Source of the DNA: Anaerolineae bacterium
GTDB taxonomy: Bacteria > Chloroflexota > Anaerolineae > JAADDB01
NCBI GenBank assembly: GCA_015490995.1
Contig: WFWT01000128.1
Location: 1 to 64,000 of the forward strand
DNA length: 64,000 bases
Reading direction: 5' to 3'
Part shown: one piece after another, positions 1-64,000 of the stretch
Layout of the letters: the number at the start of each line of letters is the position of its first letter
How positions within the stretch are numbered: position 1 is the stretch's first letter
Made by a program: the position numbers and the translations under genes
The notes under the pieces: model-generated
What the model was told of the DNA's origin: nothing
What the model saw: only the letters and a program-made list of their open reading frames with translations
Database searches by the model: none

Positions 1-2
1 CC

Positions 3-329
3 CTTTACCTGCCACGGGCAACCGAAGTTCGCCCCGGCCCTACGGAGGTGGCCACCCCCTGGCCTACACCACTCCGGGTGCCTCGCGAGCGGCTGGTTTG
101 GCGGGCGTACATGCCGTACATCCACCTGGATTGGGCCTACTTCTTTCCCTTCTTACGACCTCGTCGGATCCCCACCCCACCGGCACCGGTAACTGCCGGT
201 GCCTCCTGGGCGCCGTTAATCGCAGCCGCCTGGCGACTGCTGCCCGGGTTCATCTGTCTGGCCTTTGCGAGTATACTGGTTTTGTTTCGACTGTTGCTCG
301 CGCTTGTGTCGTCTTCTCGCCCTCGTTGA
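3..329 (+). CDS. C-terminal end of a truncated hypothetical protein (enters from left edge)
   Basis: Frame is open from base 3 to a TGA at 327-329; translation ends ...PGFICLAFASILVLFRLLLALVSSSRPR with a hydrophobic stretch. No homology recognised. Confidence 0.3.
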   Translation, partial: LYLPRATEVRPGPTEVATPWPTPLRVPRERLVWRAYMPYIHLDWAYFFPFLRPRRIPTPPAPVTAGASWAPLIAAAWRLLPGFICLAFASILVLFRLLLALVSSSRPR

Positions 330-460
330 TGCCTGTGACAGGGGAGAGCCCAACTCAGGAGAGCACCGAACGCCGGTGCTCGCTTGTTGGCATCCGCGGT
401 CAAATCTTCTGATGGACCGACAGACCACGACACCACATTAACGCCGGAGGAGCATTGAGG

Positions 461-1945
461 ATGCGGAAGGAGGGCCGGCACGCGCTTGTGTGGATCGTCA
501 TGCTGGGCATGGCCTTTGCCTTGCGGGTGTGGGGTCTGGAGGCACAGAGCCTCTGGCGCGATGAAGTGGATACAGTGCGATTTGCTACCCAACCGTTACC
601 GGCACTGCTGCGCATGTTCATCACGCCGGGACATAACGGTGCACTTTATTACCTCCTTATCCGGCCCTGGGCACTGTTCTTCGGCCCCAATGACTTTGCT
701 CTGCGGTACACAGCAGTGTTGGGTGGTGTTATGGCCGTCGCGTTAACGTACCGAGTATTGCGCCGGTGGGTCGGTCAGGAACCGGCGACCCTGGCTGCTC
801 TCTTCATGGCGGTTTCTCCCTATGCCATCTGGTACAGTCAAGAACTTCGCATGTACGCGTGGATTTTAGCCCTCGCCCTGGCAGCCACCTGGTGTTGGAT
901 GCGTGCCTTTTGGGACGGTCAGAACCGGTTCTGGGTACTATACGTAACGCTCATGGCTGCCGGCATTTACATGCATTTCCTGTTAGCCCTTCTCATCCCC
1001 ACCCACTTTCTGCTCACCTGGCTCTTTCCACATCGACTACGCGCCCGTTGGCCTGCAGTGGTCCTCGCGTATCTAAGTTTCACCCTTCCCTACTGGCCTC
1101 TGGCCTGGTGGCAACAAAAGTTGCTCTTCAGCCCCACATTCCAAACCGGTCACCCGTTCGTCCCCTGGCCGGAAATGATTATCAAGTTGCTTACCGTGTT
1201 CAGCAGCGGGATCCACCGCATCGCCCTACCGGGTGATCTGCCCCAGGGGTTGGTGGTGAGCCCCTTGTTGTTCCTGGTATTCAGCGGACTCCTCCTCAGC
1301 CCGGAAACCCATGTTGCCGGCCCTGGTTCCTGGCCTCGACGGGCAGGACTCGCAGGCTGGTTTCTCCTGCCGACGGTGGGGTTATACCTCATCTCTCTGG
1401 AATTGCCTCTCTTCACCGAGCGTTACCTCATCTGGACCATGCCCGCGGTGTACGGGCTGGCAGCACTGGGCGCGTGGCAGCTCATACGTCGCCACCCCGC
1501 GGGTTGGTTTCCCCTTGCCCTGAGCCTTGTCCTCTTCGTAGTCGGCATCGGATACCAGGTGCGTTATCCTATCAAACCGGACATGCGCGGCGTGACGACG
1601 TACGTGGAGAGCCAGCGCGGGCCAGGTAGCAAAGTGCTCCTGCACCTGGGATATCTCATCCACGCGTACACGTACTACGCGCCGGACAGCCGACCTGCCC
1701 TGGTAGAGGCGCCTGCTCCCGGCCCTCTGGGCACGCTGGAGCAAACAGGACAGGATTTGTTACGTCGCCTGGGTGGGGCGACAGAGGTGTGGTTGGTGGA
1801 ATCGGAAAGCGCGATGTGGGACCCGAAAGGTTTGGTACGGCAGTGGTTGGACCAGAACGCGGAAGTGTTAGAAGACCGCCAATTCGTGGGCATCCGGGTA
1901 ACCCGGTATCGCCTGCCGAGCAAGAACATTAACGGCCCGCCGTGA
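461..1945 (+). CDS. GT39/ArnT-like multi-pass membrane glycosyltransferase
   Basis: N-terminal LRVWGLEAQSLWRDEVDT (acidic motif in first loop), many TM segments, GGAGG upstream of ATG 461 (ORF track opens at TTG 455). Confidence 0.75.
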   Translation: MRKEGRHALVWIVMLGMAFALRVWGLEAQSLWRDEVDTVRFATQPLPALLRMFITPGHNGALYYLLIRPWALFFGPNDFALRYTAVLGGVMAVALTYRVLRRWVGQEPATLAALFMAVSPYAIWYSQELRMYAWILALALAATWCWMRAFWDGQNRFWVLYVTLMAAGIYMHFLLALLIPTHFLLTWLFPHRLRARWPAVVLAYLSFTLPYWPLAWWQQKLLFSPTFQTGHPFVPWPEMIIKLLTVFSSGIHRIALPGDLPQGLVVSPLLFLVFSGLLLSPETHVAGPGSWPRRAGLAGWFLLPTVGLYLISLELPLFTERYLIWTMPAVYGLAALGAWQLIRRHPAGWFPLALSLVLFVVGIGYQVRYPIKPDMRGVTTYVESQRGPGSKVLLHLGYLIHAYTYYAPDSRPALVEAPAPGPLGTLEQTGQDLLRRLGGATEVWLVESESAMWDPKGLVRQWLDQNAEVLEDRQFVGIRVTRYRLPSKNINGPP

Positions 1946-1971
1946 TCCCTAAGGCGTACCCGAAGCGCTGT

Positions 1972-2457
1972 TTAACCAAAAAGGGCTGCTGCAAGGGCTC
2001 CGCAAACCAAGGGAAAGCCCAGCCCCAGTGTCCATCGTACCAGAGTAAACCGCCAGCCCATAAAGGGCAACTCAAAGGACACACTGAGCAACCCCAACAT
2101 AGCCCAGCTGGTGATAATGGTCACTGCCGGCCCCACACCGGCACCGGCCCGGTAGAACGCAGCAATGAGAGGAAACACAACGTAGGGTCCACCTGGCAAT
2201 ACCATACCTATCATCTCGCCCACCAGCAACCCACGCCAACCAGAGGTCGGGCCAATCCACGTTTGTATCCACTGCTGGGAGAGCAACACGTTAACGTATC
2301 CTACAATGATGAAAGCGATCACTAACAACACGCTGGTCTGTCGGGCCGTTTGCCACGCTTCCATAAACCCCCGCCGGAGGCTACCGTCACGACGACGCCA
2401 GGCAACCAGCGCGAGCACACCGCCCACCACGATCAGCATCTCCGTTGCAATGTTCAT
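1972..2457 (-). CDS. Half-size permease (UPF0718/ArsP-like)
   Basis: 161 aa, 4-5 TM, motif GMVLPGGPYVVFPLIAAFYRAGAGVG; start overlaps the stop of the preceding paralog. Confidence 0.6.
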   Translation of the reverse strand: MNIATEMLIVVGGVLALVAWRRRDGSLRRGFMEAWQTARQTSVLLVIAFIIVGYVNVLLSQQWIQTWIGPTSGWRGLLVGEMIGMVLPGGPYVVFPLIAAFYRAGAGVGPAVTIITSWAMLGLLSVSFELPFMGWRFTLVRWTLGLGFPLVCGALAAALFG

Positions 2458-2981
2458 CGTTCCATCGCCTCCCGGATACGATGCACCTGTTCACCGGCTA
2501 TAACCTCGGCCAGGATCCCCATTACCGGTGGGATAAAGGCTGTCACCCCCAACCGCACTAAGGTGAGATATGGCCCCAAGAGCGCAAACTCAATAGGCAG
2601 CCGGGAGATGGACCATACGTTTTTAGCGGTAACGAAGGCCACGAGAACGCCCAGGCCCGCGCCGGAGCGCAACAGGACTGCGGCGATGGGATAGTACACA
2701 TAGGGGCCACCCGGGACCAACGCGCCTCCTAGCGAGGCCAGTAAGATCCCCTTCCAGCTCGCCTCTCGTCCCAGCCAGCGGGTAACGAATTCTTGGGTCA
2801 CCAGGGCCTGGATAAACCCTGCCACCAGGAAAGCGGCAACCAGGAGAGGCAACACACGTTCAATTTCCCAGGCAGCCTGCACCAACCCAGCCCTCACCAA
2901 AGGCAAGCCGCCTCGGTACCAGGCTACCCCGGCCAACAACACGGCTACGGCTAACAGGACCTGAAACACCCGTCCACCCAT
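2454..2981 (-). CDS. Half-size permease (UPF0718/ArsP-like), paralog of the neighbouring gene
   Basis: 175 aa, motif GGALVPGGPYVYYPIAAVLLRSGAGLG parallel to the downstream gene. Confidence 0.6.
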   Translation of the reverse strand: MGGRVFQVLLAVAVLLAGVAWYRGGLPLVRAGLVQAAWEIERVLPLLVAAFLVAGFIQALVTQEFVTRWLGREASWKGILLASLGGALVPGGPYVYYPIAAVLLRSGAGLGVLVAFVTAKNVWSISRLPIEFALLGPYLTLVRLGVTAFIPPVMGILAEVIAGEQVHRIREAMER

Positions 2982-2984
2982 GGG

Positions 2985-3851
2985 TTATCCTCCCCCACGC
3001 CTTGGCTCCGTGGCGAGGACGGCTACGGTAGCTATCGCCCCGGGGCCCACATGTGCTGCCAGGATGGGGCCGGCTTCCACCACCGGCACCCGTCCGGACG
3101 GCCAGCCTAAGGCCTCGGTCAAACGCTGGGCCATAATCGCTGCTTCATCAGGACGGCGGGTGTGAACCACCCACACGTCCTCCAGGGGCGACCATGCCAG
3201 TGTGTGACGGTAGAGCATCTCCATCCCACCACTCCAAGAGCGTTGCACGCCCAGCAGACGTACCTCACCCTCCACCACCTGGAGCAACACTTTCACCCGA
3301 AACACGCGGGCTGTACGCCGGATGAGGGGCATCAGGTAAGCAATACGCCCTCCTCGCTCTGCCCAATCCAGGGTATCCAGCACGGCCTGAAGGCGCACCC
3401 GAGCCCGCAGGTCGTACAGACGGCGGTGAATCGTCTCCAGGTCGTGGCCCTCTGCTGCCCACCGGGCCGCTGCGAGCACCTGCACACCGGCCCCCAGGCT
3501 GAGATTTTGGGTGTCGAACACCACCATGCGGCCTTTGAAGCTTTCCGCTGCCAGCACAAAAGAACGATGTACTGCCGAAAGCCGGCCCGTCAACGTTAGG
3601 GCCAGAACCCTGTGCCCCCCCGACACTACGGGCCGGACGGCTTCAATAATGCGGCCCGGGGGAGGCGCGGCCGTTTGCGGTCGTTCACCCGTCTCGGCCA
3701 CCAGTGCCCAGAAACGGTCCAACGTGAGTTCAGCCGTAGTCACGAAGTGCTGCCCCACGCGGATGTCCAGGGGAATGACCAGAACGCCATATCGTCTCTG
3801 GAGGGTCTCCGGCACATCACACGCGCTGTCGCACACAATTTGCACGTTCAT
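2985..3851 (-). CDS. DegV family protein (fatty-acid binding)
   Basis: MNVQIVCDSACDVPETLQRRYGVLVIPLDIRVG, typical DegV N-terminus. Confidence 0.85.
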   Translation of the reverse strand: MNVQIVCDSACDVPETLQRRYGVLVIPLDIRVGQHFVTTAELTLDRFWALVAETGERPQTAAPPPGRIIEAVRPVVSGGHRVLALTLTGRLSAVHRSFVLAAESFKGRMVVFDTQNLSLGAGVQVLAAARWAAEGHDLETIHRRLYDLRARVRLQAVLDTLDWAERGGRIAYLMPLIRRTARVFRVKVLLQVVEGEVRLLGVQRSWSGGMEMLYRHTLAWSPLEDVWVVHTRRPDEAAIMAQRLTEALGWPSGRVPVVEAGPILAAHVGPGAIATVAVLATEPRRGGG

Positions 3852-3880
3852 AGTGTACCGTCACCTGCCGCTATAGGTGA

Positions 3881-4903
3881 CTAACTCTCGAAGATCTTCA
3901 CAATCTCGTCCACTGCGGGCGGAGTAAGCGGGCGCTGCTGGCCGTTGCGGAAGATCCATCGCCCTTCCTCCGGCGAGGTGATATGGCCGATGATGCGGGC
4001 GGGAATCCCGTGCTCTTCCAGCGTGGTGATCAATGCCGGCGCATCCGCCGGTTCACACGCGATAAGCAACGCGCCCGACGCGATGGTGCCCATGGGGTCC
4101 AGGCCGTATACCTCGCACAGGAACTGGCCCTCCGGCACAACAGGCACATCATCCAGGTTCACCTCTACACCTACACCGGCAGCCTCGGCCAGTTCCCAGA
4201 TACCCATCAGCAAACCACCTTCGGTGGGATCGTGCATTGCGTGTACCTGAGCCGTTTCCAGGGCCAACATGGCCGTCTTGACGACGCTGATACCAGGGGT
4301 GTGGAGGTAATCGGCCGCGCGCGTCAGGAGATCCGGGGACACACCAAGGCGCAGCAGCTCCTCCCGCCGTTCCCTGGCGATGATCGCGGTACCCTCAATG
4401 GGCACGCCTCGCGCCAGGATCAGCGCGTCCCCCGGTTGAGCGCCCGCGGTAGAGATGAGGCGATCGGGATGGACTTCACCCAGCATGACACCAATGGCCA
4501 GGGGACGGGACAGGTCATAGGACACCTCGGTGTGCCCTCCGACCAACAGGGCCCCCACTTCCTCACAGGCCTGAGCTATCTGGTGAAAGATGCGCTCCAC
4601 GTCCTCCTCTTTGGCCTGGCCCTCCGGCAGGAGTAGGGTGACCAAAAACCAGCGAGGGACGGCGCCCATCACAGCGACATCGTTAGCGTTTACGTGAACA
4701 ACGTACCAGCCAATCTCATCGGTGGCGAAGGTAATGGGGTCCATGCCTGCCACCACTACCCGTTCCTCCAGCGCGATGGCCGTGGCGTCCTCCCCAACAG
4801 CCGGCCCCACCAGCAAACGTTCATGGCTTCGGCTGTACCGCTGTAGTAGAGAGCGCAGCAGCTCGTGGGGGATTTTTCCTGTGCTGAGCACCGTGGATTT
4901 CAT
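3881..4903 (-). CDS. AIR synthase-related protein, HypE-like
   Basis: AVGEDATAIAL, HVNANDVAVMGAVPRWFLVTLLLPEG, HDPTEGGLLMGIWELAEAAGVG. Confidence 0.8.
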   Translation of the reverse strand: MKSTVLSTGKIPHELLRSLLQRYSRSHERLLVGPAVGEDATAIALEERVVVAGMDPITFATDEIGWYVVHVNANDVAVMGAVPRWFLVTLLLPEGQAKEEDVERIFHQIAQACEEVGALLVGGHTEVSYDLSRPLAIGVMLGEVHPDRLISTAGAQPGDALILARGVPIEGTAIIARERREELLRLGVSPDLLTRAADYLHTPGISVVKTAMLALETAQVHAMHDPTEGGLLMGIWELAEAAGVGVEVNLDDVPVVPEGQFLCEVYGLDPMGTIASGALLIACEPADAPALITTLEEHGIPARIIGHITSPEEGRWIFRNGQQRPLTPPAVDEIVKIFES

Positions 4904-5025
4904 GCAGGCCTCCTTGTGTACCTCGGGTTCGTACTATCTTTACACCGACACAAGATGATGTCGGCCGGGCCATCCCCGAATCGGGGAGCAGCCTTTCCGG
5001 AAGGTGCGTGGGGCACGACCGCGCG

Positions 5026-6150
5026 TTAAGGGGCAACCGCTGCCACCGCCCTGTGAGGGGCCTCATCGGTGAGGACCGCTTCCACAAACGCGCGCAGCTT
5101 TTGGCGAAATACCGATGTGGCAAACATCTCCGCTCGGGCTCGACAGGCCAGGGGGTCATAGCGGGTCGGATCAAAGTCAGCCAACACTGCGGCCAGTGCG
5201 TCTACCGTCTGAGGGTGAAAGAACTCCCCGGTCTCGCCGGGAACAACCGTATCCAACGCGCCGCCCCCGGCATACGCGATGACAGGCCGGCCACAGGCCA
5301 TCGCTTCAACCGGGGCGATGCCGAAATCTTCTAAGCCGGGAAACAGAAACGCCCGTGCCCCCTGCATTAATCGTACCAGTTCCGCGTCCGACACCCGCCC
5401 CAAGAACCGCACCGTAGGCCCGGCCATGCGCTCCAGCGCCTTGCGGTCCCTCCCCTCCCCCACGACCAGCAGGGGAACACCCAAGCGAGTGCACGCCTGC
5501 ACGGCCAGGTCCACACGCTTGTACGGGATGAGCCGAGAGACCACGAGGTAATAGTCTCCCGGTGGTGTCCGCGCGGGCACAAACCGGTCGGTGTCTACCG
5601 GCGGGTGAATGATCACGCTCTCGCGACGGTAAAACTTGCGGATGCGCGCCTGAACCACCCGAGAGATGGCTATAAAGTGATCGACCCGCTCCGCGGCCAA
5701 CCGGTCCAACATGCGTTGCCAGGTAAGGATAGGCTGAAGCAACGCATTCGTCCATCGACCAATGCCCTCCCGACGACGATACTCGGCATATTGCCACAAA
5801 AAACGGGTAGGGGTCAGACAGTAACAAATGTGCGTCGTTTCGGGAGGGGTGATCACGCTGTGGGCAAAGGCGGACTTGTTGCTGATAACCACATCGTACC
5901 CTGTCAAGTCGAACGATTCGAAAGCCAGGGGGTACAGGGGCAGATACCAGAGGTGATGTGCCCCTACCCCCGGCAGACGGTTCATCCAGGACACGCGTAT
6001 ATCCCACGTGCGATAAGCGGGAGAGACCCGTTGGGGGTCGTAAATGCTGGTGTACACGGGCGCACCGGGAAACAGAGCGACCAAGGCCTCCAACACCTGT
6101 TCGGCCCCGCCCATCTGGTTCAACCAATCGTGTACCAGCGCGACCCGCAT
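5026..6150 (-). CDS. Glycosyltransferase family 4
   Basis: MRVALVHDWLNQMGGAEQVLEAL ... GLEDFGIAPVEAMACGRPVIAYAGGGALDTV. GGAGGAAAC precedes ATG at 6150. Confidence 0.88.
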   Translation of the reverse strand: MRVALVHDWLNQMGGAEQVLEALVALFPGAPVYTSIYDPQRVSPAYRTWDIRVSWMNRLPGVGAHHLWYLPLYPLAFESFDLTGYDVVISNKSAFAHSVITPPETTHICYCLTPTRFLWQYAEYRRREGIGRWTNALLQPILTWQRMLDRLAAERVDHFIAISRVVQARIRKFYRRESVIIHPPVDTDRFVPARTPPGDYYLVVSRLIPYKRVDLAVQACTRLGVPLLVVGEGRDRKALERMAGPTVRFLGRVSDAELVRLMQGARAFLFPGLEDFGIAPVEAMACGRPVIAYAGGGALDTVVPGETGEFFHPQTVDALAAVLADFDPTRYDPLACRARAEMFATSVFRQKLRAFVEAVLTDEAPHRAVAAVAP

Positions 6151-6272
6151 GTTTCCTCCATCCGGCATAGTTGATTCACGTTCAGCGGCATATCAGGTCA
6201 GATATGCCTCTACGTCGCGCACCGGCCCGAGACCCGTGTGCTCCACAGAAATCTCTATTCCACCCGGCAAGC

Positions 6273-7211
6273 TCACCCTCCCTCTGACAGCAAAATGTTG
6301 ACATAACTTTCATATCGACGAAAACTGATGGCTCCCTCTTCCACCGCGGCCACAACCGCGCACCCGGGCTCATCCAGGTGGCGGCAGTCGTTAAAACGGC
6401 ATTGGCCAAGATACGGCCGGAACTCAGGGAAATAATAATCTAGGTTGTCCACATCCACGCCCCACAGTCCTACTTCCCGCAACCCGGGGGTGTCTACAAT
6501 GTACCCCCCATCCCGCAAGGGGATCAACTGGGCCATCACCGTCGTGTGGCGGCCCTGGCGCCATTTGCGGCTGATCTCCGCTGTGGGCAGGTGCACGGTG
6601 GGTTCCAAGGCGTTAATCAAGCTGGATTTGCCCGTCCCTGAGGGGCCGGCCAGCACGGTGATCTTGCCCTGAAAGTGCTCTCGCAGCGCGGGGAGCCCTT
6701 CTCCGGTGGCCACGGAGATGTAAAACACTGGATATCCAGCGTCTTCGTACTCAGCGAAGATAGCGCGTGCCTCATCTGGGTCAGCCAGGTCGATCTTGTT
6801 GACAATCACCGCGGCAGGGATGTCATTGTCCTCCGCGATAACCAGCAGGCGGTCCAGCATTTGCAGGCGGGGGTGAGGATCCCGCACCGCGAACATAAAG
6901 AAGGCCTGGTCCGGGTTGGACACAATAACGTCCAGCCGTCCCAACGTGTTGGGCGCGCGGCGCACCAGCGCGCGCTCCCGGGGCGCGATCGCTTCGATGC
7001 GCCAGTCCCCACTGGCAGCTTGTTGCACGCGCACGTAGTCCCCTACCGCGATCAAGGTGCCCCGCCGTTCCCGCTTCAACACCCCACGCGGCACCGCGGG
7101 CACCACGGTGCCGTCCGCCAACAACACATCGGCCACCGGGCCTCGCACGCGGGCCACGATGCCGTTGTAATTTTGGGGAAAAGTTAAGTGAATCGTTTCG
7201 GCATCGCTCAT
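6273..7211 (-). CDS. rsgA: Ribosome small-subunit-dependent GTPase A
   Basis: Circularly permuted GTPase: NKIDLADPDE, GPSGTGKSSLINAL, DTPGLREVGLWG, then Cys/His cluster CRFNDCRHLDEPGCAV. Confidence 0.93.
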   Translation of the reverse strand: MSDAETIHLTFPQNYNGIVARVRGPVADVLLADGTVVPAVPRGVLKRERRGTLIAVGDYVRVQQAASGDWRIEAIAPRERALVRRAPNTLGRLDVIVSNPDQAFFMFAVRDPHPRLQMLDRLLVIAEDNDIPAAVIVNKIDLADPDEARAIFAEYEDAGYPVFYISVATGEGLPALREHFQGKITVLAGPSGTGKSSLINALEPTVHLPTAEISRKWRQGRHTTVMAQLIPLRDGGYIVDTPGLREVGLWGVDVDNLDYYFPEFRPYLGQCRFNDCRHLDEPGCAVVAAVEEGAISFRRYESYVNILLSEGG

Positions 7212-7223
7212 GATTGTCGCTTG

Positions 7224-7931
7224 CTAACCGCCTCCGTACTCGAAGATGTCTCCCTGCGGCTCTTCTGCCGACCAACAACACACGCCGAACACGAGACGGC
7301 ACGCTTTATCAGGATGGGTGGGCACAGGTCCCCCCAACTTTTGGAGAAGGGATATCATCACCCGGATGGGCAACCCCATTACCGTGGCCCGACATCCCTC
7401 CACCTTATCTACCGGCCGAAAGGCAGGGTGCTGAATAGCGTATCCCCCTGCCTTGTCCAGCGGATCGCCGGACGCGAGGTACACGGCCAGTTCGTGTGAG
7501 GTGAAAGGGCGTATGTGTACCCGCGCGATGTCAACTTCGGTTTGCGTCGCACGCACCTGGCCGGAGTGCGGCACCTCCATCAGCGTAATGGCTGTATACA
7601 CCAGATGCCATCGGTCGCGCAAGGCCAACAACATCGCGCGGGCTTCAGCCACATCGCGAGGCTTGCCGAGGATCCGGCCGTCAAGAACGACCACGGTGTC
7701 CGCTGCCAGGATAAGGCCTGCTTCTCGTTGGGCCACCCAGTGTGCTTTGGCCCGGCTCAGACGGGAGACCAGCGCAGCCGGCGATTCGCCGGGCAACGGC
7801 ACCTCGTCCACCGCTGTTGGACGTACCCGATGAGGTATGCCCAACAGCCGTAGCAGCTCCTGACGCCGGGGAGAAGCCGAAGCCAAAATCAGAAGGGGGT
7901 ATCGCTGGGTCGGGCTCATAGGTCGGTCCAT
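7224..7931 (-). CDS. maf: Maf family nucleoside triphosphate pyrophosphatase
   Basis: LILASASPRRQELLRLLGIPHRV, ADTVVVLDGRILGKP; start may be ATG at 7919. Confidence 0.9.
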   Translation of the reverse strand: MDRPMSPTQRYPLLILASASPRRQELLRLLGIPHRVRPTAVDEVPLPGESPAALVSRLSRAKAHWVAQREAGLILAADTVVVLDGRILGKPRDVAEARAMLLALRDRWHLVYTAITLMEVPHSGQVRATQTEVDIARVHIRPFTSHELAVYLASGDPLDKAGGYAIQHPAFRPVDKVEGCRATVMGLPIRVMISLLQKLGGPVPTHPDKACRLVFGVCCWSAEEPQGDIFEYGGG

Positions 7932-7934
7932 GGG

Positions 7935-7963
7935 CCGGGGCCCTCTCTTGGAGAGGGCCCCGG
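7935..7963. terminator. Perfect 13-bp stem / 3-nt loop GC-rich hairpin
   Basis: CCGGGGCCCTCTC-TTG-GAGAGGGCCCCGG between the PFOR beta stop and the maf start; no clear U-tract on the minus strand. Confidence 0.5.
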
Positions 7964-7973
7964 TTTGGGAACG

Positions 7974-9587
7974 TTAACGCAGGCCGGCCAGTTCCTGGAG
8001 CATCCGCCAGTTGCGGAGGCGCTCTTCATTGGCAGCCAACAGGGTCGGGGACGGGTTGCCTTCCTTGTCAAACTGCTTGGCGAAGCGACCCTCCGTGCGG
8101 GCGAAGGTGATGAAATTGTACACCTCGCCCGTCTTGGGGTCGCGATACCAGTCCTCCTTCACGGCCGGGTTACCCTTCAGGCTCAAGCGCTCACGAATCG
8201 TCTCGCCCTTCCGCGGGTCGTAGATGAAGAGCGGAAAGGTGCGGGTATCCACGGCTAACCGCGCCTGGTGCGCGGACATCTCATCACCGACGCCGTGCTC
8301 GGGCTGGCAGGTGGTGTAGCAGATGATGACCGAAGGCCCTTCGTAGGAGGCCGCGTCCAGCACTGCCCGGTAGAAGTGGTTGTAGTGGGCAGGTGTCGTC
8401 TGAGCGATGAACGCGTCCGGGTGCATCATCAGGATGCGCCCGATCTCCTTGCGGGCCTCCTGCTTGCCCTGGATGGCCTTGCCAAAGGGTGCCATCTTGG
8501 CCTCCTGCCCCATGAAGGAGGCGGTGCTCGCCTGCCCTCCCGTGTTGGAATAGACCTGGGTGTCCAGCACGAAGACGTTGATGTTCATACCGGAGGCGAG
8601 CATGCGGCTCAATGCCTGGAACCCAATGTCGAACATCGCCCCATCGCCGCCGATCACCCACAATTGCTTGTCCTTCCACCCCATCTGGTCCCACCGGGCG
8701 CGCACCCCCATGGCAAAGGTGGCCGCGTTTTCGAACAACGAATTGCTCCAGGGGGTCAGGAAGGGGTTGTACGGATAGGTGGAACCGTATACCGTGTTGC
8801 AACCGGTTGCCGCGATAAGGCCGATGTTCTCCCGACCGTACACAAACCCCAGGGCGGCCAGCAACATGCGCAAGGCCGTGCCCTCACCACATCCCGCGCA
8901 GGACCCCGCCCCACCGGTGTACAGGAGGGACTCCTCGGCCAGCATCATGTCGATGAGCACCCGTTCGTTGATGAACCGCTTGGGGGTGGGGGGCAGTTTG
9001 CGGAAGAACTCGATGGCCTTGCGGTATGTGGGTACGGTATCATCCGCTTTCTTGATCATTTTGAGCGCGTTGTACCCCAACTCGTGGCAGACCTGCACGC
9101 ATTCCGCACATCCCTTGCACTTGGTGGGATCGATGAAGATGCCAAACAGGCCTCCCGAACCGGGTTGTTTCTTCTCGTAGGTCTTGTAATACTTAGTGGT
9201 CACCGTGAAGTGCCGCCGCAACGTCTCCCGCTCCTCCTCCGGCACTTCGGCCAGCTTCGCCTCCAGCACCTGGGGTTCCACCACCTTGCCCAGGATGGCG
9301 GTGTCCGGACACTCGGTAACGCACGTCATGCATCCCACACAGTTTTCGGGGATGAACTCCGGGATTTCAGGGGCAATGTAGGAAAAATCCCGGTAATAAG
9401 CGGTGCCTGCGGGGATCAGACTGCGGGCAACGTAGGGATCGGCCGGCAATTCCTCCGGCCCCCAGCCCTCGTTGTAACCTCGGATAACCTGCTCAAAAAA
9501 CTGGTCAAAGTCTATAACCTCCTGGGGAAGTTTGCCCTCCCCTTTCGCCAACGCGCGAATATCAACGACATCGGTTGTGATGCCCAT
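7974..9587 (-). CDS. 2-oxoacid (pyruvate):ferredoxin oxidoreductase, fused ferredoxin (delta) and TPP-binding beta subunit
   Basis: Two 4Fe-4S motifs (CVGCMTCVTECP, CKGCAECVQVCHELG) followed by GSCAGCGEG, GDGAMFDIGFQALSR and NTGGQAS TPP-domain motifs. Confidence 0.88.
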   Translation of the reverse strand: MGITTDVVDIRALAKGEGKLPQEVIDFDQFFEQVIRGYNEGWGPEELPADPYVARSLIPAGTAYYRDFSYIAPEIPEFIPENCVGCMTCVTECPDTAILGKVVEPQVLEAKLAEVPEEERETLRRHFTVTTKYYKTYEKKQPGSGGLFGIFIDPTKCKGCAECVQVCHELGYNALKMIKKADDTVPTYRKAIEFFRKLPPTPKRFINERVLIDMMLAEESLLYTGGAGSCAGCGEGTALRMLLAALGFVYGRENIGLIAATGCNTVYGSTYPYNPFLTPWSNSLFENAATFAMGVRARWDQMGWKDKQLWVIGGDGAMFDIGFQALSRMLASGMNINVFVLDTQVYSNTGGQASTASFMGQEAKMAPFGKAIQGKQEARKEIGRILMMHPDAFIAQTTPAHYNHFYRAVLDAASYEGPSVIICYTTCQPEHGVGDEMSAHQARLAVDTRTFPLFIYDPRKGETIRERLSLKGNPAVKEDWYRDPKTGEVYNFITFARTEGRFAKQFDKEGNPSPTLLAANEERLRNWRMLQELAGLR

Positions 9588-9636
9588 GGCACACTCCTCT
9601 TCGGTATGCATTTACTCACCGGTTGGTAGGTTGCTT

Positions 9637-11589
9637 TCACATGGTCACAGCTTCGCCAAAAATAATACCTTGCGGGATCTCGAAGACCTCCTTGTAGCCC
9701 CGTTCCACGGCCCGCATGTTATCGCGCACCACCTGCTCGCCGCGCTTGCCGAAGTACTTGCGCAGGGCTTTTTCCACACCCTTCATCACGTCGTCATACG
9801 TCATCTTATAGCGTTCGGCAAAGGGCGTGATGCGCAAGAAGACGCCGAGGAGCACAATGCCCGCCATCCGGATACGCAGGTCGGGGCGGGTGGCAACCTC
9901 CTCCGCGATCTTGAAGGTGTCCAGCGCGAAAACCCGCGCCCGTTTTTCCCGGATGAGCCGCTTGGCATACTCGGGAATGCTTGCCCACACCTCTGCCGGG
10001 TCGGTCTTGGCGGACTGGAGAAAGATAAGGCCTCCCTCCGCAAGCCCGGCCAGGGGATTGCCGGTGTACAGCGCGTTCACGTCGTTCAGGGCAACGAATT
10101 CCACGTACTTGAGCTCACTGTGAACACGGATGGGCTCTTCCGCCACGGTGAGGTAGTAATTGGTGGGCAACCCCTTCTTCTCCGAACCGTACTTGGGATA
10201 CGCCTGAACGTAAAGGTTGAACACATCACCCAGAACCGTGGCGATTACCTTATTGGTGGTCACCGACCCATAGCCGCCCACCGAATACCCGCGCAAGGAG
10301 AACGCCCCGCGCGGACGTACGTCGGGATCCTCCTCGCGAGGGAGGGCCAACGCATGCTTGATGCCAAGGCAGAAGAACCGTTTGCCCTCGTCCGTGGCCA
10401 TGTTTTTAATGGCCGCCACGAGGTCACCGGGCCGGACATCCCGACTGCCCAGGCCGGCTGCGCCTGAGTAAATGGTGGGGATGCGAGTGATCTCGGGGTA
10501 ATGGTCTGTGCCGATGAGCGCGTCTGCAAACGCGGCCTTGATCTCCATGGTGAGCGGGTTGGACTGGGCCAACGGATTATCCATCCGCTCCAGGACGGTG
10601 AAGGCCTTCACATGAGCTAGGGCCTCCACCAACTCCGGCCCCGGGAAGGGGCGGAAGACGGTCACGTGGACCACGCCCACTTTCATCCCCAGGTGTTCGC
10701 GCACCCAATCCACCGTGGGCATCGCCGTTTCCATCATGCTACCCATGCCCACCAGGGCGTATTCCGCATCCTCCATGCGGTACAGGTCAATCAGCCCGTA
10801 ACGCCGTCCGGTGAGGCGGTAGAATTCCGCCATAGCCTCCAACAGGGCAGGTTTTACCCGTTCGTAGAAGACCCGTTGGGCTATCTTGCCCTTCATGTAC
10901 GCGTCCTGGTTCTCCACCACACCGGACATAATGGGATTTTTGGGGTCCATGTAATTGATGAGCTTTTCCTGAGGAGCGCCCACGAACTCTTTCATCAGCT
11001 CGAGTTCGGGAAGACGGACATTCTCCACTGTGTGGGTGGTGAGAAAACCGTCTTGCACGTTGAGAAAGGGGGTTTGGGAGGCTTCGGCGGCCCGCCGTGC
11101 AATAAGGCACAGGTCACCGGCCTCCTGCGCGTTGCGGGCAAAAACGATACCCCAGCCCGTGTCCGCCACCGCCATGACGTCGTCATGTCCGGCGTGGACG
11201 TTTAGGGCCTGGCTGGTTAATGCCCGCGCACCGATGTTGAACACCACCGGCAATCGCTTGCCCGCAATGGTGTACAGCACCTCCTTCATCAGGATCAAGC
11301 CCTGACCGGACGTGAAGTTGGTCACCCGACCACCGGCCAGCGCGAACCCTTCGGCAGCGGACGCCGCGGAGTGTTCTGATTCTGGTTCCATAAACACCAA
11401 GGGATCGCCCCACAGGTTCCGCTGACCGTTGGCCACCGCACGGGCGTACTCCACTCCCATGTTGCTAGAGGATGTGATGGGATAAGCACATGCTCCCTGG
11501 GAAATGTTGGTCTCTACCCAGACCACGGTGCCCGTGCCATCGGTGGTGGTAGGAATACCCGGGTATGGGAACTGCCGTTCGTTGGACAT
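9637..11589 (-). CDS. 2-oxoacid (pyruvate):ferredoxin oxidoreductase, fused alpha and gamma domains
   Basis: AYPITSSSNMGVEYARAVANGQRN ... SGQGLILMKEVLYTIAGKRLPVVFNIGAR ... C-terminal GYGSVTTNKVIATVLGDVFNLYVQAYPKYGSEKKGLPTNYYLTVAEEPI. RBS GGAGG before ATG 11589. Confidence 0.88.
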   Translation of the reverse strand: MSNERQFPYPGIPTTTDGTGTVVWVETNISQGACAYPITSSSNMGVEYARAVANGQRNLWGDPLVFMEPESEHSAASAAEGFALAGGRVTNFTSGQGLILMKEVLYTIAGKRLPVVFNIGARALTSQALNVHAGHDDVMAVADTGWGIVFARNAQEAGDLCLIARRAAEASQTPFLNVQDGFLTTHTVENVRLPELELMKEFVGAPQEKLINYMDPKNPIMSGVVENQDAYMKGKIAQRVFYERVKPALLEAMAEFYRLTGRRYGLIDLYRMEDAEYALVGMGSMMETAMPTVDWVREHLGMKVGVVHVTVFRPFPGPELVEALAHVKAFTVLERMDNPLAQSNPLTMEIKAAFADALIGTDHYPEITRIPTIYSGAAGLGSRDVRPGDLVAAIKNMATDEGKRFFCLGIKHALALPREEDPDVRPRGAFSLRGYSVGGYGSVTTNKVIATVLGDVFNLYVQAYPKYGSEKKGLPTNYYLTVAEEPIRVHSELKYVEFVALNDVNALYTGNPLAGLAEGGLIFLQSAKTDPAEVWASIPEYAKRLIREKRARVFALDTFKIAEEVATRPDLRIRMAGIVLLGVFLRITPFAERYKMTYDDVMKGVEKALRKYFGKRGEQVVRDNMRAVERGYKEVFEIPQGIIFGEAVTM

Positions 11590-11637
11590 GATCATCCTCC
11601 GTGTACCAATATCCACACCTCGCCATCGCCAGACAGA

Positions 11638-11665
11638 CAAAAGCCCCGCCACCGAGGTGGGGGGC
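11638..11665 (-). terminator. Intrinsic terminator, probably of the murA-side transcript
   Basis: Minus strand GCCCCCCACC-TC-GGTGGCGGGGC followed by TTTTGT. Confidence 0.6.
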
Positions 11666-11796
11666 ACTTCCTCGTGCAGGGACGTCATATTTATCGATAT
11701 GCTCGCTCCAGATTATACGCCAGAAACAGGGGGAAGGCAACTTGCTACAGACGATAACGGGATCGTCACACGGAGGCCCGAGGAGGGGGCTCTGTC

Positions 11797-13080
11797 CTAG
11801 TCGGGGAGCCGCTCTATGTGTGCGCCCAGAGGGCGTAGCTTTTCCTCTATACGTTGATAACCCCGGTCGATCTGTTCAATGTTGTGGATGATGCTCTCCC
11901 CCTCCGCGATGAGCGCGGCGATCAGGAGGGCCATACCGGCTCGGATGTCAGGGCTGGACAGGATCTGCCCATGAAGACGGGCTGGACCGCTGACCACAGC
12001 CCGGTGAGGGTCGCACAGGATGATGTGAGCTCCCATGCTGATCAGCTTGTCCACGAAGTACAGGCGACTCTCGAACAGCTTTTCGTGGATTAGAATGACC
12101 CCTTCGGCCTGCGTCGCCACCACCAGCGCGATGCTCATCAGGTCGGCCGGGAACATGGGCCAAGGCGCGTCGTCCACCTTGGGGATCGCGCCGCCCACGT
12201 CCGGGATGATACGCAGTTCCTGGCCGTCCGGCACCACCAGGGCGTTCCCATCACGAATAACATGCACATTGAACCGCCGCTCAAAAACCCAGAGGATCAT
12301 CTGGAGATCATCGAATTGCACAGGCTCGATGCGGATCTCCCCAGGGGTAATGGCCCCTAACCCCAGATAACTCCCGATTTCTATGTAATCCGGCCCAAGG
12401 GTGTACTCTGTTCCGTGCAACCGGTCCACGCCGTGGATGGTCAACACATTGCTACCGATCCCCTCAATCTGGGCTCCCATCCGATTTAACAGACGACAAA
12501 GGTCCTGGACGTGGGGTTCGCACGCGGCATTTCGGATGACCGTTGTGCCGGGTGCAAGCACCGCAGCCATGATGGCATTTTCTGTAGCTGTGACACTGGC
12601 CTCGTCCAGGAGAATACTCGCGGCGCGCAGGCCGGAGGTGCGGAAAACAAAGGTCCGGTTAAAGGTGATCTGGGCCCCCAGGTGTTCCAGGGCCAGAATA
12701 TGGGTGTCAATACGACGCCGGCCAATGACATCACCTCCCGGTGGGGGCAGCTCCAGATGCCCTACGCGCGCCAGGAGAGGGCCGGCCAACAAGATGGACG
12801 CGCGAATCTCTCGACAGAGGGCCGGATCTAACCGTCGCGCCTGGACGTCTCGCGCTACCAGGCGGACGCTGGAGGAGCCGATCCAGGTCACGTCCACGCC
12901 CAGGTGGGACAACAGGGCCAGCATGGTTTCAACATCTCCGATCCGGGGCACGTTGTGCAGGATAACGGGGTCCTCCGTCAACAAGGTCGCGCTCAGTGCC
13001 GGCAACGCAGCGTTCTTGTTGCCGCTGGGCCGAATGGTGCCGTTGAGAGGATATCCCCCTTCGATGCGGAAATGTGCCAT
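11797..13080 (-). CDS. murA: UDP-N-acetylglucosamine 1-carboxyvinyltransferase
   Basis: [53 protein letters not shown]; MurA fold repeats. Confidence 0.9.
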
Positions 13081-13099
13081 ACGTCACCTCAAGAGCGTG

Positions 13100-13900
13100 T
13101 CAGTGTTCCCGCCAAGCCCGAACAGGATCCCCTGTCTGGACGTGCCACTGAGCCGCTGCGTTCCCTTCTCGCAGGGAAAATTCTAGGGTATCGTTGCTGC
13201 CGATAAGGGCCAGCGGTTCACCGACGGCCACATCGCCGTATGTCCGTTTCAGGCCGCGCAGTTGTTGTTGTCCTATGCGGAATACCCACCCGTTCGGATC
13301 GCCGCCCAGCATTTCGGCCGGAATGTTGGTCACGATGTTACCAAAACGATCTACGTGAATGACCATCCCCTCAATTGAGCCGTCGGGCAACACGCGCGCT
13401 TCCGGCCAGGAAAGACGCACGATCTCCTCCGGTGCCAGGGGAGTGCCCAGCGCGTGCAACGGTACCCCGCGGGCAATGTAGGCCGCCACCGGTGCAAAGA
13501 TGTCCCGACCGTGAAATGTGCGGCTGACCCGGTCCAACCAATATGTGGGATTGTTCAGATGCACGATCTCTTCCGGAGGGTCATACTTGAGCACCGGCGT
13601 GAGCAAGCCGTTGTCCGGGACGACGTAAACGGCTCGCGCAGTACGCACGGCCAGTGCCCGGCGCTCAGTACCCACGCCGGGATCCACCACCACAACGTGA
13701 ATCGTCCTTTCGGGAAAGTAAGGCACCAAACTGGCCAGAAGATAAGCGGCCTCCCGAACGTTCTGCGGGGGTACTTCGTGGGTGATGTCCACCACCCGCA
13801 CGTCCGGGGCAATACCCAGGATGACGCCCTTCATCGCTCCCACATACTGATCCTGGGTGCCGAAATCCGTGGTCAACGTGATAATGCGCGGCGTGCTCAT
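13100..13900 (-). CDS. SAM hydroxide adenosyltransferase (DUF62, chlorinase/fluorinase superfamily)
   Basis: RIITLTTDFGTQDQYVGAMKGVILGIAPDVRVVDITHEVPPQN, VVDPGVGTERRALAV, VDRFGNIVTNI. Confidence 0.88.
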   Translation of the reverse strand: MSTPRIITLTTDFGTQDQYVGAMKGVILGIAPDVRVVDITHEVPPQNVREAAYLLASLVPYFPERTIHVVVVDPGVGTERRALAVRTARAVYVVPDNGLLTPVLKYDPPEEIVHLNNPTYWLDRVSRTFHGRDIFAPVAAYIARGVPLHALGTPLAPEEIVRLSWPEARVLPDGSIEGMVIHVDRFGNIVTNIPAEMLGGDPNGWVFRIGQQQLRGLKRTYGDVAVGEPLALIGSNDTLEFSLREGNAAAQWHVQTGDPVRAWREH

Positions 13901-14048
13901 GGGCTTTCTTTCTCCTGTTTCCCGTGCCGGGGTGTGGTCCTTCCCCACTTCTCTCGTGCCCGGCAATGGGATCCGGGGTCACCATAGGGTATGCCAGGAC
14001 CAGGGGAAGATCAAGTGACGCTCCCACCAGGGTAAGCCGGCAAGCCCC

Positions 14049-14090
14049 GGGGCCCTGACACCCTCCCTCTTGGCGGTCGGCCAGGGCCCC
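14049..14090. repeat. 9-bp inverted repeat, hairpin with about 24-nt loop after thiW
   Basis: GGGGCCCTG at 14049-14057 and CAGGGCCCC at 14082-14090; no U-tract. Confidence 0.4.
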
Positions 14091-14118
14091 AGGACACGCT
14101 GTGTTTGGGAGAACAGGC

Positions 14119-14613
14119 TTAGAGCTCGATGATGCCGGCCGCCTGTAACCCTCGCAACGCGATGAGCGCGACGATGGTGCCGATAAGCGTGCTGAGGAGG
14201 AAGCTAAGCACAAGTACACTCAACGCCATGGTCTTGTTCATCACCACCGGCGCGAAGATCAGCCCGCTGAAGAGGGCAGCGATGATACCTGTGCCAACGA
14301 CCTCACCGGCCGCAGCTGCGAAAATGTTACGGGTGTACCGGTAAGCATACCCACTCAGGAAGGCCCCGATCATCCCTCCGGGAAAAGCGAGCGGGGTGCC
14401 CACGCCAAGCGCGTTACGAATCGCGCCGATGATGGCAGCATTGGCAACAGCCCACCACGGGCCCAACAACACCGCGCCCAGAACGTTGACGAAGTGCTGG
14501 GTTGGATTGACCTTGGCAATGCCCACCGGAAAGGACGTCAGGGGCGCCAACGCAACCCCGATAGCGACCAGCACAACGGCCTGGGCTACCAGACGGGTCT
14601 GCACTTTACTCAT
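14119..14613 (-). CDS. thiW: ECF transporter S component ThiW (thiazole/thiamin precursor)
   Basis: APLTSFPVGIAKVNPTQHFVNVLGAVLLGPWWAVANAAIIGAIRNALGVGTPLAFPGGMIGAFLSGY. Confidence 0.85.
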   Translation of the reverse strand: MSKVQTRLVAQAVVLVAIGVALAPLTSFPVGIAKVNPTQHFVNVLGAVLLGPWWAVANAAIIGAIRNALGVGTPLAFPGGMIGAFLSGYAYRYTRNIFAAAAGEVVGTGIIAALFSGLIFAPVVMNKTMALSVLVLSFLLSTLIGTIVALIALRGLQAAGIIEL

Positions 14614-14697
14614 CGGTCTTCTCCTCCATGACCATGCCGGTATATCCAAACCGTTCCGGGCAAGGGAACGCGTGCTATGGGGCCTCTCTCACCCCGA

Positions 14698-15324
14698 CTA
14701 TTCTTCAACGTCCCACGCGGATTGGAAGAAGTCCCGTTCGCACAACATAGCGTAGCGGTATGTCTCCCGCACCAGCGGGATATCGGTGGCGAAGCGGTCC
14801 ACGATAGCCTCCAGGTGACGGGCCAACGCTTCAAAGTCATCGCTGCTGTAGGTGCGAATCCAGTCCGCATAAGCGTGCTGGGGAATGCCATCCCGGGCTA
14901 ATTGCTGTCCCAGCCAGGCATAAAGGCGCATACATGGGGACATCGCCACGGCAGTGACGCCCACGTCATAGTGCCAGGCCGTGGCCAGCAAGAAGTCGGT
15001 GTACCGACGAGTGACAGGACTGGGGCGAACTGCCTGCAAGTCCACACCCCAAGAGGCCGCGTAGGCTTCGTGAAGCTTGCGTTCTTCCAGAACCCCGGTG
15101 GCCAGCTCGTGGAAGGTGCGGAACGCTTGCCAATCCGGTGCTTTGGCAGCCGCAATACTGTAAGCACGGGCGAAGGCCTCCAGGAAGAACGCATCTTGTC
15201 CCACGTAATAAGCGAATTTCTCCCGGGCCAAGGAACCGTCCTGAATTCCCTGCACAAAGGGATGTCTCAGACAGGCGTCGGCCAGATCCCGATTAGCGTC
15301 CCACAACATGCGCGACAAGCTCAT
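14698..15324 (-). CDS. tenA: TenA family thiaminase II / aminopyrimidine aminohydrolase
   Basis: HPFVQGIQDGSLAREKFAYYVGQDAFFLEAFARAYSIAAAKAPD ... HYDVGVTAVAMSPCMRLYAWLGQQL. Confidence 0.9.
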   Translation of the reverse strand: MSLSRMLWDANRDLADACLRHPFVQGIQDGSLAREKFAYYVGQDAFFLEAFARAYSIAAAKAPDWQAFRTFHELATGVLEERKLHEAYAASWGVDLQAVRPSPVTRRYTDFLLATAWHYDVGVTAVAMSPCMRLYAWLGQQLARDGIPQHAYADWIRTYSSDDFEALARHLEAIVDRFATDIPLVRETYRYAMLCERDFFQSAWDVEE

Positions 15325-15388
15325 GGTTGCCCTCCTCCATTCGTGGATGGTGATACCGACCTCTTTTCGGCTGTCGGTCGCTTCTGCA

Positions 15389-16396
15389 TCAAAAGTGTCG
15401 CCACCCCTGCGCGGTAAGAGGCACCTCCTTCCCGTCGGGAAGGACCAGCCAATGCCCTGCGGAAGCGGGCAGGATCTCGCCGATGACGGTGATCGGTGTG
15501 CGGGTGATGTCCGTTACCTGCCGTTGCAGGATCGGCACCCCCTCCGCTCCCGCGGTGAAACACAGTTCATAATCTTCCCCTCCCGTCAAAGCCCATTCCC
15601 AGGCCGGACGTCCGGTGTACGCTGCCACCTGACGCGCGGCTGCAGAAAGGGGAAACCGTTCCGCCCAGAGGCGAATGCCCACCTCGCTGGCGTTGCAGAG
15701 GTGCATGACATCGCTACTCAGCCCATCACTGATGTCAATCATGGCTGTAGCCTGCCGGGAACGCGCGATGAGGCGTCCCTCGGTCAAGCGGGGGCTCGGG
15801 GTCAGATGACGGGACAACAAGTACGCGCGCGCCGCGTCCGGGACGGTGATTTCCGGGTGGAGGATAAGGTGTAACCCCAGTGCCGAATCACCCAGCGTGC
15901 CGGTCACAAGCACCTGGTCACCAGGACGCGCGCCGGAGCGAAGCAACACCTCGTCCTTGGCCACAGTGCCGAGCACGGTGATGTCGATAAAGATCCCGTC
16001 AGGAGAACGTGCCATGTTACCCCCCACCACAGCGGCCCCGACACGTGTGGCCTCTGCGTGCAGGCCTTCATACAAAGCTTCCACCCACGCAACCTCCAGG
16101 TCCTGGGGAAGGGCCAGCGAAGCCAGGACAAAGGTAGGCGTGCCCCCCATGGCAGCAATATCACTCACGTTGATGGCCAAAGCCTTCCGTCCCAGCTGGT
16201 AGGGTGTGATAACCTGGCGGAGGAAGTGAACCCCTTCCACCTGACTGTCCACCGTAGCCAGCAGCCATTGGTCCTCCGCCACCTGGAGGACAGCTACGTC
16301 ATCCCCAATGCCTACTACGACCCCCTTGTGAGGCGTTTTCACCAGGGCAGCTAATCGACCGATCAGCCCAAATTCCCCCACATCGCCTACTTTCAC
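15389..16396 (-). CDS. thiL: Thiamin-monophosphate kinase
   Basis: GEFGLIGRLAALVKTPHKGVVVGIGDDVAVLQ ... ALAINVSDIAAMGGTPTFVLASLALP ... DISDGLSSDVMHLC. GTG start at 16396 after AAGGAGGAAGCA; the ORF track start at 16558 is an upstream read-through. Confidence 0.9.
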   Translation of the reverse strand: MKVGDVGEFGLIGRLAALVKTPHKGVVVGIGDDVAVLQVAEDQWLLATVDSQVEGVHFLRQVITPYQLGRKALAINVSDIAAMGGTPTFVLASLALPQDLEVAWVEALYEGLHAEATRVGAAVVGGNMARSPDGIFIDITVLGTVAKDEVLLRSGARPGDQVLVTGTLGDSALGLHLILHPEITVPDAARAYLLSRHLTPSPRLTEGRLIARSRQATAMIDISDGLSSDVMHLCNASEVGIRLWAERFPLSAAARQVAAYTGRPAWEWALTGGEDYELCFTAGAEGVPILQRQVTDITRTPITVIGEILPASAGHWLVLPDGKEVPLTAQGWRHF

Positions 16397-17907
16397 TTGC
16401 TTCCTCCTTCCGGTTTGTCGTCCTCTCCCGTCACATCGTCTTTCTCCACTTCCCGGACGCGCACACCCTTGGCCAGTTCCGTCGGGGTGAGGCGAAAAAG
16501 GGTGTCGAAAAACGCGCTCTTGAAACTGGCTGGGCCGTGCGCGTGCGTGGCAGCGCACTGAGCTGCGTAGCCGTAATAGGCTAAGGCACAGGCCGCAGCC
16601 ACTAAGGGGTCATCCGCTACCGCGGCGAACGCAGCGATAACTGTAGTCGCCATGCAACCTGTGCCGGTCAGCGTGGTGAGCCAGGGGTGTCCGTTATCCA
16701 CCACAAGGGTACGGCGGCCATCGGACAGGACATCTTGGCGACCGGTGATGGCCACGACACATCTCCACGCGCGCGCGGCGTCGCGGGCGACCTGGACGCG
16801 ATCGGCAGGCCCGCCCACGCTCTCCACCCCCTTGACCTCACCACCGACACCGGTGAGCGCGCCAATTTCCCCTGCGTTCCCCCGGATGATGGCAATGTCC
16901 AGTTCCTGCAGCAGGCGCAGGTTAGTCCGAGTGCGCAGCGTTGTGGCACCGGCGCCTACCGGGTCCAGCACCACCGGAATGCCCCGGGCATTGGCCGTCC
17001 GGCCGGCAATGAGCATGGCATCCACCCAGGAGGGAGTAAGTGTACCGGGGTTGAGCACCAACGCAGAGGCCAATTGCACCATCTCGGCGACTTCCTCCGT
17101 GGCGTGGGCCATCACAGGCAGGGCACCCACGTGGAGGGTGACATTGGCTGTGTCGTTCATCACCACCATGTTGGTGATGTGGTGGATCAGCGGGCGTGTG
17201 GTGCGGATGCGACGTAACAACTCTCCTGCCATGATGCCAAAGTTCGATTCACGGGCCGGGCGTCCCCCCGCGCGAGCCTGTTCGACCGCGCGCGCCAGCC
17301 GGCGGGTGGCGGTTTCAGGGTCGGCTGCGGCCATGACTGCGGACACCACCGCTACCCCGACCGCGCCGGCTTTGATGACGGCTGCTGCGTTCTCCGGGGT
17401 AATCCCCCCAATGCCCACGACGGGAATAGACACTGCGGCCGCGACCTCCTGTAACCCCTTCAAGCCAATGGGCGGACCCGCGTCCGGTTTGGTGGTGGTG
17501 CCGTACACATCGCCCACACCCAAGTAATCCGCGCCGTCCCGTTCGGCAGCCCGGGCTTGGTCGACCGTCTCGGCCGAAACGCCGAGGATCCGGTCCGGCC
17601 CCAGCATGCGACGTGCCACGGCCGCGGGCATGTCCGTCTGACCTACATGTACTCCGTCCGCGTCAATGGCCAGCGCGACATCCACCCGGTCGTTTACGAT
17701 AAGGGGAACGCGAGCGGGGCGGGTGACGGTCAATAGCGCCCGCCCCAACTCGATCATCTCCCGGGTAGAGGCCATCTTTTCCCGCAGCTGAATGACCGTG
17801 GCACCGCCCTGAATGGCCGCCCGTACCACGTCTACCAGCGAACGTTCTCCGACCAGATGGCGGTCGGTGATCACGTACACCGAAAGGTCAAGGGAGCGGC
17901 ACCGCAT
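16393..17907 (-). CDS. Bifunctional thiamin-phosphate synthase / hydroxyethylthiazole kinase (ThiE-ThiM fusion)
   Basis: N-terminal ThiE (YVITDRHLVGERSLVDVVRAAIQGGATVIQLREK, GVGDVYGTTTKPDAGPPIGL, IPVVGIGGITPENA), then in the same frame ThiM (RTTRPLIHHITNMVVMNDTANVTLHVGALPVMAHA, PVVLDPVGAGATTLR, TGTGCMATTVIAAF). ATG 17907 preceded by GAGGAGGTTGTC. Confidence 0.88.
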   Translation of the reverse strand: MRCRSLDLSVYVITDRHLVGERSLVDVVRAAIQGGATVIQLREKMASTREMIELGRALLTVTRPARVPLIVNDRVDVALAIDADGVHVGQTDMPAAVARRMLGPDRILGVSAETVDQARAAERDGADYLGVGDVYGTTTKPDAGPPIGLKGLQEVAAAVSIPVVGIGGITPENAAAVIKAGAVGVAVVSAVMAAADPETATRRLARAVEQARAGGRPARESNFGIMAGELLRRIRTTRPLIHHITNMVVMNDTANVTLHVGALPVMAHATEEVAEMVQLASALVLNPGTLTPSWVDAMLIAGRTANARGIPVVLDPVGAGATTLRTRTNLRLLQELDIAIIRGNAGEIGALTGVGGEVKGVESVGGPADRVQVARDAARAWRCVVAITGRQDVLSDGRRTLVVDNGHPWLTTLTGTGCMATTVIAAFAAVADDPLVAAACALAYYGYAAQCAATHAHGPASFKSAFFDTLFRLTPTELAKGVRVREVEKDDVTGEDDKPEGGSK

Positions 17908-17927
17908 GACAACCTCCTCCTCGCGGC

Positions 17928-18752
17928 TCATGGTACCTCCTGGTAGGGTGTCCCCAACTGAGGGCCAAACTGGGTAAGCCATCCCCATTGCCAGAAGGTG
18001 TAAAAGGCCCCCGCCAGGATCGCCACCATGCCCAGCAGAAACAGCACATCCCGTCCGGCAAAGCGGGTTTCGTGAAGGTACGTGCGGTGCTCGTACGCGC
18101 CGAACGCACGACTTTCCATGGCGATGCCCATCTGCATGGCACGGCGAATAACGACGGCAAAGAGGGGCACCAGCAGCCGACGCATCGCCTTTACCCGCGC
18201 CCGCCAGTCCCCTTCGGTGCCGATACCTCGCATGCGGTGAGCTTCCTGGACAGTTATCAGCTCCGAGTGGAGCAAAGGCAGAAAGCGGAAGCCCGCGAAT
18301 AACCCGAACGCCAGCCGGTAGGGCAAACGCGCCTGGTGCACCATGCTGAGGGCCAAATCTCGGGGGTCGGTGGTCGCTGCAAAGAGGTAAGAGAAAAGGA
18401 CAATCGCCACCACCCGCGTGCCAAGGGTTACCCCTGTGCGAAGGCTGACATCGGTAACCCGGAAAGGCCCCCACACCCAGAGGGGTACGCCGCCCTCCCG
18501 TGGAAAAGCGATGTTCATCCACGCAAGCCCAACGGCAAACCCCATGAACGGCCAAATGCTGCGCACTACCTGGAAGGGCGGGATACGGGCGCCAAAGAGG
18601 ATCAGCACGGCTGCCAGACCGGCGACGAACACCGTCGGCGCGGGATCCTTGACCAATGTCAGGGTAAACACCGCCAGCACAATGGCCAGGAATTTGGCCA
18701 TCGGGTTCAGGGTGTGCATCCACGAACGGTGCGTCACATGTCGAAAGAGCAT
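17928..18752 (-). CDS. ECF transporter T component (YkoC-like)
   Basis: MLFRHVTHRSWMHTLNPMAKFLAIVLAVFTLTLV ... MRRLLVPLFAVVIRRAMQMGIAMESRAFG; ATGA-type overlap with the ATPase gene. Confidence 0.85.
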   Translation of the reverse strand: MLFRHVTHRSWMHTLNPMAKFLAIVLAVFTLTLVKDPAPTVFVAGLAAVLILFGARIPPFQVVRSIWPFMGFAVGLAWMNIAFPREGGVPLWVWGPFRVTDVSLRTGVTLGTRVVAIVLFSYLFAATTDPRDLALSMVHQARLPYRLAFGLFAGFRFLPLLHSELITVQEAHRMRGIGTEGDWRARVKAMRRLLVPLFAVVIRRAMQMGIAMESRAFGAYEHRTYLHETRFAGRDVLFLLGMVAILAGAFYTFWQWGWLTQFGPQLGTPYQEVP

Positions 18753-20464
18753 CAGAACGCCTCCAGGACACTGCGCCAAGCTCGTGTTGAGGTCAACAGG
18801 GGCCAATCCGGCCGTCGGGCCCGTACCCTATGGGCGAGCTCTACCAGAGGGGGGACGATAAGGGAAGCTTGAGCCAGACGGCGAGGATCGAGGAAAAGCG
18901 CTTCCACTGCCCCCTGGAAGAGCACACGACCTTGATGCATGAGCACCACCATGTGCGCGTACTCTGCTACCAGGCGCATGTCGTGAGTGATGAAGATAAC
19001 CGTACGACCTGCTGCGTGTAACCGGCGCATTTCATCCATCAATGCCAGCGCGGTGTCCCGGTCCTGACCAAGGGTGGGTTCATCCAGGATAAGGATGTCC
19101 GGTTCCACGATAAGGGCTGTGGCCACGCTCAGCCGTCGTTTCTCTCCCTGACTTAAGGAGAACGGATGGGCATCCGCCCGGGAGACCAAGCGCATCTTTT
19201 CCAGCATAGCGTCTACCCGGGCTTTAACGTCCGGTTCCGGTACACCTCGCACACGTAACCCAAAGGCCAACTCGTCGAAGACTGTGTCGGTCACAAACTG
19301 GTGTTCCGGGTTCTGAAAGACATACCCCACTCGACGCGTGACTTCCGTCAAAGGGAGGTGGTGAATATCGTGTCCGTCCAGAAAGACGGTGTTCGGTGGT
19401 GGGGGGAGAATCTTGGTCAAACACTTGGCCAGGGTGGTCTTGCCCGCGCCGTTGGTGCCCACAATGGCACAAAAGGTCCCGCGCGGCAACGTAAGGTGGA
19501 CATCGGTCAGCGCGGGCGCCTTGCCCCGTGAGTACGTGTAAGACAGCCCCTGCACGGTGAGGATAGGAGGGCTCGTGGGGCGCGGGGGTTGAGTGACAGG
19601 CGGCGGGGCGTGGGTGTTCAAGGCACGGATCACCTCAGCGGCAGCCTCCTCCACCGTGATGGGCAACGCCCCCTGGTTCACGACCTTGGTGTCGGCCAAG
19701 GCTTCCCATATCTGAGGCACCCAGATACCCATCTGTGTCAACCGGCGCACCGGATAACGACGTGTGAGCTCTCGAGGCGATGCTACGTCTATCACTTGCC
19801 CTCCACCGTCCAGGAGCACCACCCGATCTACCAAAGGCATAAGTTCGTCAACCTGTTGTTCGACGATGATCAGCGTCTTGCCCAGCTCTTCCTTTAATCG
19901 GGCCAACAAGTACCAAAACTCGCGGGCCGAAGCCGGGTCAAGGTTGGCGGTAGGGGTATCGAGAGCAAGAACGGGCGGGTCCATGGCCAGCGTCGCGGCC
20001 AGGACCACCTTTTGTTTCTCACCCCCTGAGAGGTGATCCAACCGGGCATGCGCTTTCTCCAGCAAGCCCACCTGACGCAAAGCCCACGCGACCCGCTCCT
20101 GCATGACAGGCCGAGGCGTACACAGGTTCTCCAGCCCGAAGGCGACCTCATCCTCCACGTACAGTGTGCAGAACTGGGCTTCCGGATCCTGGAAGACCAG
20201 CCCTACCTTTTCGGCCACTTGCGGGACGTCATGCTCGCGCGTGTCCAGCCCGTCTACCGTCACCCGACCGGAGAACGTTCCCGGCAAGCGTTGGGGTACA
20301 ATGCCGTTCAGGGTGAGCAGGAGGGTGCTCTTTCCGCAGCCGCTGGGACCCAGGATGAGCACGGCCTCCCCGCGCGCCACGCGAAACGAGACATTTTGCA
20401 GGACAGGACGGGCCATGCCTTCATAAGCAAAGGTTAAGCCTTCCACAACCACAATGTCCTGCAT
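18752..20464 (-). CDS. ECF transporter ATPase with two fused ABC domains (YkoD-like)
   Basis: Two Walker A motifs (GPSGCGKSTLL; GTNGAGKTTLA) and two signature motifs (LSGGEKQK; LSQGEKRR). Confidence 0.9.
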   Translation of the reverse strand: MQDIVVVEGLTFAYEGMARPVLQNVSFRVARGEAVLILGPSGCGKSTLLLTLNGIVPQRLPGTFSGRVTVDGLDTREHDVPQVAEKVGLVFQDPEAQFCTLYVEDEVAFGLENLCTPRPVMQERVAWALRQVGLLEKAHARLDHLSGGEKQKVVLAATLAMDPPVLALDTPTANLDPASAREFWYLLARLKEELGKTLIIVEQQVDELMPLVDRVVLLDGGGQVIDVASPRELTRRYPVRRLTQMGIWVPQIWEALADTKVVNQGALPITVEEAAAEVIRALNTHAPPPVTQPPRPTSPPILTVQGLSYTYSRGKAPALTDVHLTLPRGTFCAIVGTNGAGKTTLAKCLTKILPPPPNTVFLDGHDIHHLPLTEVTRRVGYVFQNPEHQFVTDTVFDELAFGLRVRGVPEPDVKARVDAMLEKMRLVSRADAHPFSLSQGEKRRLSVATALIVEPDILILDEPTLGQDRDTALALMDEMRRLHAAGRTVIFITHDMRLVAEYAHMVVLMHQGRVLFQGAVEALFLDPRRLAQASLIVPPLVELAHRVRARRPDWPLLTSTRAWRSVLEAF

Positions 20465-20471
20465 GTTCCCC

Positions 20472-21062
20472 TCACCGCACTTCCTTGCCCAGGGGGAAGG
20501 CGCTTAACAGCCCCGTGCGGGCCACGGCGTCCGATACCCATTTGGCCACCCCGCCACCCAGGACCGCGCCACTGCCAAAGTAGCCCAACCAGAGAATGGC
20601 CTGCAGCGGAATGGCCAAGGTCTGATAGTCGTAGAGAATGTAGTCCATGATCAGGGCAGGAACGGCTGCCGCCGCACCGGCCAACATGAGGACCGGAAGA
20701 TCCCACCGTTGGTAACGGAAGAGGGCGAAAACGAGCTCACTGGCCAAACCCTGGGTCGCGCCGTAATACGTCAGCAGCGTGCCATAGGGACTCCCGGTGA
20801 GAAATTCCACGTGGGCAGCGATAAACTCGCCCAGAAAGGCCACTCCGGGCTTGCGAATAATGTAGGGTGGAATTAACCCCCCAAGGAACCAGGCCCCATA
20901 CAGGAAGGACGCGCCGATGGGCCCCAGAAGCGCGGTTGCGGCCGGATAGACAAAAGCGGACCAGAAGCCAAACCACACACCGATCACCACGGCCAAACCC
21001 GCGGTGAGCACCAAGTCTGCCGCGTTCAGGTTGCTCAGAAAGCCGCCTCGCTGCCGGGTCAT
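20472..21062 (-). CDS. ykoE: ECF transporter S component, YkoE family (thiamin/HMP)
   Basis: LVLTAGLAVVIGVWFGFWSAFVYPAATALLGPIGASFLYGAWFLGGLIPPYIIRKPGVAFLGEFIAAHVEFLTGSPYG; adjacent to YkoD/YkoC homologs. Confidence 0.85.
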   Translation of the reverse strand: MTRQRGGFLSNLNAADLVLTAGLAVVIGVWFGFWSAFVYPAATALLGPIGASFLYGAWFLGGLIPPYIIRKPGVAFLGEFIAAHVEFLTGSPYGTLLTYYGATQGLASELVFALFRYQRWDLPVLMLAGAAAAVPALIMDYILYDYQTLAIPLQAILWLGYFGSGAVLGGGVAKWVSDAVARTGLLSAFPLGKEVR

Positions 21063-21265
21063 GATGGTTACCTCCTTACCGGTAAGTTTTCCCGTGTCCA
21101 ACCGGCCTCAACAGGTACGTGTAGGTCGCACCTGCCATGTGTGGGGAAGAGAAATGAGCCGTCCCACAGGCAAGTAGGGCCATGGGGTGAAGCCTCGCAC
21201 AGGTGACGTAGAGGAACACCGTGGGCCATGCGGCGGGCCACAGAACCAGGCCACCAGCCAGGGGT

Positions 21266-21301
21266 GGAAAACAAAACACCGCCCAGCGCTGGGCGGTGTT
21301 T
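21266..21301 (-). terminator. Intrinsic terminator downstream of the TPP aptamer (expression platform)
   Basis: 28-bp perfect palindrome AAACACCGCCCAGCGCTGGGCGGTGTTT (21274-21301), followed on the minus strand by TGTTTTCC. Confidence 0.8.
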
Positions 21302-21324
21302 GGGACGAATTCGTTGTTCACGAA

Positions 21325-21430
21325 TTCACCCGTTTCCCTGCGCTGGCATTACCCAGGTCAGGTTCAAAGGGTCGGTGGCGGATACGGCCACCCTCTCAGC
21401 CGGGCTCACCCCAGCTCCCCCACGGATGAA
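21325..21430 (-). promoter_or_regulatory. TPP riboswitch (THI element) controlling the ykoEDC-thi operon
   Basis: Minus strand: GGGGTGAGCCCGGCTGAGAGGGTGGCC...GACCCTTTGAACCTGACCTGGGTAATGCCAGCGCAGGGAAACGG; P1 UUCAUCCGU/ACGGGUGAA pairs. Contains CUGAGA, ACCUGA and GGGUAAUGCCAGCG core blocks. Confidence 0.95.
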
Positions 21431-21733
21431 CCTGATGCTATTCAGTTGTAGACACTTACATTATGCGAAACAAGGGGATACGGTGTCAAGTCCACACGCT
21501 GTCTGCGCCCGGCGAACCGGACCGCCGCGCCGTCGGCCGGTCCGGGGTGGCCACCGCCCCCGCACGCTCGGTAGACCCGGGGTGGACTTTTTTCCTATTG
21601 ACAAGTTGAACGGATACGTGTACCTTATCACCTAAAGCACATAGGTCTTGCTCCCGACGACAGACTTGGCACGCACCGATACGTCCCTCCTCCCTTCCTG
21701 TTCCCGCACGTATGATAGCGGGGGGCGTATGTG

Positions 21734-21762
21734 TTTCGGACCGAAATGCGCGGGCCGCGCAT
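21734..21762. repeat. Two adjacent odd-centred palindromes upstream of the sensor kinase
   Basis: TTTCGG-A-CCGAAA (21734-21746) and ATGCGCGG-G-CCGCGCAT (21746-21762). Confidence 0.5.
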
Positions 21763-21806
21763 GTTAATGGGCGTGTTGGGCGCAATGTGACGGGCACGAT
21801 GAAACG

Positions 21807-24800
21807 ATGGAGACACACGTTCTTCTGCTTGCTCTTGTCCTGATTACTGCCCTGGGAGCCCTCAAAGGGTTGTGGCGCTACCGGCACATCGCCGCCGGCC
21901 GGTGGATGCTGGTGCTCTTTGGGTGGGGTGCCCTGTACATAGCAGCCCTTTTGCTGGAAATGGTCGTCCCCTCCATCGACGCGAAAGACCTTCTAATGTA
22001 CGTCCAAGCCATTGCCCTCACCTGGGCCCCCCTCTCCATGTTGGCCATGGCCGTGCGCATGGGTGGCACGCCACTGCGTCGCCTGTACTTACTCTGGAGC
22101 ATTCCCATTCTGAGCACGCTCATAGTGCTCACCAACCCATGGCACCGCTGGATGTGGATTGACCGACAAATTGTGGCGGAGGTGAACATCCTCAAAGGCG
22201 TTTATGGTCCCTGGTTCTGGATTAACGCGTTGTACATCTTCGGCACCTTCATCGCGGGTATCTTTTACCTTCTGCGGTTGCGTGAGTTTCTACCCAAAGT
22301 GCAGCAAAACCAAGTTCTTCACTTTCTCCTTGGACTGGCCTTCATCGTGCTCGGTTCCTTTACCGTTGTAGAGGGGGTCTCCATCGTCGGTGGGCTGTTA
22401 CTCAATTACACAGGCGCGCTCCTCATTAATCTCTCCGTGATCTGGTGGACATGGTACCGGCGAGATGTGCCGTACTTCGTGGCCTTTCCGGTGGTGGACC
22501 GCAGCCATTTGGTGGAAGCCCTTCCCCACGGCACACTGGTGCTGGGGCCGCATGGCCATGTGGTGGATGTGAACTCCTCGATGGCCGCGCTGCTGGAACA
22601 CCGACGAGACGCCTTGGTTGGACGTCCGTTCGACGAGGTGCTTGCAGGGTGGCCCGAACTGCTGACCTTCTGTCAGGAGGTCTTAACCTCACCTGCGGTG
22701 CGCATTCAGGATATCCCCCGAGACGATCGCGTGTATGAGGTGCGCAGTGTGCCCATCGGCATGCCCGGCGAACAGCGCTTAGGCCACGTGTTGACGGTCT
22801 CCGACGTGACAGAGCGGGAGAACTTACGCCAGGAGATCGCCCGTCGGGCCGGGCACTTCAAAATGCTTTACCGGCTCAGCGAACGGTTAGTACCCCTGTT
22901 GGACGTGGAAACCATCTGTGAAGAGGTGGTAAAAGCGGTAGCCACGGGCATTGGCTACCGTTACGTGGGCATCCTCCTGCTCGACGAACAGACCGGCGAG
23001 CGAGTGCTCATGGCGTCTAACCTGCGTCACCCGAAAGGGTGGCGTCTGAGGCCGGGCGAAGGGCTGAGTGAGTTGGCCCTCACGGAGGGGCGCCTGCGTT
23101 ACACGCCCGACGTGTCCCAGGAACCCCGGTATGTGCCGGGGTTGGGGCACGGTTCAGAGGTGGATGTGCCCTTGTTTGTCCAAGGCCGGCCACGCGGAGT
23201 GCTGGTGGTAGAGCAAGAAGAGCCCCACGCCTTTGACACCCACGACCTCGCCACCCTTTCCACCGTAGGCCACCTGGTAGGTCAGGCCCTGGAGCGGGCA
23301 TATCTCTTCCGGGCCACGCACCAGCAAAGCGAACGGCTGCACCTCCTCCAACATGTTCTCACCCAGCTGAACGCAGATCCCCGCATTGACACCAGCTTTC
23401 CTGCCATTGTGCCGTATTTGAAGCGTTTAACCGGCGCAGCGCGCGTAAGCCTGGCCTTACTGGCGCCTGATGGACAGTCTTTCACTATGATGGCCCTGGA
23501 CGCCACGGATGACACCCTGCCACCGGGTACCACTTTACCGCTAAAGGCCACCAGTGCCGCGCCCGATGTGCTTGCCGGGCGCATCCACGTTACTCGGGAC
23601 CTGGCCAAAGAGGCAGACCACCCCGGCGAACAAGCCCTCCTTGCCGCGGGATATCGCTCCCGGGTCAACGTGCCCATGCACATGGAGAGTCGTGTTATCG
23701 GCGCTTTGAATCTCGTGTGGAAGGAACCCAATGCCTGCCCGGAAGACCTGTTTCCCCTCCTGCAACAGGTAGCCGACGCCATGGCTATGGCGTACGAGCG
23801 CAGTCGCCTGCTGGAAGAGGCCACCCGGCAAGCCGAAGAGCTCAGCATTGTGTACGACATCAGTCTGACCTTGAGCACCGTGCGCAGCTTGCGCGAACTG
23901 TTGCACCGCCTGGTACAAAACCTGGAACACCTCTGCTCCCCCGATGCCATTGGCGTCTTTCGCTACACCCCTGAAGAGGACACCCTCGAGGTGCTTTTGG
24001 CCGTGGAGGACGGGCAACCCCTCTCCCAACTGATCGGTCGGACGCTGCCCACCACGGAGGCCGGGCTGACCGGATGGGTCGCCCGTACCCGACAGTGCTT
24101 GCGGGTCGGGGATATTACCCGGGATCCAACGCCGGTGCCGCCACGGCGTGTCAGTGATCCGCCCACCCGCGCGTGGATGGGGATTCCGCTCGTACTGGGC
24201 GAACGCCTGGTGGGGGTCATGACCGTCCAGGCCCACACCGCGAACGTATTTTCCCTACACCACCAACGCCTCCTGGAAACCCTCGCCCCCTCCATTGCCC
24301 TCGCCTTGGAAAACGCCCGCCTGTACGAAGCCGAACAGGCCGCGCGGCAACGCACCGAGCGGTTGTTCCAGGCAGCTCAGGCCCTCAGTGCTACCCTGGA
24401 CCTGCAAGAGGTCTTCCGGCGCATCCTCAGCGAGCTGCGCAAAGTCGTCCCGTACGACAGCGCCTCGGTCCAGGAACTGCAGGGAAACCGGTTGGTCATC
24501 ATCGGCGGTCATGGGTTTCCCAACCTAGAGCGCATCGTGGGCCTCTCCTTTGCCATCGATGATCCTTCCAGCCCCAACGGCGAAGTGGTGCGCACCCGCA
24601 AACCCCGCATTATCACCAACGCCCAGGAGCAATTTGCCAAGTTCCGGGAGGAGCCCCACGCGCCGGCAGGCATCCGTTCCTGGTTGGGCGTGCCCATGCT
24701 CTACGGCGATCGCATCATCGGCATGATCACCCTGGATAAGCGGGATCCCGACTTCTACACACCGGAACACGCACGGGTAGCCCAGGCTTTCGCCCAGCAA

Positions 24801-26333
24801 GCGGCCATTGCCATTGTCAACGCCAAACTGTTCGAAACCACACGTCAACAAGCCGCCCGCCTGGAGCACATCCTGAACACTATGCCGGAAGGCGTATTGC
24901 TCCTGGACACCGACCGCCGGATTGTGATGGCCAACCCGCGCGCCCTGGAATGGCTGGACGTCCTGGGAGTGAAGCCAGAGGAACCGGTCCACGCCCTGGG
25001 CAACATCCCCCTCGAGACCTTTCTGGCCGCGGAAACCCGCGACGTGTGGCGCACCGTTCAGGTGGACGCGCAGCCCCCACGGTATTTCGAGATCACGTGC
25101 CAGCCCTTAGGCACAGATGACGTGCCTGCAGGCTGGTTGTTCCTCCTGCGCGATGTGACCCGGGAACGGGAGATCGAGATGCGCGCCCGGCAGCACGAAC
25201 ACCTGGCCGCGCTGGGCCGCCTGGCGGCGGGCATTGCCCACGACTTCAACAACATCCTCCAGGGAATTACAGGGTTCACCCGTATCCTCGCCCGACGAGA
25301 GGACCTGCCCCCCGAGGTGCGAGAGCGCCTTACCCAGATGCTCACCTCCGGCGAACGCGGTGTGCGCCTGGTGCGTCAAATGTTGGACTTCAGCCGGGCT
25401 AGCACGTCCCGCCCTCAAAAGTCCGACTTGCGAGATATCGTGCAGGATACCATGGACTGGTTGCGCGATGCCCTCCCCCACACCATCGAAGTGACCGTAC
25501 GCCTGAGCGCACACCCCTGTCCCGTGTTTGTGGATCCGGTCCAAATGGAACAGGTGCTCACCAACTTGGTTGTTAACGCCCGCGACGCCCTGGCCGACAC
25601 GGGGGGACGCCTGACGGTTGAGGTGGACAGCATCACCTTCACCACCCGAGACGAACTCCCCTCGCCAGACCTGGCGCCGGGCGCATGGGCCTTTTTACGT
25701 GTCAGCGATACCGGCACCGGTATTCCGCCCGACGTGTTGCCTCACATCTTTGAACCCTTCTTCACTACCAAAGATGTGGACCACGGCGTGGGGCTGGGAC
25801 TGGCCCAGGTGTACGGTATCGTACGACAACACAACGGCATCGTCACCGTGGACACCACCGTAGGCCGGGGCACGAGCTTCACGGTTTATCTTCCCTTGCT
25901 GGTAGAGGAAGGCCAAGAACATACCCTTGCCCTCTCGGTACAACCTGTGCTCTTCATCTGGTCGCAACAGCCTGACGTGGCACACCTGCTTCAGGAATGG
26001 GCTCGGGCCCTCACCTGGTTGCCCTTGCGGGTTTCCACCTTCGCCGAACTGGTACAGTGGATGGGGTATCTCACCCGCCGACAGGGAACCCTGCTGGTCG
26101 ATCTCACCTCCCCCGAGGTGGCCCAGGAGTACGAACAACTCAAAGAGACCATCCCTCGCTCATGTCCGCTCCCGCGCATCGCCCTTGTCCCTCGCACCAG
26201 TGGCCAAAATCGACAAGCAGATGGTTCTTTTGTACACTATTTGTTCTGGCCTTCCACCATGGACCAGCTCTGGCGGGTGTTGTCGGAACTCGTTTCACCT
26301 TCGGACTCGGAGATGGCCTATGAGCGGAAGTAA
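21807..26333 (+). CDS. Giant sensor histidine kinase: N-terminal 7TM, PAS, about 4 GAF, PAS, HisKA/HATPase, degenerate receiver
   Basis: 1508 aa. Seven-TM sensor-like N-terminus; repeated GAF blocks (e.g. DVPLFVQGRPRGVLVVEQ, GIPLVLGERLVGVMTVQA, GVPMLYGDRIIGMITLDK); H-box AAGIAHDFNNILQGITG; N/G boxes NLVVNARDAL, DTGTGIPPDVLPHIFEPFFTTK. Confidence 0.88.
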   Translation: METHVLLLALVLITALGALKGLWRYRHIAAGRWMLVLFGWGALYIAALLLEMVVPSIDAKDLLMYVQAIALTWAPLSMLAMAVRMGGTPLRRLYLLWSIPILSTLIVLTNPWHRWMWIDRQIVAEVNILKGVYGPWFWINALYIFGTFIAGIFYLLRLREFLPKVQQNQVLHFLLGLAFIVLGSFTVVEGVSIVGGLLLNYTGALLINLSVIWWTWYRRDVPYFVAFPVVDRSHLVEALPHGTLVLGPHGHVVDVNSSMAALLEHRRDALVGRPFDEVLAGWPELLTFCQEVLTSPAVRIQDIPRDDRVYEVRSVPIGMPGEQRLGHVLTVSDVTERENLRQEIARRAGHFKMLYRLSERLVPLLDVETICEEVVKAVATGIGYRYVGILLLDEQTGERVLMASNLRHPKGWRLRPGEGLSELALTEGRLRYTPDVSQEPRYVPGLGHGSEVDVPLFVQGRPRGVLVVEQEEPHAFDTHDLATLSTVGHLVGQALERAYLFRATHQQSERLHLLQHVLTQLNADPRIDTSFPAIVPYLKRLTGAARVSLALLAPDGQSFTMMALDATDDTLPPGTTLPLKATSAAPDVLAGRIHVTRDLAKEADHPGEQALLAAGYRSRVNVPMHMESRVIGALNLVWKEPNACPEDLFPLLQQVADAMAMAYERSRLLEEATRQAEELSIVYDISLTLSTVRSLRELLHRLVQNLEHLCSPDAIGVFRYTPEEDTLEVLLAVEDGQPLSQLIGRTLPTTEAGLTGWVARTRQCLRVGDITRDPTPVPPRRVSDPPTRAWMGIPLVLGERLVGVMTVQAHTANVFSLHHQRLLETLAPSIALALENARLYEAEQAARQRTERLFQAAQALSATLDLQEVFRRILSELRKVVPYDSASVQELQGNRLVIIGGHGFPNLERIVGLSFAIDDPSSPNGEVVRTRKPRIITNAQEQFAKFREEPHAPAGIRSWLGVPMLYGDRIIGMITLDKRDPDFYTPEHARVAQAFAQQAAIAIVNAKLFETTRQQAARLEHILNTMPEGVLLLDTDRRIVMANPRALEWLDVLGVKPEEPVHALGNIPLETFLAAETRDVWRTVQVDAQPPRYFEITCQPLGTDDVPAGWLFLLRDVTREREIEMRARQHEHLAALGRLAAGIAHDFNNILQGITGFTRILARREDLPPEVRERLTQMLTSGERGVRLVRQMLDFSRASTSRPQKSDLRDIVQDTMDWLRDALPHTIEVTVRLSAHPCPVFVDPVQMEQVLTNLVVNARDALADTGGRLTVEVDSITFTTRDELPSPDLAPGAWAFLRVSDTGTGIPPDVLPHIFEPFFTTKDVDHGVGLGLAQVYGIVRQHNGIVTVDTTVGRGTSFTVYLPLLVEEGQEHTLALSVQPVLFIWSQQPDVAHLLQEWARALTWLPLRVSTFAELVQWMGYLTRRQGTLLVDLTSPEVAQEYEQLKETIPRSCPLPRIALVPRTSGQNRQADGSFVHYLFWPSTMDQLWRVLSELVSPSDSEMAYERK

Positions 26334-26340
26334 GGACTCC

Positions 26341-28050
26341 ATGCGACCGCCGCCCCCTATCGTTCTGGTGGTGGATGACGAGATGCTGGTGCGGGATCTG
26401 TACCGCACCTGGTTGGAGAACGCGGGGTATCGGGTGCTGGTGGCCACCAACGCCCAGGAGGCACAGGAAATCCTGCGCAAACAACCGGTAGACGTGCTGG
26501 TGAGCGACATCCGCATGGCCCAACAGACGGGGATTGACTTGCTGGCATGGGCTCGCGAGCACGATCCGGACCTGCCCGTCATTCTGGTCACCGGGTATCC
26601 GGCTGTCGACTCCGCGGTGGCGGCCCTCCGCCTGCAGGCCTACGATTATCTGGTCAAACCGGTGGAGGAAGAGACGCTGCTGCACACCGTTCACCGGGCT
26701 ACGGAGTACCGACGCTTGCAACAGGAACGGCGCCGGCTGGAGGATGAAAACCGACGATACCAGGAACACTTGGAGACCCTGGTCAATGAACGCACGGCTG
26801 CGCTAACCCATCGCACCCGCCAGCTCCTCTTGCTTCATCGGGTAGCGCGGGAAATCGGTCACCTGGAAGATGAAGCCACGTTCTTTCAACGGGTCGTTCA
26901 GCTCACCCAGGAAACCTTTAACTACATGACCGTTTCCATCTACACCCCGGACCCCACCGAGACACAGTTGGAATTGCGGGCCCTTCACACCCGGGTCACC
27001 CCTAACATCCCCGAACCGGGCAGCTACGTCCAGCCGGTCAGTGAAGGGTTGTTAGGTTTGGCCTTCCGTCAGCGACGGCCCATCATCGCTAACGATGTTA
27101 CCCAGTGGCCGGAATTCAAGGCCATTCCCGGGCTCTCCATCCGCGCGGAAGCTGTGATTCCCATCGTGTGGGAAGGCAAAGTGGTCGCCTTGCTCAACGT
27201 CAACGAAGGACGAGTAAACGCGTTTGACGAGACGGATGAAATCGTCCTCAACACGCTGGCGGACTACATCCGCATCACCCTGGCGAACATTCGTATGTAC
27301 CAGCAAGTACGAGAAGCTTTGCAAGCGCGTGAGGAAATGCTGAACAACGTCTCCCACGAACTCCGTACCCCCTTGACCATTATCCGCGGGTACGCGGAAC
27401 TCCTGCTGGAACAGGAAGAACTCCTGAACCCCGACGAGATCCGCGCCATGGCCCGCACGATCCTGGACCAGACCCGTCTTCTGGCACATCAGGTGGAACA
27501 ACTGGTGGCTATGCGACGTATCCAACGCGAGGAACTGGTCTTGGAACGGATGCCCTACACCGACTGGCTGTACCACGCGGTCACCCCGTGGCGTCAGGTC
27601 ATGGCCGAAGCCGACCTCAAGCTGGAGCTGGACATCCCCAAAGATCTGGGGTACATCCGGGGGCACCCGGAGCACCTAACACGGGTCATTCACAATTTGC
27701 TGGACAACGCCCGTAAGTTCAGCCCTGCGGGAGGAACCGTTCGCGTAAAAGCTTGGCGTGAGGGCCGCTGGGTGTACACCGCGGTGGCAGACGAAGGGAT
27801 CGGCATTCCCCCCGAGAAGTTGCCCCGCATTTTCGAGCCCTTTTATCAGGTGGAAGGCGGCACGACCCGCCGATTTGGAGGGATGGGGCTAGGGCTGGCC
27901 CTGGTGCACGAGATCATCACCCGCCACGGGGGAGAGGTATGGGCCGAAAGCCCCGGCGTGGGCAAGGGAGTTACCGTGACCTTCCGGTTACCCGCCGTTC
28001 CCCCACCGACCCTCACGTCCACCAATCACACCGAGCGCCAGGAAGCCTGA
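26341..28050 (+). CDS. Hybrid sensor kinase: receiver-GAF-HisKA-HATPase
   Basis: VLVVDDEMLVRDLYRTWLENAGY, VSDIRMAQQTGIDLL, YDYLVKPVEEETL; GAF; NNVSHELRTPLTIIRGYAELLLEQ; FEPFYQVEGGTTRRFGGMGLGLALVHEI. Start 26341 (or 26320); the ORF track opens far upstream inside the preceding gene. Confidence 0.88.
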   Translation: MRPPPPIVLVVDDEMLVRDLYRTWLENAGYRVLVATNAQEAQEILRKQPVDVLVSDIRMAQQTGIDLLAWAREHDPDLPVILVTGYPAVDSAVAALRLQAYDYLVKPVEEETLLHTVHRATEYRRLQQERRRLEDENRRYQEHLETLVNERTAALTHRTRQLLLLHRVAREIGHLEDEATFFQRVVQLTQETFNYMTVSIYTPDPTETQLELRALHTRVTPNIPEPGSYVQPVSEGLLGLAFRQRRPIIANDVTQWPEFKAIPGLSIRAEAVIPIVWEGKVVALLNVNEGRVNAFDETDEIVLNTLADYIRITLANIRMYQQVREALQAREEMLNNVSHELRTPLTIIRGYAELLLEQEELLNPDEIRAMARTILDQTRLLAHQVEQLVAMRRIQREELVLERMPYTDWLYHAVTPWRQVMAEADLKLELDIPKDLGYIRGHPEHLTRVIHNLLDNARKFSPAGGTVRVKAWREGRWVYTAVADEGIGIPPEKLPRIFEPFYQVEGGTTRRFGGMGLGLALVHEIITRHGGEVWAESPGVGKGVTVTFRLPAVPPPTLTSTNHTERQEA

Positions 28051-28052
28051 GA

Positions 28053-28472
28053 TCACTCGCCGATGATCTTGACCAACACCCGCTTGGGCCGCTGGCCGTC
28101 AAATTCGCCGTAGAAGATCTGCTCCCAAGGCCCAAAATCCAACCGCCCGTTGGTAATGGCCACCACCACTTCGCGCCCCATGATCTGTCGCTTCAGGTGA
28201 GCATCTGCGTTGTCCTCACCGGTGAGATTATGCCGGTAACGGGAAATAGGCTCGTGCGGAGCTAACTCCTCCAACCATTCCCTGAAATCCTCGTGTAAGC
28301 CGGATTCGTCATCGTTGATGAACACAGAGGCGGTAATGTGCATCGCGTTGACCAACACCAAACCCTCCTTAACACCGCTCTCCCGCACGCATTCTTCCAC
28401 CAGCGGGGTAATGTTAATAAAAGCTACCCGTGTAGGGGTGTTAAACCACAGCTCCTTCCGGTACGTTTTCAT
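28053..28472 (-). CDS. yjbQ: YjbQ family protein (UPF0047; secondary thiamin-phosphate synthase activity reported for the family)
   Basis: [34 protein letters not shown] ... [51 protein letters not shown]. Confidence 0.9.
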
Positions 28473-28798
28473 CATCGCACCTCCCGATATCCCACGTGTT
28501 CTCTGGCCAAGGCGATAGCCTCCCCGGGCAACATGAATTTCCGAACGCCCTTGCCTGTAGACACCAACGCCCATCGACATGTCTTACGACCAAAGGAGTG
28601 TAACACCGGGATAAGGGTTTGCGCCAGAGGCAACACCACAGCAAGCACGATAGCTCACAGACATCCCCCAAAGGGCGTTTCGGCACCCCGAATTGCCGCC
28701 CCACCCGCGCGTCAGGTATACTATTCCCTGCTCGACACAGAATCGGACACGTTAAGTCAACATTGAGACACCTTATCCAGGGAGGTTAGAGGGACGCG

Positions 28799-29986
28799 GT
28801 GCGTTCTCCGTTTTTGCTGGTGGCCAAACTACCGTTGTACTGGGCTTTTCGGCACTTCGGCCGGCCCAGGTTGCTTCCCTTTTCCATCGTGATCAGCGTC
28901 TCATTCCGCTGCAACAGCCGCTGTCGAACGTGCGACGTGTGGCGGAAGCCCAACGATGACATGACGGTGGAGGAGTGGTCGCGCGTTTTCCGCAGCTTAG
29001 GCCAGGCGCCTTATTACGTGACCTTCACCGGAGGTGAACCGTTCCTCCGGCCGGACCTGGATGACCTGGTCATTGCCGCGTACCGGCACATGCGACCGGG
29101 CTACATTACCATTCCCACCAACGGCTTGCTTTCCAACCGGGTGGTAGACCAGGTGGAACGGATGTGCCGGGAATGCCCGGACACAGAGATCGGCATCAAC
29201 CTTAGTTTGGACGAAGTAGGGGAACGTCATGACGATATTCGGGGCGTGGCAGGTAACTGGGTCCGCTCCCTTGAAACGTGGCATCGCTTGAAGGCCTTGC
29301 AACCCCGATATCCTAACCTTGTCCTCACCATTCACACCGTTATCTCCCGTTTCAACATTCGCCGCTTTTATAGCATCTATGAGGAGTTGCAGAAGTTAGC
29401 TCCCGACTCCTACATTACCGAGGTGGCAGAAGAACGGGTGGAGCTGGACACGGTGGGATGGGGTATTACGCCGCTGGCCGAGGAATACGCGCCGGTGGCG
29501 GACTTTCTCAGCCAACAAGCCCGCCGCGCACCTGCTCGCGGCATCGCCCGCATTACCCAGGCCTTCCGCGCTCAGTATTACCAGCTGGCCAAACGCACGC
29601 TTTTCGAGCGGACACAGGTCATCCCCTGTTATGCGGGGTGGGCGAGTGCTCACATCGCGCCCAACGGTGACCTGTGGTCCTGTTGCATTCGTGCGGAACC
29701 GGTGGGCAACCTACGGGATGCGAATTACGACTTCCGGGCGGTCTGGTTCAGCCCGGCCATGGACCGTTTGCGCCGCAGCATCGCTAACAAGGAATGCTGG
29801 TGTCCGATGGCCAACGCCGCCTATCCCAACATGCTCCTTCACCCCCCCACCGTTGCGCGGGTGACGCTGGATGTCATTGGGTCTGGACGGACGGCAGCGG
29901 AGAATACCCTCACGAAAGACCCCGTGTTGAACTCGCCGGGCGCCCGCCCGGCCCGCCGGCACGGTCACACAGAACAACCGGGCTAA
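28799..29986 (+). CDS. Radical SAM protein with Cys-rich C-terminal (SPASM/Twitch-like) region
   Basis: CNSRCRTC (CX3CX2C), [14 protein letters not shown]-terminal [20 protein letters not shown] and CWCPMAN. GTG start. Confidence 0.85.
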
Positions 29987-30000
29987 CCCGACATCACATG

Positions 30001-30057
30001 ACGCACTTATGATAACCACCTGCTTGCCCCGGTGGGCGCAAAGCCTCAAGATGCGCT
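30001..30057 (+). promoter_or_regulatory. Possible structured leader, weakly GEMM (c-di-GMP-I)-like
   Basis: CGCACTT...AAGATGCG closing helix, CCACC/GGTGG internal hairpin followed by GGCGCAAAGCC. The 5' GGCAAACC core is not conserved. Confidence 0.2.
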
Positions 30058-30192
30058 ATCCTTAACTATTTGGGACAACCGAGGGACCGTGTGCCCGCGA
30101 GGGGAGCGGGTAGACGGTGGCACACCGTTATCCATCCTCCCCTTTCGCAGAGGGCAGGCCCCAGGTGCGAGGAGAACGGTGGAGGTGACACC

Positions 30193-32238
30193 ATGAAAGA
30201 TGCCCGCGCAACCGGTGTAGCTACGACGTGGTCACTGACCCCTCTTGTCCGCTGGCTGGACCGTCTTGCTCCTCCCCCCGCCCTGGTGTTGCTTGTGGTC
30301 GCTGTGTTTGTGGGGCTGTTCACCGGCTTAGGAGCAGTGCTCTTCATCCGTCTGCTGGCGGTGGTGGAACAGCTGGCCCGTACTCTGCGGGAGACCTACG
30401 GGATACCGGGGATGTTCCTGGCCCTGGGTCTCGGCGGGGCATTGGGCGCGCCTTTGGTGGTCTACCTGGCCAGTGAAGCCAGAGGACATGGCGTCCCAGA
30501 AGTCATGCAGGCCATCGCGGTGCGCGGGGGGAGAATGCGACCGCGTGTGGTAGTGGTGAAGGCGCTGGCCTCAGCATTAACTATCGGTGCCGGTGGATCC
30601 GCCGGGCGGGAAGGTCCCATCGTCCAGATCGGCGCAGCCCTGGGGTCCACCATCGGCCAGGTGCTGGCCTTCTCCGAGGAACGGATCAAAGTCCTGGTCG
30701 CCGCGGGCGCGGCCGGCGGAATTGCCGCGACCTTCAACGCGCCCATCGCGGGGGTGATCTTCGCACTGGAAGTTATCCTAGGCGAGTTCGACATGGCGTA
30801 CTTCGGCGTTGTGGTGATTTCATCTGTGGCCGCCAGCATTATCAGCCGGGCATACCTGGGCGCGGCGCCGGCCTTCCCGGTACCTGCCTATGGCCTGGGC
30901 TCTGCCTGGGAGCTCTTCCTGTATGTGGGCGTAAGCGTGGTCGCCGCGGTGACGGGGGTGCTCTTTATCAAGATGCTCTACACGGCCGAAGATCTCTTTG
31001 AACGGTGGCGCTTTCCCGAGGTAGCCAAACCGATCATCGGCATGTTGCTCACCGGTCTGGTCGCGCTGGCGTATCCCCAGGTGTTAGGGCCTGGGCTTGA
31101 CTTCATCGGTGAGGCCATCGCGGAGAACATGACCTTGCCCCTCATGTTGCTGGCTCCCCTGGCCCTGGCCAAGCTTGTGGCCACCAGCTTCACCCTGGGA
31201 GCAGGCAACTCAGGAGGGGTCTTCGCGCCCTCGCTCTTCGCGGGCGCCGCGATGGGAGGTAGCCTGGGGCTTATCTTCCAACACCTCTTTCCCGGCCTGG
31301 CCATCAACCCGGGCGCATACGCCTTAGTCGGCATGGCAGCCACCTTCGCCGCAGCCGCTCGAGCACCCATCACGGCCATTCTCATCGTGTTCGAGATGTC
31401 CAACGACTACCGGCTGATCTTGCCCCTAATGATGACCACGGTGCTCAGTGCGCTTATCGCCCATTACCTGCACCCGGAATCCATCTACACTCTGAAACTG
31501 GTACGACGTGGCATTGTGTTCCGCCACGGACGTGACATCGATGTGATGGAGAGCATCCGCGTGGAGGAAGCCATGCAACCGTCCCCACGCACCGTCCCGG
31601 AGGACATGCCGGTCAAGGAACTGGGACGCGCCTTTGCGGAAGCACACGTCCACGGATTTCCCGTGGTCAACGCGCGCGGGGAACTGGTAGGTGTCGTCGC
31701 CCTGACGGACTACGAACACGCGCTGGCACGGCCGGATTTCGCTCAGCTCACCGTTGGGGATATCATGAGTCGCGATCTGGTGGTGGCGTACCCGGACGAA
31801 ACCCTGTGGGAAGCCCTGCGCAAGCTGAGCGTGCGGGATGTAGGGCGTCTGCCCGTGGTCTCCCGTCACAATCCGCGAGAGCTCCGGGGCATTATCCGAC
31901 GTCGCGACATTATCCGAGCATATAACATTGCGGTTGCCCGTCGGGCAGAACTTCAGCAACGTCTCCAGGAGTTGCGCCTGGGCGAGGAGGAGGATGAAAC
32001 GGAGTACATCAAGGTAGAATTGCCCGCGGACGCTTGGGCGGTCGGTAAGCGGGTGCGTGACCTGCCCCTGCCCGAGGACTGTGTGTTGGTGGCCGTACGG
32101 CGAGGACGCCAGGTGATCATGCCGCACGGTCACACCGTTTTGCGTCCGGGGGATCGTATCACCGTGTTCACCCGCCGTTCGTGTGAACACGATGTCACCC
32201 GTATCCTGTTATCGGGACCATCGGTCGCTGCCCGCTGA
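30193..32238 (+). CDS. ClC-type chloride channel/transporter with CBS pair and C-terminal RCK_C/TrkA-C domain
   Basis: [47 protein letters not shown] pair ([21 protein letters not shown]...; [19 protein letters not shown]...); C-terminal [59 protein letters not shown] before ATG 30193. Confidence 0.92.
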
Positions 32239-32285
32239 GGCGGGCGGGTAAGGGCAATCCACGCGAGTTTAAACAGGAGGTAACA

Positions 32286-33146
32286 GTGCAACGTACGGCT
32301 GGCGCCCCGGCCTGGAAAGCAGCGTTTGCCCCTTATCTACACACCGCACGCGCGGCGTTCATGCCCTACTGGCCTCTCGGGTTTCCCTCACCTGCCGCAA
32401 GCCTGGATTACGTGATGACCCTGGCGGAAGCAGGTGCGGACATGTTAGAACTGGGCATCCCCTTCTCCGATCCTCTGGCAGACGGACCGACCATTCAGGC
32501 GGCTACCCAGCAAGCGCTGGCGGCCGGCACGACCGTCCCCCGCTGTCTGGAGATGGTGGCGACTCTGCGGGCACGCGGCCTGACCATTCCGTGTGCCTTG
32601 ATGACATATCTGAACCCCATCCTCGCGTACGGGCTGGAGCGTTTTGTGCAGGACGCGGCCGCCGCGGGCGCCGATGGCTGTATTGTGCCCGACATGCCCC
32701 CGGAAGAAGGGGAGACCTTGGAGGCGCTGTGTCGGGCCCACAACCTGGCCCTGATCTACTTGGTTGCACCCACCTCGACGACCGAACGCATCCACTTGGC
32801 AGGCAGACACAGTACCGGTTTCCTTTACCTGGTTTCGGTGACCGGTATCACCGGCGCACGAGAGGCCCTGCCGGATGACCTGGTAGACTTTGTCCGTCGG
32901 GTGCGCCGAGCGGTCTCTTTGCCCTTGGCAGTAGGGTTCGGCATCAGCCGACCGGCCCAGGCACGCGCAGTGGCCACACTGGCCGACGGGGTGATCGTGG
33001 GCAGCGCGCTGATCCGTGAGGTCCAGCAGGCCCAGACGCCGGAGGAGGAGGGGCGTCATCGTGTGTACGCCCTAGCCGCCCGGCTCGCTCAGGCAGCCCA
33101 TGGCGCGGACGAAGACTCTCTCCTGGACCCCACCCCCACGCCGTGA
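32286..33146 (+). CDS. trpA: Tryptophan synthase alpha chain
   Basis: [30 protein letters not shown] ... [19 protein letters not shown] ... [17 protein letters not shown] start. Confidence 0.92.
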
Positions 33147-33204
33147 CCCGAACCTCACAGAGCGAGTCGGGTAACGAGCGTATAGGCCACGGAGGAAGAG
33201 GCGC

Positions 33205-34977
33205 ATGCTGCGCTGGGCAGTTATCCGAGAAAGGGAGGACGGTGCCTGGTGGCTGTTTCGTGATCCTGTGCACGTGGTCTGGACGACCCGGACAGACGAG
33301 GTTATCCCGCTCTTAGGGTGGGTAGAATATCAGACACAGACGCACGAGCTCTACGCGGTAGGGTGGGTGGCCTACGACGCGGCCCCGGCCATGGATCGCG
33401 CGCTGAAGGTTCCGGGCCAGGGGACGGTGCCTCTCATGTGTTTCGGCCTGTTCCGGGCGCCTGTCCGGCTCACATCCGCACGCCTTCGCCCCGGCCCGCG
33501 AGTACCATCCCTCTCGTGGACACCGGCCCTTTCGGAGACGGATTATGTTTCACGGTTTAACCGCATTAAAGCCTACATCGCGGATGGCCACACTTATCAG
33601 GTCAACTTCACCTTTCCCCTTCGGGCAGCTTGGCAAGGGGATCCATGGGACCTCTTTACCCACTTGGTGCGGGCACAGGACCTCCCTTACGGCGCGTACC
33701 TGGACGCGGGCCGGTATGTGGTGTGTTCCGCGTCTCCGGAACTCTTCTTTGCCCTGGAGGGGGATTGTCTTGTCTCCCGACCCATGAAGGGCACAGCCCC
33801 GCGGGGACGCACCTGGGAAGAGGATGTTGAGCGTGTTCGAGCGTTGCGTTCTTCGGAGAAGGAACGGGCCGAAAACGTGATGATTGTAGACATGGTGCGC
33901 AATGACCTGGGGCGCATTGCCCGTTTGGGCAGTGTGACGGTGCCCGCGCTCTGCACGGTGGAACGTTATCCAACGGTATGGCAAATGACCTCTACGGTCA
34001 CCGCACGTACGGAAGCATCCGTTGTGTCAATTTTCCGCCATCTTTTTCCGGCCGCGTCGGTGACCGGTGCGCCTAAAGTTCGCACAATGGAAATTATCGC
34101 GCAGCTGGAAGTCGCGCCTCGCGGGGTGTATACCGGAGCCATCGGTTACCTTGCTCCACGTCGCCGAGCTCAGTTCAACGTCGCTATCCGGACGGTGGTC
34201 ATAGACCGCGCCACAGCGACCGCTGTGTACTCCGTAGGCAGCGGTGTGGTGTGGGATTCCGATCCTCACCGGGAATACCAGGAATGTTTGACCAAGGCCC
34301 GCGTCCTGAGCACGGTCTGGCCTGAATTTCAACTGCTCACATCTCTTCTCTGGGAGCCGGACGGAGGTTATTTCCTGCTGGAGGCTCATATGAGACGGCT
34401 GGCCCGCTCCGCCGAGTACTTTGGATTTCCCTGGCCGGAGGCCGCGCTGTACCGCGCTTTGCACACGCTGCCCTCCCGGTGGCCGCCCGTGCCGCACAAG
34501 GTGCGGGTGTTGCTCTCGCAAGGAGGGGGAATCCGGGTGGAAGGCCGACCTCTGACACACCGCCCCAAGCCACTACGGGTGGGTATCGCGCGGGTACCGG
34601 TGGATCCGGACGATCCTTTCCTGTACCACAAGACTACACATCGGGTGGTGTACGAGCGGGCCCGCGCGGATTGCCCTACTTGTGATGACGTGTTGTTGTG
34701 GAACTCGCGCGGTGAGCTGACCGAAGCGACCATCGCCAATGTGGTGCTGCGTTTGGATGGGGAATGGGTCACTCCACCGGTGGACAGCGGGTTGTTGCCC
34801 GGAGTATTTCGGGAGTGGTTGCTCCAGCAGGGCAAAATTCGCGAACGGGTCATCCCCCTGGCGGAACTTTCACGTGCTGAGGCCGTGTACTTAATCAACT
34901 CGGTGCGTCGGTGGATGCCGGCCCGACTGGTAGATACACTCGCGCCGCTTGCAAGGGCCTCAGCAGGCCCACGATAA
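33205..34977 (+). CDS. Aminodeoxychorismate synthase component I fused to aminodeoxychorismate lyase (PabB-PabC)
   Basis: PabB half: ASPELFFALEGDCLVSRPMKGTAPRG, VDMVRNDLGRIARLGSV, FPAASVTGAPKVRTMEII; class-IV aminotransferase half: KTTHRVVYERARAD, DDVLLWNSRGELTEATIANVVL. Confidence 0.92.
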   Translation: MLRWAVIREREDGAWWLFRDPVHVVWTTRTDEVIPLLGWVEYQTQTHELYAVGWVAYDAAPAMDRALKVPGQGTVPLMCFGLFRAPVRLTSARLRPGPRVPSLSWTPALSETDYVSRFNRIKAYIADGHTYQVNFTFPLRAAWQGDPWDLFTHLVRAQDLPYGAYLDAGRYVVCSASPELFFALEGDCLVSRPMKGTAPRGRTWEEDVERVRALRSSEKERAENVMIVDMVRNDLGRIARLGSVTVPALCTVERYPTVWQMTSTVTARTEASVVSIFRHLFPAASVTGAPKVRTMEIIAQLEVAPRGVYTGAIGYLAPRRRAQFNVAIRTVVIDRATATAVYSVGSGVVWDSDPHREYQECLTKARVLSTVWPEFQLLTSLLWEPDGGYFLLEAHMRRLARSAEYFGFPWPEAALYRALHTLPSRWPPVPHKVRVLLSQGGGIRVEGRPLTHRPKPLRVGIARVPVDPDDPFLYHKTTHRVVYERARADCPTCDDVLLWNSRGELTEATIANVVLRLDGEWVTPPVDSGLLPGVFREWLLQQGKIRERVIPLAELSRAEAVYLINSVRRWMPARLVDTLAPLARASAGPR

Positions 34978-34989
34978 AAGTTATCCTTA

Positions 34990-36030
34990 TCACCGGTTTC
35001 GGGCCGCGACGATCTCTGCGATGATGGCTACGGCAATCTCTTCCGGCGTACGCGCGTTGATGGGTAACCCAATTGGCGCGTGGATGCGTTGAATTTGCTC
35101 GTCGGTCAGCCCCATCTCCTTGAGCGCCTGCACCCGTCGGGCATGAGTCTTGCGTGAGCCCAGGGCGCCCACATAACGTACCGGGTGTTCCAGCGCGACT
35201 TTCAAAGCCGGGTTGTCCAGCTTTTCATCGTGGGTAAGGACGACCACATAGGTGCCTTCATCCAGGGGCAATTGCCGCAGGACATCCTCAGGCCAGCCGA
35301 TAATAAGTTCATCCGCGTGGTGGAAGCGCTCCCGGGTGGCGAATACCTGCCGAGCGTCTACCACAATGGTACGGAAGCCTAAGGTACGGGCCAGGGTCAC
35401 CAGGGGAATGGCAATGTGCACGGCGCCCACAATAACCAGCTTGGGTGGAGGCGGATACACTTCCATAAGGAGATCCACCTCTGTGTCCTCCAGAGGCAGA
35501 CGCCAGCGCTCGGTCCGCTGGGCCGTCAGTGCGGTCATGGCCCGTTGGCGAACGGCGGCCTCCAGCCCTGCATGGGGAAGGCGGCCTACCACCTGACCAT
35601 CGGGCCAGAGGAGGAGTTTGGCCCCCGCGTGAGGCCCTTGTAATACGGTCACGACACCGACCAGCCGCTCCTCGCGGAGGGCGGTACGTAACGCTTCCCA
35701 CACTGCCTGCTGGGCGGGGGTGTGCATGGGCTCGACAAACACCTCAATGCGCCCCCCACAGGCCAGGCCGACTTCCCAGGCCTGCTCATCGCTGATGCCA
35801 AAGGGCAACAACCGTGGACGCCCATCGGCCAGCACCTCCAGGGCTTCCTGAAGCACAGCGCTCTCCACGCACCCACCGCTGACCGAACCGGTCATCTCCG
35901 CCCGTTCGGATACGGCCATCTTTGCCCCCAGAGGGCGCGGGGCCGAACCGTACACGTTCACCACGGTGGCCAAGGCTACCCGTTTCCCCTCGGTTAGCCA
36001 GCGTTCAATATCGGCCAACACATCACGCAT
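34990..36030 (-). CDS. XdhC/CoxF family molybdenum cofactor insertion/maturation protein
   Basis: GSAPRPLGAKMAV, GSVSGGCVESAV, and C-terminal Rossmann YVGALGSRKTHARRVQALKEMGLTDEQIQRIHAPIGLPINARTPEEIAVAIIAEIVAARN. Confidence 0.9.
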   Translation of the reverse strand: MRDVLADIERWLTEGKRVALATVVNVYGSAPRPLGAKMAVSERAEMTGSVSGGCVESAVLQEALEVLADGRPRLLPFGISDEQAWEVGLACGGRIEVFVEPMHTPAQQAVWEALRTALREERLVGVVTVLQGPHAGAKLLLWPDGQVVGRLPHAGLEAAVRQRAMTALTAQRTERWRLPLEDTEVDLLMEVYPPPPKLVIVGAVHIAIPLVTLARTLGFRTIVVDARQVFATRERFHHADELIIGWPEDVLRQLPLDEGTYVVVLTHDEKLDNPALKVALEHPVRYVGALGSRKTHARRVQALKEMGLTDEQIQRIHAPIGLPINARTPEEIAVAIIAEIVAARNR

Positions 36031-36036
36031 GCTGTG

Positions 36037-37227
36037 TTACCTCCTCCGTAACGTCCGACTTTCCCCCAAACCGGCCAAGACCCGGCCGAGTTGCTCCAGG
36101 CTGGCTAAGTTGTGCACGGGAAGAAAGTCATCGATGTATGGGAGGGCTGCTTGCATACCTCGAGTAAGGGGTTGATAGCTGGGCGATCCAAGTAGGGGGT
36201 TGAGCCAGATCAACCGGTGACAGCTCCGTTGCAGGCGAGCCATTTCCCGAGCGAGGAGCTCGATATCACCTCGGTCCCATCCGTCACTGATGATGAGCAC
36301 TACCGCGCCCTGGCCCAGTACCCGACGAGACCACACGTAATTAAAGGTCTTCAGTGCCTCACCAATGCGCGTGCCGCCTCCCCAGTCGTGCACCACGCGC
36401 GCGGCTTCGGCCAAGGCTTCGTCAATGTCCCGCCGGCGCAACTGACGGGTGATGCGGGTCAAACGCGTGCTGAAAACGAAGGTTTCCACGCGGTCCAGTC
36501 GATTGGTGATCACGTAAAGAAATTGCAGCAGTACCCGAGTGTACCGTTCCATGGAACCGCTGATGTCGCACAGGACCACGATGGGACGACGTTTATACTT
36601 GGGTTCTCTCCGTGCCAGGTGCAATGGCTCTGCGCCATGACGTAAGTTCTGCCGCAGCGTACGGCGCAGATCGAAGTAAGGCCCTCGCCGGGCAGGGGCC
36701 CGACGGCGTGTCCGTCTCACATCCAGATCCCAGGTAAGGTGCTGCATCCACACCTTTAACGTTTCCAGCTCTTCAGGCGTACACTCGCTGAAATCTTTCT
36801 GGCGGAGCACCTCCCGGGCGCTGTACGTGAGGGCACGGTCCGGGAGAGGTTCGTCATCCACTTCGCCGTCGAAGTCACCATCGCCCCTCACAGGTTCTAC
36901 CCGGATAATTTCAACTTCCTTGCGTTGGACCCGCCGGAGAAGGTGTCCCAAGTCTAGTTCTTGAAGGGTGTTTTCCGAGCGGGCTTGCCAGAACAAGTCG
37001 AAAGCCCGATCAAAGAGGGGCCAGTGCTCCCGGCGGTTGACCAGAATGGCTCGGGCCGCATGTTTCACGTCCTCTCGAGAGCGCAGGTCCACGTAATGCA
37101 GCGCGTGGACAAAATCCACAATCTGAGTCGGGGTCACCGGGATGCCAAGCGCGCGCAGGAGACGACCAAACAGCACGATGTTGCGCAGCAGCTGTCCCCG
37201 TGGCACACCTTCAGGCCATTGCGCCAT
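36037..37227 (-). CDS. coxE: VWA-domain protein, CoxE family
   Basis: PIVVLCDISGSMERYTRVLLQFLY (MIDAS DxSxS), GGGTRIGEALKTFN, ISDGWDRGD. Confidence 0.88.
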   Translation of the reverse strand: MAQWPEGVPRGQLLRNIVLFGRLLRALGIPVTPTQIVDFVHALHYVDLRSREDVKHAARAILVNRREHWPLFDRAFDLFWQARSENTLQELDLGHLLRRVQRKEVEIIRVEPVRGDGDFDGEVDDEPLPDRALTYSAREVLRQKDFSECTPEELETLKVWMQHLTWDLDVRRTRRRAPARRGPYFDLRRTLRQNLRHGAEPLHLARREPKYKRRPIVVLCDISGSMERYTRVLLQFLYVITNRLDRVETFVFSTRLTRITRQLRRRDIDEALAEAARVVHDWGGGTRIGEALKTFNYVWSRRVLGQGAVVLIISDGWDRGDIELLAREMARLQRSCHRLIWLNPLLGSPSYQPLTRGMQAALPYIDDFLPVHNLASLEQLGRVLAGLGESRTLRRR

Positions 37228-38149
37228 CTCCGGACACCTCCTGTAACCGCGCTCGCGCGCGGGCCAGCAACGTGTCTACCCCCGCGTGCTGGACGTGCTC
37301 GATGTCATCCTTGTACTTCAACAGCACCCCGAGGGTCTCCTGAACCACTTGGTCTGTAAGGACTTCTTGGTCCAGGGCAATCAGTGCTTGCATCCAGTCA
37401 AGCGTTTCCGCGACGCCCGGCAACTTGAAAAGGTCCTCCTGCCGCAATTCCTGAACGAACGCGACCACTTCTCTGGCCAGGCGTTCCGGCGCGTGGGGTA
37501 CCCGGGTGAGGACAATGGTGTACTCCTTCTCAAAGGAAGGATAATCAATCCAGTGATAAATGCACCGACGTTTCAACGCGTCGTGGATCTCACGCGTCCG
37601 GTTCGACGTGATGACTACCACCGGTGGTTTCTCCGCCCGAATGGTACCTATTTCGGGAATGGAGATCTGAAAGTCGGAGAGCACTTCCAGCAAAAAGGCC
37701 TCAAACTCTTCATCCGCCCGGTCCAGCTCGTCAATCAGGAGGACCGGAGGTTCGCCGTCCGTGTAATCGATGGCTTGGAGGAGGGGGCGTTTTAGGAGGA
37801 ACTCAGGGCTGAACAGTTCCTTCAGCGCCTCGCGCTCCTCCGTGTGGCCAACTGCTTCCATCAGGCGGATTTGAAGCATTTGCCGGGTGTAATTCCACTC
37901 GTACACCGCGGTGTTGACGTCCAGACCCTCATAGCACTGCAAGCGGATAAGCCGTCGGCCCAGCAGGCTGGCAAGCACTTTGGCCACTTCGGTTTTGCCC
38001 ACGCCTGCTTCCCCTTCGAGGAAGAGGGGTTTGTTCAGTTTTAAAGCCAGAAAGATGGCGGTGGCCAACGAACGCTCCGCGATATAAGCTTGCTCTCGCA
38101 GGACGGCCTGTAGCTGGTCAATGCTGATCAGCTCTTTACGCTCGCTCAA
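37211..38149 (-). CDS. coxD: MoxR/CoxD-type AAA+ ATPase
   Basis: FLEGEAGVGKTEVAKVLA, VLLIDELDRADEEFEAFLLEVLSDFQISIPE, SNRTREIHDALKRRCIYHW. TTG start at 38149 preceded by GGGAGGATAACC. Confidence 0.88.
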   Translation of the reverse strand: MSERKELISIDQLQAVLREQAYIAERSLATAIFLALKLNKPLFLEGEAGVGKTEVAKVLASLLGRRLIRLQCYEGLDVNTAVYEWNYTRQMLQIRLMEAVGHTEEREALKELFSPEFLLKRPLLQAIDYTDGEPPVLLIDELDRADEEFEAFLLEVLSDFQISIPEIGTIRAEKPPVVVITSNRTREIHDALKRRCIYHWIDYPSFEKEYTIVLTRVPHAPERLAREVVAFVQELRQEDLFKLPGVAETLDWMQALIALDQEVLTDQVVQETLGVLLKYKDDIEHVQHAGVDTLLARARARLQEVSGDGAMA

Positions 38150-38401
38150 GGTTATCCTCCCACCATGTGAATGTCCTTCCACTCATAGAGAACGTTCGGA
38201 GATCCGTGTTCTTTACGCTCTCATCACATTATAACGCTTGCCAGGTGCTCTGCCCATCAACGGTACGAGCGCAGTGTAACACCGTGTCATGGTGGCATTA
38301 CCCTACTCTTAGAATAAGGCCGGGATCGGTCTTACCGGTGCTTTGGAATCGAGCGGCCAAGGTGGCTGAGTAGGCCGCAGGGCAGGTCTGGCAGCGGGAG
38401 G

Positions 38402-38445
38402 GGGAAAATAACACCGTGGCGCAGGGGGCATCCCCTGCGCCACGG
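38402..38445 (-). terminator. Intrinsic terminator after coxM
   Basis: Perfect 14-bp stem CCGTGGCGCAGGGG-ATGC-CCCCTGCGCCACGG then TGTTATTTTCC on the minus strand. Confidence 0.8.
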
Positions 38446-38473
38446 ATAGATGGCGTACGGTACGTGTACAGCA

Positions 38474-39340
38474 TCACGCCTGCGCGCGGTCACGCGCCTG
38501 CTTTAACGCGCGCTTGGCGAAGACCTTGGCCAACTCTACCCGGTAGGCCCCGGACGCGAAAACGTCCCCCATGGGATCGCCCACGTGGAGGTGTTGGTCA
38601 ACGACCCCTTCGATGGTGGCATCGTCTGGGGTATGGCCTACCAGGGCATCGGTGACGTTCTGGGCATTGAAGGGCGTACTGGTGATGCCGTTAAAACACA
38701 ACCGGGCCTGTGCGACCGTCCCGTCCGCGTTGAGGGTCACGATGGCCGCCGCGCCACACACCGCGTACCCGGAAGCGGGATGTTCGAATTTCAGGTACGC
38801 GGTGCCCGTTCGCTCGCCCAACACAGGCACTTCCACCGCGGTGAGGATTTCTCCGGGCTGTACCGCGGTGGTCATCAGGTCCAGGAAGAAATCACGCGCG
38901 GCCACCTGTCGGGTACCGTTGGGCCCAGCAAGGTGGAGGGTGCCATCCAGGGCGAGGATGACGGCCGGCAGGTCGGAGCCTGGGTCCGCGTGTACCAGGT
39001 TACCACCGATAGTACCCCGGTGGCGCACCTGGCGGTCACCGATCTGGGCAGCCGCTTCCGGGATCAGGGGGCACTTGCGGGCGAGAATGTCCGATCTTTC
39101 CAGTTCCCAGTGGGTGGTTAACGCGCCAATGCGCAACCTGTCCCCAAGGTCCTGGATGCCACGCAGTTCCTCGATGCGACCAATGTCCACCAGTACTGGC
39201 GGGGCGGCAAGGCGAAGTTTCATCATGGGTAACAAGCTGTGCCCCCCGGCCAGTACCTTCGCCTCCGGATGTGCCTGCAGGAGTTGAACGGCCTCCTGCA
39301 CCGACGCAGCTCGATAATAGTCAAAGCGTGGCGGGTACAT
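38474..39340 (-). CDS. Molybdenum hydroxylase FAD-binding medium subunit (CoxM-like)
   Basis: FDYYRAASVQEAVQLLQAHPEAKVLAGGHSLLPMMKLRLA, RHRGTIGGNLVHADPGSDLPAV. Confidence 0.9.
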   Translation of the reverse strand: MYPPRFDYYRAASVQEAVQLLQAHPEAKVLAGGHSLLPMMKLRLAAPPVLVDIGRIEELRGIQDLGDRLRIGALTTHWELERSDILARKCPLIPEAAAQIGDRQVRHRGTIGGNLVHADPGSDLPAVILALDGTLHLAGPNGTRQVAARDFFLDLMTTAVQPGEILTAVEVPVLGERTGTAYLKFEHPASGYAVCGAAAIVTLNADGTVAQARLCFNGITSTPFNAQNVTDALVGHTPDDATIEGVVDQHLHVGDPMGDVFASGAYRVELAKVFAKRALKQARDRAQA

Positions 39341-41695
39341 TTACGACCTCCCATTTCCGTGAATGGCACGCCAAATCTTCTCCGGAGTCACGGGCATGTC
39401 AATGTGCTCAACACCGAAGGGCGCCAACGCATCGACAATGGCGTTGACGATGGCTGCCGGCGAGGCAATGCTGCCCGTCTCCCCCGCGCCCTTCACGCCC
39501 AAGGGGTTGTGAGGACACGGAGTGACCGTACGGTCCACCTCGAAGGAGGGCAAGAAGTGGGCCTTGGGCACAGCGTAATCCAGCATTGACCCTGTGACCA
39601 GGTTGCCGTTCTCGTCGTACACCGCGCTTTCGAAGAGGGCCTGACCGATGCCCTGGGCAATACCGCCGTGGACCTGCCCATCCACAATCAAGGGATTGAT
39701 GACGTTGCCCACGTCATCCACAGCCACGTAGCGCAAGATCTTGATTTCACCTGTTTCGGGGATCACCTCCACCACCGCCACATGGGTGCCGAAGGGGAAG
39801 GTGAAGTTGGGCGGGTCATAAAAGGCCACAGCTTCCAGAGCCGGTTCCAAGCCCTTGGGGAGATTGTGGGCCAGGTACGCTTGCAAGGCCACCTCTTGCA
39901 GGGTTTTGGCTTGATCCGGTGCCCCCTTCACGTAATACTTGCCGTCCTCGAAGACAACATCCTCCTCGGCGGCTTCCAGGAGGTGCGCCGCGATCTTGCG
40001 GCCCTTCTCCACGATACGGTCCAGGGCCACGGCCAACGCGCTGCCGCCCACGGCGGCGCTGCGGCTGCCGTACGTCCCCCAACCGTACTGGACCTGGTCG
40101 GTATCGCTCTGGATGATCTCGATGTCTTCCAGGGAAACACCCAACTTGTCGGCCACAATTTGGGCGAAGGTAGTGACGTGACCCTGACCATGCGCGGAGG
40201 AGCCACTGTACACCGTTACTTTGCCGGTGGGATGAATGCGCACCAGCGCGCTTTCCCATTGCCCGGCCTGGGCGCCCAGGGAACCGACCACCGCGGAGGG
40301 AGCAAGACCACACGCCTCAATGTAGGTGGAGAAACCGATGCCGATGTACCGTCCCTCCTGTCGCAGGCGCTCCTGTTCCTGGCGCAGGTTCTTGTAGTCG
40401 ATGATCTCCAGGGCCTTCTGCAGCGCGGCCTCGTAGTTGCCGCTGTCGTACTGAAGGGCCACCTGGGTCTGGAAGGGGAACTTGTCCGGTGGGACAAAGT
40501 TGCGTCGCCGGATTTCGGTGGGATCCAAGCCCAGTTTGCGTGCTGCCAGGTCCATCAACCGTTCAACCACAAAGGTGGCCTCGGGGCGCCCCGCGCCGCG
40601 ATACGCGTCCACCGGTGTGGTGTGGGTAAAGACGCCGATCACCCGACAGTAAATGGCCGGAATGTCATACTCCCCGGAGAGGAGTGTGCCGTACAGGTAC
40701 GTGGGCACGGCGGGCGCGAAGGTTGACAGATAGGCACCAAGGTTAGCGTACGTTTGTACCCGAAGGCCGAGGATGCGACCGTTTTCGTCCAAAGCCATTT
40801 CCGCGTGGGTGACGTGGTCGCGACCATGGGCGTCGGTAAGGTACGTCTCCATACGGGTCGCTTGCCACTTGACCGGCCGTCCCACCTGCATTGCGCACCA
40901 GGCCGTGATGGCTTCGTCGGGGTAATGGTGGATTTTGCTGCCAAAGCCTCCTCCCACGGCCGGTGCGATGACCCGAATTTTGTGCTCCGGCAGGCCCAAA
41001 GAAGCCAGGGACATCAACAGGCGGTGAATGTGCGGGTTCTGGGAGGTCATCCACAGGGTAAGTTCGCCGGTAACAGGGTTGTAGTCGGCAAGGGTAGCCC
41101 GGGGCTCCATGGCGTTAGGGATAAGGCGGTTGTTGACCAGGTCCAGTGAGACCACGTGGGATGCTTTGGCGAAGGCCTCATCGGTCGCCTCCTTATCCCC
41201 GATGGACCAGTCAAAGGCGATGTTGTTTGGAGCGTCTTCGTGAACAAGAGGTTGTCCCTCTTTAACCGCATCTGCGGGGTTCACCACCGCGGGTAAGGGC
41301 TCGTACTCTACTTCGATGGCCTCCAGCGCGTCGTACGCGGTGTACCGGTCTTCGGCCACCACAACGGCTACCCCATCCCCCACGTGACGTACTTTATCCC
41401 GCGCCAACAGCGGGTGAGGTGGCGTTTTCAGGTCAGGCAACAACCAGCCTACCGGCACGACGCCCGGCACGCCGCTTTGGGCAATGTCCTCACCGGTGAA
41501 GACGGCAATTACCCCTTCCATGGCAGCTGCCTTGCTGGTATCAATCCGCTTGATGCGGGCGTGGGCGTACGGGCTGCGGAGGATGGCCGCATAAGCCATG
41601 TTAGGCAGCTGCAAGTCATCGGTATACTTGGCTCGCCCGGTGATAAGGGCGGGATCTTCCAAGCGTTTAATGGCCGCTCCAATGTACTGTCCCAT
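39341..41695 (-). CDS. Molybdenum hydroxylase large subunit (form II CoxL-like / xanthine dehydrogenase family)
   Basis: Full-length Mo-binding subunit with VDAYRGAGRPEATFVVERLMD (form II AYRGAGR rather than form I AYXCSFR) and GVKGAGETGSIASPAAIVNAIVDAL. Confidence 0.92.
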   Translation of the reverse strand: MGQYIGAAIKRLEDPALITGRAKYTDDLQLPNMAYAAILRSPYAHARIKRIDTSKAAAMEGVIAVFTGEDIAQSGVPGVVPVGWLLPDLKTPPHPLLARDKVRHVGDGVAVVVAEDRYTAYDALEAIEVEYEPLPAVVNPADAVKEGQPLVHEDAPNNIAFDWSIGDKEATDEAFAKASHVVSLDLVNNRLIPNAMEPRATLADYNPVTGELTLWMTSQNPHIHRLLMSLASLGLPEHKIRVIAPAVGGGFGSKIHHYPDEAITAWCAMQVGRPVKWQATRMETYLTDAHGRDHVTHAEMALDENGRILGLRVQTYANLGAYLSTFAPAVPTYLYGTLLSGEYDIPAIYCRVIGVFTHTTPVDAYRGAGRPEATFVVERLMDLAARKLGLDPTEIRRRNFVPPDKFPFQTQVALQYDSGNYEAALQKALEIIDYKNLRQEQERLRQEGRYIGIGFSTYIEACGLAPSAVVGSLGAQAGQWESALVRIHPTGKVTVYSGSSAHGQGHVTTFAQIVADKLGVSLEDIEIIQSDTDQVQYGWGTYGSRSAAVGGSALAVALDRIVEKGRKIAAHLLEAAEEDVVFEDGKYYVKGAPDQAKTLQEVALQAYLAHNLPKGLEPALEAVAFYDPPNFTFPFGTHVAVVEVIPETGEIKILRYVAVDDVGNVINPLIVDGQVHGGIAQGIGQALFESAVYDENGNLVTGSMLDYAVPKAHFLPSFEVDRTVTPCPHNPLGVKGAGETGSIASPAAIVNAIVDALAPFGVEHIDMPVTPEKIWRAIHGNGRS

Positions 41696-41734
41696 GACCG
41701 TGCCTCCTTTCTGCATGTCCCCGTATGTGACCTC

Positions 41735-42208
41735 TTACCCTTCGCGCATGCGCTGGGCAGCATCCAGCACGGCCTTCACGATGTTGTGATACCCGGTGCA
41801 CCGACAGAGGTTGCCCTCCAAACCGTGCCGCACCTCCTCTTCGGTGGGATTGGGGTTCTCCTGGAGGAGATCATAGGCGGCCAAGATCATGCCGGGGGTG
41901 CAGTACCCACACTGCAAACCGTGGTTCTCCCAGAACGCCTGCTGCAAGGGGTGCAATTCGCCATCCTTGGCCAACCCTTCGATGGTGGTGATCTGGGCGC
42001 CATCGGCCTGGACAGCCAGCACCGTGCACGATTTAACGGCAAGGCCGTTCATCAGAACCGTACACGCGCCACACTGACTGGTGTCACACCCCACCTTGGT
42101 CCCCGTTAACCCAAGGACATCTCGCAAGTAATGGACGAGCAACAGGCGGGGCTCTACGGTGTGCTCGTAGACCCGACCATTCACTTCCACACGAATGGGT
42201 ACACCCAT
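41735..42208 (-). CDS. Molybdenum hydroxylase 2Fe-2S small subunit (CoxS-like)
   Basis: [20 protein letters not shown] and [12 protein letters not shown]...[18 protein letters not shown]. Confidence 0.93.
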
Positions 42209-42446
42209 GACGACCACCTCCTCTTGATGCGAACCGGAAGTCAATGTGCGTCCGTGAGCCAGGGAAAATCGGGGAGAAAAGGGGATACCTTCCTTGCCGC
42301 GCGCTCGGAGACGACGCTCACCTCCTTTCCTGCCCTTTCAGTGTGGTGTGCCAAAAGAACCGTGAGGGGATGGTGGTGTTAATTTTACCGGTTCGGTTCC
42401 TTGTCGTCAAGTTCATTTTTCTTCGGCCGAGGCTGTATCGGTCTTG

Positions 42447-42483
42447 CCGGAGCGGCCGTGCCAAACACTCATCCAGCAGAAAG
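42447..42483. repeat. Left copy of a 37-bp direct repeat
   Basis: CCGGAGCGGCCGTGCCAAACACTCATCCAGCAGAAAG; one mismatch to 44239-44275. Confidence 0.9.
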
Positions 42484-42532
42484 TGGCCCTCCCCATCCCT
42501 ATCCCAATAATGTGTTCCTTTGGCCATAATCA

Positions 42533-42574
42533 TAGTCTAAGCTATCATAGTTTAAACTATGATAGCTTAGACTA
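42533..42574. repeat. 42-bp perfect palindrome, AT-rich
   Basis: TAGTCTAAGCTATCATAGTTTAAACTATGATAGCTTAGACTA is its own reverse complement. Confidence 0.95.
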
Positions 42575-42783
42575 CTGCTCGGCCGCGCCGGTTCTTGTAG
42601 GATAAAGGCGATGACGAAGAGAAACGGCCGGGTAAAGGGGGAAAACAAACGAGGAACTACACGTTGTGTGCGGACTGCGTCCGCCCCCTCTTCCGTTCCC
42701 CCTTCTGCCGTCGCTTTCCATTGCCCAGAGCTGTCGTTGCTGTAGAAATCACAGAGGTCAAGTACTCCTAATGGGGAGGTGCC

Positions 42784-44181
42784 ATGTTCACCAACAGAGA
42801 ACGGGAATTGGAGGTCCTGGAACAACGCTATGCCTCGGACAGGGCAGAGTTGTTTATCCTCTACGGACGCCGACGTGTAGGTAAGACGGAACTCTTACGC
42901 GAGTTCTGTCGTGACAAACGCCACATTTTCTACGTCGCTGACTTAGGCACGGAGGCTACGGCCCTGGCAGAATTCACACGCCGGATAAGCGTCTTTGCTT
43001 ACGGCCGCCCTGATGCCATCAGCCCGTTCGCCTCATGGGATGCCGCCTTCGAGTTCCTCGTCCCCTACGCCAACGAGGAGCGGTTGGTTGTCGTCCTCGA
43101 TGAGTTCACGTACCTCATTCAGATCAACTCCGCCATCCCCTCCATCCTCCAACGTCTGTGGGATACCCGGCTAAAGGATACCCGCATCATGCTTATTCTC
43201 TGTGGCTCCTACGTGGGCATGATGGAACAACACGTGTTAGCCTATCGCGCGCCCCTGTACGGACGGCGTACCGGCCAGTGGAAGTTGGCCCCGCTGGACT
43301 TCTGGGCAGCCCAAGCGTTCTTTCCTCGCCTCAACGCCGAGGACAAGGTACGAGCATTTGCTGTCTTGGGAGGTATCCCGGCTTACTTAGTCCACTTCCA
43401 GAATGCAGACGATTTAGGGACAGCCATCGCGGAGAACATCCTTAGGCCGGGGGTCTTTCTCTACGAGGAGCCCCGCTTCCTGCTCCTGGAGGAACTGCGC
43501 GAACCGCACAAGTATTTCGCCATTTTGGAGGCTATTGCCGGCGGAAAAACGCGGCACAACGAAATTGCCCAAGCCGCGGGCATCAACACATCATCCCTGC
43601 GTTTCTACCTGGACACCCTGCAAGAAATGGATCTGGTAGAACGGGTCGTGCCCGCTACCGTGGAGAAACCGCACAAATACAAGCGGGCTATCTATCGGCT
43701 TAAGGATAACTTCTTCCGTTTTTGGTTCCGGTTTGTCTATCCCAACCGGTCCATCCTGGAAGGAGGGGATGTGGCTTACGTACAACGCCACGTGACACGT
43801 TTCCTCGACGAGTTCACGACCCTCATATTCGAGGACATTTCCAGGCAATATGTCATGAGGCTCTATCACACAGGACGTTTGACGTGGGTGCCGGAGCGCG
43901 TGGGCGCATGGTGGGACGGCAGGGAGGAAATCGACGTTGTAGCCATTAACTTCCGCGAGGGCCACGTTCTCGTTGGCGAGTGTAAATGGTCGACACGTCC
44001 GGTAGGGATGAACGTATTGCAGGCTCTCATGGCCAAAGCGGGAAGGCTTCCCCTGGCTAGGGGGCAAGAGGTGACTTATGCCCTCTTCTCGCGCACAGGA
44101 TTTACACATGAGGTACAACAATATGCTAAGGCGGGAGGGAACGTAGTATTGGTAGGATTGGAGGACATCGTTAGGGGGTGA
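42784..44181 (+). CDS. AAA ATPase (archaeal-type ATPase) with DUF234-like PD-(D/E)XK C-terminal region
   Basis: FTNRERELEVLEQRY, LYGRRRVGKTELLREFC (Walker A), VVVLDEFTYL (Walker B), winged-helix middle, C-terminal EEIDVVAINFREGHVLVGECKW resembling a PD-(D/E)XK core. Confidence 0.85.
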   Translation: MFTNRERELEVLEQRYASDRAELFILYGRRRVGKTELLREFCRDKRHIFYVADLGTEATALAEFTRRISVFAYGRPDAISPFASWDAAFEFLVPYANEERLVVVLDEFTYLIQINSAIPSILQRLWDTRLKDTRIMLILCGSYVGMMEQHVLAYRAPLYGRRTGQWKLAPLDFWAAQAFFPRLNAEDKVRAFAVLGGIPAYLVHFQNADDLGTAIAENILRPGVFLYEEPRFLLLEELREPHKYFAILEAIAGGKTRHNEIAQAAGINTSSLRFYLDTLQEMDLVERVVPATVEKPHKYKRAIYRLKDNFFRFWFRFVYPNRSILEGGDVAYVQRHVTRFLDEFTTLIFEDISRQYVMRLYHTGRLTWVPERVGAWWDGREEIDVVAINFREGHVLVGECKWSTRPVGMNVLQALMAKAGRLPLARGQEVTYALFSRTGFTHEVQQYAKAGGNVVLVGLEDIVRG

Positions 44182-44238
44182 GGACCGCGGCCTCCCATAG
44201 CGCCGGGATGCCTTAGGAGTCCATTGCCATCACCACTA

Positions 44239-44275
44239 CCGGAGCGGCCGTGCCAAACGCTCATCCAGCAGAAAG
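44239..44275. repeat. Right copy of a 37-bp direct repeat
   Basis: CCGGAGCGGCCGTGCCAAACGCTCATCCAGCAGAAAG; one mismatch to 42447-42483. Confidence 0.9.
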
Positions 44276-44422
44276 GCGCCTGCACCGTTCCTGTGTGCCC
44301 TCATTGAGGAAAGGCAGAACGTTGCTCAAGCTCGGGTTTTATGGCACGATATGCGCAACAAGGTGGGCGCGTGCCACCGCTCTTCCATACATCCAGGCAA
44401 ATTCGTAAGGAGGAGGCGCGCG

Positions 44423-44896
44423 ATGACGCAAAGCGGCCACATCGAGGGGGTCGAGATTAAACGTTTGGTGACCCACCAAGACGCACGCGGTTTCTTCCGG
44501 GAAATCATTCGCGTGACCGACCCCTTTTTTGCAGAGGGGTTTGCTCAATGGAGCCACAGCCGCATGTTCGCTGGTGTGGCCAAAGCGTGGCACATCCACT
44601 GGAAGCAGGTAGACTGGTGGTACGTCCCGATCGGAAACGTGAAAGTGGCCCTTTACGACCTTCGGCCGGAGTCACCCACGTACCGGACGTTGCAGGAGGT
44701 ATATATGGGTGACAACTATGACCCCATCGTGCTGAAGATCCCGCCCGGCGTTGCCCATGGGGTAAAAGTCCTCAGCGGCGAAGCTCACCTGTTCTACATT
44801 ACCTCTCGAGTGTATGATCCGGAGGATGAGGGCCGCATCCCCCATGACGACCCGGACATCGGATACGATTGGACGGCTTTGCCACCTATTAAATAG
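44423..44896 (+). CDS. dTDP-4-dehydrorhamnose 3,5-epimerase-like cupin protein
   Basis: VEIKRLVTHQDARGFFREIIRVTD ... AWHIHWKQVDWWYVPIGNVKVALYDLRPESPT ... LKIPPGVAHGVKVLSG. AAGGAGGAGGCGCGCG before ATG. Confidence 0.8.
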   Translation: MTQSGHIEGVEIKRLVTHQDARGFFREIIRVTDPFFAEGFAQWSHSRMFAGVAKAWHIHWKQVDWWYVPIGNVKVALYDLRPESPTYRTLQEVYMGDNYDPIVLKIPPGVAHGVKVLSGEAHLFYITSRVYDPEDEGRIPHDDPDIGYDWTALPPIK

Positions 44897-44966
44897 GGGG
44901 CAGTACAAGCAGATCGATTGACCGCCGGTAGGGCGACTGTACGTTGGAACACCAAGGGGCCTCACC

Positions 44967-46409
44967 ATGGTACAAAGCGTGGCGAAAAACGCGCTGGCTC
45001 TCAGCGTCAACGGTAGTTTACGAGTCCTCTTCGGCATGATTATCCAAATCCTCATCGCGCGGGCGTTGGGAGCTGAGGCGCTGGGTAAATTCGCGGTGAT
45101 GACCGCGTACATTGCCATTTTCCAGGTCATCACCCAGCTGGGATTACCCAATCTACTGGTACGTGAGGTCGCCCGCCACCGGGAGGATGCATCGCGGTAT
45201 TGGTGGACCACCGCGATGGTGTTGTTTCTGGCCGGGGGCGGGGCGTGGGCGTTACAAGTGGGCGTGGCCACCCTGTGGGGACATCCGCCGGATACGTACG
45301 CGATGGTTGTCGTGGCCGGATTAAGCCTGGTGCCCTTTGGCCTGGTCATCACCACCGAGGCTACCCTGCGTGGCCTGGAACGGATGGGCATCATCCCGGC
45401 GGTTCAGATTATCGCTTATACCGTCTACACGTTGGGTGTCCTGGTCACGGTCCTCTGGCGTCTGCCGCTGGTATTCCTAGGATGGTCTATGGTGGCCTTA
45501 CAGGTAACCGGCGCGGGGTTGTACCTGGCTTACCTGTTTTCCCGACAGGTGGTACGACAGCCCCAGGTGGACATCCAGCTGGCCCGAGATCTGCTGCGAC
45601 AGTCCCCGCACTTTTACGGCCTGCCCATGGCGGCCATCGTTCCCAACAGGGTGGGCATCATTATCATTGCCAAGATCATCGGTGAAGAAGCCAGTGGCAT
45701 TTTCAACGCCGCCCAGTTACTGGCGCGCGCCCTCTTCTTCGTGAGCACCGGGTACTCTGAGGCGCTATATCCGGCCTTATCCCGGCTTTTCGTTGCCGGC
45801 AAGGACCGTTTTCGGATGGGAGCCCGCATGGCCACGTATTATGGTCTTGTCTTCAGCGCCGGCCTGGCCCTGGCCATGACCGCCTGGGCTCCTTGGCTGG
45901 TGGGCTGGATCTTCGGCCGCGCGGAGTACCAGCCCGCCATTCCTGTACTGCGCCTTCTGGCCTGGGAGGTCGTGCTCTTCGTGTTGAATGGGGTCCTGGG
46001 CGTGATCGAGATGGCCGTTAACCGACAGGATCTGACCTTTTACATCGCGGTGGCCAAGACGGTTGTGTACACGGCCATCATTGCTCTGGGCACCTACCTG
46101 GGCGGTGTGATGGGCGCGGCCATTGGGACCCTGATAAGTGGCGCGTTCTCCGTAGGATTGCATATCATGGTAGTAAACCACCTGGTGCAGAGCATTCCCT
46201 CGCTGGGGGAATGGCTACGGGGCAGCCTGGCCATCGCCCTCAGCGTGGGTGTCGTCCGTTTAACCGCGCACACACCCCTGTGGGCGGCCGGTATCATCCC
46301 GGTGACCGTCTACGCGGTGGCGCTGGTGCTCTTTGGGGTTGTCCGATACACGGATATCCGGGATTTCTGGGGACATCTCAACCAACGCACACGGGCAATT
46401 GCGCCATGA
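44967..46409 (+). CDS. Polysaccharide flippase (MATE/Wzx-type)
   Basis: 480 aa, about 12-14 TM, ALGAEALGKFAVMTAYIAIFQVITQLGLPNLLVREVARH. Confidence 0.85.
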   Translation: MVQSVAKNALALSVNGSLRVLFGMIIQILIARALGAEALGKFAVMTAYIAIFQVITQLGLPNLLVREVARHREDASRYWWTTAMVLFLAGGGAWALQVGVATLWGHPPDTYAMVVVAGLSLVPFGLVITTEATLRGLERMGIIPAVQIIAYTVYTLGVLVTVLWRLPLVFLGWSMVALQVTGAGLYLAYLFSRQVVRQPQVDIQLARDLLRQSPHFYGLPMAAIVPNRVGIIIIAKIIGEEASGIFNAAQLLARALFFVSTGYSEALYPALSRLFVAGKDRFRMGARMATYYGLVFSAGLALAMTAWAPWLVGWIFGRAEYQPAIPVLRLLAWEVVLFVLNGVLGVIEMAVNRQDLTFYIAVAKTVVYTAIIALGTYLGGVMGAAIGTLISGAFSVGLHIMVVNHLVQSIPSLGEWLRGSLAIALSVGVVRLTAHTPLWAAGIIPVTVYAVALVLFGVVRYTDIRDFWGHLNQRTRAIAP

Positions 46410-48028
46410 CACAACACCGACATACGCCACGAGTGTGTATTATTGGTTGGGACGGAGCCGACTGGCGCATTCTGCGCCCTATGTTGGCGGCCGGTCAGCT
46501 GCCACACCTTGCCCGGCTCCTGGCCCGAGGGCGTTACGGTGATTTGACGTCCACCGTGCCCCCGGTGACCGCGCCGGCGTGGACCACGTTTCTCACCGGG
46601 GTCAACCCAGGACGACATGGCCTCTTCACCTGGCAAGGTCGCCTGAATGAACGTCTAGAGCGCCCCTTTTTAAACGCTTCTCACGTACGTGCACGACGCT
46701 TGTGGAACTGGCTAACCGATGCGGGGGTACGCTCATTGTTCCTGAACGTCCCCCTGACCTATCCCCCTGCTCCCCTGGATGGTGTGCTGGTCAGCGGCAT
46801 GCTCACACCGGGCACCCATGTGACCTTCACCTATCCCCCTGAAGTTAAAGCGCGTCTGCTGGCCGTATTGCCCGAGTATCAACTGGACGTAGAAATGCAA
46901 CACACCGAGCGCGATCGCACCTCCCCCACAGGAATGCGAGCCCACCTAGAAGAAGTATCCCGCGCGACCCGACAACGAGTGGCAGCATGGTTCCTCCTGT
47001 GGGAGGAATACGGTCCCTTTGACGTTGCGATGATCGTCTTCGAAGGGCCTGATCGGGTACAGCACCCCCTCTACGGTTACGCGGCGGATGTGCCTCCTCC
47101 CAACGCGGATGCCCAGTGGCCTGAACGACGGGCGTGGGTGTGGGCATACTACACGTTCCTTGACCAACAGCTGGGCCTTATCTTGGAGGCGCTCTCAGAG
47201 GAGACAACGGTGTTCCTCGTGTCCGACCACGGGTTTGGCCCCCTGGAATGGGAGTTCTGCGTGAACGACTGGCTGGCCACACAGGGGTGGTTGCGCTTTC
47301 ACGACCACGCCCGACACCTGTACGCGCCTTTACGTCCCCTGGCGCGCTGGGCGAAACGGATGTTGCCCCGCCGTTGGGTCCAACGAAGCCGGGAAGCGTT
47401 CGTCGGCCTGAAGGCTGTTGACTGGGCCCACACGGTCGCGTATGGAGGGGGCGTTATGGAGGATGGGATCTGGCTGAACGTAAAAGGGCGAGAGCCCTAC
47501 GGCGTTGTATCACCCGACGAATACGACGCGGTACGAGAGGCCTTGATCCAGGCGCTCCAGGAAGTGACCCTGCCCGATGGGCGTCCTTTGTGCCGCCGGG
47601 TATACCGCCGCGAAGACATCTACCACGGCCCTTATGTGGACATGGCGGCAGATGTTGTGTTGGAACTTAATGAAGGCGTCCGCTTTACCACCCTGCGGGC
47701 CCCTCGCGGGTATTTTCGGGCCGTCCAGCCGGCGGGTCAGGGCACTCACCGACGTCGGGGCATTCTCGCGGTCGCAGGACCACAACTTTCTCCCGGACCG
47801 TTCACCCGTCCTTACACCCTGGCGGACGTCGCTCCGACCGTGCTGGCCCTTTTAGGTATACCTGTACCGGAAGCCGCGTTCGACGGCCGGGTGATGGACG
47901 AAGTGGTCGCCACTTATCACCGCGCCACCGCCCTGCCGGAAACCGAAACGGCCGTGCCCGAAGACTTCTCGCCCGAAGAGGCCGAGCAGATTGAAGCCCA
48001 CCTGCGCGCGTTAGGATATGTGGACTAA
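46406..48028 (+). CDS. Alkaline phosphatase superfamily / type I phosphodiesterase
   Basis: VCIIGWDGADWRILRPMLAAGQLPHLARLLARGRYGDLTSTVPPVTAPAWTTFLTGVNPGRHGLF, VFLVSDHGFGPLEWEFCVNDWLATQGWL. 4-bp ATGA overlap with the flippase. Confidence 0.85.
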   Translation: MTQHRHTPRVCIIGWDGADWRILRPMLAAGQLPHLARLLARGRYGDLTSTVPPVTAPAWTTFLTGVNPGRHGLFTWQGRLNERLERPFLNASHVRARRLWNWLTDAGVRSLFLNVPLTYPPAPLDGVLVSGMLTPGTHVTFTYPPEVKARLLAVLPEYQLDVEMQHTERDRTSPTGMRAHLEEVSRATRQRVAAWFLLWEEYGPFDVAMIVFEGPDRVQHPLYGYAADVPPPNADAQWPERRAWVWAYYTFLDQQLGLILEALSEETTVFLVSDHGFGPLEWEFCVNDWLATQGWLRFHDHARHLYAPLRPLARWAKRMLPRRWVQRSREAFVGLKAVDWAHTVAYGGGVMEDGIWLNVKGREPYGVVSPDEYDAVREALIQALQEVTLPDGRPLCRRVYRREDIYHGPYVDMAADVVLELNEGVRFTTLRAPRGYFRAVQPAGQGTHRRRGILAVAGPQLSPGPFTRPYTLADVAPTVLALLGIPVPEAAFDGRVMDEVVATYHRATALPETETAVPEDFSPEEAEQIEAHLRALGYVD

Positions 48029-49092
48029 TGGCCCCCACAGGACGTGCCATAGAGCTCACCATTGTCACGGTCACCTGGAATTCCGCGACTTATCTGGACC
48101 CGTATTTGACGGCGCTGGAACAACACCTTCGTGATGTCCCGTACGAAGTCATTATCGTGGACAACGCCTCGTCAGACGAGACGGTCACCCAACTAGAAGC
48201 GAAGGGGTTCATACGCGTTTCCCCGAACACCGCCCATCCCCTGCCTGACCACCCATACCTGTTGGTAGTTAACCCGACAAATCTGGGCTTTGCGGCGGCC
48301 AACAACGTGGGGTTGCGGTTAGCCCGGGGCACCTTTGTGTTGTTCCTGAACCCGGACACCGAAGTACAGGCAGGCAGCGTGCAGGAGATGATGGCCTTCT
48401 TGCGCGCCAACCCGGATACGGCAGCGGTAGGTCCCAAGCTCACCCGCCCAGATGGAGTAATCCAGGGGGGAGCCGCGGGTCATGACCCCTCACTGCGCAC
48501 CCTGGTTCACTACAGTCTGGGGTTGTATCGGCTCTCTCCACGCCGGTTTCCCGGCCTGTGGTTGGCCCGCAAACAGTATCTCGCTTCCACTCCCATCGAA
48601 GTGGATTGGATATCAGGGGCCGCGTTGATGACCCGCACCGAACTCGCCCGGCGGGTCGGGGGGTGGCCTGAAGAGTATTTCCTCTACGGCGAGGATATGG
48701 CCTTCTGCCGACACCTGCGCTCGTTTGGCCGCATCGTGTGTTTACCGCGAGCACACGTGATCCACCACATCGGTGGGAGCACCCGCCAGGCAGGGCATGC
48801 GGGGATTGCCCGTAACATTATTGCCCTGGATCAAGACTATCGCTCTCGCTATTCCGCCGCGCACGTGTTTCTCCTCCACCTGATGGGTGCATTAGGATTC
48901 GGTTTACGCTGGGCCTTTGCGTTCTGGAAGGGGAACAGAGCACCGGCAGGCCACAGCGTGCCGGCTCGGCAGTTGTGGCGTGTGTGTACCCTGACCAGCC
49001 TTCGCTGTGCCTGGCAGGCCCTGCGCGGCACACCGCCCTCTCACGCTCCTGTCGAGCTCACTCCCAGCAGGCACACAAAGGAGGGGGTATGA
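48028..49092 (+). CDS. Glycosyltransferase family 2 (WbbL-like)
   Basis: [56 protein letters not shown]. Confidence 0.88.
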
Positions 49093-49832
49093 GAGCCTGG
49101 GTGGAACGGCTCATTCAGCACCTCAAGAGGGATCCTTCCTACATGCTGGATCCTCGCCTGAGCACCGCCGACTTGCTGGGCATTTTGTGGCGCCGGGGAT
49201 GGGCCGTGCTGCGGGGGTTGTGGTGGCGCTGGCGGTTGGGCGCGTGTCATGGCGTGCTCTTCGTCGGCCGCCGGGTGCAAATCTTCCATCCCCGCTACTT
49301 GCACGTGGGGCGCAGCGTGACCATTGAGGATGACGTACGCATTAACGCGCTGAGCCAAGAAGGCGTTTGGCTGGGTGATAACGTCTCCATCGGGCGGTTC
49401 ACCATGATCGAAGCAACCGGCCTTCTGACCCGTCTGGGGAAAGGCGTACGTATCGGTGCGAATTCCAACCTGGGCGATTATAACTTCGTCGGCGGCGCCG
49501 GCGGCGTGATCATTGGCGAGAACGTCCTGGTAGGACAGTACGTTTCCTTTCATCCCCAAAACCACATATTCGTCGATCCTAACGTGCCCATCAAAGCACA
49601 GGGAACAACCCAACAGGGCATCGTCGTGGAGGACGACGTGTGGATCGGCGCGCGGGTCACGATCCTGGACGGGGTGCGCATTGGCCGCGGGGCGGTGATC
49701 GCGGCCGGCGCGGTGGTGACCCATGATGTGCCGCCCTACGCAGTGGTAGGTGGGGTCCCGGCCCGTGTGATCAAGTGGCGTAAAACGCCGGACACGGATC
49801 GGCCCGGTGAGGGAGGAACGTCTGTGCCATGA
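49089..49832 (+). CDS. Left-handed beta-helix acyltransferase (hexapeptide repeat)
   Basis: [17 protein letters not shown] ... [21 protein letters not shown] ... [54 protein letters not shown]. Start overlaps preceding stop. Confidence 0.88.
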
Positions 49833-51226
49833 CCCCGGTAGGGTTGTTGGTTCTGGTGGCCGGTTTGAGCCTCGGGCTGCTGGGTTTGGCGCTCCTGTGG
49901 CGCCGGTGGCCGACTTTGGCCCTCTTTCTGCTCCTGGTTGGCGTGTACACGAACCGCTACAAGTGGGAAGTAGGCCCCGTCAGCATCCGCACCGAACAGG
50001 TCATTGTACTGTTACTCGGCGGGCTGATCGCCCTGCGCTGGGCCTGGCGAGGTGAACCTATACGTTTTCCCCTGCCAGGAGGATACGCCATCGGGTGGTG
50101 GCTTGCCCTGGCCATGGCCACTGCTCTCTACGCGCCTGCGCCCCTGGGCGTGCTGCGCCACGTGATACGGCTCGGGCTCATGGTGGGCGTGTTTTTTGTA
50201 ACGGTCAATTTGCTGCCTACCTCTCGGGACTGGTACACCTTGGTGCGCGGTCTCTTCTTCCTGGGCCTGTTGGAAGGGGCATGGGGCCTTCTAGCACGTG
50301 TAGTGTACACGTGGGACTTCGGCACGGTGACCTTGGGCGGGTATACGCTCACTGCCCCCCTCAACCTGGGTATTCAGGTTACCACCAGTTTACCGGTCCC
50401 CGTGCCGTACGGCACGCTCGAGGAGGGCAATATTTTCGGCAGCACTATGGGCGCGCTGTTGCTGTTATCCCTAGGCCTGTGGATACAGCCGTTGCCCCCG
50501 ATCTCCCGGCGATGGGCAGCGGTAGGAGTAGGAGTGACGGGATTGGCCTGGTTGCTCAGTCTGGCCCGGGGAGCATGGTTGGGGGTAGTGTTAGTCCTCC
50601 CTCTCTTCTGGGTTTTGGCCCCCCGCAGCGGGACCCAACGCCTCAGCCACATGGGGGTGCTGCTGGTGCTGGCCCCGCTGGCATTGGCAGTTCTTGCAGC
50701 ACTTCTTATTGTGCTCCCTCCCAGCTCACCCATCATTGCCCGTTTACAGACCTTCACCCAACTCAGTGCGGACCCAACCTTTAACCTGCGCATGGAACGG
50801 TGGATTGACGCGTGGAACGACATCCGTCTTCGTCCCTTCATCGGGTGGGGTCCGGGGACGTTCGAGTACCTGCACGGCATTCAACGCTTCGCGCAGGCCT
50901 GGCTCGACTCGTTGACCATCAAGGTCGTCCAGGAAAGTGGGGTTCTGGGATTGTTGTTCTTCTACGGCTTCTGGGCCACGGTAGTCGGAGAGGGCGTACA
51001 CGCGCTGCTGAGTGACCGAGCGTCTCCATATCGGGGCGCGCTATTAGGTCTGGTCGGCGGCGCGGCCGTGCTCTTTCTGGCTTATCACGCGACCGATGCG
51101 ACCTGGCTGGGATTTATGTGGTTGTGGCTGGCCGCGTTGACGGCACATCCTCACAGTTGGTGGGTTTCCTATGAGCAAACCTCTGAACACACCCCACACA
51201 CTGCTGTTCGTTCATTCCAGCAATGA
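49829..51226 (+). CDS. O-antigen ligase/polymerase family membrane protein
   Basis: Multi-TM protein with the late loop [27 protein letters not shown]...[16 protein letters not shown], typical of Wzy_C. Confidence 0.82.
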
Positions 51227-52361
51227 GCTCTACGGTTCAGACCGTAGCTTGCTAGAGCTGGTACGACGTCTGGATCCGGCTCGCTACCGGCCGTTGGTAG
51301 TCTTACCGGTGGATTTGCCTTATCAGGGAGCCTTGGCTCATGCCTTGAGCAAGGCCGGCATACCTTACCGGGAAGTGGACATGGCTGTGCTGCGGCGTCG
51401 GTACATGCGCCCGCGCGGGATGTGGGCGTTGCTGCGCCGCCTGATGGTGGGCACCCTAGCTCTTTTCCGGCTGGGACGTGCCCAACAGGTCGCGCTGGTT
51501 CATTCCAACAGCAGTGCTGTGTTGTGTGGAGCCACCGTCACCGCGCTGTTACGTCGTCCCCACGTGTGGTACGTGCGGGAGATGGCCCAAGCACCAACGC
51601 CAGTACGTCGCCTCCTGGCCTGGCTGGTGGCTACCCGTGCTCATCGCATTGTGGTCAACTCACGCGCGGTGGGAGATTATCTCCTGGTCGATGTGCCCTG
51701 GGCCGCGGACCGGATTGTGGTCATTCCCCCTCCGGTGGACACGACGCGCTTTTCACCCGACGTGGATGGCTCGGCACTTCGGAAAGCGTGGGGCGTGGCG
51801 ACAGAAGACGTGCTCTTCGGCGTTGTGGGCCGCATTCACTGGTGGAAAGGCCAGGATATCTTCCTGGAAGCGGCTGCCCGCATGGCTCCCCAAGCTCCCC
51901 GCGCGCGCTTTGTCATCGTGGGCGACGTGGTGCCCGGCGAAGCCGCACGACGGGAGCGCCTGCGCGCGCTGGCGCACGCGTTAGGCATCGCCTCGCGGGT
52001 TATCTGGGCCGGTTATCGGGAGGATATCCCACAAGTGATGGCCGCTCTGGACGTGTTGGTCCTGCCGTCTACCGCGCCAGAACCCTTTGGCCGGGTGTTG
52101 ATCGAAGCCATGGCCACAGCCAAGCCGGTTATCGCTACCGCCCACGGTGGCCCCCTGGAGGTCGTGATCCCTGAAAGGACCGGCTTGCTTGTCCCCCCCC
52201 GTGATGTCGACGCACTGGCCCATGCCATGTTGTGGTTCTACAAACACCCTCAACACCGCCGTGACATGGGCATAGCAGGACTTGCCCGCGTGCGAGAAAC
52301 ATATACCATAGAACAGCATGTGGCGGCCTTCGAGGCCCTGTACGCCCAGTTGCTCGATTAA
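51171..52361 (+). CDS. Glycosyltransferase family 4
   Basis: [24 protein letters not shown] ... GVVGRIHWWKGQDIFLEAAARM ... PEPFGRVLIEAMATAKPVIATAHGGPLEVV. Confidence 0.88.
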   Translation: MSKPLNTPHTLLFVHSSNELYGSDRSLLELVRRLDPARYRPLVVLPVDLPYQGALAHALSKAGIPYREVDMAVLRRRYMRPRGMWALLRRLMVGTLALFRLGRAQQVALVHSNSSAVLCGATVTALLRRPHVWYVREMAQAPTPVRRLLAWLVATRAHRIVVNSRAVGDYLLVDVPWAADRIVVIPPPVDTTRFSPDVDGSALRKAWGVATEDVLFGVVGRIHWWKGQDIFLEAAARMAPQAPRARFVIVGDVVPGEAARRERLRALAHALGIASRVIWAGYREDIPQVMAALDVLVLPSTAPEPFGRVLIEAMATAKPVIATAHGGPLEVVIPERTGLLVPPRDVDALAHAMLWFYKHPQHRRDMGIAGLARVRETYTIEQHVAAFEALYAQLLD

Positions 52362-52376
52362 GAGGATGAAAACAAG

Positions 52377-53597
52377 ATGGTCTTAGCCCCTCCTGCTCGT
52401 CTGGCTCTGGAAGTATGGGACGAACAACCTGATGCGCTGGCCGCGCGTCTGGCCGCCTGCCGGGAACGGTTGGGGCTCCTTCACATTGCCATGTTGGGCA
52501 CCCGAGGGGTCCCTGCCGCGTACAGCGGCTTTGAAACATGTGTGGAGCAACTGGGGAGCCGCTTGGTGCAGCGCGGCCACCGGGTGACGGTGTACATCCG
52601 GCCTCACCATGTTCAATATCCCCATCCCACGTACCGGGGAATGCGCCTGATAGGTATACCCACCATCGCCAACAAGTACCTGGACACCATTGTGCACGCC
52701 TTCCTGTCGAGCTTGCACGCGCTGACCCAGGATTACGACATTGCCCTTTACTTCATCGTGGGCAATAGCCCGGTCACCTGGATTCCCAGACTGCGGGGGC
52801 AGATCAGCGTGTTGAACGTTGACGGCTTGGACTGGAAGCGGGATAAATGGCCGGGGTGGGCGAAACGGTACATCCGATTTACCGAACGGCTGGCGACCAT
52901 CCTTCCCAACGCGTTCGTGACCGATTCGCGAGTCGTGCAGCGATACTACCAGGAACGTTACGGTCAACGGCCACCGTACATACCTTACGGAGCCGAGGTC
53001 ACTCACCGGCCACCGGGCCCGGTGCTCCGTCGATGGGGGTTAGAACCCGGCCGTTACGTTCTGTTCGTAGGTCGCCTGGTCCCAGAGAATTGTCCGCATC
53101 ACCTAGTGGAAGCCTTCAACGGATTACGCACGGACATGAAATGTGTGATTGTGGGTGATGCGCCATACGCGGAGGATTACAAGGCTTACCTTCGCTCCAT
53201 CGCCGGACCAAACGTGGTGTTTACCGGCTATTGCTTTGGCGAGTGCTACGAGGAGATCAGCAGCCATGCGTATATCTTCGTGGAAACTTCTCAGGTAGGG
53301 GGGACCCATCCAGCACTGCTGGAAGCGATGGCCTTTGGCTCGTGTGTGGTGGTCAACGGCACGGAGGAGAACCGGGAAACCATCGGTGACGCGGGTTTTG
53401 CTTATGACGGGCACCGGGGCGGGGAAGCGCTGCGAGAGGTCCTCCAGTACCTTCTGGACCACCCGGAAGTGGTGGCCGAGTACCGACGTAAAGCTCAGGA
53501 ACGGGTGCAGCGGTACTACACCTGGGAAGCGGTGACAAACGCTTATGAGTGGCTTTTTTACCGACTTCTGGCGGAGCGTCGTGGGATTTCCTGTTAA
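52377..53597 (+). CDS. DUF1972-type glycosyltransferase (rhamnosyltransferase-like)
   Basis: HIAMLGTRGVPAAYSGFETCVEQLGSRLVQRGHRVTVYIRPH ... SVLNVDGLDWKRDKW ... GTHPALLEAMAFGSCVVVNGTEENRETIG. Confidence 0.85.
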   Translation: MVLAPPARLALEVWDEQPDALAARLAACRERLGLLHIAMLGTRGVPAAYSGFETCVEQLGSRLVQRGHRVTVYIRPHHVQYPHPTYRGMRLIGIPTIANKYLDTIVHAFLSSLHALTQDYDIALYFIVGNSPVTWIPRLRGQISVLNVDGLDWKRDKWPGWAKRYIRFTERLATILPNAFVTDSRVVQRYYQERYGQRPPYIPYGAEVTHRPPGPVLRRWGLEPGRYVLFVGRLVPENCPHHLVEAFNGLRTDMKCVIVGDAPYAEDYKAYLRSIAGPNVVFTGYCFGECYEEISSHAYIFVETSQVGGTHPALLEAMAFGSCVVVNGTEENRETIGDAGFAYDGHRGGEALREVLQYLLDHPEVVAEYRRKAQERVQRYYTWEAVTNAYEWLFYRLLAERRGISC

Positions 53598-53773
53598 GGT
53601 ACCGTACCGGCGGCCTTCCACGGCCCTGCCGCGTAGCGGAGATCCATGTCAGGACGTATCTTGTGCCAGACCCGCGTGTTAAAACAGATGTCAGACAAAT
53701 CCTCCGGTGACGGTCACTCCCGGAGGGCGTTCGGTAGTCAGGTGCGACCGAGTTCACGGTAAGGACGAACAGC

Positions 53774-54577
53774 ATGAGCAGAGAGGCGTTTGTGGAACAG
53801 GTGGCCATTATCACAGGGGCGTCCAGCGGTATCGGTCGGGCGACTGCACTTGCCCTCGCCCGCGAAGGAGCGCGCGTGGTACTGGCAGCACGGCGACGGC
53901 CAGCGCTGGACGCGGTGGCCAGAGAGGTCGAGGCCATGGGCGGCCAAGCCTTAGTAGTCCCCACCGATGTTACCGACCGACAACAAGTCACCCACCTGAT
54001 CACCCGTACCTTGGATACATGGGGCCAGGTAGACATTCTCATCGCCAATGCCGGCGTGTATATCCGTAAACCGGTCCGGGAGTTACAGGTAGAGGATGTC
54101 GAAAAGTCCATGGCCGTCAACTTTTACGGCGCACTGTACCCAGTGCTCGCGGTTTTACCCCACATGCTGCAGCGAGCGCGGGGACACATTGTGCTGGTCA
54201 CCTCCATGGACGCGAAGAAGGGCATTCCCCCGGACGCGCCTTATGTGGCGGCTAAATTTGCCCTGGCTGGGTTCGGAGATGTCCTGCGGCAAGAGCTTCA
54301 TGGCAGCGGCGTGGGAGTCACCGTGGTCTTTCCCGGTCGAGTGGACACCCCACTGATCGCAAACCTGAAGGTCCCGTGGATTTCTGCTAAAATTCCTCCG
54401 GAAACGGTGGCACGAGCCATCCTGCGAGGGATTCGGCGTCGTCAACCTGAGGTGATTGTGCCCTGGCAGGCCCGGCTGTTAATATATGCCCATACCTTTT
54501 CACCGCGCTTCGCGGATTGGGCTGTGCGCTTCTTCCACCTAGAGGGCTGGGAGGTCGCTCCTGGAGAAGGCTCCTGA
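53774..54577 (+). CDS. Short-chain dehydrogenase/reductase
   Basis: VAIITGASSGIGRATALALAREGARVVLAARR, ANAGVY, YVAAKFALAGF. The usual catalytic Ser region is VTSMDAKKG. Confidence 0.88.
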   Translation: MSREAFVEQVAIITGASSGIGRATALALAREGARVVLAARRRPALDAVAREVEAMGGQALVVPTDVTDRQQVTHLITRTLDTWGQVDILIANAGVYIRKPVRELQVEDVEKSMAVNFYGALYPVLAVLPHMLQRARGHIVLVTSMDAKKGIPPDAPYVAAKFALAGFGDVLRQELHGSGVGVTVVFPGRVDTPLIANLKVPWISAKIPPETVARAILRGIRRRQPEVIVPWQARLLIYAHTFSPRFADWAVRFFHLEGWEVAPGEGS

Positions 54578-54664
54578 GACCCATGGCCCGGAGCAGGAAG
54601 GCCGGATGCTCGACCGTGCTCCGGATCACCACACTGAAGACATGAAAATGGGGAGGATGTTGCC

Positions 54665-56158
54665 ATGAGTACATCCGTGATGCCAATTGCCAAACCGCGT
54701 CATCCTTGGTTACGCCGGGTGCGGGTGTCTTTTGTGCCCGGGCCAATGACGCCCCTGCTGGAAAGTGTTGTAGACGGTATTCTCCGTGTGTTTCGCCGTT
54801 TTGGTCACGACGTGCAGGAGACCCCGGACGACAGCACCGACGTGATCATCACCACTGCACCTTTCGGACAGCCGTTACGTTGGCGAGACGCGCTGCTCTT
54901 CACCGCCCGTCGACGGTTTCAGCTACGCCGTACACCTACCCTTTACACTTTAGTACATGTCCGTCCCCGGGAATTCCGGCGCGTGCTCAGCCACCTGCGT
55001 CAGATCCTCCGAAAGGACCCACCTGATCCCAGGGACTTCGACTTTGCAGGGTTGGCCCCTCAAGCCTATCGGGTGCTCTACGAACAGGGACGCCGTGGAG
55101 GGCCTATCTTAGCCTTGGAGCGCATCGTACAGGCCCAAACCAAAAGCATTCGCGTGATCCTCATCGTAGGTGAGGACAAGCCCGAAGTCGCCTACCACTT
55201 CGACTTGGTAGGAGCGTATCCCAAAAGCCAAGGGGATAATCCTGACCTCTTCCACGAAGACATCGTCCTGCGCATGGTGACGACATTGAGCACCCGGGAA
55301 GTGACCCGGCACGAAGTGGTGGGTGATCCTATCCCACGGGCAGTGTGGGATCGCCTCAGCACCCCACGAGCCATGCAGGTGGCCGCCCGTGAGTTGGGGA
55401 AACGGCATTTCTTCACGGAGATGGTGCGCATCGCGGATTTAGTCCAGGTCCCCGCGGTAGCAGACGCGGTGGCCAGCCAGTACAGTGAGGGGTGCTTTGC
55501 CACGTGGGACCCGGAAATTCACGCACTGATTGCCACCGTGACCGGCAGTGCCCGTCCGGTGGACAAGGATAACATTACCGAGGATGACCTGGCCGTTATT
55601 GTCGGCGTGCGCCCTGATGGGCAGGGCGCACGGGTACGCCACGTCGAAGGTAAACGCAACGATCCTCCTTCCTCGGAAGCTGTTGAGCTTATGGACATGG
55701 ACAGCTTGCTCCCCCGCGTTACCCTAGGACCGGAATGGCCCCAGCAGGTAGAGGTACCGGTGGTTCGGTCAAAATTGCACGGTCACCGGGGCATTGCGGC
55801 GTACGACCCCCAGCGGGTGGAATACGTGCCCTTGGACGATCCCTATTACCACTATCTCGTCTCCTGTGCCACCGAAGCGCAGGCACGAGGTATCAAAGGA
55901 GCTTTTGCCCGCTCCGAGGCGCTACAAAACCCGGATGACCCACGCCAAGTTGTCTTTACAGTCTTGCCCGGGCACGGCGTCGTCATGGCCGAAAAGTGGG
56001 TTCCCGGCAAGGCCCCCTTCCAGGTGCTGTGGGAATACATGGATGCCGGTTATCTCGTGGTGGACAATTACGTGCCCCAGGGGCCCATGCGTTACGTACC
56101 TGATGAGACGGGGCGTATGGTGCTGGAAACGGATCGGGATGAGTGGTCATATTTATAA
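54665..56158 (+). CDS. Uncharacterised 497-aa soluble protein
   Basis: Good ORF with a GGGAGGATGTTGCC leader; no domain recognised. Conserved-looking segment VPVVRSKLHGHRGIAAYDPQRVEYVPLDDPYYHYLVSCATEAQARG. Confidence 0.75.
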   Translation: MSTSVMPIAKPRHPWLRRVRVSFVPGPMTPLLESVVDGILRVFRRFGHDVQETPDDSTDVIITTAPFGQPLRWRDALLFTARRRFQLRRTPTLYTLVHVRPREFRRVLSHLRQILRKDPPDPRDFDFAGLAPQAYRVLYEQGRRGGPILALERIVQAQTKSIRVILIVGEDKPEVAYHFDLVGAYPKSQGDNPDLFHEDIVLRMVTTLSTREVTRHEVVGDPIPRAVWDRLSTPRAMQVAARELGKRHFFTEMVRIADLVQVPAVADAVASQYSEGCFATWDPEIHALIATVTGSARPVDKDNITEDDLAVIVGVRPDGQGARVRHVEGKRNDPPSSEAVELMDMDSLLPRVTLGPEWPQQVEVPVVRSKLHGHRGIAAYDPQRVEYVPLDDPYYHYLVSCATEAQARGIKGAFARSEALQNPDDPRQVVFTVLPGHGVVMAEKWVPGKAPFQVLWEYMDAGYLVVDNYVPQGPMRYVPDETGRMVLETDRDEWSYL

Positions 56159-56399
56159 TGCCCATACCTCGCTCAGCGGGAAACTATCTGAGGCGCACCA
56201 GCAGGACATCAGGATACCGCCAACCCGTGGAGGTGGAGGGGAAAATCGTGTTTGGGCTCCCACCTGTCCTTCTCGGACCTTAGACGGTGAAGTGCGAGGA
56301 CCGAGGAAGGGGTAAGGGCCAGAACGTGCCCTTCTGGCTCTGTGGCCACAGGTGACCTGAGCCGGCCCGCCATCAGAGGTTCTGTGAAAGGGTGAAACC

Positions 56400-57179
56400 G
56401 TGTCGCAGCATGTGTTCATTTCACCCCATCCGGATGATGTGGTGCTCTCCTGCGGGGGCACGCTGGTACGGTTGCGTCATTTGGGCCACCGGGTAATGGT
56501 AATCACCGTGTTTGCGGAGGAACCGACTACCCCGGAGTTGAGCCCCTTTGGCCAACGTCACCTTGCCCTGTGGGACGTGGGCTCGTCGCCTATGGAAGTG
56601 CGTCGGGTGGAAGATCGGCGGGCGTTACACGTGCTGGGCGTCCAAGGGTGGTACGGTCAGTACTGCGACGCACCCTTCCGTCGACACCCTGTGGAGGGGC
56701 GATGGTTATACGAGAACGATGACGCGCTGTTCGGCATGCCGGATCCCAGCGAGGGGGACCTACCCCAACGGTTAGCCGGCGAGATCGCCACCGTATGTGG
56801 CGATGTGCCTACCACCCTCTACGTTCCCTTGGGCATGGGGCGCCACGTGGACCACGTGCTGCTTTCCGCAGCAGGACATCACCTGCGCCGACAGGGTTAT
56901 CAAGTCTTTTGGTATGAAGAGTTCCCTTATGCTCTGCAGGAGGGATACCCTTACCGCTGGGAAACGCGAGGGTGGCAACCCTACGTCGTGCCGTTGACAA
57001 TGGAGGAAGTAACCCTCAAGGTCCAGGCCATCCTCTGTTATCGCTCCCAACTCCCCTCCCTCTTTGGGGATGAACGACACGTCCAACGCACTGTCGTCGA
57101 TTACATGTTGACCGTCAGTGGACAGGGATATCCGGCTGAAAGGTACTGGATCCCCCCCACGACGAGAGGTAGTTCGTAA
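56400..57179 (+). CDS. PIG-L family LmbE-like deacetylase
   Basis: VFISPHPDDVVLSCGGTLVRLRHLGHRVMVITVFA (HPDD motif) and GRHVDHVLLSAAG. GTG start. Confidence 0.88.
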   Translation: MSQHVFISPHPDDVVLSCGGTLVRLRHLGHRVMVITVFAEEPTTPELSPFGQRHLALWDVGSSPMEVRRVEDRRALHVLGVQGWYGQYCDAPFRRHPVEGRWLYENDDALFGMPDPSEGDLPQRLAGEIATVCGDVPTTLYVPLGMGRHVDHVLLSAAGHHLRRQGYQVFWYEEFPYALQEGYPYRWETRGWQPYVVPLTMEEVTLKVQAILCYRSQLPSLFGDERHVQRTVVDYMLTVSGQGYPAERYWIPPTTRGSS

Positions 57180-58084
57180 TGGTAGGACGCTGGGTGCACA
57201 CCGCAATATTACGCATCTATCGCAACCCGGTGATCATTGGCCTCTCAGTTCCCTTTGTGCTGCTCAGCTGGTTATCCCGCTGGTTAGATGCGTTGAGCTC
57301 TCTAGGAGGCTTCTGGCGGATACGAAGTTTGATGTTTGATCTGTTCTTAATGCAGCTGAGCATGGAAATTGTCACCTTCTGGGATTACCTGTTAGCTTAC
57401 GGACGTGCGGTCATTTATCTTTATGGGCCGACCATCTGGCCTCGAGTGATGTCCTACCTGGTGGAAGGGGTGATGCTTTTCACCTGGCTCCTCCTGGCCG
57501 GTGTTGTGATTGACCAGAGCCGTTACACAGCGACAAGTGCCCCTCCCTGGCAGGAAAGTCTGTACTTGGCCTGGCGGCAGTGGCCTCATATGGCCCTGGT
57601 AAGTGTGGTGTTGTTCTTGCCCGCCTTCCTTCTAAGTGTGGCCTATAGCATCACCACGTTTCTGGAAAACGCCCTGCTGGAAGCATCGCGCAACCTAACC
57701 CCGGGGCCCATTTCCCAGCTCTTGTGGGCTTTCTTTCCACTGATCTTTGTACACCTGGCATGGCAGGCCATTGTGCAGGAACGTCGCGTTGCCGGGGGCG
57801 CGTTGCGACGAGCGTGGGAAGTCTTCTGGCTCGCGCCGGGGTCCTGGTTGGGTGTAGGAATAGCCGTTTTTATTGCCCACCTGCTGCTTACCAGCTTGTT
57901 GAACGCCGCGCATGCACCGCTGGCAGTGTGGCTTTTTACCGCGCGAGGGCTTGCTGCCGGCATCGCATCCTGGCTTTCAGCGAGCATTATGTTGACCCAA
58001 GCGCTGGTGCAGGTGGGGTGGTGGCTGGCTTCCTGGGGAATCTTCACCCTGGCGTGGGAGGCTATCACCCGTTCGGAGGGGTAG
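57179..58084 (+). CDS. Hypothetical multi-pass membrane protein
   Basis: 301 aa, about 6 TM; starts at the last base of the PIG-L stop codon (coupled). Confidence 0.7.
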   Translation: MVGRWVHTAILRIYRNPVIIGLSVPFVLLSWLSRWLDALSSLGGFWRIRSLMFDLFLMQLSMEIVTFWDYLLAYGRAVIYLYGPTIWPRVMSYLVEGVMLFTWLLLAGVVIDQSRYTATSAPPWQESLYLAWRQWPHMALVSVVLFLPAFLLSVAYSITTFLENALLEASRNLTPGPISQLLWAFFPLIFVHLAWQAIVQERRVAGGALRRAWEVFWLAPGSWLGVGIAVFIAHLLLTSLLNAAHAPLAVWLFTARGLAAGIASWLSASIMLTQALVQVGWWLASWGIFTLAWEAITRSEG

Positions 58085-58100
58085 GGAGATTTCTCCTTGT

Positions 58101-59153
58101 TTATATTAAACGCCCACCGGCGGTACCTGAAACCGGGCGTGTGAGATCCCTTCGCCAGTGGATCCGAGGATCCTGACGGTGTCGCCAACGCCACCAAAGA
58201 CCTAAGGGGTACCCTATCATCTTGGCCACGTCCCCTACAACGCGCAACAGGGGCACCCACAGCGCGGCCATTATCCGGGCTCGCGCGGGCCACTCCGCGC
58301 CGAGTCGTCGTAACCGCCACCACGGCCGACGGCAGTATGCCAGACCGCCGATCAACAACACACCACCGAAAAGGGGATGGCCCTTCAGGCTGAGCACTAT
58401 CAGTGCAGGCAAAACCAACAGATAGGTCACATAGCGCGCCAGATGGCGTCGTCGCCAGAGATCGGCCTGGCCGTCGCCGTAGGCATAATTGCGGTATTGA
58501 CGGAAGAACGCGCCCATGTTCGGCCGGGGACGAAAGTACACCACTGCTTCCGGTGCCCAGGTGAAATCTCCTACGATACCCCGCACACGCAAGTCGAACA
58601 CCACGTCTTCACTGTAAGCCAGCCATTCCGGGTAACCACCAACGCGTTCCCAGGTGGTACGGGTGAACGCCACTGACCGGCTGGAGGGCAGGAAGTGTTG
58701 CGGGGAAATTTCCTCCACCAGAGGAAGGGTCGTTGCTGCCAGGGCGAGTTCAAAGGGAGTACGAGGAGCGGGCAGGAAGAAACCGGCTACCGCCGGTGGA
58801 TTTTCTCCTCGTTGCCAGGGTGCAAGCAGATTTTCCAACCAGTGAGGGGAAAGACGCACCCCCGCATCGGTGACCGCGATCACCGGAGCGTTGGTCTCTC
58901 GAACTGCGATGTTTCGTCCCGCGCTGATGTTTACCCGAGGACACACTTTGACCTTTAGCGGCAGCCGTGTAGCATATTGCCGGATGATCTCCACTGTCTT
59001 ATCCTGAGAGCCGCCATCCACAATGACCACTTCCTCAGGCCGGAGGGTCTGAGCCACAAGGGAATCCAGAAGGGTGGCGATGGTGTCCTCTTCGTTCAAC
59101 ACCGTGACGATAACGGCCACGCGTGGGCGTTGCTGAGAGTTCGTTGTGCTCAT
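58101..59153 (-). CDS. Glycosyltransferase family 2, membrane-associated
   Basis: RVAVIVTVLNEEDTIATLLDSLVAQTLRPEEVVIVDGGSQDKTVEII; ATG 59153. Confidence 0.88.
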   Translation of the reverse strand: MSTTNSQQRPRVAVIVTVLNEEDTIATLLDSLVAQTLRPEEVVIVDGGSQDKTVEIIRQYATRLPLKVKVCPRVNISAGRNIAVRETNAPVIAVTDAGVRLSPHWLENLLAPWQRGENPPAVAGFFLPAPRTPFELALAATTLPLVEEISPQHFLPSSRSVAFTRTTWERVGGYPEWLAYSEDVVFDLRVRGIVGDFTWAPEAVVYFRPRPNMGAFFRQYRNYAYGDGQADLWRRRHLARYVTYLLVLPALIVLSLKGHPLFGGVLLIGGLAYCRRPWWRLRRLGAEWPARARIMAALWVPLLRVVGDVAKMIGYPLGLWWRWRHRQDPRIHWRRDLTRPVSGTAGGRLI

Positions 59154-59271
59154 AGGTAACAGGGTCCCCGCGCGTTTCGGAATCACCGGGAGCGTGCACG
59201 TCTCCACCGAATGCCGCTGCCGGCTGTTCGACGGACGCGAGGGTTGCCGACGGTGGAAACGACCGGGATGA

Positions 59272-59559
59272 TCACAGCAGCTCGATGGTATAATCGACCA
59301 CCTCGGCGTCATGGCGCATGTTCTCCACCGCTTCCACCACCTTCATCAACAGCGCGTGGGCATACCCCGCGTCGGCGCTCACACACGAGACCGCAAGCAC
59401 GGCCCGCTGGTACATGTCCTGCGCGTCCACCTCGGCCACAGAAACGTTAAATTCGTTGCGCAAGCGCGAGATAATGGGCCGGATGACCGCACGTTTACCC
59501 TTAAGCGAGCCGTTGCCCGGAATGTGTAATTCAATGGTAGCCACACCTACGGTGTACAT
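59272..59559 (-). CDS. DUF503 / YlxP-like protein
   Basis: GVATIELHIPGNGSLKGKRAVIRPIISRLRNEFNVSVAEVDAQDMYQRAVLAVSCVS. Confidence 0.88.
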   Translation of the reverse strand: MYTVGVATIELHIPGNGSLKGKRAVIRPIISRLRNEFNVSVAEVDAQDMYQRAVLAVSCVSADAGYAHALLMKVVEAVENMRHDAEVVDYTIELL

Positions 59560-59562
59560 GGC

Positions 59563-60393
59563 TTACACCCGTCCTGTCCATTCCGGTGTGCCGTACACAG
59601 TACGTTCCAGTTCCTGAGCCAGCGCCTCTTCCTCCGGGGTCAGCTCACCGGGTATGAATTCGATGTTCAAGGCCTCGGCGAAACCGGAAACGAGCGTATC
59701 CACCGCTTCTGCAAAGGTGATCGGACGGCCCAGGGCAGCTTCCAGGGATACCGCCCGCCGGGCCAACGTCTGCCGCAACGCATGGCGTGTGGCCTCGTCC
59801 ACGGCCAGGTAATCTACCAGCCGAGTGATATCCCCTTTGAGGGGAATAGCCCCATGTTGGAGGACCCATCCCCGACGACGTACCTGGGCGCTGCCAACGA
59901 TCTTCTGCCCCGCGGTTGTCAGGATTTCGTATGCGGAGGGCACCTCAAAACATGCCGCGCTGACGTCCGGGCCGGCCCGAGCATGTGCGTCCGCTTTGTA
60001 CACCGAAAGCCCGAGGCGTTTCAGCCCGCAGGTCAACCCTTCACTTAACCGCAAGTAGCAATCCAGCACAGCCCCGCGCAGGCGTGGCTCGTCCTCCGGT
60101 CCGGCCACGCTGTAAGTAACCTCGTCAACGTGCAAGATCGCGCGTCCCCCGGTGGGACGACGTACCACATCCACGCCCGCCGCCCGACAGCGGTCAAGGT
60201 CCACCTCCCGAAGGGGTTGATGACGCCCCAAAGAGATACAGGGAGGGGTCCAGGCGTAAAAGCGAAGGGTGGGCGGCACTTTACCCGCGCCCGCCAAACG
60301 GGCTATCGCTTCATCCACCGCCATGTTCCACGCACCCCGCGCGGGAGGATGCACAATCAACCGCCAGCGACTGCGTGGCCATTCTGCGTTCAT
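59563..60393 (-). CDS. Lipoate-protein ligase A / octanoyltransferase (LipM-like)
   Basis: GAWNMAVDEAI, RRPTGGRAILHVDEVTYSV, SAACFEVPSAYEILTTAGQKIVGSAQVRRRGWVLQHGAIPL with LipM-type Cys. Confidence 0.88.
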   Translation of the reverse strand: MNAEWPRSRWRLIVHPPARGAWNMAVDEAIARLAGAGKVPPTLRFYAWTPPCISLGRHQPLREVDLDRCRAAGVDVVRRPTGGRAILHVDEVTYSVAGPEDEPRLRGAVLDCYLRLSEGLTCGLKRLGLSVYKADAHARAGPDVSAACFEVPSAYEILTTAGQKIVGSAQVRRRGWVLQHGAIPLKGDITRLVDYLAVDEATRHALRQTLARRAVSLEAALGRPITFAEAVDTLVSGFAEALNIEFIPGELTPEEEALAQELERTVYGTPEWTGRV

Positions 60394-61178
60394 ACGGCCC
60401 TCATCGGGGGAGCGTTGACCTCATCTTTGTATGCTATGGCTATGATACCCGTTCCCCACGGAAAGGAAAAGTGGCGCAACAAGTTGGCCTCCACCCGACC
60501 CACCTGGGTTAACACCGCGTTGATCGGACCAGGCACCGGTTCCATGTCCACCTGGTAAGCCTCCTGGTCGAAGTACAGTGAAGCCAAGTGCGGTGGTGGA
60601 TCCCCCCGCCGGGTGAGTACCGTGGCAAGCGCGACGGGAAAGACAAAAAAGTTGGTGTACGAGGCCCGTAACACCCGAAACCCCTGGGCGCTGAGATGTG
60701 CTACCAACGCACGCCGTGTGTAACGACGTTGATGTTGGTTAAGTACGTCGTTGTAACTCCAGAGGAACATAAACGCGGGGACGGTCACGAGCAGCATGCC
60801 GCCGGGCCGGAGCACACGATAACACTCTGCAAAAACCTGCACGTCATTCGGCACATGCTCTACCGTATCTAACAGAGCCACCAGGTCAAAGGTGTGAGCA
60901 GCAAAGGGCAAACGTATGGCATCCCCTTGGGCCGCGCGCAGGCCCCGTCGCCGGGCTACTTGCAGCGGACGGGCATGCAAGTCCACGCCGATGTACCGTC
61001 CAAAGTGTTGCAGGTGGTGTGCCATGTTCCCCGCACCCCCACCGACATCCAAAATGAGACGGCCTTGTGGTGGCGGTGGCCCCAGGAACATGTCCAGGTA
61101 AACCAGGATTGCCCGTGTACGACTGGCAAACCACCAGTGTCGGTCTTCCTCCAGGCGAACCTCCATAGGTGTGCCCAT
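60390..61178 (-). CDS. SAM-dependent methyltransferase
   Basis: LILDVGGGAGNMAHHLQHFGRYIGVDLHARPLQVARRRGL ... FDLVALLDTVEHVPNDVQVFAECYRVLRPGGMLLVTVPA. Confidence 0.88.
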   Translation of the reverse strand: MGTPMEVRLEEDRHWWFASRTRAILVYLDMFLGPPPPQGRLILDVGGGAGNMAHHLQHFGRYIGVDLHARPLQVARRRGLRAAQGDAIRLPFAAHTFDLVALLDTVEHVPNDVQVFAECYRVLRPGGMLLVTVPAFMFLWSYNDVLNQHQRRYTRRALVAHLSAQGFRVLRASYTNFFVFPVALATVLTRRGDPPPHLASLYFDQEAYQVDMEPVPGPINAVLTQVGRVEANLLRHFSFPWGTGIIAIAYKDEVNAPPMRAV

Positions 61179-61420
61179 AGTATGTCTTCTCTCCGTCCTA
61201 TCGCGTGTCCAATAAAGTAGCATACCTTAGGGGCGGAGTCCGCATCAAGCTGCCGCCCTGCCATCGCATGAGGTCAATGTAAGCCGCCCTACAGAAGCGT
61301 GACAGGGTCTCGGACATAGTGAGGGTGCCGGCGCATCATCCCAAGAAATCGGTTCACGAAGTGCAGTACACATTTTAAGGAGGTGAAGCATAAGGTGGCG
61401 GTACAGGAAGGACAGGGAGA

Positions 61421-61474
61421 GAAGGGTTTTTCTGGGTGCTGAGCTTCGCCCGGCACCCAGAAAAACCTCCCTTC
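61421..61474. terminator. Long-stem hairpin downstream of the ParA-associated membrane protein gene
   Basis: GAAGGGTTTTTCTGGGTGC...GCACCCAGAAAAACCTCCCTTC; near-perfect stem of about 19 bp. Confidence 0.7.
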
Positions 61475-61500
61475 ATCCTACTTCCTCAACCGGCCCTATT

Positions 61501-62904
61501 TTAGGACTCACCTGAGGGCGTGAGCACGCGAATGATGCGCTCAAGGAGTTCATAGACAAACTTCTGGCGGAAACCACCCAGAGCAGCGACCAAGGGTGGG
61601 AAGAGCTGAATACCTTGGGTTGCTTCAGGTGATGGGATCGTTCCCTGGAGCACCAGGAAGCCCGTGCCGATGATGAGAAAGACCAGCCCACCGAGGATGA
61701 ACCCCATAATGGGTTGAATCAGGTACCACATAGTGTAGCGTCTGTCGAAGTCCTGGAGCTGGGAAACGTGCCACCACAGGCTGTACAGTGCCCCCACCAC
61801 GCCACCAATACCCCCCCACATCAGCGAGGTAAGGAACGGCACGATGACGGCTGTGAAGGTGGTGTCCGCGCCCGGACCTAACAGGCTATTTACCCAATTT
61901 ATCAGGCGCGTCTGACCCAGCTGGAGCGCGATAAATCCTCCCAAAAGGACGAAAAGCCAGGCCAGTTCGTATATCAGCAGCCGGGTACCATATACCCGTC
62001 CCCACTCCTCACTTTGGCGGTACCGCGTAATCAGCGCTTTGACCCGATGTACCCGATACTCCGCATCCACAACCTGTTCCGGAGCGGTCCACAAAATAGC
62101 CCGGGCAACGCGCAACCCTTCCAGGGCTTCCCGGACCAGGGCCTCGTTGTGAGCCAGACGGCGGGGAACTTCCTCGTACAAACGATCGATTTCCTCGTTG
62201 ATCTCCTGAAAACGTTCCTGGTTCACCCGTTCCCGGATGGCCTCCGGCGGCAGGGTTGGGGTGACCGTAGGTTCAGCCGGTGGTGTCTCCGGGGCAGGAG
62301 GTTCGCCAGGGCCAGGGGGCTGGACTTCCACGGTCATGGGGTGTTCCAGAAGGGTACCGCCGGGGCGCAGGTCGGGTGGGGTGACGCCAGGCTGAGGGGA
62401 GGGCTCTGGTGGTGCGGCTTCCAAGGAGGGGGAGGGCGTCGGCGCGGCCTCAACAGCGTCACGGGGCGAAAATCTTTCCGTCACCGCGTCCACTAGGACG
62501 GCCAGCTCCTCCTCCGTTGCCGGTTCTGGAGAGGATGGGGGTTCCTCCTTTGGGGATTCCGTGGATGTCGCAGCCGGCCTCTCCGTGAGGGTCTCCTCGG
62601 TCACGGATGGTGTACCTTCCGTGGCCGAGGCCTCACCGGCGTCCTCCACGGGGGCAGGTTGTTTCACCTCGGCCATGCCGACTTCGGCGAGCGCATCACC
62701 CGCCGCGTTGGCCTCCCTGTCCATGAAGGCCGCCAGGTCATCGGGGGTAACTTCGGCCGAGGCACTCTCGTCATCCGGAGGGGGTTCCGCCTCCGTGGTG
62801 AAGTACGCGTCCAGTCCACGACCGACCGTTTGGGTGACCCGTTCGTGGAGGGTTTCCTCAGCCTTTTTCCGCTTGCTGCCCTTTTTGCGCTTCTTGCTGG
62901 TCAT
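61501..62904 (-). CDS. Membrane protein with basic ParB-like N-terminus and long Pro/Glu-rich linker, partner of ParA
   Basis: MTSKKRKKGSKRKKAEETLHERVTQTVGRGLDAYF, acidic Pro-rich linker, about 4 C-terminal TM; overlaps parA by 47 bp. Confidence 0.75.
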   Translation of the reverse strand: MTSKKRKKGSKRKKAEETLHERVTQTVGRGLDAYFTTEAEPPPDDESASAEVTPDDLAAFMDREANAAGDALAEVGMAEVKQPAPVEDAGEASATEGTPSVTEETLTERPAATSTESPKEEPPSSPEPATEEELAVLVDAVTERFSPRDAVEAAPTPSPSLEAAPPEPSPQPGVTPPDLRPGGTLLEHPMTVEVQPPGPGEPPAPETPPAEPTVTPTLPPEAIRERVNQERFQEINEEIDRLYEEVPRRLAHNEALVREALEGLRVARAILWTAPEQVVDAEYRVHRVKALITRYRQSEEWGRVYGTRLLIYELAWLFVLLGGFIALQLGQTRLINWVNSLLGPGADTTFTAVIVPFLTSLMWGGIGGVVGALYSLWWHVSQLQDFDRRYTMWYLIQPIMGFILGGLVFLIIGTGFLVLQGTIPSPEATQGIQLFPPLVAALGGFRQKFVYELLERIIRVLTPSGES

Positions 62905-63655
62905 GGACGATCACCTCCGCCAGTGTGCGATACACCTGAGCCCCTGGGTGGTGAGGCATATATTCCAGAATCGGCATGCCCGCCACTGCCGCTTCGGCAA
63001 ATCGAATGCTTCGGCGAACGGTGAAGGGAAAGACATACTCCCCAAAGAGGGCCTGCGTCTCCGCCAAAATTTGTCGAGTGTGCGCGGGACGGGGGTCATA
63101 CATCACAGGCAAAATCCCGCGTACCTGCAACTGAGGGTTGAATGTCCGCCGAACACGAGCAATGGTCTCGAACAACGTGCCAATACCCCGCAGCGCAAGA
63201 AACTCGCACAGAAGGGGAATGATGATTTCATCGGCAGCCGTGAGTGCATTGATGGTGAGAAGCCCCAGGCTGGGGCCACAATCGATGATCACGAAGGCAT
63301 ACCGGTCCGCCAACCGCTGTACAATACGGCGCAACCGGTACTCACGTTCGGGTAACCGGGCAAGCTCCAACTCTGCCGCGGCCAGGTGAATGTTGGCCGG
63401 GATAAGATCCAACCGCGGCCGTACCGATACACATGCGGCACCGGGATCACGCTCTGGGTCGATCAACAGGTGGTAAATCGTCAGCGATGTGGCCGCATCC
63501 TCGAGGCCAAACACGCTTCCCAGCGAACCTTGGGGGTCCAGGTCGATAAGCAGGGTTGATAATCCCCGTTCGGCCAACGCTGCGCCGAGGTTAGCTACGG
63601 TGGTGGTTTTTCCCACCCCACCCTTCTGGTTGACCACCGCAATTGTGCGCGCCAT
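62858..63655 (-). CDS. ParA/Soj family ATPase
   Basis: MARTIAVVNQKGGVGKTTTVANLGAALAERGLSTLLIDLDPQGSL (deviant Walker A), VIIDCGPSLGLLTINALTAADEIIIPL. Confidence 0.92.
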   Translation of the reverse strand: MARTIAVVNQKGGVGKTTTVANLGAALAERGLSTLLIDLDPQGSLGSVFGLEDAATSLTIYHLLIDPERDPGAACVSVRPRLDLIPANIHLAAAELELARLPEREYRLRRIVQRLADRYAFVIIDCGPSLGLLTINALTAADEIIIPLLCEFLALRGIGTLFETIARVRRTFNPQLQVRGILPVMYDPRPAHTRQILAETQALFGEYVFPFTVRRSIRFAEAAVAGMPILEYMPHHPGAQVYRTLAEVIVHDQQEAQKGQQAEKG

Positions 63656-63809
63656 GGTGCCTCGATGTATGCCCAGTACCTCTCATGGTGCGTGGGATGT
63701 TCCCATTATACCACACTCGGCCAACAGGGACGGCCCCCTGTACCGTTCCTTCCCTTTCCGGAGTAAAAGATATCACTTGTCCGGCCCTGTGTCAGAAGCA
63801 GCGCCCTCC

Positions 63810-64000
63810 TCAAGGCACTTGTGTTCCTGGTCCGTAGAGGTAAACCGCCCGCCATGGCTGGTACGTGCTGACGAACTCTCGTTGCTCGATGACCGTGGTA
63901 CCCCGTCGCACCGTACGCGTGATCCGAACCGTCATTCCCGGCTTCGCCCATTCCACCTGTCGCACCACACCGGTGGGCAGAGAGGGATCCTCCTGGTATA
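63810..64000 (-). CDS. C-terminal fragment of a VanW/G5-like surface protein (truncated by window edge)
   Basis: Frame open to window end: YQEDPSLPTGVVRQVEWAKPGMTVRITRTVRRGTTVIEQREFVSTYQPWRAVYLYGPGTQVP*. Not in the supplied ORF track because no start is in the window. Confidence 0.5.
   Translation of the reverse strand, partial: YQEDPSLPTGVVRQVEWAKPGMTVRITRTVRRGTTVIEQREFVSTYQPWRAVYLYGPGTQVP

Follow-up and report, generated by a model that had tools for sequence, protein, structure and literature searches.

PDC-S27 is a single-gene defence candidate, common in archaea, in which an ATPase is fused to a PD-(D/E)XK domain (PMC12988326). In the accessible text of that source it was classed with defence candidates by an embedding approach and was recorded 3,503 times in archaea and 4,562 times in bacteria; it was reported without experimental characterisation, most such candidates being unvalidated. 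It is among the more abundant uncharacterised candidate defences of archaea and bacteria. PDC-S01 (AAA_14 + DUF4143) is likewise a single-gene ATPase with a PD-(D/E)XK-type C-terminus. The controller (C) proteins of restriction-modification systems autoregulate through repeated near-palindromic operator sites before the nuclease gene, the C protein being a separate small regulator. In tandem att-site islands and integron cassettes, a single gene lies between direct repeats and is moved in trans.

The window analysed here is a stretch of 64,000 nucleotides from an Anaerolineae bacterium (contig WFWT01000128.1, positions 1–64,000). Between a cox operon and a polysaccharide locus it carries a PDC-S27 gene bracketed by two 37-bp direct repeats and preceded by a predicted palindromic operator. 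We interpret this unit as a mobile, self-repressing, single-gene anti-invader effector, that is, a one-gene cassette with its own regulated promoter, at a probability of roughly 0.6. The kind of gene is already known; what appears to be new is the recurrent operator with a 15-bp phase and the repeat-bracketed single-gene cassette. A literature search, with preprints and most subscription journals outside its reach, found no account of either, and the accessible text on PDC-S27 (PMC12988326) makes no mention of an operator; both the 15-bp-phased array and the cassette with its repeat boundaries are added here.

The gene (42784–44181, plus strand) encodes a 465-aa protein. Pfam assigned ATPase_2 and DUF234 domains with a helix-turn-helix in between, as the sequence-only reading had expected from its archaeal-type AAA ATPase/DUF234 layout. 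Walker A (GRRRVGKT, residues 28–35) lies at 42865–42888 and Walker B (D106-E107) at 43099–43104; K34 and D106-E107 were invariant in all 59 homologues. A winged helix-turn-helix (residues 243–290, 43510–43653; HTH_IclR, 7.3e-7) is the predicted operator-binding domain. The PD-(D/E)XK core proposed for the C-terminus was borne out by motif and by fold: it spans residues 372–436 (43897–44091) with D384, E399 and K401, of which D384 was kept in 55/59 and K401 in 58/59 homologues.

An AlphaFold2 model built from 13 sequences reached a mean pLDDT of 93 and a pTM of 0.90. Foldseek placed 2qen and 2fna, two archaeal STAND ATPases, nearest among solved folds; plant NLRs (NRC3 and, likewise more distant, ZAR1) and ORC/Cdc6 proteins came next. 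2qen and 2fna (350–352 residues) are shorter than the window protein and match its ATPase and winged-helix part. The C-terminal domain modelled alone (pLDDT 84) matched AF1548, MspJI (3.5e-4), EndoMS, Cdn1/Card1, the ISP enzyme LlaBIII and McrBC. These motif and model matches support a PD-(D/E)XK nuclease domain, for which cleavage is predicted.

The protein shares its domain order and its full-length profile with the phage-defence candidate PDC-S27 (PF01637 + PF03008); the PADLOC PDC-S27 profile matched residues 3–406 at 2.4e-49, and the profile match to PDC-S01 was weak. Since the family to which it belongs is already listed as a candidate phage defence, the description of the protein as undescribed had to be dropped, the fusion of an ATPase to PD-(D/E)XK having been described for PDC-S27 in the accessible text of PMC12988326.

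The two 37-bp repeats (left 42447–42483; right 44239–44275, 58 bp past the stop codon) lie on the same strand, are identical at 36/37 positions and are 1792 bp apart from start to start, with a chance expectation of 0. They form an att-like cassette boundary; as had been read from the letters, they enclose a single gene and no integrase. Compared with equally spaced flanks over the whole window, the flank-to-flank repeat score stood out at the gene with 34; the runner-up scored 16 and the median was 10. A whole-genome search allowing up to 3 mismatches detected these two copies only in the 3.04 Mb. No copy was found among 59 relatives, no exact 27-mer core in viral contigs and no full-length match in phages and plasmids. 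The G+C content was 55.5% in the bracketed interval vs 60.6% and 61.4% in its left and right surroundings. An integron attC site was considered for the 37-bp repeat and rejected (no attC-type fold; GCCAAAC differs from RYYYAAC). Unlike att islands and integron cassettes, the window unit has no integrase, and its repeat has no attC-type fold and is not a tRNA.

Similar arrangements were found elsewhere. In L127, the family gene lies alone between two 43-bp copies of the 5′ half of a tRNA-Thr(CGT); neither copy is an intact tRNA, and the intact form is present in two related genomes. In L089, a distant homologue lies alone between 84-bp repeats of 92% identity; the repeat core recurs a third time 1.1 kb further on, and a tyrosine integrase lies beyond. 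In L116, a sister-family gene (AAA_14/DUF4143, PDC-S01-type) lies alone between 95+26-bp repeats (647–767 and 2173–2295) of 99–100% identity. These bracketed genes in L127 and L089, and the sister gene in L116, support a recombination-defined cassette. Weaker or tighter repeats were seen in L144 and L142. Among about 45 other family loci, only 2 matched the window in the clarity of their repeats, as did the one sister gene. A score of at least 19 was reached by 4/44 family genes (window left out) and 2/112 controls, a borderline difference in a small sample (p = 0.054); the two passing controls proved to be L116 and an ORF running antisense across the L127 gene, and after their reassignment by hand 0/110 unrelated genes remained. 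A 22-bp repeat around the paralogue L098 was rejected as a cassette boundary, as it looks like a dispersed REP-type repeat. The 3542–8900 region of L089 holds three CCACCTCCACCA cores resembling a tRNA or tmRNA 3′ end and looks like a tandem att array with small cassettes.

The main competing explanation of the boundary is that the repeats are an incidental scar of local duplication or slippage and that the PDC-S27 gene between them is an ordinary one, acquired horizontally. In its favour, the closest homologues (L009, L010 and L012) have no such flanking repeats, indicating that the repeats do not come with the family as such; the 37-mer looks like neither a tRNA nor any known att site, folds no better than its shuffles and has no Rfam match; and the cassette has no integrase. 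Yet one complete transcription unit is bracketed exactly, the architecture recurs with longer repeats in L127, L089 and L116, and no unrelated gene reached the score of 19 after reassignment. We regard an incidental scar as unlikely, while giving it real weight, and the window gene as a recombination-defined one-gene cassette, a supported reading, and as a candidate mobile unit.

The distribution of the gene bears on the same point. The window's genome has one copy. The genus has a single further genome, the congener, which lacks the gene, as do 3/4 other genomes of the family; the fourth (G003) carries a 50% identical homologue. The closest relatives were in a Thermoflexus MAG (81%) and in L012 (86% over residues 1–210). 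L012, a contig of 3.6 kb, was assigned by binning to a Diapherotrites archaeon; only residues 1–210 were matched in it, and it may reflect either recent transfer or misbinning. Homologues were also found on 157 plasmids and within prophage-like contigs. The gene is patchy and moves horizontally. The neighbouring cox and polysaccharide genes were not syntenic in G001–G005, being conserved only in other contexts, so these genomes offered no syntenic empty site with a single repeat copy. Of the proposal that this was an undescribed recombination-defined unit rather than a core gene, the second part was supported by the absence from the congener and most of the family, by repeats unique to this boundary and by the similarly bracketed L127, L089 and L116; the first was not supported, given the PDC-S27 match.

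Such a gene could also be a single gene of a selfish or toxin-antitoxin-like kind, with an operator that keeps the gene's own toxicity in check, rather than a defence effector. It stands alone, its promoter is tightly regulated, as many as 8 matches occur in one genome, and it is found on plasmids and prophage-like contigs. The embedding approach, as far as the accessible text of PMC12988326 goes, places the family among defence candidates; the present data do not separate the two, and we consider the selfish reading rather unlikely. The genome with 8 matches is G067, an Anaerolineae genome in which they are spread over 7 contigs (L020, L095–L101), several with differing upstream dyads.

The predicted operator was missed by the sequence-only reading. 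A 42-bp perfect palindrome (42533–42574) overlaps a predicted sigma-70 promoter (TTGGCC-17-TATCAT, 42520–42548, plus strand; by consensus match only), with the −10 within the palindrome. The palindrome is built of three ATAG-N6-CTAT sites, each of 14 nt, that recur every 15 nt (42532–42545, 42547–42560 and 42562–42575, the last with one mismatch). The operator site is unique in the genome (up to 3 mismatches) and lies before the window gene, which fits the expectation for a dedicated autoregulator. Some 210 nt separate it from the start codon, more than in relatives, leaving an unusually long leader of about 209 nt (42575–42783) with an unconvincing 40-aa ORF inside. This leader holds an imperfect inverted repeat (42621–42643/42696–42718). 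A known structured RNA over the palindrome was considered and rejected, Rfam giving only a meaningless miRNA match far below threshold.

The near clade keeps ATAG-N6-CTAT at the 15-nt phase, and the same architecture occurs in other letters in Cetobacterium (three copies of ATAATTTAGATTATT), Mesorhizobium (GTAACCTTGATTACC) and the archaeon Halocatena (TTAGTCTAAACTACG). Over 60 family upstream regions, the mean self-similarity at lag 15 was 12.3/20 vs 8.7 for shuffled sequences; at other lags it stayed close to background, rising a little at 30, the double. At lag 15, 48% of the family scored at least 13/20, vs 4.2% of 165 control promoters (p = 3.5e-10). Among 30 non-redundant representatives (less than 50% identical, taken in random order, window left out), 16 passed at lag 15 vs about one at any other lag. 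Dyad strength was above that of control promoters (p = 1e-10), and the −10 lay inside the dyad in 23/38 cases vs 10 expected. The array accompanies DUF234-type genes across phyla and domains (bacteria and haloarchaea) and on plasmids. It was absent from the 8 sister-family (AAA_14/DUF4143) genes examined and from the distant L089-like clade, the latter indicating that the operator belongs to the DUF234-type clade. Given the recurrent period, arrayed operator sites and autorepression are predicted; the recurrent operator is also a quickly testable handle, predicting a 15-bp oligomer spacing on DNA.

In a sub-group of loci (L018, L063, L064, L078, L023, L060 and L066), very long single palindromes (47 bp in L078) were centred on a TATAAT-like −10, a geometry unlike the 15-bp array. 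In L081 (6520–6546 and 3197–3207), the operator-like dyad of an ABC-transporter gene (4672–6447, minus strand), CTAATCACGATTTATATAATCGTGATTAG, shares its core with that of the nearby DUF234 gene, suggesting that the regulator may control a second gene there.

The array might instead be bound by another host regulator, the ATPase not being its own repressor. Operator similarity tracked whole-protein identity (Mantel r = 0.36, p < 0.001), and a specific co-variation of operator and winged helix was not supported (partial r = −0.09). The winged helix accounted for no more of this similarity than did the remainder of the protein, which speaks for another regulator and leaves the gene's own product a putative operator binder. 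Against another host regulator, the array tracks DUF234-type genes over phyla, domains and plasmids, the site is unique in the genome, and the protein has a winged helix of its own; we think such a regulator improbable. A further idea from reading the letters, that a duplicated coding motif left the repeats as vestiges (on the reverse strand they read FLLDE[CR]LARPLR, like a PIN-domain start), is highly improbable, as Pfam found nothing in either copy, the near-identity extends over all codon positions and the genome has no further copies.

Under the preferred reading of a self-repressing one-gene cassette, a STAND-type NTPase switch is joined in one chain to a winged helix and a PD-(D/E)XK nuclease domain. 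At rest, several protomers would sit through their winged helices on the near-palindromic sites spaced by 15 bp and repress their own promoter, as the anatomy of the locus suggests. Invasion by a phage or plasmid is the probable trigger, which would switch the NTPase, relieve repression and activate the nuclease. If so, regulator and effector reside within one chain, the regulator being fused to the effector, whereas the C protein of restriction-modification systems is separate. The 37-bp repeats would be the left and right scars of a recombination event that brought the unit to its present site, with the cox operon on one side and the polysaccharide locus on the other, by a recombinase presumably acting in trans. 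Repeat-bracketed cassettes would explain how stand-alone genes move without a recombinase of their own.

Extending this to the family is tentative, and the odds are somewhat against it: DUF234-type PDC-S27 genes might generally be single-gene immune switches, in which STAND NTPase, repressor and nuclease act as an oligomer on a 15-bp array, activation by an invader links derepression to attack, and the genes travel between att-like repeats by means of the recombinases of other elements. Among the G067 copies, L098 has apparently lost its winged helix in frame and kept the operator.
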